Below, piece by piece: positions 1 through 64,000 of a stretch of DNA of 64,000 bases (its first letter is position 1; each line of letters starts with the position of its first letter). The stretch is from Lobulomyces angularis. Its lineage: Eukaryota > Chytridiomycota > Chytridiomycetes > Lobulomycetales > Lobulomycetaceae. A program made the position numbers and the translations under genes. The stretch lies in the NCBI GenBank assembly GCA_027604685.1, contig JADHYX010000026.1:36440-100439 (forward strand), in the 5' to 3' direction. The notes under the pieces were generated by a model. That model was not told the origin of the DNA. It did no database searches and saw nothing but the letters and a program-made list of their open reading frames with translations.

Positions 1-174
1 ATTTTAATGTTAGCAATAGTTTTTTTTTTTATTATTTTCATTTTTTTTTTATTTTATTTTTTTTGTTTTTACAATACTATATCATTTACTTTCATTAAAT
101 ACTTTCATTTGTCTTTTATCAACAACAATTGCAAGTTCTCAAAATGTTTTTTTTGGTATCTTCTGGTTATGCTA

Positions 175-1275
175 TTAAACTTTTGTAGAATAGTCAGTGC
201 TTTTTGGAATACTTTGTGTTGATTTCACATCAGAAACGGGTGCATATGACGAGATCTCCAACGAATTTATATTAAACTTTGAGTCCGTTTCATCTCTCCC
301 TATCATTTTAGATACAGTTTCTCTTCCTTTTTTAGTTGGAGGTAACGTTTTATTAGTGTATAAATTCTGTAGACCATTTTTTAATAAATCTAGCAGATGC
401 AATGTAGCACTATTTTACAGAAAGATTAATTAGTCGGAAATAAAGTAAAATATTTACGTTGCATGAATTATAACAATTGCTTGAGATATGTGCTCAATTT
501 CACTAGCCTTTCCAAATGTAAAAGCTAAAATAACACAAAAATCTGTAAAGAGGTTAAATGCCAAAACTGCGTAAAGTTTGAACAATAAAACGTTTGTTGA
601 CAATATTTTAAACTTATAGCATAAAAAAGTTTTACGGATGTACAGTTTTTTTTCTCTACTAGTAGTTGACACTCTAAATACATTTCTTATCATGAAATAA
701 CTTGTGCAAAAATCAACAGTTGAAATACTGGAACCCGCAATCCAGTTCGAAACAGTGTTGTAAGTTTGCATCAGATTTAAATCGACCGGAAGTGGAAATC
801 GTGAAGTAGTTGCTACAAATGAAAAAAAGCAAATGAAATAAATGACGATAGTCAAAATTTTCAAAATTTTTGTGAAATTTTTATCTCCCTGTGATAAATT
901 TAATCTTTTGTAACGATGAATTGATGCAAATACGCATCCTGTTGCTGCACTCCAAAAAAATATTGTTGAAATATTTTGTAGAATTATTATTGGTATTGTA
1001 GAATTTAATAGCTCCACTTTTGATAATTTATTATTTAAATCAAATTGCTGATAAACAAGCATTTGATAAATTAATAACGAAGCGTTACTTATCATTGAAG
1101 CCACTAGCACAATCACAGAAAGTTTTTTTTGAGTTGACCAATTTTTAAAAATTTTCTGGTTGCCTAAATTTTCAACTACCAACCTGAACTTTATGAAAAG
1201 ACCTATGGGTAATACCAGAGATATAAACGTTATTGAAAGTGCAAAAATTCTCACTGGATTTGGATCAAAAAACAT
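175..1275 (-). CDS. Seven-helix membrane protein, unknown family
   Basis: Two exons, 1275-458 and 409-175, join across a 48-nt intron (donor GTAAAT, acceptor AATAG) into about 350 residues. The ATG at 1275 gives MFFDPNPVRIFAL; longer readings need a non-ATG start. Seven hydrophobic segments are visible, roughly at residues 8-30, 50-75, 90-120, 133-155, 175-198, 228-252 and 258-280, followed by a hydrophilic Ser/Thr-rich tail of about 70 residues. The topology (seven helices, cytoplasmic-type tail) resembles a receptor or rhodopsin-like fold, but I see no family motif such as DRY or NPxxY and do not recognise the protein. A second seven-helix gene lies at 46369-47574; the two share topology but no obvious sequence. 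Function is unknown; membrane location is inferred from the helices only. Confidence 0.7.
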
Positions 1276-1840
1276 CAATTCATACTGTTTTGAATAAAAA
1301 ATTAAAAATTAAAACTTAAACTTTTTATTTAAATAATACAAGTTTTTTTTTTGCAATTCTTTTTAACTTTCTTTTATAAACAAGAAAAAACTACTGTTTA
1401 ACACAAATTAAACTTCCTCAAAAAATTCTTTTTTTATCTTGATATTTTTTTAATTTTATTTATTTTTTTTTATACTTTCATTACTCTTCTTAATTGAATT
1501 TTTTTTTTTTTTAAAATTGATTGGACAGCACCTACTAAACAAAAAAAAAAAGAAATTTGAACACTTCATTTTAATTAAAAAAAATTTTTTTCAGAAATTG
1601 AAGAGAATTATTAAATCTTAAGTTTGTTTTTATTAAATTTTTATAACCTAAATAGATTAATTTCAGATCGCATATTTAGTTTGAAAATTTTTAAAAAAAA
1701 AAATCACGAAGCTTGAAAAAAAAAAAAGAAAAAAAATTTTTTTAAAGAAAAAAGCCAACTTTGAAGCAACAATATTTTATTTTGGAGGATAATAATTCAA
1801 GGTCTCCGACAAAAATATTTTAATTAATTCATAATCTCAT
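1276..1840. other. Intergenic, AT-rich
   Basis: Divergent gap between the seven-helix gene and the TBC gene. It consists of homopolymer A and T tracts with stops in all frames. I see no gene or RNA in it. It presumably holds both promoters, but no specific element can be named. Confidence 0.6.
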
Positions 1841-3475
1841 ATGCTGACAGAATCTGATACTATTATAGGTAAAACTGCAATAGAATAATTTGTAAATTTA
1901 AAATTTTTAACTCCAAACTTTAAAGATTCATATAAAATGAAAATCTAATTCTTTTTTTTGTTTTTTAAGACATTTTTCACTTAACAAAATCTACCGATAC
2001 TAACTTGAAATTACCAATCACAGTTAAACAAATTAACAAAGTTCACCCTACTACAATAACGTCAGATATTACATTAATGAACGAAAATGATGGTGAAAAC
2101 CATGAAAGAGTAAATAAAGTTCCAAATTCTTTTGGATTTTTAGTCTCTACGGAAGAACTGGCACTAACGTAAATAAAAAAACCAAAATAAAAGTGTCATG
2201 ATATATTTTTATTGCTGTTTAATTATCAAAAATATTATTTTAATTTGAATTTTTTTAAATTAATTCAGAAATTCAACTGTAAATAAAGACACAAAACTTC
2301 AAGAATCAAAATTTTTAAAATTATTAGATATTAATGACGACCAATGGTTAAGCTTCCGATCAAAAAATAAAACTAAAGTAAGCTTTTATTTATTTATTAC
2401 TGTTTTTATTTTTACATTTTAAGTTAAAAAAACTTTGTAGAAGTGGTATACCAGAGTCGTTAAGAGGAAAAGTTTGGGCTAAACTTGCATCAGTTTCTTC
2501 ATTACACCAACCCGAGAAATATCATGTAATAAAAAAATACTTAAATAATAACTTTATTAAATTTCTGCAATATATTCAATAGAATTTGGTGAGTGCAACG
2601 CATACAGAAAATAGAGCAATTTTTGAAGTAATTGATAAAGATTTAGGCCGTTGTTTTCCTGAGCATGTTGTATTTAAAGATGCTGGAGGATATGGGTAAA
2701 GGGATTTTTCTATTTCAAATTAATTTTTTTTTGAAAATATGATAGTCAAACTGAATTGGGAAATACTTTAAAAAGCTACGCACTTTATAATGCAGATTTA
2801 GGATATTGTCAAGGAATGCATTTTTTGGCAGGAATGATGTTGTTGCATTCAAAACCTGAGGATACATTTTGGTTGTTGGTTGCTACTGTAAAAAGGTTTT
2901 GTGATGGATTCTTTAACGAAACCTTAAGTCAAATTAGAGTGGATGTCAAAGTTTTTGAAAAATTAATGAGGAAAAAATTAAAAAAAATATATAAAAAAAT
3001 GGTAATTAAAATAATACTGTTTTAAAAAGCATTAATTAAAACAAAAAATGTACTATAGGTTGAATTGGAAGTCGATCCATTAATATTTTTACCTAATTGG
3101 TTTTTGACTTTTTTTATTGGTCCCTTGCCTTGGGAAACCTGTTTGAGAGTATGGGACATAATTTATTGTGATGGAGTAAAAAGTTTTTTTCGTGTTGCTT
3201 TGGCTATTTTAAAAATCAACGAAGGTAAAAAAAGAAAACAGAAAAAAAAAAAAAAGAAAAATGCAACTTTAATAAAAAATAAAAAAAAAAATAATAATTT
3301 AGAGTTTATACTTAACTGTACAGAATCAACAAGTCTTTTGACTTTTTTAACAAAGCTTCCAAAAGATTCGTTTAAAAATGTAGAAAATTTCATCAGGATT
3401 ATTTTTGATTTCCAGTTAAAAACTAAGGATATATTAGATTTAAGAAATAAAGTAGTAAAGGAAATGGAAAAATAG
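1841..3475 (+). CDS. TBC-domain Rab GTPase-activating protein
   Basis: Eight exons: 1841-1868, 1970-2168, 2269-2377, 2424-2525, 2583-2695, 2746-3001, 3059-3224 and 3303-3475, giving about 381 residues. TBC signatures appear in order: SGIPESLRGKVW (motif A), IDKDLGRCFPEH with the catalytic-arginine region, and ADLGYCQGMHFLAG carrying the YCQGM glutamine-finger motif. PNWFLTFF and a WDIIYCDG segment then end the domain. TBC proteins stimulate GTP hydrolysis by Rab GTPases in vesicle traffic; the layout resembles Gyp/Msb3 or GRTP1 types, but the Rab partner cannot be read from sequence. The last intron (3225-3302) is 78 nt with no in-frame stop and would add a lysine run if retained. Splicing it out joins KINE to EFILNC, which fits the family better. 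Confidence 0.9.
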
Positions 3476-4579
3476 AATTTTATTTTCGTTTTAATATTTT
3501 TTTCGCCTTTTTTTAAAAAAAAAAAAAATATTGACAGCCAAAATTCTTGTAAAATTAAGTGATAGAAGACCCTTTCAACGAACTAAACTAGATATTTTCT
3601 TCTATCCCCAGCTAATATTGCATGGAATGTGGTAAGCTACAATACAATTCCATATTTTGATAGTTAACTTGAATAAATTTGGATGTAGTAGGAGATTTTT
3701 CCACAACACCCCATCCTTGCAGCTCTGTTTAGAAATTTATTAATAGTACGAATAACGAGATATTTTCGATTCCACCCTTTCTGCAACTCACCAGTACCCA
3801 ATGTGGCAAGCATTGAAGCTGGCTGCAGAATTATCGTTAAGTTGAAATTATTTTTCAAGTGTTGTTTTGTTTTCAGGAATTTTTTGACGAAATGGAGAAC
3901 TGCTAACTGAAAGTGTTGGTAGTGATATAAGAATTTGAGTACTTTATAATTTTAAGCTATTTAAACCTTACTTTATGATATTAGTAAAGCCCACCTTCTA
4001 ATGGCGAACTTTCATCAATTTCTGGACTACTTGATTATGCTCCATTTATTTCATTGCATATATAAATTCTCATCAATACTGTAATTTTCCAACCGTTTTT
4101 TAGATCATAAAAATTAAAACGTCAAATGCGTATTAATAGTTCCAGAGCATTTGCTATTTTCCTAACTAATGTTTTTTCCAGTAATTCAACAAATAAAATC
4201 CATGCAGCATTGCAAGCCATTTCAATAATTATCTTCCCCCCTTATGTAATCAATGAATTATCATAGAAAATAATATAGTTCAATAAATACCTTTATTTCA
4301 AAACACTGAACATATATATCGATGCCAAAGAACAAGTGCTCTTTATTTTTTGGTGTTAAACCAGCAAATAAACTAAACCCAACATCAAGGTGGCTCCCCA
4401 AATTTGTTTCCCATGCCACTTTATTGGAAAAGAGAGACAATTTTAGTATTTCAAAATAAGTCCAAACCTTCTTTTTTTTGTACACATTTCCCAAAAAACT
4501 CATATAAAATGCAATGAAATCTTTCAAAAATTTAACTCAAAATTACCTCAAAAAAATTCTTCAGTTTCTCATATTATAA
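3476..4579. other. Gene-free stretch, possibly decayed or non-coding
   Basis: About 1.1 kb without a recognisable gene. Composition around 3540-3900 is less extreme than in neighbouring spacers. A 64-codon reading frame on the minus strand (3664-3858) has balanced amino-acid use, including PASMLATLGTGELQKGWN, but matches no family I know and has no clear start context or partner exon. It could be a fossil gene or a non-coding transcript. Confidence 0.4.
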
Positions 4580-4762
4580 ATGGCAGTATTACCTTTAATC
4601 AATGAACAGCTTCAAGGATACCAGGCCAACTCGCAATTAGTGCATCATCTTTCCAAAAGAGATTTTGATTTTTCAGCACCTGGGTTCACCATCGGCATGT
4701 CAACAACTGCTGTTATTATTTTAATCGCAATCATTATATTTTGCTGCTGTTGCCGAAAATAG
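4580..4762 (+). CDS. Small single-pass membrane protein (60 aa)
   Basis: An intronless 60-codon frame starting ATGGCAG after a short AT-rich leader. The first 37 residues are polar. Residues about 40-55 form one hydrophobic helix (TTAVIILIAIIIF), and the protein ends CCCCRK: a cysteine cluster plus basic residues directly after the helix. That end looks like a tail-anchored or type III small membrane protein with potential palmitoylation sites (inference). It is not recognised as a named family. Base use is more balanced than in the flanking spacers and the stop is followed by A/T-rich sequence with an AATAAA-like signal near 4850, which supports a real gene. Coding status still needs transcript support. 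Confidence 0.55.
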   Translation: MAVLPLINEQLQGYQANSQLVHHLSKRDFDFSAPGFTIGMSTTAVIILIAIIIFCCCCRK

Positions 4763-5053
4763 AATCGGAAACTATTAATTTTTTTTTTTGTTGAATATCT
4801 ATGTAATTTGTTTATTTTTAATTAGTGTTATTTATATACCATGACAGTGTAATAATAAATACCATTTTAAATGTAACTTTAAAACTTTTCTTTCAATTTT
4901 TTAATCATTATCTTCATTATATCAATCATCCAACTTTTATTTAAAAGAATACTTAAACATAATAATTTAATTTAATGTTTATATAGTGATACTATCTATA
5001 ATTGAATTTTATACAATTTTTAAAAATTTTATACACTTTTTTTTTTTTTTATG

Positions 5054-8000
5054 TTAAATGTAGTTTCCTGCTTCATTTGAAATCTGTGCAGGGACTGTGT
5101 ACACAGGATAACCAAGAGGTGGATCAGCAGCTTGAGTTATCAGATTTCTCAATAATAGCTAGTTAAAAAATGAAGAATTTTTTTAATACTTGTAAAATTA
5201 AATTAATATTTTACTTCGTGTGCTTGAATACTGTATCTCTCATCATCATCATTTGCCAAATACAACAACTCAAAGTTTAAATTTGCCCAAATGCTTTTAA
5301 TAACTTCACCGTTTAATTCTCCAACATATCCCTGAGTTTTAGTAATTTTAAATATTCTAAAAAATAAAGATTTATCTTCTTTTTTTTGTCCTAACATATA
5401 TACTGATAAATGTTTTTTTAAAAAATTTTCGTGCAAATCTCTGGATTCTTTTCCTGATAAAGAATTTAATTCCACTGTTATTAGCCAATTTCTATCACAA
5501 TCTTCTATTTTTGCCTATATATTAATGTTAAATAATTAAAAAAAATTTTAAAACAATTTTTTTACCAAAACATCTTCGTAATTGTTTAAGTCATTCAAAA
5601 CAAACTGTTCGTATACAATTTTGGTAGTGTATCGAAATGCTTTTAAACTAAACTTCCACAGAATGAGATGTTTTTTTAACCAATCTTTTAACTCCAAATT
5701 ATAAGATATTAATTTTCCTTTATAAGACGTATAAATTTGGTCACTCGACATTACTGGGTCGTCATAGATACTTGAATTAAAGACGCAACAGTAAATTGAT
5801 ATTGCAATTAAAATTAAACTTTCTTCTGCATATTTCGTTAAAGTAATTCCTTTTGTCGCTTTTAAATGCAATAGCCATTTTAGTGGAAACTTTTCCCAGT
5901 ACAATTTAATGATTTCTTGACTTAAAGGTATATTGTTGGCAAATCTAGTGATTTTACAAATGTTTTTAAATTTAATTTAAAAAATTATAGCTCTTACTTC
6001 ACCAAAATGTTAATATCTAGTTTTTCTAGTAAAAACCAAACCAAAACTTTGAAAAATGTTGGCTGTAATAGTCTTAATGTATTTGGCGTATCTAGTACTC
6101 CGGCAAATACACCTTCAGACTTTGAATATACATTCAAATTTAGTGCTGTTACAGGCTAAAGTAAATTAAATGATGTTGTGCTATAGGATTATTTTTCAAT
6201 AGTTTCTTACCTGTAAAATATGAAAAATATGGCTATTAAAATATCTGCTTTTATTTTCAATTTTATAATTGTTAAAGGCGAAATCAAAATAATCATCAAT
6301 TTTTGCTACTTCAAGATTATGACAACTAGTTCCTTGTGTTTCCAAACAACGAAATTGTAATTTAATAACATCATTCCAAACTTCTGTTACTTTGAAGAGA
6401 ACTAAATAATCTTCTATGCGAATTAGAAAGTATTTTCCTTCTTTAAAATTAAATTTTTTTATATTCGATTCAAGCTGCAACAATATTTCCGGTAAAAAGG
6501 ATCTGTAAATGGACCATTCTAAGGATCCTTTATACTCAAGTGCTAATAGAATAAATATGGTGCAATAAAAAATTTAGTCAATTTTTTTTTTTTACATGTA
6601 ATTGGCCACTGCTTTGTAGGTCTCGGAAAGCCCATAATAAACAATGGCAAAGTAAATAATGGTACCAGAGGGGCATTTAAAACGGAAGATGTTACAACAA
6701 ATACAAGGGTGCATGGTAATAAGATTATGTTAAGTATCACATAAAGAATCCAATTTTTTCTTCTTTCTTTTTTGTTTTTCTAAAGATAAAAAAATTAAAA
6801 TTAAAAAATACCACAACTTTTTCTTTTTTACACAAAAAAAAATTCTTACCAAAAAATAAGATATATTTATAACTATAAGGTTAAGTTTCAAGGAAATTTG
6901 CTGAACTAAAAAAAATTGGATTATTATTTTAACAATTTACTTCATTTTAGTATTTTTATTTACGTATATTCCATGAAATATGAATCAAGAAAATGATAAA
7001 AAAGCTTGAATAACCACAAAACGATAATATTGAGTCAAAATGATCATTTTCAAATAGAAAAATTAAAAACAAAATTGATAACTCTTCAAATACTTGAAAC
7101 CCATGAAAAACACTCTTATAAAATCTAAAAATCAAAATATTTTCAAATATAACAAAGTAATCCAAGTCAACTGACAAACTTTCTGATTTTTTTTCTTCTA
7201 ATTTAAAACTGACTAGTGAAAAATATACTATTGAAACTAAAGGTAATGCCAAATTAGTAAATTTATGCAAATTATTTAAAATTTTTTCCAAGGTGGTAGA
7301 TGATAAAATTTTTTCATTATTTTTTATAAAACCAAAAAATGTTAAATTTTTTTGTAAATTTGTTATCAAAATGCTTGAGGCAGTTAAACTTAAAAGTATG
7401 TATCCAGCAACGAAATTATTAGTGTGCGTGGTGTCTGTTTCGATGGAAAAGCTTGTTGAGTATAAAAATGTCAAAAAGACTATTAGTGAAGAAAACATCG
7501 ATTTGTAAGAGACAAATACTATCAATTTCCAATAATTGTTTAACTGGTCACTTTTCTCTTCATTTATTTTGTAAAATTTTATTGCTGCAGAATCTGCTGA
7601 AGTAAACTTAAGTAAATCAAAATAAAATTTGTCATATATTAAACTATTGCTTGAAACCGATCCCAAAATAACAGATAATATTACTTTCAGTAGTAAATTA
7701 TTGTACTTTAAATACTTTGGAATAAACTCCATTAGGTTTACTGATATTCCACAAGAGATGTTAAAAATTAATTGAATAAAAAATCTCTTATGCGTTAATT
7801 CTAATGGAATTCCAGAAAAAATATTCATATTAACCTTTAAAAAAAAAAAAAATTGGTTTTTTTTTTTTTTAATAAAAAATTACTTAAAAGAAGACTTTTT
7901 TTAGTATTACCCATTCAATTACAGCAACGAATAAAATTGAAAATTCCGGTAATATACCAAAATTCCATAATAATGGTAAAAACAAAAAAACTACATATAA

Positions 8001-8979
8001 AATGTTATTTAATGTGGTTAGCCCCAAAAATTGATTCTTTTTGTTAAAAAAAAAAAAAAAAAAAAATAACAGTAAGAATGTAGTTATTATACCTCAAATG
8101 CAAAGCAAATCAAAAATACTGCGATATAAAAAACCTTAGAAAAATCTTTAAGTGGATTATTGTTATCTGCAAGGTAAGTGTTGGGTTCTGGAACACTTGA
8201 ACTTCAAAAAAAAAAAAAAAAGTTTAATAAGCATTCAAGAAATTTACCAAAGCAAGGGCCAGACACTCATACAAACGATAAACCAGCCAATAAAATAAAT
8301 AGACCAAATTTTTCCGCCATTTGAGAGCATCCTTTCATGTAAATTCGTTAAATCCAGATAAATTAAACAGGATGTTAAAAAGGAAACAAAAAACAAAACT
8401 TTTAAAACTAGAAGCATTATCAATGTTTTGTTCCTTTCTTTGTAAGTAAAAGGAAAAACAAATTCAATTAAGTCAAAATACTCCTGCAATGGACTATCAT
8501 CTAATTCAGATGCCAACAAATTGCTGCTCTGGACTTTTTTTGTTAAAAACTCTTTTTCAATCTTGTCTTCATCAAAACTATCTTGTTCTTTGCTTTTGGG
8601 GAATACTTTAATCTTTTTATTACATTTCACTTTATTAAAAATATATTGTAGTAATAACACACTCTGAAATATTATGAATGTGGTTACTAAAATAAAAAAT
8701 AAAAACTAAATGTGCATCATTTATTAAATTACCTGCATAACTTAATATGTAAGATATGGGTAGAGCTTTCTTGCTATGGTTGTTAAAGTGAGCCAGAGTG
8801 AAAGGAATGGATAATAACCAAGGCAAAAAAAAGTAAACTAATCTCAAAAATATTGCGATGATTGTAATGCTGCTTTCAGTGTCCTCTGGTACTCGCTTGT
8901 ACAGTCCTCCAAGAACAGTAGTTAACAGTCGATGAAGGGTGAATTGAAGTTTATATTCATTTAATATTGGGGCTGCCAT
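5054..8979 (-). CDS. PCNX4: Pecanex-like protein 4 (PCNX4-like) multi-pass membrane protein
   Basis: About a dozen exons join into roughly 1,000 residues. Exon 1 is 8979-8733 and exon 2 starts at 8686; the last exon ends at TAA 5054. The N-terminus (LNEYKLQFTLHR, TVLGG) matches the PCNX4 start. A long run of hydrophobic helices follows, including LPLLWNFGILPEF. The C-terminal pecanex domain is clear from FTLPLFIMGFPRPTKQWP, CLETQGTSCHNLE, WANLNFELLYLANDDDERYS and LLLRNLITQAADPPLGYPVY. Pecanex proteins are large membrane proteins of the ER/endomembrane system; Drosophila pecanex affects Notch signalling, and the biochemical role of PCNX4 is poorly known. All splice junctions keep frame with GT..AG sites and no disabling change was seen. 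It is convergent with the 60-aa gene upstream in coordinates and divergent from the C2H2 gene at 9372. Confidence 0.9.
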
Positions 8980-9371
8980 GGACGAACTTATTTGCTGAGT
9001 TCTACTGTAGACTTTTTAATCTCCGCTGTAAAGAATTTTAACTTTCGTCCAATACAATCGGAAACACTTAACGCAATATATTTATTATTATAACTTAGCT
9101 TTTTTTTAAAGAAATTGACAAGCATAACTTTGTTAAGATCTTATTTAACATATATATATGTTTTTTTTTTTCAATAAACTTCAATCTACACGAGTTAATC
9201 TTATTTAAAAAGGATTTTACATAATGTGCAATTTTTCACTTTAATTGAAGTAATTGAAGTATTAATCCCCATTAATTTCTTATAGATTTACAAAATTATT
9301 GGTGTGATTGTTATTCCTCAAGCCTCCAGATTTTAAATTGAAAAATAATTTGAATTTGACTGCGAAAATCA
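8980..9371. other. Divergent intergenic region
   Basis: 392 bp between the pecanex-like start (minus strand) and the C2H2 factor start (plus strand). It is AT-rich with a short direct repeat of TAATTGAAG near 9243-9260. It presumably holds both promoters; no other element was recognised. Confidence 0.55.
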
Positions 9372-10450
9372 ATGAATTTGGTGGAATCAATTACAAGGAA
9401 AAAAAACAGTCTATCTTTTGGATTTGATATTATACAACTTACTAAGGATTCGAGGCCTTTACTTCCCCTACCCTCTCCATCTAGTTTTTATACAGACAAA
9501 TATCGATTTAGAGATGATTCTTTATACATTGAAAAAAAGAATATTTCAATCTCTAACTTACTTGGACATGAAAAAATTTTTGTTGAAGAACCTAAATCTT
9601 ATAACATTTCTAGTTTAGAAGGTGAAAAGTTGGAGGAAAATAATTTTGATTCCGTTTTTCATCAAAGCTCTACTTCTTCTATAGTTATTGATAATCCACC
9701 ATTATCGCCGAATTATACTGCGGATAATGATGATAGAGAATTGGACGAGCAGTTTTTAAATTCAAATAGTATTGAAGAAATTGTACAGACCACAACCAAA
9801 AAAGCTGTGACAAAAAAAAAAAATACTTCCATTAAAAAAAAAAGAGAAAAAATTAAAAAAATTGATGATGATGATGAAGAGTATAGCGATATTAAGGTTT
9901 TTAATCTAATTAGTACAGACACATTACAAAATATTGATCAATCGGAGAAAGATGATAATGAAGTATTAATACCAAGTCCTAATTTAATTAAAACGGGAAA
10001 ATCTACGACTTTGTTTCAGTGTGCATTCGAAGGATGTGAAAAAACTTTTACTCGTCCTTATAATTTGAAATCGTATGTACTTTCTTTTCTCAATTATTTA
10101 ATTAATCGAGATTTTTTTTGTTTTCTAAGACATTATATTGCACAGCATACCGATAAACGACCATATAAATGTGACAAGTGCACGCAGAGTTTTGTTCGTA
10201 AAAATGATTATCAAAGGGTAAGTCAATTTTTATAAAAAAAAGTTAATTTTTTTTTTTTTTTGGTAACTTTTACCAAGCATTTAAAACTACATAATAATGA
10301 AAAACCTTATGTATGCCCAAATTGTCAAAGGAAATTTGTCAGAGGAGACGCCTTAAAGCGTAAAATATATTATAAAGCATTTATTATCAATAACTTTTTT
10401 TTTTTTTTTTTTATTTAGGACATAAAATGTCTACTTGTAAATCTAATTAA
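9372..10450 (+). CDS. C2H2 zinc-finger transcription factor, Crz1-like
   Basis: Four exons, 9372-10072, 10130-10217, 10278-10359 and 10419-10450, give about 300 residues. Residues 1-215 are low-complexity and rich in Ser, Asp and Glu, with a strong basic patch (KKKNTSIKKKREKIKK) that looks like a nuclear localisation signal. The C-terminus holds three consecutive fingers: FQCAFEGCEKTF to HYIAQH, YKCDKCTQSF to HLKLH, and YVCPNCQRKF ending HKMSTC, with Cys in place of the last His. Three fingers with RPYNLKSH in finger 1 and an aberrant last finger are the pattern of Crz1/Prz1 calcineurin-responsive factors. A calcineurin docking site was not identified, so the calcium link is inference. DNA binding in the nucleus is the expected role. 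Confidence 0.85.
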
Positions 10451-10867
10451 AATATATATTTTTTTTTTTCGCATTACGCCTTTAATTAATTCTTACTAGA
10501 GATACAATTTAAAACTGTTATAATATTTTATTTAATTTTTTTTTACAATAGGGTTATTAAAATCAATTAGAAAGTTAATATGACAAATTCTCATTTTAAT
10601 AAAATCATCTGTATATGCGATATATTTTTTTTAATGCAGGTGTAAAAGTAAATTTTATTAGAAAGTAGTGGACCTTATTCACTTCAATATTAAGTAAGAA
10701 AATGAAAATTTTTACAAAAAAAAGTACTTTAAACGATTTTATTTTTTCCTATTTAATAATGTTTATTATAAGAAAAACAAAAAACAAAAATTAGTATTTT
10801 TATAAAAAAATATCTTAAATAAAAAATTGAAAAATAAATATAGTAAAAAATTTGTCGAATATTCATT
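10451..10867. other. Convergent 3' intergenic region
   Basis: About 420 bp between the 3' ends of the C2H2 gene and glycine decarboxylase. It is strongly A/T-rich and contains AATAAA-like strings on both strands that could serve polyadenylation. I see no gene in it. Confidence 0.55.
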
Positions 10868-13800
10868 TTATATTTTTTGTTCATATTCTTCTATTGGCGG
10901 ACAAGAACAAATTAAATTTCTATCTCCGTAGGTGTCATCAACGCTGAAAAGTGTTCATGGTTAATAAAAAAATAAATAAAAAAAATCTAACTTACCGACT
11001 AACACTTGGCCAGAATTTCTTTTTTCTTAAATAACTTAATGGATATGCAGCTTGCTCTCTTGTATATGGTTTATCCCACTTTTCCGTTAATAGTTGATGA
11101 ACTGGATGCGGACTGTTTTTTAATAAATTATTTTTTTTATCAACCTTTCCTTCTGTAACTTGTAATATTTCTTGTTTTATTGATATCATGGCATCAACAA
11201 ATCTATCTAATTCCTGTTTAGATTCACTCTCAGTCGGTTCGATCATTAAAGTTCCAACAACTGGGAATGACATAGTTGGTGAATGAAATCCGTAATCCTA
11301 ATTAAACTTTTTTAAAAATTATTATCTATTTTTTAATATACATGTAGTCTCTTGGCAACATCAATCACTTCAATTCCCCCACTTTGGAAAGGCCTTATAT
11401 CTATAATGAATTCGTGAGCACAATATCCATTTTCATTCTTATATAGAATTTCATAATGTGGCTCCAACTTTTTCATCAAATAATTAGCATTTAATAATGC
11501 CACTTGAGTTGCTTTGCGTAAACCATCGTCGCCTAAAATTTGAGTTATTATTCTAAAATTTATATTATTACCCATTAATTTTAAATATGCCCAAGAAATG
11601 GGTAGTATACTAGCTGAACCCCAAGGAGCAGCAGAAACAGGACCAATAGCATTTTTTCCTCCCATTGGTACGACTGGATGTGAAGGTAGAAAAGGTTCCA
11701 AGTGAGCTTTACTAAATAATTAAATGTAAGTAAAAAATTTGGATATATGTAAATTACACTCCAATCGGACCCATACCAGGACCGCCTCCACCATGAGGGA
11801 TACTAAAAAATACAAGATTTAGTTCAAATCCTTAAAATTATATACAGTTACCAGAAAGTCTTATGTAAATTTAAGTGGCAAACATCAGCGCCAATTTCAG
11901 CTGGGTTACATAATCCTAGTTGCGCATTTAGATTTGCACCTTATTTACAACAGTAAATAAAGTTTGAAAGTTTATTATATTACCATCCATGTAAACTTGT
12001 CCTCCATTTTCATGAATAATTTCGCAAGCCCTTACGATTCCTGCCTCAAATACACCAAATGTTGATGGGTAGGTAATCATAGTGGCGGCTAAAATATTTT
12101 AGAACACAAGTCACCTTAATAAAATTTCACATACCTAAATTGTCCTTATGTAACTTTGCTTTAGCTTCAAAATCTGCTAAATCCAAATTTCCGTCAGGAA
12201 GGCATTTCACGGTAACAACTTTTAAGCCTGACATAGTGGCACTAGCTGGATTTGTTCCATGTGCTGAAACTGGAATTAAACAAATATTACGTTGGTGTTG
12301 TCCAATTGAGTCTAAATAAGCTTTAATAACTCTTAAACCTGCGTACTCCCCTTGTGCTCCTGAATTTGGTTGTAACGACATTCCCTCGAAGCCTGTTGCC
12401 TGTTCCAATGCATAGCTTAGTTCCTTTTTTCAAAAATTAAGTAAAGTTTTAAGAGTTCATAAAAACTTACATCAAATAATATTTGATACCCTTTTGCTTG
12501 GTGGGCCGGAGCGAAAGGATGGATTGAAGAGAATTCAGGCCATGTCACTGGTATCATTTCGGTTGTTGCATTTAATTTCATTGTACAACTTCCTAAAGGT
12601 ATCATAGCATTGGTTAAACTTAAATCTTTATTTTGTAATTCAACGATATATCTCAGCATTTCGGTTTCAGAGTGATACGTATTAAAAACAGGATGTGTTA
12701 AGTAGGTAGTTGTTCTTTTTAAACTATCAGGAAACGTATTTCCATTTTGAATGGTTGCAAGAGAATCAAAGTCGGATAAACTAGTATTTAAACTTCTTCT
12801 AGCGGTTTGCTTATAACTTTTATGAATTTCTCCATTGCAAAAAATTTCAATTAAATCTTGTAAGTCTTCCTTGTTGACGGTTTCATCTAACAAAATAAAT
12901 ACATTTCATCAATATTAGAGGCTTCTATACCTAGTGTTACTCCAACAGTAAACTCATCAACAAATCTTAAGTTAATACCAGCATTTTCTGCAGCGGAAAT
13001 CAAGCTTTTAGCAGAATAAGGCAATTCAACGGTCAAAGTGTCAAAGAAATATTCGTTTTTTATTTTTAGCCCCAAATTTTTAAGGTAGGACGCTAGTACA
13101 GCTGTGAACGAATTTATTCTTGTAGCAATTTCTTTAATTCCCTTTAAAAAAAAATTAAGAATTAAGTATTCTCTGATATTACCTCAGCCCCATGATACAC
13201 TGCGTACATTGCACTCATGTTAGCCAATAAGGCTTGAGCAGTGCAAATGTTACTAGTAGCTTTTTCTCTTCTAATGTGCTGTTCTCTTGTCTAACAATTA
13301 TAACTATTAACTTTAAATATTAAATATTTATTTACCTGCAGTGATAAACGATATGCAGGCTTTCCTGTAGCATCTTTCGAAACACCAATTAGTCTACCAG
13401 GCATCCTTCTTTTGTGTTCATCCCTTACGGCAAAGAAAGCGGCATGAGGCCCACCGTAGCCTAGAGGGACCCCAAATCTCTGAGAATTCCCAAAGGCAAT
13501 GTCAGCACCAAAGTCCCCAGGAGGTTTTAGTAATGTCAAGGCCATTAAATCAGTTGCGCAAGCAACTAAAGCTCCTTTACTATGGACATTTTTTACAAAA
13601 ACTTCATAATCTTCAATACTTCCATATGTAGATGGGTATTGAATCAAAACACCCATTACCTTATCCTCATATTTGGAAAAATCAAAATCTTTGTGATTAG
13701 CAACTACAACATCTATTCCGAATCCTTGAGCCCTAGTTTGGACACAGGATATAGTTTGTGGGTGACATTCCGCATCAACAAAAAAAACATTTTTTTTTGG

Positions 13801-14650
13801 ATTTGTATTATAGCATAACAACATTGCTTCACCAGCAGCTGTACCTTCATCCAAAAGAGAAGCGTTTGCAATAGGTAATCCAGTTAAATCGCAAATCATG
13901 GTTTGAAAATTAATTAAACTTTCTAAACGACCTTGTGAAATTTCAGGTTGATATGGTGTATACTAAAAATAAGAAAAAAGGATTTCCAATTTAAGTTTTA
14001 TACATTAAAACCAAAATTACCTGTGTGTACCAACTTGGACTTTCCATTATATTTCTCAATATAACTGGTGGAGTGATAGTACCATTATAACCCATACCTA
14101 AGATAGTTTATAACTTAGTTAAAACAACCTAACTTTTTTTTTTTTTAATCTACCAATGTAAGATCTCATAACTTTATTCCCTTTTGCAATGTTTTTCAAT
14201 CTTTCCAAGGTTTCAACTTCAGAAAATGATTTACCCAAGTTTGTAGGTTTTTTTAATAAGATATTTGGGGGTAAAGCTTTTTGTACTAAGGAATCCAAAG
14301 AATCAACTCTAAAAAAATAATTTTAGCTGCTAAGGTATTTAAAACTACCCAATTGCTTTACACATATCAGTTATTTCAATATTTTCAGGTCCAACATGAC
14401 GGTCAGGAAACTACATTTTAATTTTTATATCAAATGCTTAATTCACAAAAAAAATCTTAAAAAAAATATCGAATACATTGTTTATTTGATCCAAAACAGA
14501 TCTTTTTTGTTGTGAAATTGATTTTGAAGTAGAAAACTTTTTCAATTGGAAAGGCTTGTAAAAAGAACCAGCAACATTTGGTTGTGGTTTGAAACTGGTA
14601 ATTGTGGGAGATCTATTGATGACGCGACGAGTGGAAGTTATTCTAAGCAT
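10868..14650 (-). CDS. GCV2: Glycine decarboxylase P-protein, mitochondrial
   Basis: About a dozen exons on the minus strand encode the full P-protein of the glycine cleavage system. This PLP enzyme decarboxylates glycine and passes the aminomethyl group to the lipoyl H-protein in the mitochondrial matrix. Residues 1-50 ([17 protein letters not shown]...) are Arg/Ser-rich without acidic residues, fitting a presequence. Exon 2 gives [13 protein letters not shown]. The N-terminal half has [18 protein letters not shown]. The C-terminal half has the glycine-rich [15 protein letters not shown] segment and, just before it, NLHKTF with the PLP-binding lysine. [11 protein letters not shown] and the terminal [10 protein letters not shown] are also conserved. 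Exon 1 ends near 14477 and the next exon begins after 14414. Length is normal and no disabling change was seen. Confidence 0.96.
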
Positions 14651-15858
14651 CTTCTAATATTCTCTATTACTGTATTTACTTAAAAAATACAAAAAAAAAA
14701 AAATTACAAAAAAAATGAAAAAATAATTTAAAAGTTAAAAACTATTTATCGGCTAATTTTGTGCGAAAAAAAAAAAAAAATTTTTTTTTAAAAACAAAAA
14801 TGAAAAGCTTAAAGAGATTATATATTTATTGTAAATGAAAACAGTACATTTCGTTGTTTAATTTAGCAATGCATAATAATAAATAGGGAAATCTAATTTG
14901 GATAAGAAACTAACTAATTTTTGTAAACCTCTATAAATTACAATTTGCTATATAATTGAATTTTAAAAAGACAAACAACATTATCCAATAAAAATTTTTT
15001 TCAATTTTTCAATTGTTTAATTTCTTTGTTGCAACACAGCAACTCCTCTAAGCTTTTCCAGCAACTTTTTAGCCCTCATAAAATAGGTTGACAGTTCCTA
15101 AAACAGCAGCAAAATTGGCACTAATTAAGTACTTCTTCAGTCTCTTTACTTTTCTTTGTTTTGTAAAGATTTAATTATCACTCACTGTAATATTATAAAC
15201 TTCTCAAATGTAGCGAGTTTCAAGTATTAACACTCAAGCACCAGTAATAGTTGCAGCTTAGAACTTGTGTGAAAATTACATTAATTTTCGTGTATCACAC
15301 CAGTATCAAGTTCCCTGAGTTATTGAAATACAAAAATTGAAAATTTTTCTAATTCTTTGACTCATTTTAATAAAATTATAATAAAAATTACAAAAAAATT
15401 GAAACAAATAGTACAATAAATTTATAAATTACAAAAAGTTAAGTAATGCAATCCCTATTTTCATGGTTAAGTGAGAGGGAATCAACATTGACCTTAATAA
15501 ACTTAATTCTACTATATTTTGCACGTAAGATTAATTCAAGAATAATTTTTATTTACGAACAGATTGCAATTCTTCAAAGATGCGATATTGGTAAATCTTT
15601 ATCCTCATACAGAAATAAGTAGATTTTACCATTAAAATTTTTTCAGATACCAGAAGTGATTAATTTTTTATTTCCTATTTACTAAAAACAACAATATCCG
15701 AAGTAAATCATAAATTTACCTACCCTATATATAAAAACTGGTGATAACAAAGGTGTCAACTTTGACATCCTTTTACGACTTACTCAAGTAAGCATCCATC
15801 TTTTAAAAAACATACACTTTAATCTGAAAGATATAAAAAGAAACTATTACCTATCTTT
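14651..15858. other. Gene-free stretch upstream of glycine decarboxylase
   Basis: About 1.2 kb. It holds the presumed GCV2 promoter. The 15000-15330 part is less AT-rich and could be an old gene remnant or untranslated RNA, but all six frames are interrupted and no protein motif is visible. Confidence 0.45.
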
Positions 15859-16159
15859 CTAGGAAGGATAGGTTTCATAATCCATTAATATAATTTTTCT
15901 TCTAACTTCAGCCCTCCTTTTATGCTCTCTACTTTTTCGCAACTGTCTTTTTATCTTAAAAAACAGAAATAAAAAAATTGCTATTACAAATAGTATTCCT
16001 TGTTTTAAATTTGCCCCTAGAGAAGTAAAGGTTTTTTTTTTTTTTTTGGTTTTGCATTTAATTAGTAAAACATAAGAATTTACTTTTAATACCTAAAATT
16101 TCTGTCAATCCTGCACCTTTTGAATTCGCATCTACAATTGGATTATTTGAGTTATACAT
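15859..16159 (-). CDS. Small signal-anchor membrane protein, spliced
   Basis: Each frame is too short alone to stand out, but two exons join cleanly. Exon 1 starts at ATG 16159 (MYNSNNPIVDANSKGAG) and is followed by a GTATTA donor. After an intron ending CTCTAG near 16018, exon 2 encodes GANLKQGILFVIAIFLFLFF and then a highly basic tail (KIKRQLRKSREHKRRAEVRR) ending DYETYPS at TAG 15859. The result is about 75 residues: polar N-terminus, one hydrophobic helix and a positively charged cytosolic-type tail. This is typical of small ER or mitochondrial membrane proteins. The family is not recognised. The frame-preserving junction and strong amphipathic order argue for a real gene. It sits between glycine decarboxylase and the F-BAR/RhoGAP gene on the same strand. 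Confidence 0.6.
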
Positions 16160-16853
16160 AAATAATTAATAAATGGAATTTGGTTTAAATACCTTGCATT
16201 TATTTGACGTTGCTTTACCTTAATGAAACCAAAATTATATCAATTGTCTTGATTTTGGATAATTTTTTTTCAATTTTGAATATTAAAAGCTTTACTTTTT
16301 TGAAGTTTCTGTTTTTTACAAATTTTTTTGAAGGTTCTTTTTTAGAGTTTTCCAATTTTTTTTTTTTGAGCACTACTGGTTTTTGCTCAATCACAATTAT
16401 CAACATCACTTCAAAGTTATGGATAAAAAATGCATTTCATCAAAAACTTTTTCCGAATTCAAAAGATGTAGCATTTATGAAATAGTTATAAAAAGCTTCA
16501 AAGACAAATTTTAATGCTTTGACCTTTCCAAGTACTTATGCGGTAACGTTTTAAGACAATATCTTTTTTAATAAGGTTTCAGATTTAATCCTGAAAGAAT
16601 TATTTGATTAAAAGAATTAATGAAATTAAATGGTACCCAATGTAGGAATTTCGTGCACAGTTTTTACCATGCTATAAAACTGAAAAGATAATGAGTCTAA
16701 TTCATTGTAATTATTTTTGCATTTTGTTCAGTATGGTATATAACTGCTGTCTAGTGAACAAAAAGTTACCAAATTAAAAAAAATTATATTTTATTATTAT
16801 CTTCTAAATCCCAAAAAAAAAGGAAAAAAATTAATATTTTATTTTATTTTATT
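16160..16853. other. Intergenic, no clear gene
   Basis: About 690 bp. A Lys-rich 63-codon frame on the minus strand (16215-16409) is visible and ends next to a possible splice donor, but no acceptor or partner exon joins it to the small membrane gene at 16159. Its composition is that expected from A-rich DNA. No other feature seen. Confidence 0.5.
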
Positions 16854-19832
16854 CTACACATCAAAGATCACAGAATAATTTGATAAAACAATTTCAACTA
16901 CTCTAGCCATTGCACTAAAATCTCCTTGTCCACCTGAATCAGGTAAATCCATTAAAGTTGGCCCAAATACTACCAAAAAAAATGTTGAATAAAAAATAAA
17001 AAAAAAATTAAAAAATTCACCAATTGACAAATTTTGTATGTTCATTTTATTTACTTCCTCTTGCTGTTGAACTCTAACAAAAACATTTTGGAATATATAA
17101 ATAAGAATTCATTAGAAAAATATATAAATTTTACTTCCACAGGTGTCCCATTAAAAATCTTAAAGTTGCATAGTGAGCATCAGGTAAAAGATTCACTAGT
17201 TCATGAATTGATATCAATCGGTACCTACTGTCCTCATGCTCTTTGTTAAAAATTTCCAATGAATATTATATAGGTTTATTAAATATTACTTGACGCTTCA
17301 ATAAATTTTGAATACAACTCAATTGTAAACAAGGGATCTGGTAATTCTCTAAAGTACAATTTTAAAAGCCCGGTAAAATCATGAATATCCTCACTCTGTT
17401 CAGATAAATTTACTTCTCCATCTGTTCCAAAAATTTACCATCAATTATATTTTAAAAATAAATTTTTTACCATTACAAAATAAGCCTTTTATCTTCTGTA
17501 TGTTACTACTTGTTCCACTCAATCTGTATATTCCACTGCTTCTCAAACCTCCATATTTTTCGTCTTCAATCAACTGGACACATTTTTCTAAAACAGTAGG
17601 AATTTCCTTATTATCCCTAATAAGTTGCTCAGTTAAATCCACACCAAAATATAAATTCTTTTGGTAACTAGTTTTTGCATTTCTACTTTGCATTGAATTA
17701 AGTGAAGATGATTCTTTATGTTGGTGCTGTTTTTCCTGTATTTGCTGCGAAAGTTGCTGATTTTGCTGTTGCAGTTGCAAGGTAGAATCGCTTAATTTGA
17801 ATTCTTTATACTGGAAATTTTCTTTTTTATATTGTGGTTTGTTTTGTGTTCTATTATGATCTAGGTTTAGCATATTAAAATTTTTGAAGTCTAATTGATT
17901 TTCTATTTTTGTTAAACAACTTATCAATCCAGGTTCACTCGATTTATCGCTTATTATATCTAAAAAAATAAGCCACATAAAAATAAAAAGTTTACCATCA
18001 TCTCTTTCCAATGGACTTATAGCTAAAGCTTCCTTCATCATGGAAGCTTCCATTTCGTGGGCATACTTTAACAAAAATGTCTGCAATCCGTTGTCAACTT
18101 CATCACAAGTATCCTTCAAAGACTGCACAGAGTTAAAATATATATTATTTACAACAAAAAATTTATTTTTAATCATTACGGTAACAAATTGGGGTAACTG
18201 TTTCTTGAAAAAGTCTGTTCTAATAGAATTAGTTTTTGCCAGCTGCATTTTATAATTTTCGTTCGCATTTGCTGCTTTCAGTCTTGCTTCTTCTTCATTT
18301 CTTTGCAGCTAATAGTTAAAGGGAATTAAATATAAAAACAAAAGTGGTATCATTCTAGTTTTTTTTATGATAATTTTTTACTTTACCTTCAATAAACTAT
18401 TGCTACCTTTTCCAGCAGATTGTTTGAAAAGATTCATACCAGAAACACTTTTTGGAAGTTTGAAATTATTTGCATTGGCTGAGGACACTTCTCCACTAAA
18501 ACTATGATTTTCTTTTAATAAAACAAATTTTTCCCACTCTTCAGAAGACAGCTCGTATTTTAATTTAATTTTTTCTAAACTTATTTCGCTATCGTTAACA
18601 GATTTTTGATATTTTACAGCAGCTTCTTTTAACTGTTTACGAGATTTTTCCCCATTTTTTTGTATTGTATTCAAATCTTCAGCGATCCCTGAAATTGTTT
18701 GTGAAAGTTTCATTCTACTGTCAGCAATTTTTCCATGAATTTTTAAAAAATGATCAAATTGTTCTGAATATGTTCTAAAAAAAACTTCTGTCAGAACTGT
18801 TATATCAATTTCAAAGTAAAAATTACCCATCTCTCCCTGACTGATTGGATGCATTAGTACTAGCTACTAATTTTGCCATTTGTTTAGAGTACTCTTCTTC
18901 AATTAGTGCCCTTTTTTTAAGGAATGTTACAGATTCCTAAAAAAAAATAATATTATAAACACCCAGCTCTTAAAGTAATGTAAAAATTATACTTTGGAAG
19001 AATGTAACGACTGTTTAATACGCTCAGCTAGCAAATCAACTCCGTTCTATAAAAATATTAATAATTTTACTCAGAAATTGTATCTAGGGGAAAAAAAAAA
19101 TACCTCATAATCACAAAGTTGATGTAATAAGTCCGATTCTTCTTCATTTGTATCGTTAACATGATTTTTAAATTCAATAACTTTCTCTACGTTTAAATTT
19201 TGACTACTGGTAACTGAAGCTGGAGGAAGAGGATCTGGAAGGCGTATGGACTTATTGCTAGCAGGAGAAATTGGTAAACCGGAATTCATATCAAATAATT
19301 GCCCTAAATAAAAGAAAAAAAAAATCAAATGAAAAATTTTCCATCATATGTTTCAAAGTATTTAGAAATGTGAAATAAAAAAAAAAAAAATAGAATAAAA
19401 GTTTTTTACATATTTTAATTCAAAAAATTCGTAAATAGTTATCTTACCCATGTTGTATTCAGTCAAAAGGTCGGAAATCTCACCAGAAACCTCAGAGTTT
19501 TGAGTTTGAGGATTCTTAATTTCATTATCCATTTTTTCCTTCAAGTGTAAGGTAGGTGTATAATCAACTTTATTTTCGTTAATAATATTTAATAATTCTT
19601 CCTCAATGATTTCTAAAGAAGAGGTAGCAGAAACAGGTGGAGATATGTTTTCCTTAGAAGAGGTGCGCGGAGAGAGCTTGGATGGATCGATTTGGCCAGC
19701 AGAGGAAGTCCTTGTGGGAGACAAGAGTTGATTTGGAGCGAAGGTTAAATTTTCCAAGGTGTTTGAATTTTTTCTGCGACGTGCATTTTTAATTTGTTTG
19801 TTTTCTCGTTCATTTAAAGAGTTTTTCAACAT
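16854..19832 (-). CDS. RGD1: F-BAR and RhoGAP domain protein (Rgd1-like)
   Basis: A multi-exon gene on the minus strand starting at ATG 19832 and ending at TAG 16854. After a low-complexity N-terminus (about 150 residues) comes an F-BAR domain. Its landmarks are [55 protein letters not shown], and a long charged helix through [18 protein letters not shown] sequence to [18 protein letters not shown] Gln-rich linker precedes a C-terminal RhoGAP domain with GVDLTEQLI, the arginine-finger motif [33 protein letters not shown] and VFGPTLMD. Such proteins bind curved plasma membrane through F-BAR and switch off Rho-type GTPases, controlling polarity and actin; yeast Rgd1 acts on Rho3/Rho4. The substrate here is inferred only from architecture. 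Confidence 0.92.
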
Positions 19833-20520
19833 TTTTCAAGTTGCTCTTTTAAAGACTGTCAAAAATTGCTTGCAATATTACAAAAGTGATTTCAATAATA
19901 TATTGTATGAAAAAAACTTCAGCTTTCTTACAATTTGAGCCTCATTCACAACTTCTGGAATGGAGAAATAAAGAAAATCGGTTTTTTAGCATTATAATTT
20001 TATACAAATAATTATACAAGAGCTATTTTAAAAAGTCGTTATTGTTTACAGTTCCTTATTCTAATACTCAACGAAAGTTAGTTCTGTAATAAAATCGCAG
20101 ATGAATATGGTAGCAAATTCACTCTCCATTCTTTATGTAATCCTACCGTTAGTTTGATTTGGAATCCTTAAATACTTTAATTGTCGAGACCTGTTTTATT
20201 AATATTTGTATTCAAACTTTTGAAAAAAAAAAATCCTAATTTTGTTCATTAAAAATCTTTAAAATTTCAATAATTTATGAAGTAGCCTAAGATCTACTAT
20301 TAAAAACAAATTGTGAAGATAAAAAAAGGAGAAAGTAATCCCAAATTATTATTTTATTTATCTTTGTCACTATATGTAATAAAAATAAAAAAAAAAAAAA
20401 TTATAAATTTTTTTATAAAATAAATAAAAAATTATTGCCAAAAAAATAAAACTCATTTGATTTTGTTGTATAATTGTTGTTATATGTATAATAAACGTAT
20501 AATTTATTTTTAAATTTTTT
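19833..20520. other. Intergenic
   Basis: About 690 bp between the 5' end of the F-BAR/RhoGAP gene and the 3' end of the EI24-like gene, both on the minus strand. AT-rich; no gene, RNA or repeat recognised. Confidence 0.55.
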
Positions 20521-21395
20521 TTACAACCTCTCGGAATTTAATCGAACTGCACTATTTTCTAATTCACTAGCCCACATAGCAGCTGCACTGGCAAATATAT
20601 ACTCACTTATCATATTTAAAATTGGAACAGATTCAAAAAGGACTTTTGCACATCCAAATCTTGTATAATCACTCCTATATTTTGAAAGATGTTTAGCTAT
20701 TTCTTCTTGCGACCACTTTTTTTTTACAAAATATCTTGTGTGAACACGTGGTCCTTGAATTATTTATAGAATAAAATAAAAAGTAGTGCTTTTTTTGATA
20801 TACCTTGTATATAACCATTTGCAATAATAAATAAACCTTGACCAATGACAGGTATCAAATTTATTGGTAAAGTAAGCAAAAAACAAAAAATTTCAGTAAA
20901 ACTGTTCTTAAACTCTTTTCCCAATATTAAGTTATCTTGTCCAAATGAATTTTCGTTATTAATATATAACTGAGGACAGTTTTTTCGTAAAACAATGTCA
21001 AACACTCTGTCACTTCTCTTTTGTAATAACAAAATTGATAAAATAAAAATTCCAAAAGCAGATTCAATTAATGTAATTATAATAGCAATCAACCAACTAA
21101 GCGCGATGGAAGTTTCCGATAGTGGAAACGCATCTAGAATAGTAAAAAGTTAGAAAAAAAATAAATACTTGTTTGGTATAAAAAATACTTTTATAAAAGA
21201 AAATAAAAATATTGAATAACATATACCAACAAGAAGTCTTTGCTGTATCGGTAACAAAAATATGAAAAGTAAAATGGTGAATGTAATGGAAAGAATTACA
21301 ACCAAAATGAGTGGTAAAAACAACTTGAACCACAATGAGGGTGTTGTTGCTAAAAACTTAATTGCTCTAACAATCAAAGTTGAAATTGATATCAT
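20521..21395 (-). CDS. EI24/RRT8-like multi-pass membrane protein
   Basis: Exons run from ATG 21395 to TAA 20521. The N-terminus (KFLATTPSLWFKLFLPL) leads into hydrophobic helices at about residues 20-55, 65-95 and 140-175. Conserved EI24/RRT8 signatures follow: SDRVFDIVLRK, LTLPINLIPVIGQGLFIIANGYIQG (residues about 140-165), then YFVKKKWSQEEI, YTRFGCAKVLFESVPILN and AAAMWASELE near the C-terminus. Fungal RRT8/LDS-type proteins of this family lie in lipid-droplet or spore-wall-associated membranes; the wider EI24/CysZ group includes ER proteins and sulfate permeases. The exact role here cannot be told. Splice junctions are frame-preserving and nothing appears broken. Confidence 0.8.
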
Positions 21396-21652
21396 GTTTA
21401 TTTTTTATTATAATGATTAAAACTTGGATTATGAGATTAAAAGAATTTGAATTGTGGCGTATGGACTTACAATTCAAAATCCATTTTAAAATGATTTTTT
21501 TTTAACACAAACAGCATACACTCTATTTTATCAATATATCAGTAATTTCTATTTTATAACATACTTTTCTATTATTCCAATTTATTTTATAAGCAGAAAA
21601 AACTTTTGAGCAACAATTAATTTTTAAGTGAAATTTTTCTTAAGTCTCTTTA

Positions 21653-22233
21653 TTAATCTTTGGCGTGATTCTCCAAGTGTGGTGCATCAATTACATTACT
21701 TTTTAAAATTTCATTATCTTGAGTTGTGTTGTTTACATCTGTTAAGCTTTCTCCATTTTTCTCTGCAGCTTCTTGAACAACGGGCTGCGTCGCCTGTGGA
21801 GTATATTCTGGAGCAACTTCAGAGTTTTCTAAATCACTTTCTTTTTCCATTTCTGCAATTTTTCTATTTTTTTTTGACCTCAATGAAAAACTCCAAAAAC
21901 ATCCAATAAAGGAAAAAACTAAACAAGAAATTAAAAAGAATCATTTGTAATATAATATTTCTTTTTAAAATTTTTTATTTTGTGAAGTAGTTATTTGCTA
22001 TAGGAAAAAAAGTTTTTTATTTTTTTAATTACGAATGAGTGCAAAAAGCCAGCCTGGAGAAATGGTTTGCGATTGAACTACTTCTCTTTTGGTAAGTGAA
22101 TCTAAAAATAAAATTAAAATTTAAAATTGTAAAAAGTTTCAGTGAAATCAATCACTAAAAAAAAAATCTTACCCAAAGGAAAACTATGGTAGGATTGAAA
22201 TAGAAGTAATAATGTAAATAAAATATTTGGCAT
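21653..22233 (-). CDS. Small type I membrane protein with signal peptide
   Basis: Three exons join across two introns. Exon 1 (ATG 22233) encodes a signal peptide, MPNILFTLLLLFQSYHSFP. Exon 2 gives a short lumenal part (DSLTKREVVQSQTISPG) and the start of a transmembrane helix, WLFALILFSFIGCFWSF, completed in exon 3. A basic stop-transfer stretch (LRSKKNRKIAEMEK) and an acidic, Thr/Gln-rich cytosolic tail follow, ending ENHAKD at 21653. The total is about 130 residues. The layout resembles small ER or Golgi type I proteins, but no named family is recognised. The order of signal peptide, helix and charged tail across two spliced junctions is good evidence of coding. Confidence 0.65.
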
Positions 22234-23471
22234 TTTAATATTTTTATCTGTAAATTTTAAAAATGAATTTTTTTAAATTTTTTATTTTTTTTTTCCCCTT
22301 TCATAAAAAGCTTTTTGCTTGGTTCTTCGCTTTAGTTGAGAATTAGAATAGAATTAGACTGTAGTTTGCATACAGTTTGTATATGGTTAAACAAAAGTTA
22401 TTGACTAATTATCTCTATTTCTTGAATATTTCTTGTTTATAAATTAATTTTAGAATGGTGAATAATAAAAATACAACTTCAAAAAGCTTTTAATTATTGT
22501 TAAATTTTTTTGAGCACCTAAACCAAAAAAACAAGAAATTACACCAAAAGTAAAAAAGAAAAAACCAGAAAATCTAGTACTTTCAAATTGACCTTGCTGA
22601 GTTGCATTCTAACAGAGTGTAGATCAATTCTAATAAAAGACAACTTGTTGTATGGTCTAGGTAGTATCGGACAAAAGTTTTAGATATACACAAATGCAGC
22701 ATAGAAAGGAAAACTGGTTTCTTCACTTAATTAATATATAAAAAGTAATATAAAAATTAGATATATAATAAAAGTAAAACTACACTACCTTCGAAATAAA
22801 TTAAGTTAGTTATTAAAAAACTATTCAAATTTTTATAAAAATTATATTTCTAAAGTCTTCGCGTTCAAGTGGTACACCCTACACTGATCACATTCTTTCT
22901 ACAACAATATAGTTACACTATACATACTAGATATTTACAATACATTTATATTCAGTTCTTTTGGAAATATTAGCTTATTTAGCTGGAGGATACAGTCCAA
23001 TTAGCTCAACTCTTCATTAGGGAAAAAGTATAAAAATATTACTTTTATTTCGTTACTACCATCACCAAATTACATTGCGGTTACTTATTGAATCTCAAAT
23101 TCCTCAAAAATCCAAATTGAGAAAGTATTGCAGATTTAAAGTGTAAAAAAAATATGTTGTTCCGAAAATGTACAAAAAAAATAGTAAAAATTTAGACTGC
23201 AAGAAAAAAAAAAATTTAAAATTGATAATTGTAAAAAATTATTTGAAATTTTCAGAAATTATTTAAAAAAATGTTTCATAATTTTATTTTTTTATCTGTT
23301 AAAATAAAATTTAATTTATGTTAAAAATTAAGGTGTAACGTTTTTTTTTTTTTTAAAAAAAAAAATTTAAAAAAAAAAAATTATTTTTTAAAACCAGAAA
23401 TTTTAAGAATAAACTAATTAATTAAAAAACATAAGAGAAATTATAGCAAAGATATAAAGAAAATAGTAAAA
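22234..23471. other. Gene-free divergent region with a repeat fragment
   Basis: About 1.2 kb between the divergent type I membrane protein and TIM23 genes. Positions about 22730-22870 resemble 30775-30895 (shared TTAATTAATATATAAA, AATATAAAAATTAGATA and TTATATTTCTAAAG in the same order), suggesting an old dispersed repeat. The last 300 bp before TIM23 are nearly pure A/T. No gene seen. Confidence 0.5.
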
Positions 23472-24319
23472 ATGTTTAAAGGTTTTTTTTCTTCAAGTAA
23501 AACAGAAACAGATTCTCAACCGAAAAGTGAATTTAGCGCAGATACACCATCAGAAATATTAACAGAAACAACTACAGATTTTAATCAGCAAAAAACTAAG
23601 GCTCCAACAATAAATTCTCTTTTGGATGGGTTAAAATTAGAAGAAGTTAAGTTAAAAGATGTTAATCATTCAGACGATGATATTGAATATTTGTTTATTG
23701 AGGAAAATCCTCTAAATATAATTCAAGAAAAACCGGTCGGCAGTTTTGGGCCTTTACCTATGAGAACTAATTATGATAAACTACTATATGGTACCGGCGC
23801 ATTGTATATGATGGGTAATTGATAACATTCAAAATTTCCTTTTAATTTTTTGTTATTAATTTTAAGGAAACTTTAGTGGAGGGGTATATGGATTTTATAG
23901 AGGATTAAAAACAGCAAAAGGAAGTTCTTTCAAATTAAGAACTAATAGCATTTTAAATCAAGGTATTAATTAAAAAAGAATTTCATCATCAATATAGGCT
24001 ATTCTAATGCACTTAAAAAAAATTTGTACCTTAAGTTACGAGATACGGTCCAATGACAGGAAATTCTTTGGGAGTGATGACTGCTGTATGGGCAATTTTA
24101 GATACTGCATTAGAAAATATCAGAGGAAAAAATGATTATTACAATCATATTTCAAGTGCTTTTATATCCGGATTTTTGTTTAAAAGTACTGCTGGCTTAA
24201 GACCAGCGTTAATTACTGGTGCAATTTTATCAGGTGTTGTCGGTGCTTTTGGTTTATTACATGAAAAAGAAGACTTTAAGGGGTTTAAAACTGGTAATGC
24301 CACTAAAGTTTCTATTTAA
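23472..24319 (+). CDS. TIM23: Mitochondrial inner membrane translocase TIM23
   Basis: Three exons, 23472-23814, 23867-23962 and 24036-24319, give 240 residues. The hydrophilic N-terminal half (about 115 residues, with GSFGPLPMRTNYDKLLYGTG) is the intermembrane-space presequence-binding part. The C-terminal half has the Tim17/22/23 four-helix core, starting GTGALYMMGNFSGGVYGFYRGLK, then NSILNQVTRYGPMTGNSLGV, and ending LRPALITGAILSGVVGAFGL. TIM23 forms the presequence import channel of the inner membrane with Tim17 and the PAM motor. In intron 2 an earlier AG at 23998 would leave the family reading frame; the AAG at 24035 restores NQ-VTRYGP, so that acceptor was chosen. Length is normal for the family. 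Confidence 0.95.
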
Positions 24320-24489
24320 AAATTTTTGGTAAAAGCATAGCATGTTTTTCATTTTTTTATTTACTTCTTGTTATATCCAATTTAATTAATTTATGATAAT
24401 AATTGATATTTTTTATTTAAAATTTAATACCACAATTAAAATAGTTTGTAAAAAGTGAAAAAAAAAAAAAAATGATAAATTAATAAACT

Positions 24490-26353
24490 ATGAGAGAATA
24501 TCTAATTCAATTTGTACAAGTTCATTCTGATTTTAGAATACCAGAATTACATGCATTGGCAACACTATTTAATATTGAAATACAATATAATCTTCATGAG
24601 TATAGTTTATCTGTAAGAATCATTTTTCAATGAAACTAAAACTAAGTTACCTTTTTAAGAATCCATTTTTCATTTGTAAATTCAAAAATGATGAAGACGT
24701 TAAAAAAGTTGCTAAGAGGTTTGTTAACTTTCTTATTCAAAGTTATTCAACTTTTAAAAAAAAATTACACCTTTTTAATGTGAAAAACTTCATGATTCTA
24801 GGGCAATTTTGATTAAAAATATTATACAGCTATTTACAAAAGCGAAAAGCTTGGAAGAAACTATAGCTTTCTTGAAGGCAACAAATAATGAAGAAATTCA
24901 AGAGTATAAAAATCATACTTTTAAAATTTCAGGTAAGATGATTTTAAAAAAAAATTTTGCTAATTTTTTAATGGTAGTTGAACCATTTAATTTTAGATAT
25001 ACACAAGATGAACAATTAGAAATTATAGAAAGATTTAAATTTTTGCCTTTGGAAGGAAAAATTGAATTAAAATCACCCGAAGTAACATTTTGTTACTTCG
25101 AAGATTTTGCAACAGCAAAAAAAGAAGAAAATAAAAAAAATAATACCTGCATTAGAAGTTGGTTTGGAAGATTGGTTTCTCAAGGAAATAGAAGTGCTAT
25201 AAATAAATATGATTTAAAAAAGAGGGAATATTTAGGTATTAAACACAACTATTATTATTAACTTTTATTCATCTATGACAAATAGGTATAACTTCGATGG
25301 ACGCAGAGTTAAGTTTGATAATGGCGAATCAAGCGCTAGTGAAACCAGGGTCATTGGTACTAGACCCATACGTTGGTACTGGATCGTTTTTAATAACTTG
25401 TTCACACTTCGGAGGTTATACGTTAGGAACTGATATCGACGGTAGACAAATTAGAGGAAAAAGTGCTTTTTTTGTAAAAGAAGAATTTAAAGGGGAAGGA
25501 AAAAGTGAAAAAGATATTTTAAACAAAAAAAAAGTATACGAAAGAAATTTTAAATCAATAGAAAGTAATGTTGAGCAGTATGCCTTGAAAGGAAGAGTTT
25601 TGGGAAATATAGTTACAGACTCATTTCATCATCCATGGAGAAAAGTTGAATTTTTTGATGCGATAGTTTGTGATCCTCCTTATGGTATTTATACAAGTTT
25701 TTAACTGTCATTAATTGTTTCTTTTTCAAAGGTGTAAGAGCAGGAGCCAAAAAAATTGGGCTGAGTATTAGCGGTGTGCCAGCAAGTACACCATTGAAAA
25801 GGTAGTGTAATGCAACAAATAGAAAGTATTTTATTCTTTTTGTTAGCAATGGAGAATCTAGGTACCCGTCTACGGTGCCTTACGAAATGGATCAAGTACT
25901 ACTAGATTTATTAGATTTTAGTGCTGTATACTTGCAGGTGGGAGGTATTTGTTATTTAATAACTAAAAGCCCTTTTTTAATATGTTTTCTTTAATTTAGG
26001 AAGACTTGTTTATTGGTTTCCGACAGTAACAGAGAAGTATTCCGATCTGGATATACCTAAACATCCACAATTAAAGTTAATTTCAAATAGGTTTATTTTA
26101 AGAAAAACTGCTTGATTTAAAAGAATAATACATTTTTAGCGAACAAAATTTTGGAAAATGGGCGAGAAGGTTAATTACAATGGAAAAGTTACCAGTTGCT
26201 GAAGTAGATAGTAATTTTTCGAAACATTCTGCCCTAGACTTACAAATTGAAATCAACATATCTTGTACTGCTAGTGAAAACCCAGCCCACAAGGATTTTA
26301 AAAAAGTATACTTCCAAAAAAGGGATTTGGAAAATTTAAGATTAAAGAAGTAG
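24490..26353 (+). CDS. TRM11: tRNA (guanine-N2-)-methyltransferase catalytic subunit
   Basis: About eight exons from ATG 24490 (MREYLIQFVQVHSDFR) to TAG 26353, roughly 450 residues. The N-terminal THUMP-like region includes HALATLFNIE and LEGKIELKSPEVTF. The Rossmann methyltransferase part begins ITSMDAELSLIMANQ and has the SAM-binding motif LVLDPYVGTGSFL, TLGTDIDGRQIRG and the catalytic motif CDPPYGVRAGA. DLLDFSAVYLQVGGRLVYWFPT follows. TRM11 with TRM112 makes N2-methylguanosine at position 10 of tRNAs. The gene follows TIM23 on the same strand by 170 bp. Splice sites are unambiguous at most junctions; the exon after the DPPYG motif is short. Confidence 0.93.
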
Positions 26354-26714
26354 CTTTTTTTTTTTTATAGAATTACTTAATAGAAATGTAATATAATGAA
26401 AATCTTTAGATTCCGGTGGCGTTTTTTACTTTAATGTCTATAGCATATCAGTGGATAAGATAAGTAATATATAATGATTAAAAATGATAATCTGATACAC
26501 TTCCGAAACTAAAGGTACTTCTTCCTTTATTTGAAGTAGTTATTATGATTGGTTGTTGAGTTTTAGTTCTGCAACTTTGTGCTTCTAATGGGATGTTTCC
26601 ACTGGATTCGTCCTTCCTAAAAAATAAGAATGAGGCTTTTTTTCTACAGAAAACAAATATCAAATTTAAGGATAACTTCCTTTCATTTGCTTTCTTCAAA
26701 TTATACTTTCAACA
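26354..26714. other. Intergenic between TRM11 and the cyclin gene
   Basis: About 360 bp. A minus-strand frame over 26478-26625 reads like protein (KDESSGNIPLEAQSC, STFSFGSVSDYHF) behind a good acceptor (TTTTTTAG), but no initiating exon could be joined in frame. Left uncalled. Confidence 0.4.
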
Positions 26715-28298
26715 ATGGCAAGTCTAATGCAAATGTCCTCAATTCCTATCCAATCCAATAAATCTTTCAACAGTGTATCTATAACAATATCGACCGAAGT
26801 CAATGAATCTTCTTTTTTTAATAGTGATTTAGTTCCTCCTCCCCGTTCTATTTCTATTCTTCACAAAAATAATTCAATTCAACTTCAATCTAGTGAAATT
26901 GTTGGAAAAATTTCAAAGAGAAAACCTTCGTTAGTCATCAACACAAAAAATGTTCGCAAATTGTCAAAGGAGCTCCAACAGCCGTTGTCTTGCCCTTTAC
27001 CTCGTCAATGCAGCTCGAATCAAGAAAAAATACCATCTCATTCTCCAGTTAGCTGCTCTTCAAGTGTTGTTATGAATCCGTTGCAAAGATTGTCGAATTT
27101 GGCTAGTTTGATGGTTTACGTAATTTGGTTTGATATACCTTTGAATAAGTTATTGGCAGAATGGAACGTTCCAGGAAATAGGTTAGTAATAGCATAATTT
27201 AAAAAATGTTAATTTTGTAGATACTACAAATTTCGAATGAAGTGTGAAAAAGTTTTAAGTTGCACTAGACTAAGTCCTTCGGTTGTCGTTGTTGGATTGA
27301 AATATTTACAACGAGTAAAAGTTGAAAAAACTAAATTCAATTCCAAAAAATTTGTGGATAGAAAAAATATACAACATAACAACCATCAAAACTTTAGCGT
27401 TGTAAATAATAATAATGAGAATATCAATACAAACATGAATGAAGATGATTCAAATTATTTTAATACTGCCTTTCCAAATGAAAGCACTATCTGGGCTGCT
27501 TGCCTTCTTTTGGCTCATAAGTATTTAGGTAAACCATTTTTACTGCCTTAAATTAATATTTTGTTATTAACATATTCATTTTCACAAAAAGATGATAAAC
27601 ATTTTTCAAATCCTACTTTCGCCCAAGTTAACTTAATAACTGCTAAGGAATTAAATTTATCGGAGATGGAATGCTTGAAATTATTGAATTTTAGACTGTG
27701 CGTCTTAGAGGAAGAATACACTTTATGGCGGAAAAATTTGCAGGAAATTGTTACTGACAGTATAAAATCAATTAATCAAAGTAAAGCAATTAGTTTATCA
27801 AATCTCAACAGTAATAAAGAACCAATTCCACAGTTGCCAATAATAAGAGGTGTTGGTTTAACAAATAAAGAAATTTTATTTCCTCCTAATAGAAGTAGAA
27901 GTCCCTATCAAATTCCGGTTTCTCCAGGAATTTTAAATACACCATCTAATTCTCTTTGGTCGCCTGCTTCTTCGTTAGTTACAGGAGGACCTTTGAGACT
28001 GGGGCAAAGACATTTAAATCGACAAATTAACAAAAAAATTTTTGGCAAGCATAATACCATGTCTACTTCCTTGGATGGACCCAAATCAGCTGGCTTAATA
28101 TCCAATGACTTAAATGTCAATTTCAGTCATTTTTTGCCAACCAGCCAAGATGACAGCGCAACTTTTTTAAATTCTTCTGAGAGCACATATCCTATTTCAC
28201 CATTAGATTTGAATGCAACTATACAGACACCTGGTATTTTGAGGTTGTCTGATTTGCAACTGGGAGAAGAAAAAACGGATACTATGGATCTTAGTTAA
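26715..28298 (+). CDS. Pho80/Pcl-like cyclin
   Basis: Three exons; introns lie at about 27181-27221 and 27527-27590. The N-terminal 120 residues are low-complexity. The cyclin box starts LQRLSNLASLMVYVIWFD and contains GNRYYKFRMKCEKVLSCTRLSPSVVVVGLKYLQRVK and ESTIWAACLLLAHKYLDDKHF. It continues through SEMECLKLLNFRL, with the typical position of the CDK-contacting helices and an asparagine-rich insert of about 45 residues between helices. A Ser/Pro-rich tail with several SP and TP sites follows. Pho80/Pcl cyclins partner Pho85-type CDKs in nutrient signalling and cell-cycle control; the specific CDK and pathway are inferred by family only. Fanzor copy 1 begins about 50 bp past its stop. Confidence 0.88.
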
Positions 28299-28343
28299 CA
28301 TTTTTTTGTTACAATATTTTTTGTACTACAATAAAACCTTTTA

Positions 28344-30587
28344 GATAGTGTTTTGGTAATATCATTTTGAACATTAAATATTCAAAAAAAACCAAACACC
28401 AATTAAACTTAAAATAGCGAAAATTATTTAGGAAAAAAACCTATGGTTTATCTACTTAAATAAATTGGTGTAACTCCGTACAATAAAGTACTCATCCTTT
28501 AAAATTAAATTAGCAACGTCATCCCTATTCCTTAATCTTTCAAGTGATACAACAGCATTCAGTGCTTGCTTACAATTTTCGCTTTTACAACAAAGCAATC
28601 CATGAACTGTTATTAATTTTCCTTTTTTACTGAAGTTAGGGTGTTGTCTTTTTTTAAATGTTTTTAAAGATCTCGTTTTACAACCTGGGCATATTGAAGA
28701 AGTTAAAAATTCATTAACTAAACAAACTTGATATCCAGCCTTTTTAAACATTTCCCTAAAACCTTTTCCTTTTATTGGAACTCGGCACTTCATTGCTCTC
28801 GACCAATCTCCAATTAAAACTGATGTGTTTTCCTTACTACCAAATTTACTTTAAATTTTTTATTAAGTTAAGTTTCAGATTTTTGAGTGTTTATGAAAAC
28901 ATTTAGTTTCAATTCTAAATAGTGAATTCCTATAGTGTAATTTTAATTGAGTAAAACGGTACAAGTAGTCCTTTCAATAAAGATTAAATGCATCTGGATT
29001 AAGCAACTTTCGTGATGGTATTGGTAAATTAAAATTTTTTAAACCATTCTTTTCGTAGCATCTTGTTTTGTTAAAAGTTTATTATCATTTTCTAATTTAC
29101 TTCTAATAAATTCATAATGTTTAGATCTACTTTCATGTCTTCTTTGCATTTGAGTATATCTAAGTTTCTCATCATTCCATCCTATATAAAAATATATTAA
29201 TAATTTTTTGATAATTGGTTTTTAGATAATTTACCCAAACAACATGATAAATCTCTTTTAATTGGATCAATGTAAACATGATTTTTCTTAAAAATATTGT
29301 CTTGAAAATATTCTGAAGGTGTATTATTTTTTTTTTTTGGATTATTATGTTTGGGTAGTTCTTCTTCATTGGTTTGCATGGTTGGTGTATCGTCTGGTTT
29401 TTTTCTTTTCTATTCTTTTTTTATTGTTTGTTGTAATGTCTTCTCAGCAACAGTAATTGAAACTCCATCTGTTTCAATTGAACCTGAAAAAACCATTCCA
29501 TTTCTTGATTTGAATGGTTTTTTTTCAAATTAAATAATTTGTTCCCAGATTATCTTTTACATTTAGAGTTCCCATTGTTTGTTCACTACCTAACATTAAT
29601 ACCACTTTTATTAAAATGTTAGTGTCGAATCGAATATGTCTTGGTATAGTTGAAGTAGATAATGGAAATACATTAAATTACAATAAACCAAGTTTATAAC
29701 GCGGCTCAAAATATTTAAAGTATTACAAACATCATAAGGAATAGAATTTTTTTCAATTGTTTCAGGTAATATATTTCTTAAAAGATTAAAAATACTAAGC
29801 TCATATTCATTCAACTCATTGCTAAATGTAATGTTTTCCAAAATTATCTTTTGCACTTGCCTTTTTCTTGCTTGGAAAGCTCTTATCCAATCTTTTTTTA
29901 GCATGTTTTCAGGTATTAATGATAATTGTATTTGAATAAACAAGTTTGAAATAAATGTTTTTAGTTTAGGAACAGAATATTCTTGAATGTTGACAGTATA
30001 GTTTGTAAATATTTTATTAGCTCGATACAAACCGATCTGATCAAAGTACTTGACATTTTCTAGTATGTAGCAAATTCAGTTTTATATTTTTCAATATACT
30101 CCTTTAGTAATTCATTAATAATAGAAGTGCTTCCGGTACTAGTTTTTATTGTTTTTAAATGAATGATTTAAAAACTTGTATATTCTTGTAAAAAAAATCA
30201 ACATTAATCATACTCCATTTGTTTTGGTTAAAATACTTAAAAAAATGAGTTGTATGAATAGTTATTCGATTGCAGTGTAAATTAAATTTTCCTTTTTTAA
30301 TATTGATTAGATGTTCCAATAAATACATTAGTAAACTTTGGTTTTATTACAGGAATGTTTTTGCATTTAGTACAATTTCAATAAAAAAAGTTTAATTTTT
30401 CCTCTCCATTTATAGTTTTTTTTTAAACTTTTTCCTCTCCATTTATAGTTTTTTTTTAAACTTTTTCTTCTCCATTTATAGTTTTTTTAAAGAATTTTGC
30501 AATTATCAAGATTCTAAAAAAGTATTATTGTAAGTTCAAAAAGATAGTGCCCAAGCACTATATAAAAATATAAAAAATTCTAGTACC
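28344..30587 (-). pseudogene. Decayed Fanzor (eukaryotic TnpB-like) element, copy 1
   Basis: A 2.2-kb minus-strand element related to Fanzor RNA-guided nucleases. The N-terminal region (about 30030-29600) has KYFEPRYKLGLL, then FNVFPLST and IPRHIRFDTNIL. The RuvC-I region (about 29270) reads VYIDPIKRDLSCCLG and is split by an intron ending at 29181, followed by WNDEKLRYTQMQRRHESRSK. The RuvC-II block (28793-28700) has IGDWSRAMKCR and VNEFLTSSICPGCK with the acidic residue. A zinc ribbon (CPGC, CKSENC) precedes the RuvC-III motif NRDDVANL. The frame is broken by a shift near 29050, a TGA near 28975, further stops and shifts at 28860-28900, an in-frame stop in KLGLL*FN and a small deletion before the C-terminus. 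It is therefore not expected to make an intact nuclease. Ends are set by homology with copy 2 at 41498-43750. Confidence 0.85.
30396..30490. repeat. 33-bp tandem repeat, three copies
   Basis: Three units spaced exactly 33 bp (CCTCTCC at 30401 and 30434, CTTCTCC at 30467), each followed by ATTTATAG, a T run and AAAC/AAAG. The block lies inside the 5' part of Fanzor copy 1. Copy 2 has only a degenerate single counterpart near 43640, so the expansion happened after the copies separated. Confidence 0.85.
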
Positions 30588-31676
30588 AAAATTGAAATTT
30601 CAATAGTCTGGAGTGATCCAGGTGAAATTATCTTGTTCCAGTTTGAACTCTGTTATCCCAACATTGGTAATTTACAGAAATGCGGATCATCTCACATTTC
30701 TACCCTTTTAGAAATACAAATATTAATATAAAAAAACTGTTTTATTTTTTCAAAAAAATATATTTCTCTTTACCTAATTAATATATAAATAAAATATAAA
30801 AATTAGATAAAACTTCAAATAAATAAAAAAAAAAAAAAACTATTTTATTTTTTTTTCAAAAGAATTATATTTCTAAAGATTAACGTTCCTAATGTAGTTC
30901 CTTTTATCTTTCAATGGGGAATTATAATGAAGTAAAATCGTGTCCATCACCAATTAAATAACTTTAAGCTGGCTTAGCGAATCATGTATTTTACGAAGTT
31001 AAAATTTAATTCTTATTTATCCCCATAAATAGTATAAATTTTATTTCTTTTCAAGTGATGTTGTGAAACCTGTTGATTCAACTTTGTTAAATAAACGTCT
31101 TAATTTTCATACGTTGATCACTGACGATTTTAATTCAAGTATGGTCGTTTAATCCTTTGACTAACTCCATTACCTTATTGTAATAAATCATACTTTATTT
31201 GAATGTCGATTCTATATTGGACCTTTTCCGATAGCATCAAAACATCACATGTATTGATTTGTTTTGAATGTTGAATCTTTATTAAACCCTTGCCAATAGC
31301 ATCTAAACATTTAATACAGTCTACAAACGTATTGTAAACTAAAAAAAATTAAATAAATTGGTATTAAAAAATATAATCAAGGCTTTTTCTTTTTCCATTT
31401 CATTTTTTTATTTTTTTTTTATCTTTAAATGTGATCACAGATCAACATTCCCCTGAGTTAAGGATTTAAATGATAGTGTAGGAACTTGCCCCTGAATGCA
31501 ACAGATGATACAGATCACAACTTATTTTCACTTTTTTTGAGTTACCAAATTTTCCTTGTTTTTTTTTTTCGATTGTGTAACACCAGTTATAAAAAAAGGT
31601 TGAATTGTTTCCCAAAAAAAAAAAGTGAAAGTTATTTTTTTGAATACCAAAATTTTTTTTCCCCTCTTGGTTTTAT
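30588..31676. repeat. Gene-free stretch with degenerate duplications
   Basis: No gene seen. It holds a roughly 65-bp direct duplication (31198-31262 and 31263-31320, about 75% identical; both contain TTTGAATG, ATAGCATC and AAACAT). It also holds a second copy of the dispersed repeat found at 22730-22870 (about 30775-30895), itself partly duplicated (AAAAAAACTGTTTTATTTTT at 30731 and a variant at 30831). Confidence 0.6.
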
Positions 31677-32210
31677 ATGATTGAAGAACAGAATGAAATA
31701 AATTTTAATCAACAACAAAACTACTACCATCAACCAAAAACAACCCAGGAACGATCATCATCATCGCAAATTATAGAAAATACACCATATAAAGAGCCGT
31801 GCTTTTGGGCAGTTCTCTCACTTCCTAAGCTGACAATCGAGTTGATTTCTTCTGAACTTGTTGATGAACTACAAACAAATTTTAAGAGAAATATATTAAA
31901 AACCGATTTTTTGGATTTTGTGCATGATTATGATAAAAAATTGTTTTTCAAGTTAATTTTGAATAAAAATAAAAATACCTTTTTTGAATCTCTTTGTGGT
32001 AAAAGGGTTAGGTAATTTAAAATTAAACTGTTTTTTATTCATTTTTTTTTTTTTTTTTCGCCTAATTTTTTTTCCATATGTGATTTTAGCTGTAGAATGG
32101 TCAATATTTTTTCAAAAGAATGTGCCACGGTTACTTATCGGCAAGTCGATGTAGCACTTATTTCAATAAATCCTGACTTTATTTTAGCTTTTGTACATTT
32201 GGAAACAAGT

Positions 32211-32244
<34 letters not shown>

Positions 32245-34789
32245 AAAAATTTAGGAAAGCCATGTAGAATTTTTGATGATATTGCAAAATGTACTGGGGA
32301 TTTCGATAGTTATTTATCTGAAAAATTTTCTAACAAGGCAGTTGACACCTTTTCTAAGTTTAGAATGTTTCAACTTTTGGATTCAACAATTTTAGATATA
32401 AGTGTAGTGTTTCCTAGACAAAAGTTTGAAATTTATTCTAATTATTCTCCAGAAGAAGCTACAGAAGAAAATTACCTTAAAGAAATTGGACCATTAAGAT
32501 GCTTTTTAAATTCAAAAGGAAACGACAATTTGACGGAAATTTTAAATCAATATTCTGCTGATCAAAAAAATATGTCAAAAGAACTTATTACAACTAGACC
32601 AGATAACAATTGCATTTCAAGTAGCTATATCTTTCGACATGCTTTAGTGACAGATGCAATGTCAGAATCTAATAGTTTTGAAAGTATTTTAATAAAATAT
32701 GGCGGTTGCTGCTTTCTATGTAGTGAGGAAACTGGTTTTTTCTTTCCAACGGAGGCAATAGCAGGCCAGTTAACTAGTTACAGTGACTCTCAGGCTTCTT
32801 TTGATGAATATGACAATGGCAATGGAAATGATAGTAGTCACAGAAGTAATAATGGTTTTTTTTTTTTGTAATTGTATTTGCATAATTTAATTTTATAAAA
32901 ATTTTATAAATTTATTTATTCACTGAAGGAGCTAGTGGTCATGAAGCGGAAATGGAACTCTTGAGTGAAAATGAAGATGATCATGGACAGCATCACAATA
33001 ATTTCAGATATCGAAGACAAGGTTCAGAAAATTATTCTGTTACAAACCCTGACCCATCCGACACAAATCGAGACACTGAAGACGAGGAGTTAAGAAATGA
33101 TGAAACTGTTACATTAAACGTGAGAAAAAGATTGAGGCGTAGGAGTGTTCAACTAAGAGGAACTTCCTCGGATTTGGAGGTCGACCCAAAAAAATTGAGC
33201 AGGTCGGATTCTTGCCCTTTATCTAATAAACCTGATTCAAAAACCCGCAATCTATCGATAAATTCTTCTAAGAAAAAGCGTCGTTTTACAGATTTTGCAG
33301 GGGAACATAGTAAGACTGACGCCGAGGAACATACAGATTTTGAACAAGATGACAGATTCCTGGACGGGTCTAACCATTCCAAAAAGAGTAATAATGACAA
33401 AGATTGCGAATCAATAGATTGCACAAAAGATTATGTAAGGAATCGAGCTGAAAACGACAATGACCCTCAAGATAAAGAAGTAGAATACGAGGGGGAAGAT
33501 GATGATGAAAACAGTGGACATAAGAAAGGCGTCGGTGCGGAAAGCAAAGATGATAGCAAAAATGTTGCAAAAAAAATGAGAAGAACTGGCAGCAGCATTG
33601 CTGGTGGAGACGAAACTCGAGACGAAGATTTTGAAAAGGGAACTTTGCCTTCAAATAAAACTATAACTGGAAATGGTGGTGGTGTAAATAATTACAAAAT
33701 TCAGCAGCTAAAGCAAAAATCAATTGAAATTCTGAATAAAAATTCCGAAGCCTTGCACTTTTTACCCTCACTGCCTCATCATTCACCATATGTTTCTCAT
33801 CCTCCATATAACACTGCTAGTGCCCCGCAGCATTCCTCCAGTATTCCACAGCATATCCCAAAACAACTGGATTATGCGGGTCCACGACCATTCAAATTTG
33901 GTGGTGATTTGTTAAATCAACAAGGTAAACCACTTTTGGGTAAGATTACTAAAAGTAATTTTTATAATATTTTTTATAGCAAGACCAAATGGTTATCCAC
34001 CGGCTCTTAGTGCTCAACCACCTCCTTCAACTTTTCCAACGCGTTCAGCACCAACGTCTCAGCAACAACAATATCCTCTTCATCCTGGCTGCGAAGTAAG
34101 TGCAAGATATAATCACCAGTCTCAATCTTCAAGTAACCCGAATTACAGAGGGGAGGTTGATCCTCGTACTCACTACTCGCAATCGGGTAATCCTTCCCAA
34201 ACCAGCAATTACGAATACCACAGAGAACCCTTATCGCATAATGGAAGACCACATCAAAGTTCGAGATACCCTAACCATCCTCCCCCAAACGCAATTCCAC
34301 CAACTTCAAGCTCCGTTCATAGTAATAGCCAACCTGAGTATGACCACCGTTATGCTGCTTACGAAGACCCATATCACTATTTCCAAAATGTGAGTTTATA
34401 CAAAATTTTATTCCATTCTCATTTTTTTTTTCATAATTTTTCAGCATAATTATTCGTATCACCAGCATGGCTTACCACATTCAGGATATCATTCACAGCA
34501 CGTTCCATCCCAACAACCAGCTCCATCTCAGCCACAGCAGCACACCGTCCCCCCACATCATATAGGTTCGTCAGGGAACTCATATCCGCCTAGAGGTGAT
34601 TATTTTTATCAACACCCCTCACCTCACCTAGGGCGCTGTGAGAGATGCGGTTCAGAGTTTGATCCAAGATACAGTAAATCTGGAAGGTATAATAAATAAA
34701 AAATATTTAAAAATTGCTATATGCAACATTTTTTTAACTTTTTAAGTGTTTGCGATTCTTGCAATGGACCCCAGACTAGACCATTTTAG
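31677..34789 (+). CDS. PAS-domain regulator with C-terminal Cys4 zinc finger
   Basis: Seven exons; the ATG at 31677 follows an in-frame stop. An Asn/Gln-rich start is followed by a PAS-like domain (about residues 40-145) with LISSELVDEL, TDFLDFVHDYDKKL (the PAS DfvHpdD core) and VDVALISINPDFILAFVHLE. The middle is long, acidic and Ser-rich with basic patches (RKRLRRRS, KKKRRF) that may be nuclear signals. A His/Pro/Gln-rich region leads to the end, CERCGSEFDPRYSKSGSVCDSC then NGPQTRPF. The Cys pairs are spaced C-x2-C-x14-C-x2-C, shorter than the usual 17-18 of GATA fingers. PAS plus terminal zinc finger recalls WC-2-type regulators, but the finger is not a standard GATA one. Nuclear regulator is the best reading; ligand and targets unknown. 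Confidence 0.75.
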
Positions 34790-35117
34790 AAAAAATTATG
34801 AAACAATAAAGAAAACAATTGTGTAAATCATATTATGATAAAAAGATTTGGAATAAAAATATTTTTAATCTCTTTTTTGTTAAATTTGTGTAAGATATAT
34901 TCATTCCAAAATTTTAGAAAGATATTACCTGTAAAAAAAAATTTTTTTTTCCTTTCTTTTTCAACCCTTAAATTAATATTTTCAAAAGGCAAGTCACACA
35001 AAAAAAAAAAAAAAAATGAAAAAAAACCGTACTTGATCTTAAAAAATCCAGTCATAATTAGAACTATTTGCATTGCATTTAAGAATCGATGTAAATAAAT
35101 AGATTCGTTTATTTCAG
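34790..35117. other. Intergenic or 5' part of the snoRNA host transcript
   Basis: About 330 bp of A/T-rich sequence with frames in both directions that are mostly Phe and Lys, as expected from homopolymers. It may contain the first exon and promoter of the host transcript described next. Confidence 0.4.
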
Positions 35118-35167
35118 TCGGACATGCAACAGAAAGGTAACTTAATTTTTCTTTTTGTGAGGTTCAT

Positions 35168-35255
35168 AGCTCGTTGATGAATGTAAGCTCCCTCTACTGA
35201 AACTGTATGTGGAAATTGCTTATATCCGGAATCTAATATATAACGTCTGAGAGTT
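35168..35255 (+). ncRNA. C/D-box snoRNA, copy A (intronic)
   Basis: Box C TGATGA (35175-35180), box D' CTGA (35197-35200) and box D CTGA (35247-35250), closed by a terminal stem AGCTC/GAGTT (35168-35172 with 35251-35255). The guide before D' ends TGTAAGCTCCCTCTA; the guide before D ends AATATATAACGT. A C' box is degenerate. The expected role is to direct 2'-O-methylation of rRNA or snRNA through fibrillarin; the target was not identified. Confidence 0.8.
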
Positions 35256-35444
35256 AAAAATCTTAAACCTTTTTTTTTTTTTTCCATTTTAACAATATAC
35301 AATCACTTACTGACATTTTTCCTACAGCTTCCAGTAATAGAGAAATCTGATAATTTTACCTCTCTAGATAACAATCTCTCCGAAGTAAGTGATTTTTTTT
35401 GTAATTTTACTCATTTGGAGCGAAAAAATACACTTTTTTTTTTA

Positions 35445-35533
35445 AACTCGTTGATGATTGTAAGCTCCCTCTACTGAAATTTATGTGTGGAAATTGCTTA
35501 TATCCGGAATCTAATATATAATGTCTGAGAGTT
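35445..35533 (+). ncRNA. C/D-box snoRNA, copy B (intronic paralogue)
   Basis: Same architecture as the copy at 35168: box C TGATGA (35452-35457), D' CTGA (35474-35477), D CTGA (35525-35528) and a perfect terminal stem AACTC/GAGTT (35445-35449 with 35529-35533). The D' guide is unchanged from copy A; the D guide differs by one base next to box D (ATGT instead of ACGT). The pairing difference in the stem (A-T here, G-T there) keeps the stem in both, which supports the RNA fold. Target unknown. Confidence 0.8.
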
Positions 35534-35875
35534 GAATAAAGGATACTTCATTTTTTTCTGTGCAAAATATTTTTTTAAAAGTTATCAATTTTAATTTTTG
35601 TTTTTTGTCAAGAATATCAAAACTGCCATAAAAAAATTACTTATTAGTATGGCAACATAAGAGCAGGAAGCGGGTTGCTTAAAAAATAAAGGAAACAGGG
35701 AACATTAGTAAAAAGACAATACCTTAGAATTATAAGGTGGATTTAATGAAAAAATATTTTTAACTCTAAAATAATGATATATATATTTTTTTATGTAATA
35801 AATTAATCTAAATTCGAAGTCTACCACTTTATTAAATTTTACAAATAAAAAACTGAAAAGATTTAATTTTTGAGT

Positions 35876-37596
35876 TCAATTGAAATGGTCATCATCAGAA
35901 TCCTCCATATTTTCATCAGAATCGCTGAAAGAGGAATCATTCTCTGACAATTCTTCGAAAAATTCTTCAGAATCACTAGAGCCCGTCAAACTTTCTTCAC
36001 AATAAATCTGAGTACTTGCTTTATTATTGTTTTCATCCAAAACAACGACTCCACAGCTTCTAAAGAAGTCTAATGTTGCCTCATCAAAATTGTTATTCAA
36101 AATAAACTTCAAATGTTTTAAACTTTTTTTAAAGTCAAAATCCTTCCAGCTACCACTCAAGTACCTTGCCGTAAAATACTTACTGTTAAATTTTACATGA
36201 AATTTTTTTATGTTGGGAATTAAATCCAGCAACTTTAAAAAACTTTCAAAATTTAAAAAGAATATTTCTTCTTGTGTAGTTGTTTTTAAAAAATTCAAAT
36301 TTTTTTTTTTGAAATCAGTTAAATCAAAATAAACTTCTTTTAAATTTTTTCCAATTTTAAAAAAAAAATTAAGAATTTCTTCGACAGAATTTACTTCCAG
36401 CTTTACATTAACTTCTCTTACTCCAAATTCCAAAGAGTTCAAAACGAGGTATTCAAGATTTACCAAGTTATCAGAAATTGCTGACAGAGAATGGTAAGTT
36501 ATTATCGGTTGTCCTAGTCTTTCACTGCATTCCCCGTAAAGAACCAGTTTTTTGAGTTTTTTTGCTGATGAAACTAGTGTCGCTACAATTTCATCACAAT
36601 TTTCAGGTGGAAGGTAAACCTTTAATTCGATTAAATAGGAAAAATGTTTTGATAAAATTTTAGCTTGATTTAAAAAATAACATGGAAGCTCCAAATATTG
36701 TATAGACACTATAAAAAAAAAAGTTAAATTAAAAAAAAAAAAAAAAAAAAAAAGCATAATTTTTATAGTATTTATGTATGGTATTATTTGAAGACATACA
36801 TAAAGGTTTAAATTTAAAAAAATCCTCGACAATAAAAATATTTTCCAGTAAATTTTGATCGCCATAATCTCTAAACTCAAAAAATTTAAACTTTAAGGAC
36901 TTTAATTTAGCAAAACCATCCTTAATATTGTCAATTTTATTTTTTTTTAGGTATGTCAGTCTTTTTAATTCTTCAACATTAAATTTCTTGTAGTTGAAAT
37001 CAAAGTTTAATCCTCCGAAATCCAAATTACTTAAACTTTTACATTCATCAAATATTAATTCCAACTTTTCCACATATGTTTCATAAAAATCTAAATACTT
37101 AACGTTTGGGAATACTTAATAGGAAGATAAATTTGTTAGTAAAAAAAAAGGGGGTAACAAAATTTTGCAGTATACATGAAAAAAGCTTAGCTGAAGGATT
37201 AAGTGGAACACCTCCATCAAACTTGATCCTCTTGGTAAAATTAACTGAGTTTTGTTTGTTATTTTTTAACAGTCCAAAAATTCTACTTTTTCTCGAATCC
37301 AGCTCAATTTCAATTTCTATTGATCTCCATAGTATCATCTGTGCAGGTTTTAACCATCGTCTGTTAACCAAGCAACAGGAAAACACATCCTTTTTTTTTT
37401 TTAAATTTTCAAATATTTTTGGCAAAATTTCGTTTGGAATGTATTGAATTAAGGAAATGGTTGATGCTTTACTACTTTTTTTACTTATTTCTTTCTCTAA
37501 ACTGCTGTTGAACTCTTTTGAAACGATGGCAATATCCTTATTCAGATTTTCTGACATGTTTAGTAGCTGCAACTTTGTATCCAAAAATGTTAACAT
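35876..37596 (-). CDS. F-box and leucine-rich-repeat protein
   Basis: Three exons. The first ATG in frame is at 37596 (MLTFLDTKLQLLN); the frame extends upstream without an ATG. A coiled-coil-like N-terminus (about 45 residues) precedes an F-box: IQYIPNEILPKIFENL, SCCLVNRRWLKPAQMILW. Exon 1 ends at donor GTATAC near 37176, with a TACTAAC-like branch and an acceptor giving SLFPNVKYLDFYETYV. Irregular leucine-rich repeats follow, then an acidic Ser/Glu/Asp tail ending SDDDHFN. F-box proteins recruit substrates to SCF (Skp1-Cullin-F-box) ubiquitin ligases through the repeats; the substrate is unknown. The next gene toward the right is also a likely ubiquitin-ligase adaptor (BTB/SPRY), same strand. 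Confidence 0.85.
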
Positions 37597-37901
37597 TTTT
37601 TTAATGGTTTTTTTTTTTGTTTTTAATAAAAAGTTACTAGTTTCATTAAACTTTTCGGAGTTCAAAAAATTTCAACCAACTCATAAAAAAAATACTTTGA
37701 ATTTTTTAGTAATTTACAAAATCCTACTGAAAAAACTTGAAAAACTAGTAAAAGGTTTTGTTTGTTAATATTTGTAATATTCGCAACATAAAAAAAAATA
37801 TAAAATTATCCTAAGATGTCAAAAAAAAAAATATTAATTATACTACTTACTATACAAAAAAATTAATTCAATAAACTAAAAATTTTATATTATTATTATT
37901 T

Positions 37902-39482
37902 TTAAACAGGCACTCTTTTAATACTAAATTCTAGTACTTCATTATCTACGAAAGATATTGCTGGAAATAACGGAGAAGTATCCAATATTCTAAATAATTC
38001 TAAAAAGCATATTAAATTAAAAAAAAAAAAAAAAAAAATTACCAGTTTTTTCTGAAAAAAGTCTTCCATTAATCTTTTTTTCCACATATAACATTCTTTC
38101 AGCAGTTGAAAGATCCAATGTGAACTTGAGTGTGTTTGTTCCAGTTTCCAACACAATTTTCGCATCACCAACTGCTGCTTTTTTTCCATGGTATAGTTTC
38201 CCAGTGGAACCTAGCATCCAAGCCAATCTATTTAGTTGATGACCTGCGTAGCGCTCCTTTCTGATGATATTTTCTGTTGCCACCCCCATTTGAATAAAAA
38301 AACATTGATTAAAATTTTCAATTCGTATTTCCCAGCTGTTTATTCCATCTGAAAAAGATTGTCGACTTAAAATTGTTTGCACTTGCCCTCCCAAGTTGGG
38401 TTTAATTTTTGAGCTATCATACGGCGACTCAAAAATTATTTCAGGAAGTTCAATTTTTCTCTTTTTAGAAACAGTATCCGACTGGTGCGAATCTCGAAAA
38501 AAAAATATTTTGTTTTTAAGTTGTTTTCCAACTTCACCAAGTTTTTCGAGTTCAAAAATTTCACTGTCCTTCATTTCATCAAAGTTGATAATTTCTAATA
38601 TTAATTTTAAATCAGAATCGGCAACATCCACATTATGAGACTTCCAAATTATTAAAGTTTTAAGTAAAAGTGAATTTTCCACGGCTGGTTTAGCTGCGTT
38701 GAATATAAAATTTAAACCTTTGATAGATAGCTCAAACAACTCTCTCGAATAGAGGATTTCAGGGTTGTATTGTATAAAATCGACGAGTGATGCTGTAATG
38801 TTGGCATTCTTCAAATTCTAAAAATAAGAATGAAAACAATAAAAACCTTTTTTTTTTTTAATTTTTTAATTTTTTTTTTAATATTAATTACTAACAATGC
38901 AGTCTTCAAGGAATATAAATATATTATTCAATTTTAAATTGGCTTCAAAATATTTTTCAGAAATCTCCTGTAAATTTTGTGCACAAAATTCCATTGACAG
39001 TTTCATTAATTCTAAAACAGATTTCTGATCCAAAAAAAAACTCTTTTCAATAAATCCCGTTACAAGACCTTTTATTAAAAATCTGAATGATTCAATGTAT
39101 TCTACATCTGGCAAGGAAATAATTTGGTTGGGTTTCGAAATTTTAAAAATTTCATCAAATACTTTTGATCTTACTGAAAGAACGTTCTTTACACCGTGAA
39201 CCAAAATCCTGTTTGGTCCTGAATGTGACAATAAAAAATATATAAAAAGCTTGCAATAAAATTATACCAACTGCAAATGTTATATCTGCTTTCGTCTCAA
39301 GTAATTTTTTTAAATCATTTGATAATGATACATAAAACTTCAAAAAAAAAAAAATTAAAGATACAAAAGTAGATTTTTAATAACACTAATACAATAATCA
39401 TCTTCATTAAAAGTAGAAAAAAAAAAAAAAATAAATAAATAAATGAAAGCATTACTTTTTGGTTTATTAAATCCTTATCCAT
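37902..39482 (-). CDS. BTB/POZ-BACK-SPRY domain protein
   Basis: Five exons. Exon 1 is tiny (ATG 39482, MDKDLINQK) and joins to FYVSLSNDLKKLLETKADITFAVG across an intron that ends TTTGAAG. The BTB domain continues PNRILVHGVKNVLSVRSKVFDEIF and LPDVEYIESFRFLIKGL. A BACK-like helical part holds NPEILYSRELFELSIKGLNF and WKSHNVDVADSDLKLIL. A C-terminal SPRY/B30.2 fold holds SDGINSWEIRIENF, FIQMGVATE, LNRLAWMLGSTGKLYHGKK and FPAISFVDNEVLEF. BTB proteins commonly bind Cullin-3 and SPRY domains bind substrate peptides, so a CUL3 adaptor is a reasonable inference. The intron near 38045-37995 contains a long A/T tract. Confidence 0.85.
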
Positions 39483-39677
39483 TAAAATTTTAATGTAAAT
39501 TCAGGAAAAAAATTTTTTTTTTTTGATCAACAGCAAAAATTTGTAATAAAAGTCATTTAAGAGATAGAAAATTTATTAAGGAAAAATTTACAAAAACAAA
39601 CACAAAATAATAATACATTTGTAAAAAAATAAAGTGTACTCGATTCATCTAAATTTCAAAAAAGAAATATGAAATAT

Positions 39678-41131
39678 TTACTCTTCAACACTCCTATGAG
39701 TATCTGGAATATCACCATCTAAGATGGCATAACGCATATGACTCATTAAATTTCTAGCTGCATTAGAGTGATTGTAAACACCACCATTAAAACTAGTTGT
39801 AACTTCTCTGCCAATACTTGAAATTAAAAAGCCTTTACCTCCAGGATGTTCACTTAAGAACTTTTCAACGTTGTAAATAACTTTGTCTATGATAAATAAT
39901 TTTTTTTTCTCATATTTCACTTCTCTTAAAACTAAAAGAAAAGTTAAAATTAAAACTTTCAGAGAAAAAAAAATATTATTACATTCTTCAAAAGTAATTT
40001 TTTTTAATTTTTCTAATGGAATTCCCCAACTTAGCTTGGATCTGGCTATATCAATTTTCTTTTGTTGCATTTGTAATCTTCCTTTTTCAATTTCATTAGC
40101 ACTAAACTCATTTAAGTTGTAAGTAGCTCCAAACAAACTAAAAAAGTAAATGATCCATTTTGTTGGATCATATTGATAAAATTTAATTGCATTTCGATAA
40201 TCTGAAGGAAATTCATGGTGAAAGTTATGGTAACCTGCATTAACACAAATCGCAATAATTAAAAATAAAATTGTTTTTAATATTTACCTTCCCCTAGTGT
40301 CACTAACGCTGTAATAAAGTGGTCTCTAGGAGTTCTATTGTCATCGAATGTATGCTCACCGAAGTAATGGGCCATAGAATTAACACAAAAGGTGGAGTGA
40401 TGCAATAGAACTTGTCTAACAACACCAGCGTAATAAAAACCACCTTTATAATCATTAAAAAGCAATCCGCAAAGAATAGTAGGTAGGCCAAATGACATAA
40501 ACATTGCGATACTATAATTATTAAATAAAATAAAATAAAAAAATTTGAAAAAAAAAATGTATGGAAAACTCTTACATTCCATAATATTTTTCTTGAAAGT
40601 TAACTATCCAGTCACTATTTAAATCAGAGATATCAACTTTGCCATTATTTTTTTTATCTTTTTTAAATAACATCCAGCCAATGTGTGCCCAGAATAGTCC
40701 TCTATGAGCTGAGTAAGGATCTTTTATGGTATCAGTGTAGCGATGATGTGCTCTATGATCTCTACTCCACCATTTTATACTGCCTTGAATGGAACCTGAA
40801 AAAAAAAAAGTCAAACACCACTTTTTTTTTTTAATACCAGATCCTGCTAACATCAAAACAAATTGAAAAGGTATTGTTGCATCATATGTTCGATGACTCC
40901 AGTATCTATGATAACCACCTAATATTTCGATTATTTTTTTTTATGTAAATAAAACATTTGTAAATTTATAGCACCTGTAATTCCAAAACCAGTAAAAAGA
41001 TAGAATATTAATGAAAAAATTAAAGTCTGACGTTGTAATTCAACATTTAGCAAGGCATACAGAGCAATAATTGGAGTAATGCCCAGCATTGTACAATGTA
41101 TTAAGTTTAAGTCTTTAAACTGAAATGTCAT
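39678..41131 (-). CDS. OLE1: Delta-9 (stearoyl-CoA) desaturase with cytochrome b5 domain
   Basis: About seven exons from ATG 41131 to TAA 39678, roughly 430 residues. Histidine boxes are intact: GGYHRYWSHRTY, RDHRAHHRYTD and GYHNFHHEFPSDYRNA. Hydrophobic helix pairs flank them (LGITPIIALYALLNV, LIFYLFTGFGIT, and MFMSFGLPTILCGLLF). NSMAHYFGEHTFDDNRTPRD lies before the third box. The C-terminal cytochrome b5 domain has the haem motif FLSEHPGGKGFL and HSNAARNLMSHMRYA. The enzyme introduces the first double bond into palmitoyl- or stearoyl-CoA in the ER, using oxygen and electrons from its own b5 domain; the fused b5 at the C-terminus is the fungal Ole1 arrangement. It implies an aerobic organism, arguing against anaerobic rumen fungi. 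Confidence 0.96.
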
Positions 41132-41376
41132 CGTAATTTAATAAAAAACAGACGAAATAGGTATAATATTAAAAAAATTTAGTTATCTAAAAAACTTTTT
41201 ATTTTAATTTTTAATTTATTTTAATCTTTTTTTATTGTATTTATACAAATCTAATATCCCAAAATTTTTTCCCCAATCTTTTTTTTCTGGGGTTTTGAAC
41301 AAAGAAAATAATTTTAATGATTTTTTAACCTAAACATTATTGTTTTGGTAGTGTATATTGATTAGATGAGAGTGGA
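41132..41376. other. Upstream region of OLE1
   Basis: AT-rich sequence between the desaturase start and the hairpin cluster. It should hold the desaturase promoter. No gene seen. Confidence 0.5.
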
Positions 41377-41525
41377 TTGGGCCAGGTGTTTGACGGTGCG
41401 GCCCAACTTTTCACTGAAACTTCATTAAATTAAGTTCCTTAACTCACTCTGAACTTGCCAAGAGTGGTCGATATCTAAAACCCTATCCAAAGGTTTGGAT
41501 AGTGCGTTAGCGTTATCTTTTTTTA
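41377..41525 (+). ncRNA. Hairpin cluster, possible structured RNA
   Basis: A GC-richer island with successive perfect stems: TTGGGCC/GGCCCAA (41377-41383, 41400-41406), TTAAG/CTTAA (41430-41442), CACTCT/AGAGTG (41445-41450, 41461-41466) and CTATCCAAA-GG-TTTGGATAG (41483-41502). The overlapping GATAGTGC-GTTA-GCGTTATC (41498-41517) is the end hairpin of Fanzor copy 2. A run of seven T (41518-41524) follows, as at RNA polymerase III terminators. It does not match tRNA, U6, SRP or 5S signatures I can recall. Strand is set by the T run only; transcription from the other strand as a Fanzor-linked RNA is the alternative. Confidence 0.4.
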
Positions 41526-43750
41526 ACAATAAATATCCAAAAAAACAAAAAAACAAACACCAATTAAAAAAATAGCGAAAATATTTAGGAAAAAATTTAC
41601 AACATCTATCTACTTAAATAAACTGGTCTAACTCCATGCAATAAAGTACTTTCTGCTACATCTTTCATATTTGACGTTGCAACATCATCCCTGTTCCAAA
41701 GTCTTTCCACTAATTCCTCATCCACCATTTGCTTACAATTTTCGTTTTTGCAACGAAGCAATCCATGAACTTTCATCAGTTTATCTTTGTTACAGGGATT
41801 TGAATGTTCTCTTTCTTTAAATGTTTCTAAAGACTACTTTTGCATCTTGGGCACATTGATGAAGTTAAAAATTCATTCACCAAATATAGTTGATATTCCG
41901 CCTTTTTAAACATATCTCTAAAACCTTTTCTTTTCGATAGAGTTTGATATCTCATTGATGTTCTTGACCAATCTCCAATTAAAACGGATGTGTTTTCACT
42001 ACCACCAAATTTCTTTAAATTTTTTAATAAATTTACTTTCTGATTTTTGAGTATTTATAAAATTATTTAATATCAATTTTCTAAATAATGGGTTTCTGTA
42101 ATGATATTCTAATTGTTCAAAACGATACAAGTAATCTTTCAAATAAAGATAATATCCAACAGGATCAAGTGTTTTTCTTGATGGTATAGGTAAATTAAAA
42201 TTTCTTAAACCATTCTTTCCATAAAGGTCTTTTTTTGTCAAAGTTTATTATCGCTTACTAATTTCTTCTAATTAATTCTTAATTTTTAGCTTTACTTTCA
42301 AATCTTCGTTGCATTTGAGTATATCTGAGATTTTCATCATTCCATCCTATATATAATAAAAAAAAAAACTGTAGTTATTTGTTTTTAATAATTAACCTAA
42401 ACAATGTTTCTTTTATTTGGATCAATATAAACATGATTTTCTTTTAAAGTATTGTTTTGAAAATACTCTGAAGAACAAATTTTATTTTTACCTTTTTTAA
42501 ATTTTGTTTTGCTGGTTGTTTTGTTTTATCAATTTCCATAATGTAAGGTTTTTTTCTCTTTTTCCTTTTATATTCTTTGTTTATTATGAGTTTTAATGTC
42601 TTCTAAACAAACTGTGATTGATATTCCATCAGTTTCAATTGCCCCTGAAAATTCCATTCCACTTCTTAATTTGAATGCTTCCTTTTTGAAAATAAATAAT
42701 TTACACCATATATTTTCGAGATTATCTTCCACATTTAGAGTACACTTTCACTACCGAGTCCTAAAACAGTGTTTAATAAAACTGTGGTATCAAATCTAAT
42801 GTGTCTTGGTATTGTCGATAATGGAAAAATATTAAATGATTGTAATCTGTACTGTTCATATAATAATCCAAGTTTGTAGTAGGGTTCAAAATATTTTTTT
42901 GTTATACAAATATCAAAGGGAATTGAAATCTTTTTCAACTGTGTTTGGTAATATAGTTCTGAAAATGTCAACGATTTGAATATCAATTTCAGATAATTCT
43001 GAAAGATCACTATTATTTTTAGTATAATTTTCTGCACTAATCACTTCTAAGTTGAAGATGTTTTATCCATTCTTTTTTCAACTTATTTTCAGGCTTTAAT
43101 TTTAAAACTGTTTTTTTTATAATCACTGTTTATAATTTTGGAATAAAATGCTCTTGAATATTAACAGTGTAATTTTCAAATATTTTAGAAGCTTGATAAA
43201 GAGCAATTTGATCAATGTACTTAATATTTTCTTGTATGTAACCGAATTCAGTTTTATACTTTTCAATGTATTCTCATTAATAATAGGAGTTGTTGGAGAA
43301 GTAACTTTTGTAGTTTTAATTGAACGATTAAGAAACTTGTATATTCTAACAAAAAAATTGGAATTAATCAAATTTCATTTTTTGTCGCCAGGGTAATTTA
43401 ACATAAATACTTAAAAAAATGAGTACTATGAATAGTTAATCGATTTGCTAAATAAATAATTGATTGGAGTTTTTGATATTGTTCGGGTATTCCAATAAAA
43501 ACTTTATTAAAATTTGTTTTATGAATGCTATTCTATTTTTTAAAAAATAAAAAAAAAAAGAGATGCGTTTATTTTTTATTTATAGTAAAAATTTAGAATT
43601 AGTTTATGAAGTACTACAATTATAATATATTTAGATTTTTACTTTCCATTTTTTTTTTATTAATAAATATTTATATTTTTTAATTACTATTTTTTTTCTA
43701 TGTTTAAAAAGATAATGTCCCACCACTAATAAAAGATATTTACTAGCACC
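41498..43750 (-). pseudogene. Decayed Fanzor element, copy 2
   Basis: Homologous to the element at 28344-30587 along its whole length. N-terminal block: IPFDICITKKYFEPYYKLG, LLYEQYRLQSFN and FPLSTIPRHIRFDTTVLL (about 42960-42750). RuvC-I: HVYIDPNKRNIV near 42430, with a shift against copy 1, then an intron ending near 42346 and WNDENLRYTQMQRRFESKAK followed by a stop. An intact stretch (42238-42000) reads GKNGLRNFNLPIPSRK to FKEI. RuvC-II: IGDWSRTSMR and VNEFLTSSMCPRCK. A +1 shift then separates the zinc ribbon (HGLLRCKNENCKQ) and RuvC-III (LWNRDDVATSNM), with the C-terminus STLLHGVRPVYLSR. Breaks differ from those of copy 1, so the two copies decayed separately. Catalytic Asp/Glu/Asp positions are still recognisable. 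Confidence 0.85.
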
Positions 43751-44784
43751 TCTTCCGCAAGTTTTTTTCTTAATTTTTTCATCAAAATGCAGGTAGAAAT
43801 TATTTATTTAGCCTAGTATTCTTTAACATAGTTTATAGCACATTTTGTATTAACTTAGTAATTTTCTTATATAATAAAAAAAAGATTCTTCAACGATACC
43901 GATATTTTAGCTTATGTTATCTAAGAAAGATGCATATGATATCTCTTCTGTGTATTTAGAGATATATAGATCCTAAAAAAATTTAAATCAACCTGACACA
44001 AGTGGACAATAGTAAAACATGTGGACGATAAGATGCTGCGTAAAACTGATTAATGCTGTTGATTAACATACTTTTAATAAACGAAAATCAAAATAACTAT
44101 TAAATATATAATCAAAAAGTAATTACATTGTAGCGAAGTAAACAGAAGATTCAAACTTAAATTTTTTTTTTATGGTGTTTTTTTTACACCGAAATTAACT
44201 TGTTGAATTAAAAAAATTTTTCGTATAGGAAGTGGATAAAGAGAGAGAAAAATTTTTATTAATCATTGATATCGCTGTGAAATCTTCATTATATAGCAAT
44301 GTTTTTCGATTTAATGAAAATTTGTAGTTAACAAAAATTCAGACCTGAAGGAACTGAAACACCATACAGCTAATTCACTTTGGTATAAAACAATATAGTT
44401 TTAAGTTGTTATTAACTTCCAACTTCAATAAATAAATTACTTAACGTTAAGATTACGCAAACAATATGAAGTAATCTGAGCACATCTAGTCACAAGTTCA
44501 AAAAAAAATTAAACTTTCAAAACTTTCCCAATCATTTTTAAAAAAAAAGGTAGGAAACTTCTATTGATCCAATATCTCAATTCAAACCAAAAGCTCTTAA
44601 AATAAATTTTGTAAATTTTTTTTTCATTGCACTTCCTGTTTTTCATTGTACGTTCATCACTTCATTCAAATTAAAACTCAATTTTGGGTAGGACACTTGT
44701 TGGAAAGGATTTAATCTCATTTCAGATCATTCAATATCTTTTTCTTTTACCTTGATGACCTAGGGAAATGATTATTATCAAGTC
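43751..44784. other. Gene-free stretch before the assembly gap
   Basis: About 1 kb of AT-rich sequence with no recognisable gene. All frames are short, and no RNA motif was noticed. Confidence 0.5.
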
Positions 44785-44794
44785 NNNNNNNNNN
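44785..44794. other. Assembly gap (10 N)
   Basis: Ten N bases immediately before an A tract, probably a scaffold join of unknown true size. The following gene starts only 21 bp to the right, so its promoter or 5' sequence may be missing. Confidence 0.99.
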
Positions 44795-44815
44795 AAAAAA
44801 AAAAAAATAAAAAAC

Positions 44816-46103
44816 ATGTTTACTACTAGAATACTGTTGGCTAGAAAAACGAGTTCCAAATTGCTAAAACTAAAAACAACAGATAATGCAAATAATGTTG
44901 GCAACAGTATTTTCCAATCAATATTTTTAAAAAAAAAAAATAGTCTGAAACAAAACTTTAATGAAAATATCAATGAAGTTAAAGCAACTCTTAATATTGC
45001 TAATAAAATAAATATTAGTAATAAAATCAAAGCTACTTCCAGGAAGGTAGATGTAAAAAAAAAGGATATCCTAATAGAAACTGCGAATAAATTGAGCGTT
45101 GCCTCCAATGCTATTCTTGTAGGTGCAGAGCCAAATGACAATTCCATGCAGGAAAGACTTGAAGCTAAAGCAACGCTTCAAAAATTAAATAAACAAACCG
45201 AAATAGAAGAAGGTTGGAGAGATTCTAACAGGGTTGAAGTGGATAAAAACCTAAACAATCATAATGATGCTACAGTTGATAAAGAAAATACTTATCAGAA
45301 TGATGCTGAAGATGATAAAAGTTTACCACTTGAAGTCGCTGAAAAAGATTGGTATTCTGGAAAAGTTTTTCACGCTAACAAAGACTTCGAAAGTGAAGAA
45401 GAGTTCATTCCGAAATGGAAAAGAAATGCTTCAAGGAATAAACAAGCTGATGAAAGTAAAATTTTTATTTTCTAACATTTTAACATTTTTTAAACAAAAT
45501 TGACATAGTTGACGAAAAAATTACAGCCTTGTCATCGACTGAAGAATTAATTGCCATTGTACAAAATATTTTGTTAGAAAACAGAGGATTTAACATTACA
45601 GTCATCGATGTTAAATTTAAAACTGACTTCACCCAGTATTTGGTAATATGTGAAGGTACTTCATGGCGCCAATTGTATAATCTGTGTAGTAATGTGAAAA
45701 AACAGGTAATAAAAATATTTTTTTTATATTTAATTTTTTTTTTTTTTAACGGTAGGTCAGAAAATTTTTATTGCCAGATTCACCATTAATAGGAGAGGGG
45801 TTTACAATTGATGGAGAAGATAGTTCAGATTGGATGTGTGTAGATATGGGTTCCATAATTTTACACTGTTTTACACCAGAAGCAAGAAAGCACTACGATT
45901 TGGAAGGACTTTGGAATAACATTGATGAGTACAATAGTAGTTTGGAAACCGAAGATTCAAGTTTAGATGAATTATTAGAGTCTGGGCTAAAAGAAAATAC
46001 CGCTAATGATTTTAGTTTACAAGAATCCAAGAAGAGCGAAAATTTGATGAAACGGATCAATGTAAAAGTTAAAAAAACAAAACAGAGCAATGTTTATAAA
46101 TAA
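44816..46103 (+). CDS. RsfS/Iojap-like mitochondrial protein
   Basis: Three exons; the ATG at 44816 starts MFTTRILLARKTSSKLLKL, a basic hydroxylated presequence-like N-terminus. About 200 charged residues without known motif follow. Exon 2 (from TTGACG after intron end TAG near 45509) encodes STEELIAIVQNILLENRGFNITVIDV. Exon 3 gives VRKFLLPDSP, then DWMCVDMGSIILHCFTPEARKHYDLEGLW, the RsfS/Iojap signature (DWxxxDxGxxxxHxFxxxxRxxYxLExLW). RsfS-family proteins bind ribosomal protein L14 and block subunit joining; mitochondrial versions act in mitoribosome assembly, and in fungi the domain also occurs in Atp25. The C-terminus is acidic, then basic. The assembly gap just upstream means a longer N-terminus cannot be excluded. 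Confidence 0.85.
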
Positions 46104-46368
46104 AAAGAAAACATGAATTCTAAAAAGAATATAAGAAAAGTTCATTTAAATTTTTTTTTAATTTTTTTTTTTTTATTTAATTTAAATTTATCCATACATA
46201 TAATGCAATAGTAAATAAAAAATATTTATGTTATTAATACAAACAATTTTTAACTTTATTTTTTGTTTTTTTTTTATTATACAAATATATAATACAAAAG
46301 TAGATAAAAAAATACACAAAGAATCTTTTAAATACAATAGCCATCTATTTTTTTAGACAGTCAACTAT

Positions 46369-47574
46369 CTACCACCTATTCTTGTAGTTTCCTGCATTGG
46401 CACTGTTTGTATTATGTTGCATGTAATTAGTATTAGATGTGCCTGGAGAAGAAGTTGATGTAGAAGAATTTCCGGAGCTCGCCATACTGTATGTTAAGGA
46501 CATAGCAACAAAGATGGAGACGTCTTCTAAAATGAAGCCCAAAAAAAAGTATTCACCGTAAAGGTTGGCATAGCGCACCATGGCAGCAATAAAGTAGATA
46601 ACAATAGGAATACTAATTTGAATTAGAATGGTTTTACTAATTCTTTTTAAATGTCCAGTTCCAATTTTTGCAGATGTTACTTGACCATAAATTTTAACGA
46701 ATGGAATAAAAAAGCAAACTTAAAAGATATTAAAAAAGAAAAAAATTAGAATTAAAACTAAGTCTTTAATTATTACCCAAGAGTAAAAAGTATAAAATGG
46801 AAAATCCGATTTTTCCTAGACCGTTTAAACGTGTATCTAAAGGCATGCCGCAATTAGTAAAGGAAATGTTTAATAAAGTAGCAGAAGCAACAGTAATTAA
46901 GGAAGCGCCAAATAAAGTAAATAAAAGTATTCTGGCATACAGTTGAATTGACTTTGGTACTAAAACTGTAATTCTTATTATCAAAACTGGGTTGCTAAAA
47001 AAAAAAGTTGCAAAGTTGATTTTATGATTTTAAATTCTATTACCATAACAAGTGAAAAAATATAAAGGAAAGAAATCTGACATAATTAATGGGTAGACAC
47101 TTTGATAATTCACCAGGTTGGTAGTTTGTATAAAGAGTATCAACGAAAGATATAACCTCCTGAAGAATTAAACAAATACCAGCCAAAAACTGGACAATGT
47201 CAGTTTTTGTTCCGCGATTCAAAGATAAGTTTCTTAAAGTGACTATCAAAAAAAAATTACAGTTAGTTATAGGGCAAAGAACATATTTACGGTAGAGGGC
47301 AATGACAGTAGCAGCACCCCAAGAAAAAGCTAGAAAAAAGCATTAAATTGGGAAAGTAGATTGCAAATAAACAGGAAGATGAATAAATATGAATGACATA
47401 GTATAAATGATTATCAATTATTGTGACTTCGGTTTGGATAATTAAACTAGGAGTATTGATGAATCAAAAGATGTTGTAGAATTTTTCAAGTAAAAAAAAT
47501 ATACCCAACAATGGAGCAGCTGTGTTTCCAGCGAAGGTGTTTAACGAAGGAGCAATTACACTTGAGTTTGACAT
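46369..47574 (-). CDS. Seven-helix membrane protein with Ser/Thr/Asn-rich tail
   Basis: Five exons from ATG 47574 (MSNSSVIAPSLNTFAGN) to TAG 46369, about 330 residues. The first intron (about 47510-47331) is unusually long at roughly 180 nt. Seven hydrophobic segments are visible: AFSWGAATVIALY, DIVQFLAGICLILQEVISFV, RFLSFIFFHLLC, YARILLFTLFGASLITVA, GFSILYFLLLVCFFIPF, ILIQISIPIVIYFIAA and ILEDVSIFVAMSLTYSM. NSS and NTF near the extracellular-type N-terminus suggest possible glycosylation. The tail SSGNSSTSTSSPGTSN is a typical phospho-rich cytosolic end. The topology suits a receptor-like protein, but no known GPCR motif is present. It shares topology with the gene at 175-1275. Confidence 0.7.
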
Positions 47575-48193
47575 TTATGAGTCGATCATTCTGGGGCAGC
47601 TTTTGTTTTATATATCCTCTGCCACCTCGTGGCTTTATTTTGGCGACAACGCGGCTTTGTGAAATTTTGTTGCAAATTTTACGATTGCAATTTGAGATTA
47701 TTCGAGTCATTAATTTTACTGGAAGTTTCACCATGTTTTGCATCAGAAGCCTAACAATATGTAATTGAACTATTCAGCTCATTCATACACATTTCATCTG
47801 CTTCACTTCTTTTACCAACCAACAAAATTTTTTCTGTTATGTGTGGAGTGGCTTTTTGCATTCATATGTTCCAAACCATATTGGAAAACCAACTTAATAT
47901 AGCAGTGAATTTATGCTCTACGTTTTTCAATTTCAATATGTTCAATACCTATAACATTAATTTTATATTTGTGTTCGTCAGTTTATATGCAATAATCATA
48001 CTTTAATTTTTTCAACTTTTTTTAATTGAAACAAATTCAGAAAATAAATTACTAAAGAAGAAAAATATTATAATGTTCAAATAAAAAAATTTGATGATTT
48101 AAATATAAAATTAATAATTTAAAAATACAACATTATAAAATATTTTAAAAACAATTAAAAAAAATTTAATAGTGTGATTCAATTTTAATTTTT
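47575..48193. other. Intergenic
   Basis: About 620 bp between the seven-helix gene start and the 3' end of the PIAS-like gene. The first 200 bp are less AT-rich with a long antisense frame (47511-47768, overlapping exon 1 of the seven-helix gene) that has no support. No gene called. Confidence 0.5.
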
Positions 48194-51100
48194 TTAGTCT
48201 TCGTCTGTATCACTTTCAAGCCAATTGACTTCTTTTGTTAATTCATCTAAATTCCTTTCTTTAATTTTGCGATCTTTAGTGTTAAATTCTAAATTTTCGG
48301 AAGTAAAATTGGAAACAACTTTAACAGAGTCAAGTTTAACTTTTTTGCTGGTATTGGTTTCAGTTAAATCAATACTAATTCTTTTTCTATCATTAATATT
48401 GTCAACTATCTTAAACTTTTTATCACCAAAAGCGTCTATCATGACATTTGAATTTTCTTTTAAGTTTTTAACAACATCTGACTCTAAAACATAATTAAAA
48501 TATTCATCAAAAATTAAATTAAAATTAATTAAATTTTCTTGATTCAATTTTTTTAAACTTAATGGTATAATTGGGTTACTGCAAATAGGGCAAATTGAAT
48601 TCGGAGTTTTTAATTGCTGGTCGTACCATGATTTTAAATCAAAACACTAAATAAATAAATTGTAAATTAAATCAAAAAAAAGTTTAGAGATACTTCTAAG
48701 TGTTGACACATGAAACCTCTTACTGGATATCCAATTTTTTTTTTTGAAATGGGGTCCATTAAGGAAAATCTAATGCTCAGTTCCTCGTGATTTCTATTAC
48801 TGCTTTCAGAGGTGATATTCATCTGCGTAATTTTGTCATTAACTTTCGAAGAAGATAGAAATATTAAGAAATTTATAAAAAAAAAACATACTTTTTCTTA
48901 TGGTGCTACCAGCATCAAGTCTGCTATCATGCTTAATTTTATACAGTAAAGAATCGAAATCTATTTCCCCGTACATCAAAATTTTACAAAATGCCCTGTC
49001 AGATCCTAGAACGGGAAAAAATAAAAAAGAAAAAAAAAAAGAAAAGCGCTACCTCCAATTGTGTTAGAAATTCTTACAATATTTTCTTGTGTTAAACAAT
49101 TTTTAGGAATATCACCCTCAAAATAAATTTTACTTCCTTTATCTTCATGCGAAAATAAGTAAGATTTTTTTAAAACTATATTCACACAGTTAACTTCTAC
49201 TGATATGAACTTAATTTCTTCTTTTGCCTCCTTAGGGTAATCATAAATACACAGTTTGGCAATGTAATTTGAATTAGCTATGTTTTTAGTTAAGGTGTTG
49301 TAATTAAACAAATTATAAAATTAATAATGATGACAAATAAAAATTTTTACCATTTAAAAATTTTATGCCATCATCGCTAAATGGAAACCTAAAAATTAAA
49401 TGATTCAATGACGTTTTGTTACGAACTTTGAAAAAAATAAAAAGTATTTAAAATTAGAACTCAGAAAATATTTAAGATAGTTCATACGATTTCCCATTAA
49501 ATGAATAAGTCCTTTGGTAGGTAAAGAAGTGTACTCAGTTATTGTTTTCAATTTTATAACTTTTTCACTTTCGATTACATTTCGTTCTGCTGAACCTATA
49601 TTGTTCGCTATGAATTTCCCTTCGTAGGGATCTGTGGCGTTGTTTATAATATTTCTTCTCTCATTAATAATCGGAACTGGATTTTTTATTGTATCTTTCG
49701 TTGAATTTATTGTGTTATCAGCATCAAACTTTTGATTTAGAACAGTTGTAAACATTAAATTGGTTTTTTCTTTATCAGAGGAAGATTCAAAAGGTAATGG
49801 TATTGGCTCCACAGCAATAGGAGTTTTCGTAATCTTGTTAATGGTGTCTTTACTACTTCTTCTTGTTAATTTTGAAATTGAATCTTTTTCAATGGAATCC
49901 ATACTTTCTTCTAAGTTCAAATCCACTATTTCAGGAGTAGCCTCTTTTTCGATTGCGGTATATTCTTGCGACGACTTATCGTATATAATTAATGGTTCTA
50001 ACTGTAAATCTGCTGAACCAGATTTTATACTGGTAGTCAGCTTTGATACCTGACTTGCTTCAGTTGGTGGAGATATTTCAGATGACAAGGTTCCTGCAAC
50101 TAAGCTTTTTTTTTGTGTAATATGAGGAGCAGTTGTTACAGCAGTTTTAGTAGAAGTTTGCATTGGAGTAATTGATACCGGGGGAATCCTATTGTATACT
50201 TGGGTTGAAAAACTATTCAGATTTTCAGGGACACTAGCTACAATACTAGAATGCTGTATACTTTCAATGCTGACATTATGCAAAGTTGAAGAAGCCTGAT
50301 TTTGATTTTGTGGAAATGCCCCAGAAACCATCTGCTGCTGCCCGTTAGACTTGTTTGGTAAAGAAACCGATTCTAAAGGATTATTTGTATTAACAATCAC
50401 ATTGGGTGTAGAATTTGTGGAATTTTGTGTTAAGTGAGAAACTTCATCTTTAGAGGAAGTAGATACAGCATTTTGATCAGCGCCTATATCTATATTTGGA
50501 GCACATTTTTGTTTTAGGTGAGCATTTAATTTTTCCTTTGTACTGAAATTTACTCCACACAAAGTACACTGATAATCACATGTATTACTCTTATCCGTGG
50601 AATCGAAAGTATCCGTTTGTGATTTCTGAGTGTGTTGATGTTGCAAAGTAGCGCCAGTGGCAAAGGGATAAGATGGATTTATTGCTTGGTTGCTATTTGG
50701 CTGCAAATGTTCTCTTGAAGAATGTTGGACTTGCTGATTTTGATTTGAATTCAAGGATTGTGGTACTTGATATAAGGGACGTATTTGCTGCTGTTGTCCA
50801 AAAGGTAACTGATGTCCTTGAAAGTGGTATCCTATTGGCAACTGGTACATTTGATGTGGCAACAGATATTGCAGCTGCGTATTAGCAGGTTGTGAAGTTT
50901 GACGTTGTGCCGCATTTGAAGGGAGAAAGACTTTTGGTTCATTGGATAAAGAATTGAAAAAGGCTAAAAAAAATGAAAAATGAATTAGAGAAATATTAAG
51001 ATTTTACCAATGAACTCCGTATCCATTTTTTCGACTTTGGTATATATTTGAGCAATGACTTTTTTTAGTGGGCGAGAATTATTGCACTTCGATGCAGAAA

Positions 51101-52186
51101 CAAATGCAATTTTTATAAATTCCTTCATCATTGGAGTAAGTTCAGGTGAATACGCTTCTTCCTGTGCTTTGTAAAACTTTATTACCTCTTCACAACAAAC
51201 TTCAAAATAATTGGCGTCCTTTTTCAAAAATGATATAACCTAGATATTTTTAAGTAAAAAAAGGAAAAAATATAGAGAGTATTTAAAAGATGAACATAAA
51301 AAGTTCTTGTTTACATCTTCTAAAAAAGTAATACAATCTCTAGGTGATTTTTTCTTGAATTCTAAATTTTGAGTAGGTCGCACTGGTGTATGTTGATTTA
51401 TTTTTAAGGTATTACCAGCATTTTGATTGGAATAGGTATGACTAAAATTATTCAGCCTCTTATTATCTAAAGTTTGATTATATTCATCGTTTATTGTTGG
51501 ACTAAAATTGCCAATGTTATTCATATTATTGATATTTTTCTTAGTAGTGTCACTTGCAGTATTATAAAAGTTTTTATTGCTATAATTACCAGTATTGCCA
51601 GTAATATTTTGATTATAATTTTTAAGATTTTGAAGAAGACTCGAAGCATCTTCTGTTTGATTTTTGTAATTATACTTTTGAAGATTTAATTGTGTTGTAT
51701 TAGTATTCAAAAAAGAATCAGTTTGACCTTCACTAACGCCTAGATTCTGGGTCACTGGTTTAAAAGAATTGAGGTTATTAACGTTTTGAGATGATTGTGG
51801 ACTTAACAAGAGAACATCTGAGAATAAAAAACAATTATTAAACATCCATATTAAATAATTTTGAAAAGTAATCAATTATATTTTTTATTTTTATTGTTTG
51901 TTGACTAAGATAGTAAAATTTTACCTAACTTCTTTAACTTTTCATCTTTTTTTACTTCCACAGCGTTTTTCAAAGTGGTGTAAACTTCTTTGTATCTGTT
52001 AACTTCTTTCTAACAATAAAAATTAAGGAGAAATTAAATTAAGTTGTTAGTTTAACTATTTGAAATTACTTGTAAAATAGCTATTTCCTCTAACTTTTGA
52101 TCTAATTGAGCTTTAGAGTTAAAGTAAAGATTGCCTGCCTTTCGACAATTCTCCTTCAAGGAATTTAACTCCTTATCCTCATCCAT
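48194..52186 (-). CDS. PIAS/SIZ-type SUMO E3 ligase (SP-RING, PINIT)
   Basis: About a dozen exons from ATG 52186 to 48194, roughly 1,100 residues. The N-terminus is a coiled coil (KELNSLKENCRKAGNLYF, KEVNRYKEVYTTLKNAV). An Asn/Gln-rich region follows, then a helical piece with FEVCCEEVIKFYKAQEEAY, and a Gln-rich stretch. A single C2H2-like finger reads YQCTLCGVNFSTKEKLNAHL. The PINIT-like domain includes NKTSLNHLIFRFPFSDDG and ANSNYIAKLCIYDY. The SP-RING has ISFSLMDPISKKKIGYPVRG, FMCQHLE, FDLKSWYDQQ and ICPICSNPI, with the C/H/C/C ligands present. The C-terminus is acidic (NWLESDTDED), resembling a SUMO-interacting end. SP-RING ligases hold Ubc9-SUMO near nuclear substrates. No SAP domain was found at the N-terminus, unlike Siz1. 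Confidence 0.85.
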
Positions 52187-52887
52187 TTTAACGAAAGGTA
52201 AATTGAAAATTTTTTTTTTTTTTAAAATTTATTCACCCTGTATTCATACAATATTTTTACATTATTTAAGAATTACGGCATTTTGTTGGATATAGTAGGC
52301 ACATGGGAAGTTTAAATACGTAGATAAATATTTTACGGGTTTGTTGTATCATTTTTAATTTACCGTCTTTATTTTTCTAGAAATGCTTTTAAACTTGAAA
52401 ACATTCACATGTAAAAGCAAATTTTAATATGGCTAAATGAATGGAATTACATTAGCTTCATAAAGAGAATTTTATGTAAATTTGTTGTTTTTGTTTAGTA
52501 GTGACCAAATCACGAAAAAAATCCATACCTCAAAAGATGAAAAAAAAAGTTAGTCACGCAAATAAATCATTTCCTTCTTTTAACAACGGAATCATAATTC
52601 ATTTTCTAATTTTTTTAAATTTAAACTTTATATTTTCTCTTTGCAAACAATTGAACAACAATATTGTTACAGTTTATGAAATGCCCTATTTAAGCTAGCC
52701 TTCTTATATTTGTTAAAAAATAATAATTTAGGCTTTAACGAAATATTATAGTTTAATCAATTTAAAATTTTGTATTGAAAGAAAAAGAAATTGAATTTTA
52801 TAACGAAAATGTCTGAATAGAAGTTTGATAGGGTTTTCTTAGGTTTTACAACTAAAACGTAATTTTTTAAAAAGAAAATACTTTAAT
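52187..52887. other. Divergent promoter region of PIAS-like and RPT2 genes
   Basis: About 700 bp. A Lys- and hydrophobic-rich frame at 52501-52698 lacks an ATG (it starts GTG) and is rejected. It presumably holds both promoters; no proteasome-associated control element (GGTGGCAAA type) was seen. Confidence 0.5.
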
Positions 52888-54519
52888 ATGGTATAATTAT
52901 TTGAATTTTTTAATTTAAAATAATTCAAAAACTAGGGTCAAAATCAATCTGCACTACCTGGTGGGCCACCAGGTGAAAAAGGAAAAGATGATAAAGTATG
53001 TTGAAAAAATTTGAAATTTTGATTGTTTAATAACACCTTTTCTTTTTTTTAGAATAAGAAAGATAAACCGAAGAAATGGGAGCCACCTCTTCCAACTAGA
53101 GTTGGAAAAAAGAAGAAGAAGGGACCAGAATCTACCAAAAATTTACCTCCTGGTAATAAATGACAATTTTTTTTTCTTAAAAAAGTATTATTTTATTATT
53201 TTTTAGTATTTCCTTCAACAAGATGTAAATTGAAGCTTCTAAAAATGGAAAGAATAAAAGATTACCTGTTGATGGAAGAAGAATTTGTTCAAAATCAAGA
53301 AAGATTAAAACCACAAGAAGAAAAAGCTTTAGAAGAAAGAGGCAAAATTGATGAAATTAGAGGATCGCCAATGTTTGTTGGAAGTTTAGAGGAAATAATT
53401 GATGATGATCATGCAATAGTTTCAACGTCTACTGGACCAGAATATTATGTTTCAATCTTGAGTTTTGTTGATAAAGATCTTTTGGAACCTGGCTGTAGCA
53501 TACTTATTCATTATAAGGTAAAATTTTATTTATAATTTCGATTAAGAAAAAAAAAATAGAATATGGCGGTAGTTGGAGTATTGGCTGATGATGCAGATCC
53601 TATGGTGAGCGTCATGAAATTGGAAAAAGCTCCCACAGAGTCATACGCGGATGTAGGAGGTTTAGAGCAGCAAGTGCAGGAAATAAAGGAAGCTGTAGAA
53701 TTACCATTAACCCACCCTGAATTATACGAGGAGATGGGCATCAAACCTCCAAAAGGAGTAATTCTCTATGGTGTTCCTGGTACAGGAAAAACGTTATTAG
53801 CGAAAGCAGTAGCAAACCAAACCTCAGCAACCTTTCTGAGAGTTGTTGGGAGTGAATTGATACAAAAGTACCTTGGTGATGGGCCCAAATTGGTTCGAGA
53901 ACTGTTTAGAGTTGCAGAAGAAAATGCCCCTAGTATTGTTTTTATAGATGAAATTGATGCAGTAGGTACAAAAAGATACGATTCGCAATCAGGAGGTGAA
54001 AAAGAAATACAAAGAACAATGTTAGAATTGCTGAACCAGCTAGATGGTTTTGACAGTAGAGGAGATGTAAAAGTAATTATGGCTACAAATCGTATTGAAA
54101 GCCTTGATCCTGCCTTAATTCGTCCTGGTAACTTTAAATTTAATTACTTTTCAAATTTTAATATGAACACATGTTTTTATCAAATTTAAAGGTCGTATTG
54201 ATCGTAAAATTGAATTTCCTTTACCAGATATTAAAACCAAAAGAAGAATTTTCAATATTCACACTGGAAAAATGACTTTAGCTGATGACGTTGACCTTGA
54301 AGAATTTGTGATGTCAAAAGATGATTTGTCTGGTGCCGACATTAAGGTTACTTACCATTCTTAAGTTAATTTATTGGTTTCTAGGCTATTTGCACCGAGG
54401 CAGGACTGTTTGCTTTAAGAGAAAGGAGAATGAGGGTAATTGGTGAAGATTTTAGAAAAGCCAAGGAGAGGGTACTGTATAGGAAAAATGAGGGAACTCC
54501 GGAAGGATTATATCTATAA
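52888..54519 (+). CDS. RPT2: 26S proteasome regulatory ATPase RPT2 (subunit 4)
   Basis: Exon 1 is only the ATG (52888-52890); after a 45-nt intron, exon 2 starts at 52936 with [16 protein letters not shown]. The protein thus begins MGQNQS, the N-myristoylation signal known for Rpt2. Later exons give [18 protein letters not shown], a coiled coil ([19 protein letters not shown]) and the OB-fold part. The AAA domain has Walker A GVPGTGKT, Walker B IVFIDEID, sensor MATNRIE and arginine fingers RPGRIDRK across a junction near 54126/54192. The C-terminus GTPEGLYL carries the HbYX-type end that docks into the 20S alpha ring. RPT2 unfolds substrates and opens the gate of the core particle. The Val in the Walker A loop replaces the usual Pro; otherwise very conserved. 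Confidence 0.97.
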
Positions 54520-55293
54520 ATGTTTTCTTCTCATTTCGTTATGTATTTAATAAATTTATATGCTAGCAATTAATCACTTTTAGCAAATACTGGGAAAAAT
54601 TTTAATTAATTATAATTCTTTTGGTGAATTTTATTTTTTTTTGCAATGCTCGTAACATCCAACTATTTTTCAATTGTTTACACTAATTAATTAAAATTAT
54701 TGCTGATATGATTTTTCTAATTCATTTCTTGATAATATAGATTAAATTAAAAGGACATTAGTATTAGTTATAAACAACAATACCAGACTTCTCTAGTACT
54801 GTAAATTTGAATATAATCACAATCTATCCAAAATGCTTGTATTTTGTCTAGCGTTTTTTTTTCACTCATTCAATCATCAGCTAATAACAACCAGTGATTA
54901 CCACCAGCCTCATTACCTTCTAAATCATTCAAGATATGATGCACCCTAGATTTTGAAGACTAATTTATAAAGTTTTTACCGTTGCGATTCTACATGCTTT
55001 CGTACCGAATGCTAAATATTTCTGCTTATACGACGACAAAAAGTGTAAGATAGTTGGGGGAGATAAAAAACTCATCAGTTTCGTTTAGATTGTTCAGCTG
55101 TTGCTAAGAAAAATGAGTTACATTATCATTTATGTATTCGCTAAATTTTAAAATTTTAAGATTTAATTGAGTAATCATTGTATCATAATATATTCACTTT
55201 AAAAGCATGATCTGTTTGTAGAAGTTTAATCTTTTTGTTCATTTTTTTAACCATTGATCTGGTGTAACTTTATTTTTCTTAATTTTTTTGACA
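54520..55293. other. Intergenic
   Basis: About 770 bp between RPT2 and the DnaJ gene, both on the plus strand. AT-rich with a more balanced patch at 54840-55120, but frames are interrupted in all phases. No gene or RNA recognised. Confidence 0.5.
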
Positions 55294-56548
55294 ATGAAAA
55301 TAAATATATTTTTTATTGCTTGCTTCTTTACTTTTTTTCTTCAGTCGACAATATGTGGAAAAGATTTTTATAAGATATTAGGAGTTGCAAAATCAAGTAC
55401 AAAAAAACAAATAAAGAAGGCCTACATTAATTTATCCAAAAAGTTTCATCCCGATAAGTCAGAAGGAAACGAAAAACAGTTCATTAGCGTTACAGAAGGT
55501 AAAATTTTCGAAGAATTAGAATTCTTTTAATTCCCTTGTTTTCAAGCTTATCAAGTTCTAAGTGACGATGAAAAAAGAAGAATTTACGACCAGTACGGGG
55601 AGGAAGGACTGAAACAAGATAATCATCAATTTACTAATCCTTTTGATATATTTAGCAGATTCGGTAGCACTAATCGTCAACAAACAGAAAAAAAAGGCCC
55701 AGAAGTTTTAATTACGGTAGAATTTACACTTGAGGAATTATTTAACGGTGTAAATTTTGATATTGAGCTAAATAAGCAAGTAATATGCCCTACTTGTAGA
55801 GGTTCAGGTGCCAAAAATGATAATGATGTGAAAAAATGTACTGTATGTAACGGAAGTGGTGTAAAAATAGTAAAACAAATGATTGCTCCTGGATTTTACC
55901 AACAGATGCAAACAACGTAATTTAATTTTTAGTTTTTTTGCTATTTTCGCTAACAAAACTAGTTGTGATTCTTGTCATGGAAAAGGAAAAATAGTAAAAT
56001 CAACGTGCCCACATTGCAAAGGAAAAAAAGTGAAACGGGGAAGCAGGGAAATAAGTTTTAGTCTTGAACGCGGATCATTTGACGGACAAAAAATAGTATT
56101 TGATGGTGAAGGAGATGAACATCCAGATCAAAGTGCTGGAAATTTAATATTTGTAATAAAACAAATACCACATAATTTTTTTCGTAGAGAAGGTGAAAAC
56201 CTTTATCTTAAAGAAATTATTACATTAAAGGAGAGTTTGTTGGGTTTTGAGAGAAGAATTAAACATCTGGATGGGGAAATAATTACAATAACAAGGGAAG
56301 GTGTAACCCCTCCTGGTATTTAAATTGTTTTAAAATACAAAGTTTAATAGAAATAGGTTTTGTTCAATCGATTGAGGATCAGGGTATGCCGCATTATGAG
56401 TATGCTAGTGAACGAGGAAAGCTTTTCGTGGAGTATCACATTGCATATCCACATAAATTGAATGAAAAACAGATACAATGTAAGTAATATATTGAAATTA
56501 CAAATTAAAGCTAATTTTTTTTTTTTAGTTTTAAAAGATAGCTTTTAG
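55294..56548 (+). CDS. SCJ1: ER-lumenal type I DnaJ (Hsp40), Scj1-like
   Basis: Five exons. Signal peptide [22 protein letters not shown], then a J domain from [13 protein letters not shown] with the essential HPD (KFHPDKSEG) and [19 protein letters not shown] short G/F-like part ([10 protein letters not shown]) is followed by the client domain with four zinc motifs: [24 protein letters not shown] and CPHCKGKK (the last lacks the final Gly). C-terminal domain landmarks are [16 protein letters not shown] and [20 protein letters not shown]. The last small exon adds FLKDSF and a stop at 56548. It would partner ER Hsp70 (Kar2/BiP) in folding. The end shows no HDEL or KDEL retention signal, which is also so for some ERdj3-type proteins. 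Confidence 0.9.
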
Positions 56549-57093
56549 AATACTACCATTTTTTTTTTTATTTTTATAATAATTTATACTACTCTACAGA
56601 TAAAAATTTTTTTTAGCTATATTTACTTAATTTTACTAAATCAACATCATATGATTGAAAAAAGTTTTTTTATTTTTTTGTTAACCGCATTTTGAAATTT
56701 TAATTCGAACTATGTAAGGGTTGGGGTAAGATTATCATATTAAAGGATGCAAGCTTAACGAAAAATTGTTCAAGATTCGATATTCCGCAGTGACTCCTTA
56801 GATTGAAATGAAAGGTGAGCGTGATAAGCAACACTTTTCATGATATCTTCCTTACTAGTTCAGTTCCTTTTAAAGTAAAAGGTAATAACCTGTTTCTACT
56901 AAATATTTAGGTAATTTAGAAATAAGCATTAGTAAATAAATTCTTTATGACAAAATTAATGAGACCTTCAAAGTAGATTCATTGGTTCCATTATTAATAA
57001 ATGAAATAATTAAAATTTGAATTAAACAATAAATGATTGGCTAAAAGAATTTTTTTTTTTTTTTTTTTTAATTAATATATAGGAATTCTTATC
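56549..57093. other. Intergenic
   Basis: About 545 bp before the RasGEF gene. A GTGAGC donor-like site (56815) and TTCAG acceptor-like site (56862) could belong to a spliced 5' leader, but this is unsupported. No gene seen. Confidence 0.4.
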
Positions 57094-60000
57094 ATGAAAA
57101 AGTTAAAAAAAAACTCCATAACTCCACTACCAATTTACGAAAAATCTGAGTCTACTTCGAGTTTATTAGATAATAATGATTTAAATGTAAACACCAGCAA
57201 TGAGTTACTTCTCTCCGGCAGTAAATTATCTATTCAACAGGATACAATCGAAATGAAGCGAATTTTTGATGGAATAAATTTTTCTGTTTATCCTGTAGAT
57301 ATCCATTTACCTATTAATTTAAAAATTTCTTTGGATGGAATACTAATTAAGTGCTTAGTTGATCCTGTAGTAATACTTTTTTTTTTTGTTATTAATTACT
57401 TTTTTCTACACACAAGGATGAGCAAAACGAAATATTCATAGAAACTGCGTCAATTTTAAAATATTCTTATAACCGAGGAAAAGAAACTTTTAAATTTTCA
57501 GCAATAAAAACGGACAATGTGTTTGAAGAATATATATTTCAAGTGGAAAATGTATTATAATAACTGAATGTAACCATTTTTTAATTAGCTAATAATAGTA
57601 TTTTGAGTTGTTTGAATCAGTTGGAAAAAGTATTCTTTACTACACAAGATGTGCTTCAAAAGTTGACCCTTTACATCTAGAATTGGAAAAATTGAAAATT
57701 GAAAAAAAAAATTTTTCTGAATCTGACTTAAATCAAGGCAAGGATGTTAAAAATGTAAAACAAAATCTTAAATCTGCAAGCGCTTTGAGATCTGCTGAAA
57801 CTTTGAATTCACCTACTTCTGTTGGTATAACATAAAATCCTTGTATTTTAATTCAAGTTATTATTGCAGTGGCCGCCAATTTCCCAAAGTTAGCAACCCA
57901 AAAAGCTAAATCCTTTTCAGACTTGAAAAATCAAGATGAAAAAATTGCAAGAAACACGAAAACACTAACATTTCCAACCTCAATCTATTGCGAAGAGTCA
58001 GCCAAAAATGACAAGGAAAGTCGTTCGAATGGGATAATTTATGATAAGAAACCATTAAATATCTTTATTAAAAAATCTCCATCCAGTCCTAATATACCAA
58101 GAGATATTCCAGATTTTGTGCTTCGAAAATCTGTTTCCCAAACTAAAGTTTCTCACACAAGCGACTTTGATTTTTGCCCATTTGATGGTTGCATAAAGTC
58201 AGATGAATTTGATTTATGTCCATCCGATAATAGTCTTAAAATAGAAATTGAATCAGAGAATAGTACATCTAGAAGCTTAAAATTAAAAAATCTGTTCAAG
58301 GTGGGCAATTCAAAGGTGCCACAGGCCAAGTTGCGGTATCACTGAAATGAATTGATTTAAATTTTTTATGATTTCTTATAGACCAAGAACTATTTCGAAG
58401 AGCGAGCGACCAAACAGCATTTTTTTAAGCTTTGAAAGAGAAAAAGGTCAAAAAGGTAAGGCACTGCTACCTGTTAGTTGCCCTGAAGTTGAAAACACTG
58501 ATAATAAATCCAGCAGCCAAGGCGATTCCAGCAATGTGATGAAGCTTGGAAGGAGAAAAACGGGTGAAGCTAATACCCTAAGGTATGACATTAGACCAAA
58601 TACCTATATTAATGTTTAGGAAGTTGCTATCTGCATCGAAACTGGATAGGAGAAAGAGTTGTGTATCGATGGATGATGAAAACACTGTCCTAGATACTAC
58701 AAATACATTCGTAAACAGAATTGAAAAAGTTTTAGATAAATTCGGTTACGAAGAATTAATTAAATCCAATGACGAAGTCGTAGGCGGAACTATACATGCA
58801 TTGATTTCTTTGTTAGATAAGAATAATGGTATGAATAAAAAGAAAATTTTTTTTAAAACTAAGCTTTTTTAGATTTGCAATTTGGGAAGATTTTCCTATT
58901 AACTTTTCGAAGTTTTATTACAGTTACAGAATTAGTAACAATTTTATTGAGAGGTTATAATTGTGAAATTAATGAATTTGAAGGGAAAATACCTCAGTAC
59001 GAAAAGGGCCCGGTACTAAAATTGAGCAACAGTCACTTATTTGAAACCAATAAAATTGGAATTATTGATGCTGCGTTAACTAAAAGATTAAATTTTTTAA
59101 AGGATTTAATTAGTCAAAATCTACCCGATTTTATAATTGCTTTAGGACCAAGAAATTTGATTTTGAACTATTTAACTGAGTTAGAAAAATGCGATATACA
59201 AGAATATTATGAACTAAAAATGTTATGTAAAGATATAAAATATATTCTAGAGAAGTCGGTTATTGAAACTAAAATGGTAACTGCTATGAATTATGAATTT
59301 TATGAGTTAGATCTGAAAGAAGAATTATTTAGTAAGGAAGAGGTGGAGAATTCAGAAAAAGTTAAAAGAGTTAATGAGATTATATTTCGGTTAATGAATT
59401 TTGAATTCTTGGATTATAGTTCAAAACTATATGCTGAAAAACTAACTTTACAGGACATGAAACTTTTTAAATTAATAAAAGCGGAAGAGTTCAGTTTCTT
59501 TATCTGGGAAAACAGTTGTAAAGAAAAATACAAAAATTTAGATAATTTTATTTACCGGTATAATCAGTTGAGCCATTGGGTTGCTACAGTGATATGCACT
59601 ACTGGCGACTTTAAGGTGAGCTGGATATAACAAACTTTTGTTTTAAAGTAAAAACTATTTTTAGAAAAGAGTTGCAACATTAGAAAAGTTTATTAAAATT
59701 GCCAAGTCCCTATTTGAAATAAAAAATTATAACGGTTGTATGGCGATTTGGTCAGGCTTAAATACAAGTCCCATATATAGGTTAAAAAAAACTTTTGAGT
59801 CAATTGGAAGCAGATATTTAGGCATGTATAAAGAGCTTGAAAATACGTTAAGCTTTAACTCGAATTATAAAATTGTTAGAGATTTAGAATGCAAATCTGA
59901 GGTAATTTGTTGAAATTTAAAAATTTTTTCATGTTTAATTAGCCTCCTATGATACCTTCCTTTATATTGACTATAAAAGATTTAACTTTTTTGGTGAGCA

Positions 60001-60564
60001 TTTCCCTTACTTCTTTACATGAAATTTATTTTTTTAGAATGATGGAAACCAAAAAAAATTGAGCAATGGATTAATAAATTTTGAAAAATGTAAAACCATT
60101 TATAACAAAATACAATCAACAATTGAATTTCAAAAGTATATAATGAAATTGTAATAAAAGTGTACTAAATTATTTATGAAATTTTTAGACATGATTATAA
60201 GTTCGAACAGTATAACCACCAACTGTGGCATCTGAACGAAAATTTTTACAAAATTATTTCCGCAAGTAATGAACAGTCCGAGAATATCTACAACAAAAGT
60301 GATCACTCTTCATTTGAAGAGTATTGCGGAAATTTGCCTATACTGCCAGAAATGGAACTCATAGTATTGTCAAAATCTATAGAAAAAGACCAAGAAATAT
60401 TTAATTATTCAAAAAAAGAGTTTTTAGTTAATTTAGAAAACATTCTGTTCCATAAACTTAATGCTGAAAAACCACTTTCAACCAGCTTAAGTGCAGTTCC
60501 ATTTTTCAGTGAACTTAGAAGAAGAGTCTCCAACTCAAATTCAAGTAAAAAACCGATTTCCTAG
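57094..60564 (+). CDS. RasGEF (CDC25-homology) guanine nucleotide exchange factor
   Basis: About ten or more exons from ATG 57094 to TAG 60564, roughly 1,000 residues. The N-terminal part has no clear domain (VDPDEQNEIFIETASI, FELFESVGKSILYYTRC), then a long Ser/Lys-rich linker with many basic patches. The RasGEF-N (REM) domain is TIHALISLLDKNN, LQFGKIFLLTFRSFITVTELV. The catalytic CDC25 domain has TLQDMKLFKLIKAEEFSFF, NQLSHWVATVICTTGDFKKR, YNGCMAIWSGLNTSPIYRL, PSFILTIKDLTFL, NDGN and LINFEKCKTIYNKI. A C-terminal tail follows. RasGEFs load GTP on Ras at the plasma membrane. No SH3 domain as in Cdc25 or Sos-type DH/PH domains is evident. It is convergent with CCT7. Confidence 0.92.
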
Positions 60565-60697
60565 GTACCTAATATATATTTATAACAACGTTCAATTTTT
60601 TATTTACTAAAAAAAACAATAATAATTTGCATTAAAAAAAATATAACCACAAAATAAAGCATTACATATTAATATAAATTAAAAAAAAATAAATTAA

Positions 60698-62611
60698 TTA
60701 TCTTCTTCCTCTTCCTCTACCCCTGCCCCTTCCTACATAATAGAGTTAATAAATACCGTACAATATTGTTTTACCTCGTCCAGGCATTCCAGCATCAGGT
60801 GGTTGGCTCTGTGCATTTTTTACTGTTTCATCAACAGATAAAATTAAACAAGCCGCTTCGCTCGCAGAGGAAATCATATTGGTTTTTACTAAAGCAGGTT
60901 CCCAAACAAATTTCTCAAAGTTGTCAGCAATAGATTCTGATTCCATATCAACACCAAACCATTTACATCCTTAAAAATAAATAAAATTTTTTAAAAAACT
61001 AGATACCTTGTGCGTGCTTTTGACGAAGTTTATTTAAAACATCAATCGCATCGAAGCCAGAATTGTCACACAACTGTCGAGGAATTACTTCTAACGATTT
61101 GGCAAACGATGCAATCACCATTTGTTGTTTTCCTTCAACAGTTCTGGAGTAGTCTCTCAAATACTTCGATATTTCCATCTGTGCGAGGTAAAAAAAAATG
61201 TTGAAATTAAAGGCTTACCTCGGTAGCACCGCCTCCGGCAACAACAGATTTGTTTTTTATAGCACGACGAACAATCATAATAGCGTCATGTAAGCTTCTT
61301 TCAACTTCAGCAATGAATTGTTCAGCGCCACCTCTTAGCACCAATGTGCAAGTTTTTGCCTTGGGGCAACCCTCAAATATATTAAATCGTTCCCCTCCAA
61401 TCTGTTTTTCCTCAAAACTATCGCAGACGCCAAGGTGGTCATGAGAAATATCTTTCACTGAAGTTTGAATGACTCCACCAACAGCTTTAATTACACGACC
61501 TAAATCATCAGCGCCAACCCTTCCAGCGCAAAAAATATCCCTATCAGCAAAAAATTGAGTAGCCAGATCTCCAATAGGAAGCTTTGATAAAACCACTTTT
61601 GCTCCTGAATTAGAGATTTTTTCCAGTTTATCGTAAATTATCTTCCATTCAGCATCAACGATAGCTTGGTATTCCTATTTATGAGAGCTTAATGTTAGTT
61701 AAATAAAATCACTTTGCTTACGGAAACTTGTTCAACTCTGACCTCTGCATTATCTTTCTCTGCTTTTAACTCCAACTCAACATTCAGACATAAAATTTTG
61801 GGATATTTAAAACTTTTAGGTTGTTGTTCAAAACCAGCGTATGAAAAAGTTTTTTTAAAGGCTACTCCGTTGATGAAGAGTGAATCTTGCATACCGCCTC
61901 CAGGAACCTTTTTTACACCAATTAACTTTTCATTTAAAGATTCCTGATCTAAATGCAATACAGCATCAACCACCATTTTCTTAAAAAAATCTTTATGAGA
62001 ATGTATTAGTTTTGATGACATAGCAGTGGCTGCGCACTTTTCTAACAAATCTCGAAATTCACTAATAATAAACAAAATTTGAAATCGATAAAATGCAATA
62101 AATTCTACCTTTCGTTTTTTCGTTCCACGGAAACAGCAATTTCTTTAATATAATTTATTGCCAGCTGAGAGGCTCTTCTAAAGCCTTTAATGATTACTTG
62201 AGGTGGTAACCCTTCTTCAACAAACAATTTAACTTCTTTTAACAATTCGGCAGCAAATAAAGTGACGCTAGTAGTACCATCACCAACCTCTGCATCTTGC
62301 GAGCGTGAAATGTCTACTAACGCTTTTCCTGCAGGATGAACAATATCAAGAAGTCTTAAAATAGTCGCACCATCATTCGAAATTGTTACCTTCCCTATTA
62401 AAAAGGAATAACTTAAAAAAGATTAGATATCATTGGTACCGTTGTTATCAACGATCAATTTATCCATTCCTCTAGGACCTAAGGTAGTTCTAATACTGTC
62501 AGCAACCGCAATGCAAGCATTAATATTTGATAGTAGCTGACCTCTTCCCTGAGAAGTATCTGTTCCTTCTTTTAAAAGAATAATTTGTGGTTGCAGAAAT
62601 TGATTTTGCAT
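60698..62611 (-). CDS. CCT7: Chaperonin CCT/TRiC subunit eta
   Basis: Six to seven exons. The ATG at 62611 gives [18 protein letters not shown], matching the family start; the frame extends upstream only to a GTG. Conserved blocks: [43 protein letters not shown] (ATP site), [88 protein letters not shown] and [14 protein letters not shown]. The C-terminus is an RG-repeat ([13 protein letters not shown]), typical of CCT7 tails, split by an intron ending near 60735. CCT7 is one of eight subunits of the cytosolic ring chaperonin that folds actin and tubulin. Normal length, no breaks. Confidence 0.96.
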
Positions 62612-62840
62612 ATTTTTTAATTTTTTCTTAAATTTTGTATCACTCACAATTTACAAAAAACCCTCTTCCAAATTCCTTCTTCATTAATCAACGAAGCAGA
62701 ATTCCTTTAAACTACTGAGGAACTAATTCAACAATATCACGATAAAAGGTAATGTAATTGCTACTTATTGTTTCAAAACTCTATTCCACACAAAAAAATA
62801 AAGAACAAAAATGATAAATATATTTATTTATTTGAAGAAA

Positions 62841-63802
62841 CTAAGTGCTATTTTGTGCCTCTGCTTGTAAAGCCTGTGCATTTTCCTCTTTTAATAAAGA
62901 ATCAATTTCTGAAACTGTATAACTATGAAATACTACTTTTTCGCCAACTAATGATAATGTTGCAAATTCAACTTTCTCAAAAAAATAATAATTAGTAAAG
63001 AAATCAAAAGTAAAATTCCTACGCTTTTCGCTTGTTAGCGAAGTCGACTCCATGGTTTTAGCTAAAACTTTAACTGCTAGAGCTTTTGCTTCTTTCAATG
63101 ACATTCCCCCTTCCTTATAGTCCTGTTTTAAAATGCCTTGGGCATTAGAAGAATTTTGCCCAATACACGTTGCTTTCCATCCAGAATAATTACCCGATGG
63201 GTCTGATTGATACAGTTGAAATCCATGATGTTCATCATGGCCAGCGTAAAGAAATGAGACCCCATAAGGTCGAAGTCCTAATTTAGAGAGACAATTAAAA
63301 ATATCATACAAAAATTGTTTTATTTTAACATACCACCATACTGAGTATACCCCTGTTTCAAATCACAGAGCTTTTGAACTAGTTGTTCGCAGGGAATGTG
63401 TTCATTGTAAGTAAAGAGAAACTTTTGAGCTTCATTTCTAGAATAATTGACCAGTGTATTTGCATCGGAAGTAATTCCAGCAACTGCTACAGCCATTGAA
63501 CTACAATATCAAGTTTGTTATGTTCAATTCATGGAAAATTATTACTCTGTTATTCTGTACACTTTTTCATGGTTAATTTGCTCCAATAATTTGGAAGTAA
63601 CAGTTTTCTCGGCAGCTAATACAATACCTTCATTTGACAAAATCCCCAGGCAGGTACCTGCATGAGAAATTGCTTCCATTGCATATTCTACTTGGTATAA
63701 TCTACCTAAAAAACAACAATTTATTAAAAACCAAAGGATTAAGTGCTAGGGCGAACCTTCTGGTGAGAATATAGTTGTTCTAGAGTCATATCTTCTTGCC
63801 AT
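62841..63802 (-). CDS. PRE9: 20S proteasome alpha-3 subunit (PSMA4/Pre9)
   Basis: Five exons from ATG 63802 ([16 protein letters not shown]) to TAG 62841, about 250 residues. The alpha-subunit signature [19 protein letters not shown] is split by an intron. [60 protein letters not shown] and [18 protein letters not shown] are diagnostic of PSMA4/Pre9. The C-terminus ([19 protein letters not shown]) is the usual charged tail, shorter than in animals. The subunit sits in the outer heptameric ring of the core particle; RPT2, encoded 8 kb away, docks on this ring. Nothing unusual except the short tail. Confidence 0.95.
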
Positions 63803-64000
63803 TACTTTTGTCTAAAATTTTTCGTAATTCGGGTTTAGTTAGGGTTTAGACAATTATGGTAAGTGAGGGTTTTAGTTGAATAAGATTATTAAGAAAAAGT
63901 CAAAAGCTATTAAACAAGATAATTAAGTGGGAATTATTTGTAACTAAAATGAGTTTATTTTGTGATAGATTAGTATTAATTTCTTTCCGTGTTATGTCAC
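63803..64000. other. Upstream region of PRE9 to window end
   Basis: About 200 bp with no gene. GGGTTTAGTTAGGGTTTAG near 63832 is a T/G-rich tract in an otherwise AT-rich promoter. Confidence 0.4.

Follow-up and report, generated by a model that had tools for sequence, protein, structure and literature searches.

A Fanzor1 transposon family in the chytrid Lobulomyces angularis shares its TIRs with Tc1-like transposase elements and carries a CA target-site mark in one subfamily

The window analyzed here, the whole 64,000-nucleotide stretch C26:36440-100439 of the Lobulomyces angularis genome (20.76 Mb in 533 contigs), contains at 28346-30560 on the minus strand a 2215-bp relic of a 2.2-kb Fanzor1 transposon, bounded by terminal inverted repeats (TIRs) and flanked by TA. 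The relic belongs to a large chytrid Fanzor1 family that probably consists of transposase-less elements, moved in trans by a Tc1-like transposase from elements with the same TIRs and kept in the genome by their RNA-guided nuclease. The initial annotation had placed the element at 28344 to 30587; the element is present there, but its ends differ from these by 2 and 27 bases, one TIR beginning at 28346 and the other ending at 30560. The TIR pair, the transposase elements that share it, the right end with its RNA-like folding and the mark at the target site are additions to that account. The features are listed below by coordinate, from the right end of the element to its left end, followed by the two further copies.

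28331..28345, minus strand: flank, putative guide of 14-15 nt (by analogy with SpuFz1, PMC10432273, and from the position of the right end)
28346..30560, minus strand: first Fanzor1 copy, of subfamily A (both ends match the TIR; subfamily from the tree)
28346..28445, minus strand: right end with a candidate omega-RNA scaffold that finishes with the TIR (base pairing between the TIR and an internal, inverted TIR-like stretch; fold z -2.51)
28452..28850, minus strand: RuvC-II, zinc ribbon and RuvC-III piece, 132 aa open (PDB Fz1 matches; E541 and D606 equivalents kept)
29042..29409, minus strand: RuvC-I block (VYIDPIKRD ... WNDEKLRYTQMQRR) in two frames flanking the intron (D conserved at the D383 position; I at the N385 position)
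29182..29234, minus strand: 53-nt GT..AG intron 3' of RuvC-I, phase 1 by inspection (junction homologous within subfamily A)
29528..30075, minus strand: REC/WED pieces with the PRHIRFDT block and the YFDQIGLY region (translated pieces, protein comparison)
30534..30560, minus strand: left-end TIR (1 mismatch to the family pattern; 0 expected by chance)
41500..43728, minus strand: second Fanzor1 copy (L015), broken (72% DNA identity over 2.1 kb; TIRs; intron-like insert)
22514..22714, plus strand: short third Fanzor relic of the intronless type, weak (tblastn matches to P0015, E 8e-4, and to the RuvC-I piece, E 0.053)

Comparison of the C-terminal piece of the window copy (28455-28850) with the PDB gives the best E-value for Parasitella parasitica Fanzor1 (PpFz1, PDB code 9cf0, E 1.7e-14), with Spizellomyces punctatus Fanzor1 (SpuFz1) at E 2.5e-14 and a weak match to Guillardia Fanzor1 at E 0.14. 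The name Fanzor is narrowed to Fanzor1 because the Fanzor chains matched in the PDB are Fz1 proteins of three species. Pfam profiles run on the window pieces are all below threshold, including Cas12f1-like_TNB (E 0.0021 and 18.6 bits, where the cut-off is 26.3). The proposal of a Fanzor element in a fungal genome is confirmed and made more precise; the outcome that would have refuted it, a lack of any significant match, did not occur, and the Pfam evidence alone is weak. Aligned with SpuFz1, the window copy has a chain offset that is constant (394) at three points, so that VYID, VNE and NRD correspond to SpuFz1 D383, E541 and D606. These catalytic D, E, and D equivalents are all kept, an isoleucine occupies the position of the metal-contacting N385, and the zinc ribbon in the TNB domain (ICPGC ... 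LLCCKSENC) aligns with SpuFz1. Relatives of the window copy match Fz1 proteins across RuvC and TNB in the same way as the window piece, the longest open one (L036, C216, 332 aa, the C-terminal part of a copy) matching SpuFz1 with an E-value of 5.8e-53 over query residues 10-328, closer than its match to PpFz1. The peptides quoted in the initial annotation are all located in minus-strand frames from 28452 to 29677, and its description of the copy as disabled is borne out, the frame being interrupted by both stops and shifts: the window copy is dead. An open frame upstream has its stop 47 bases from the element and a sub-threshold cyclin match (PF08613, E 0.036), and an Rfam scan of the window at gathering scores gives no match.

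The TIRs of ~28 bp are present at both ends of the window copy, with TA at its ends, and the TIR pattern has 67 + 56 = 123 matches in the genome compared with 0 for the reversed control. Two of the elements with a TIR at both ends, C280:11219-13731 (2513 bp) and an element on C70 (1447 bp), code for an HTH/DDE_3 transposase. The C70 piece matches HTH_23 with E 1.6e-7, and the broken C280 pieces match DDE_3 with E 1.6e-6 and 6.7e-5, both below the curated cut-off, which is exceeded in the near-identical protein P0086 of Clydaea vesicula (E 1e-11). The transposase-type ends are six in number (C280b, C280a and C70). Also counted as "transposase-type" is the 1042-bp C280 element (L080), which resembles the transposase element in its TIRs and subterminal bases, comparison with P0086 finding no transposase in it. 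Five of the six ends share 27-28 of 28 bases with the Fanzor right end L012 and 27 of 28 with L051, L056 and L022, the sixth (one C70 end) reaching 24-25. Compared with the decayed TIRs of the window copy, the transposase-type ends agree at 25 or 22 of 28 bases for the left end and at 22 of 28 for the right end. The presence of DDE_3 and HTH inside shared TIRs places the transposase partner, by sequence, in the Tc1/mariner superfamily. Stops or shifts interrupt the longest transposase matches of the genome, and no whole open transposase frame is seen among the copies read; the transposase copy on C89 has no TIR of the Fanzor type within the 1.3 kb read, and the C137 relic was dropped as a source of transposase-type ends since the TIR near it points away from the transposase match. 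Flanks joined around one TA give no empty site in the same genome for five elements (of 13 listed), the queries returning 10 rows that are their own flanks and a single partial match at 76%.

The bases directly outside the TIRs distinguish one subfamily of the Fanzor elements. SpuFz1 needs 5'-CATA, and SPu-1 elements bear CA before the left IR (PMC10432273). In L. angularis, CA precedes TAGTG at the left end of 15 of 19 subfamily-B copies (three have TA and one CC), compared with 1 of 30 right ends (Fisher 3.5e-8), none of the six transposase-type ends (Fisher 0.0012 against the subfamily-B left ends), and one of seven subfamily-A left ends (Fisher 0.005 against subfamily B), where the window copy has TA and C122 has AA. 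A further 11 ends of TTGCGC or TTGTGC type, whose interior is unclassified, have CA in 0 of 11, which together with the transposase-type ends gives 0 of 17, and the background frequency with which CA precedes TA in the window is 3.6%. Removal of three less certain left ends (C196, with a badly decayed TIR, and C488 and C262, assigned by proximity) leaves CA in 12 of 16 (Fisher 5.4e-7 against the right ends). The locus count and flank table were compiled by hand: 18 left ends come from 24 matches, after exclusion of five partial matches that stop short of the TIR and one right end, with C181 (L050) added, and the right ends are the 29 readable of 40 places with C63 added, four of these 30 being partial or weak and possibly outside subfamily B. 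Farther out the flanks vary between copies, and the subfamily-B copies therefore look like separate insertions.

The residues of SpuFz1 that contact the TAM are R96, Q129, Q130, N133 and R291 (PMC10432273), of which R96 falls outside the alignments. The equivalents of Q129, Q130, N133 and R291 are Q, Q, I and R in the subfamily-B protein P0015, with N133 replaced by I in subfamily B; they are Q, Q, N and K in P0001 and D, Q, L and G in the subfamily-A protein P0011. The QQ pair is present in six of the seven readable L. angularis B copies, and the A copies have mostly DQ. By inspection, the TAM residues appear to match the presence of the CA mark, and the CATA mark suggests that the nuclease helped the element to stay in the genome.

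The right ends of 36 copies were aligned, each beginning after the stop codon and extending to the TIR. In the SpuFz1 system this region contains the omega-RNA, with a 75-nt scaffold between the stop codon and the right IR followed by a 14-15-nt guide (PMC10432273), and the right end of the L. angularis elements fits it in place and size by analogy. All eight of the 36 right ends that were folded singly have z-scores between -2.51 and -7.55, compared with -0.02 to -1.95 for six left ends and -0.75 to +1.22 for five transposase-type element ends. The stem is formed by the TIR paired with an inverted TIR-like stretch, and a small hairpin upstream is found in five of the eight folds, partly in L004, and is absent from L001 (the window copy) and L012. 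The structure named from these folds, which was chosen after looking at the same sequences on which it was tested, pairs in 90.8% of 725 cells compared with 88.4% in shuffles (0/500) and has 13 double-change cells compared with 4.3 in shuffles (0/500), versions slid along the alignment pairing in at most 48.1%. The pairs with double changes number three, a count reached by 134 of 500 shuffles, and at columns 23/40 of the small hairpin an A-U pair is changed on both sides in 11 of the 36 copies (nine C-G, two U-G). RNAalifold on the 36 right ends returns no pairs and no consensus. The folding calculations suggest that the right end folds like an omega-RNA, unlike the left end and the transposase-type ends.

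The size of the family was estimated by two genome searches, one by DNA with 28344-30587 as the query (at least 71 matches) and one by protein with the 132-aa piece (at least 150 matches, the weakest counted having E up to 0.002). Merged at 2.5 kb, these give at least ~117 Fanzor loci on 101 contigs. The search for live relatives suggested in the initial annotation thus finds the relatives, and no whole uninterrupted Fanzor frame is seen among the loci read, which are a subset of all loci. Several stop-free C-terminal matches (C25, C196, C175, C515 and C462) lie at contig ends, so that collapse in the assembly may conceal intact copies. Among the 100 listed TIR places (of 123), 23 lie no more than 500 bases from a contig's first base (e.g. 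C184:48, C291:46 and C509:50), a sign of assembly breaks at the Fanzor family, and the youngest copies have therefore probably been collapsed.

A tree of 38 C-terminal pieces, in which 10 of 35 inner branches are starred, separates subfamily A (21 rows, support 99/98, including the window copy) from subfamily B (nine rows, support 98/96) and pairs L049 with a Clydaea protein (99/95), Clydaea vesicula proteins being present in all three groups. One locus, L056 (C38), has type-B ends and is placed on a long branch among the A rows; its ends are taken as the better guide to its assignment. The L. angularis database proteins HDU92_002143 and HDU92_007081 match L050 (C181) and L019 (C59), respectively, at 99-100% over their main parts. 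Values of dN/dS are 0.10-0.25 in 17 of 21 pairs (four are saturated and several more have dS >1.5) for the seven stop-free copies among 23 loci whose C-terminal match spans 96 aa or more, a choice that favors conserved copies. The level of these ratios nevertheless shows a Fanzor protein under purifying selection for much of the spread.

The region between RuvC-I and the RYTQMQRR block was compared in 19 distinct loci, 15 of which have an insert of 43-102 nt; the four without an insert at the intron place are all of subfamily B, and the intron is therefore a trait of one lineage. The initial annotation had read this intron as a eukaryotic adaptation, which agrees with the 15 loci and does not extend to the four that have none. 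GT and AG are exactly at the homologous junction in 10 of the 15, the other five being decayed or offset by a few bases. Lengths such as 46, 48, 53, 54 and 58 among copies do not keep the frame, and this fits removal by splicing. Because SpuFz1 aligns without a gap at the intron place to the intronless L036, gain of the intron in subfamily A is the simpler account. The longest insert, 102 nt in L030 (C352), looks as though the usual intron, together with its 5' exon edge, had been duplicated internally.

A live element would have been a 2.2-kb unit with TIRs of ~28 bp and a TA target that coded for Fanzor1 only, with an omega-RNA behind the stop codon of which the 3' part would be the right TIR itself and the guide would be the flanking DNA. 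It would have had no transposase of its own and would have been moved by the Tc1-like (DDE_3) transposase from other elements with the same TIRs. After excision the complex of RNA and protein would cut the empty site beside the target motif (CATA in subfamily B), and repair from the sister copy would then restore the element. Several observations count against this reading: no whole open frame of Fanzor or transposase is seen among the copies read, the five elements searched show no empty site, RNAalifold gives no pairs for the right ends and the structure counted there was chosen after inspection, the small hairpin is missing or incomplete in three of the eight folds, the transposase relics on C89 and C137 are not seen to be enclosed by this TIR, subfamily A, with the window copy, does not share the CA mark, subfamily B has I at the N133 position, and L056 sits in the tree apart from the subfamily of its ends. 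There is about an even chance that the two enzymes formed a two-part system of this kind, the transposase moving Fanzor elements in trans and Fanzor keeping them by cutting emptied CATA sites, with the CATA mark as its natural record at the left ends of elements that have SpuFz1-like TAM residues, missing in relatives that lost these residues and at transposase-type ends. The observations can also be read as those of a plain non-autonomous Tc1/mariner passenger, where Fanzor has no role in the spread and the CA mark either belongs to the left end or reflects a peculiarity in how the transposase chooses its targets. A transposase on separate elements with the same TIRs would suffice for such mobilization in trans, and the copies read contain no whole Fanzor frame. 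This reading is nevertheless fairly unlikely, as the protein has been under purifying selection (dN/dS 0.10-0.25), CA is found at subfamily-B left ends and in only 1/30 right ends, 0/6 transposase-type ends (0/17 when extended) and 1/7 subfamily-A left ends, and the outer flanks differ between copies. That Fanzor is a domesticated nuclease in the service or defense of the host, with the transposon relics as by-products, is highly improbable: selection on the protein speaks for it, and the biological role of Fanzor is called unknown in PMC10432273, but the loci are dispersed (at least ~117), many have stops or shifts, TIRs are present where the ends are readable, and no intact gene is found among the loci read. 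Both readings are rated below mobilization in trans with retention by the nuclease.

The fold at the right end raises a separate alternative, that it is a feature of the DNA, such as a palindromic transposase binding site, and not of an RNA. The stem consists of the TIR and an inverted TIR-like copy that could be a second transposase site, and the missing RNAalifold consensus agrees with this. The fold is, however, found at the right ends and not at the six left ends and five transposase-type ends folded, and the small hairpin that follows the stop codon, separate from the stem, contains a pair changed on both sides in 11/36 copies. The right-end fold also occupies the place of the 75-nt scaffold in the SpuFz1 omega-RNA (PMC10432273), and taken together these points make a pure DNA feature decidedly unlikely.

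Fanzor1-only elements with TIRs and TA targets are already known as a kind, SPu-1 being an example, and the L. angularis family adds to them the Tc1-like transposase elements with the same TIRs, the right-end fold, the CA mark of subfamily B and the dN/dS values of 0.10-0.25. Among prokaryotic relatives of the system, IS200/IS605 elements contrast with Fanzor1 elements in TIRs. The IS200/IS605 TnpB is likewise an RNA-guided nuclease, with an RNA from the transposon end and a proposed re-copying after excision, and differs in being bacterial and accompanied by the TnpA transposase (PMC10432273). The closest parallel is SPu-1 with SpuFz1 in Spizellomyces punctatus, which according to PMC3627910 and PMC10432273 is of the same size (~2.1-2.2 kb) and likewise combines a Fanzor1 gene with ~30-bp TIRs and TA targets, without coding for a transposase. 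PMC10432273 also describes the RNA region between the stop codon and the right TIR, the CA before the left TIR that gives CATA (here in subfamily B), and short Fanzor-less "ghost" elements, to which corresponds L082, 538 bp in length with Fanzor-type left and right ends and too short for the gene. The L. angularis genome differs from what is described there in containing Tc1-like transposase elements with the same TIRs, where the authors report having found no transposase flanked by the SPu-1 IRs (PMC10432273), and in having subfamily A with an intron behind RuvC-I and without the CA mark, the copies read being decayed or incomplete. PUl-1, PUl-4 and PGv-1, from other hosts, are similar in that their Fanzor1 elements have Mariner-type TIRs and insert at TA, and PUl-4 was reported earlier to code for Fanzor only and to have TIRs equal to those of Mariner elements, whereas the shared TIR in L. 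angularis, a chytrid, is that of a Tc1-like DDE_3 transposase (PMC3627910 for the Mariner-type elements). The Fanzor family CMe-1A of Cyanidioschyzon is similar in size (~150 copies) and differs in having no TIRs and an unknown class (PMC3627910). Among the titles and opening lines of abstracts searched, with many subscription papers outside this scope, no report of L. angularis Fanzors was found. The interest of the genome lies in a transposase that shares the TIRs and provides a control for the target mark, and in the natural contrast between subfamilies; a TIR-matched transposase together with subfamilies that differ in TAM residues and insertion mark allows the retention model to be tested both comparatively and experimentally. 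If the model is true, the CATA mark makes the L. angularis genome a natural record of Fanzor activity.

Several smaller observations concern individual proteins and elements. The Clydaea vesicula protein P0086 and the broken C280 copy (L081, C280:11100-13850) align in three segments with identities of 93% (including a 14-residue gap), 97% and 100%, and the gap and an extra residue of P0086 coincide with a stop or a missing residue of the C280 copy; this likeness reflects either contamination common to both assemblies or the transfer, very recently, of one relic. The 2.5-kb transposase element has a second, opposite frame of 158 aa (L081:408-881, plus strand) with a sub-cut-off match to DUF7310 (coiled-coil, E 0.0012). 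In P0004, also from Clydaea vesicula, the gene model fuses a PF08706 part, which we take to be a D5-type helicase N-terminus, to the Fanzor C-terminus, possibly a Fanzor element within a virus-like or plasmid-like stretch or else an error of the model. An 852-bp element on C115 (L065:1501-2352) has TTGCGC-type TIRs at both ends. The TIR ends of L061 and L072 are at contig edges with unclassified subterminal sequence (ATATAACAAATATTTTTGAAACAATT) and perhaps represent a further family that shares the TIRs.
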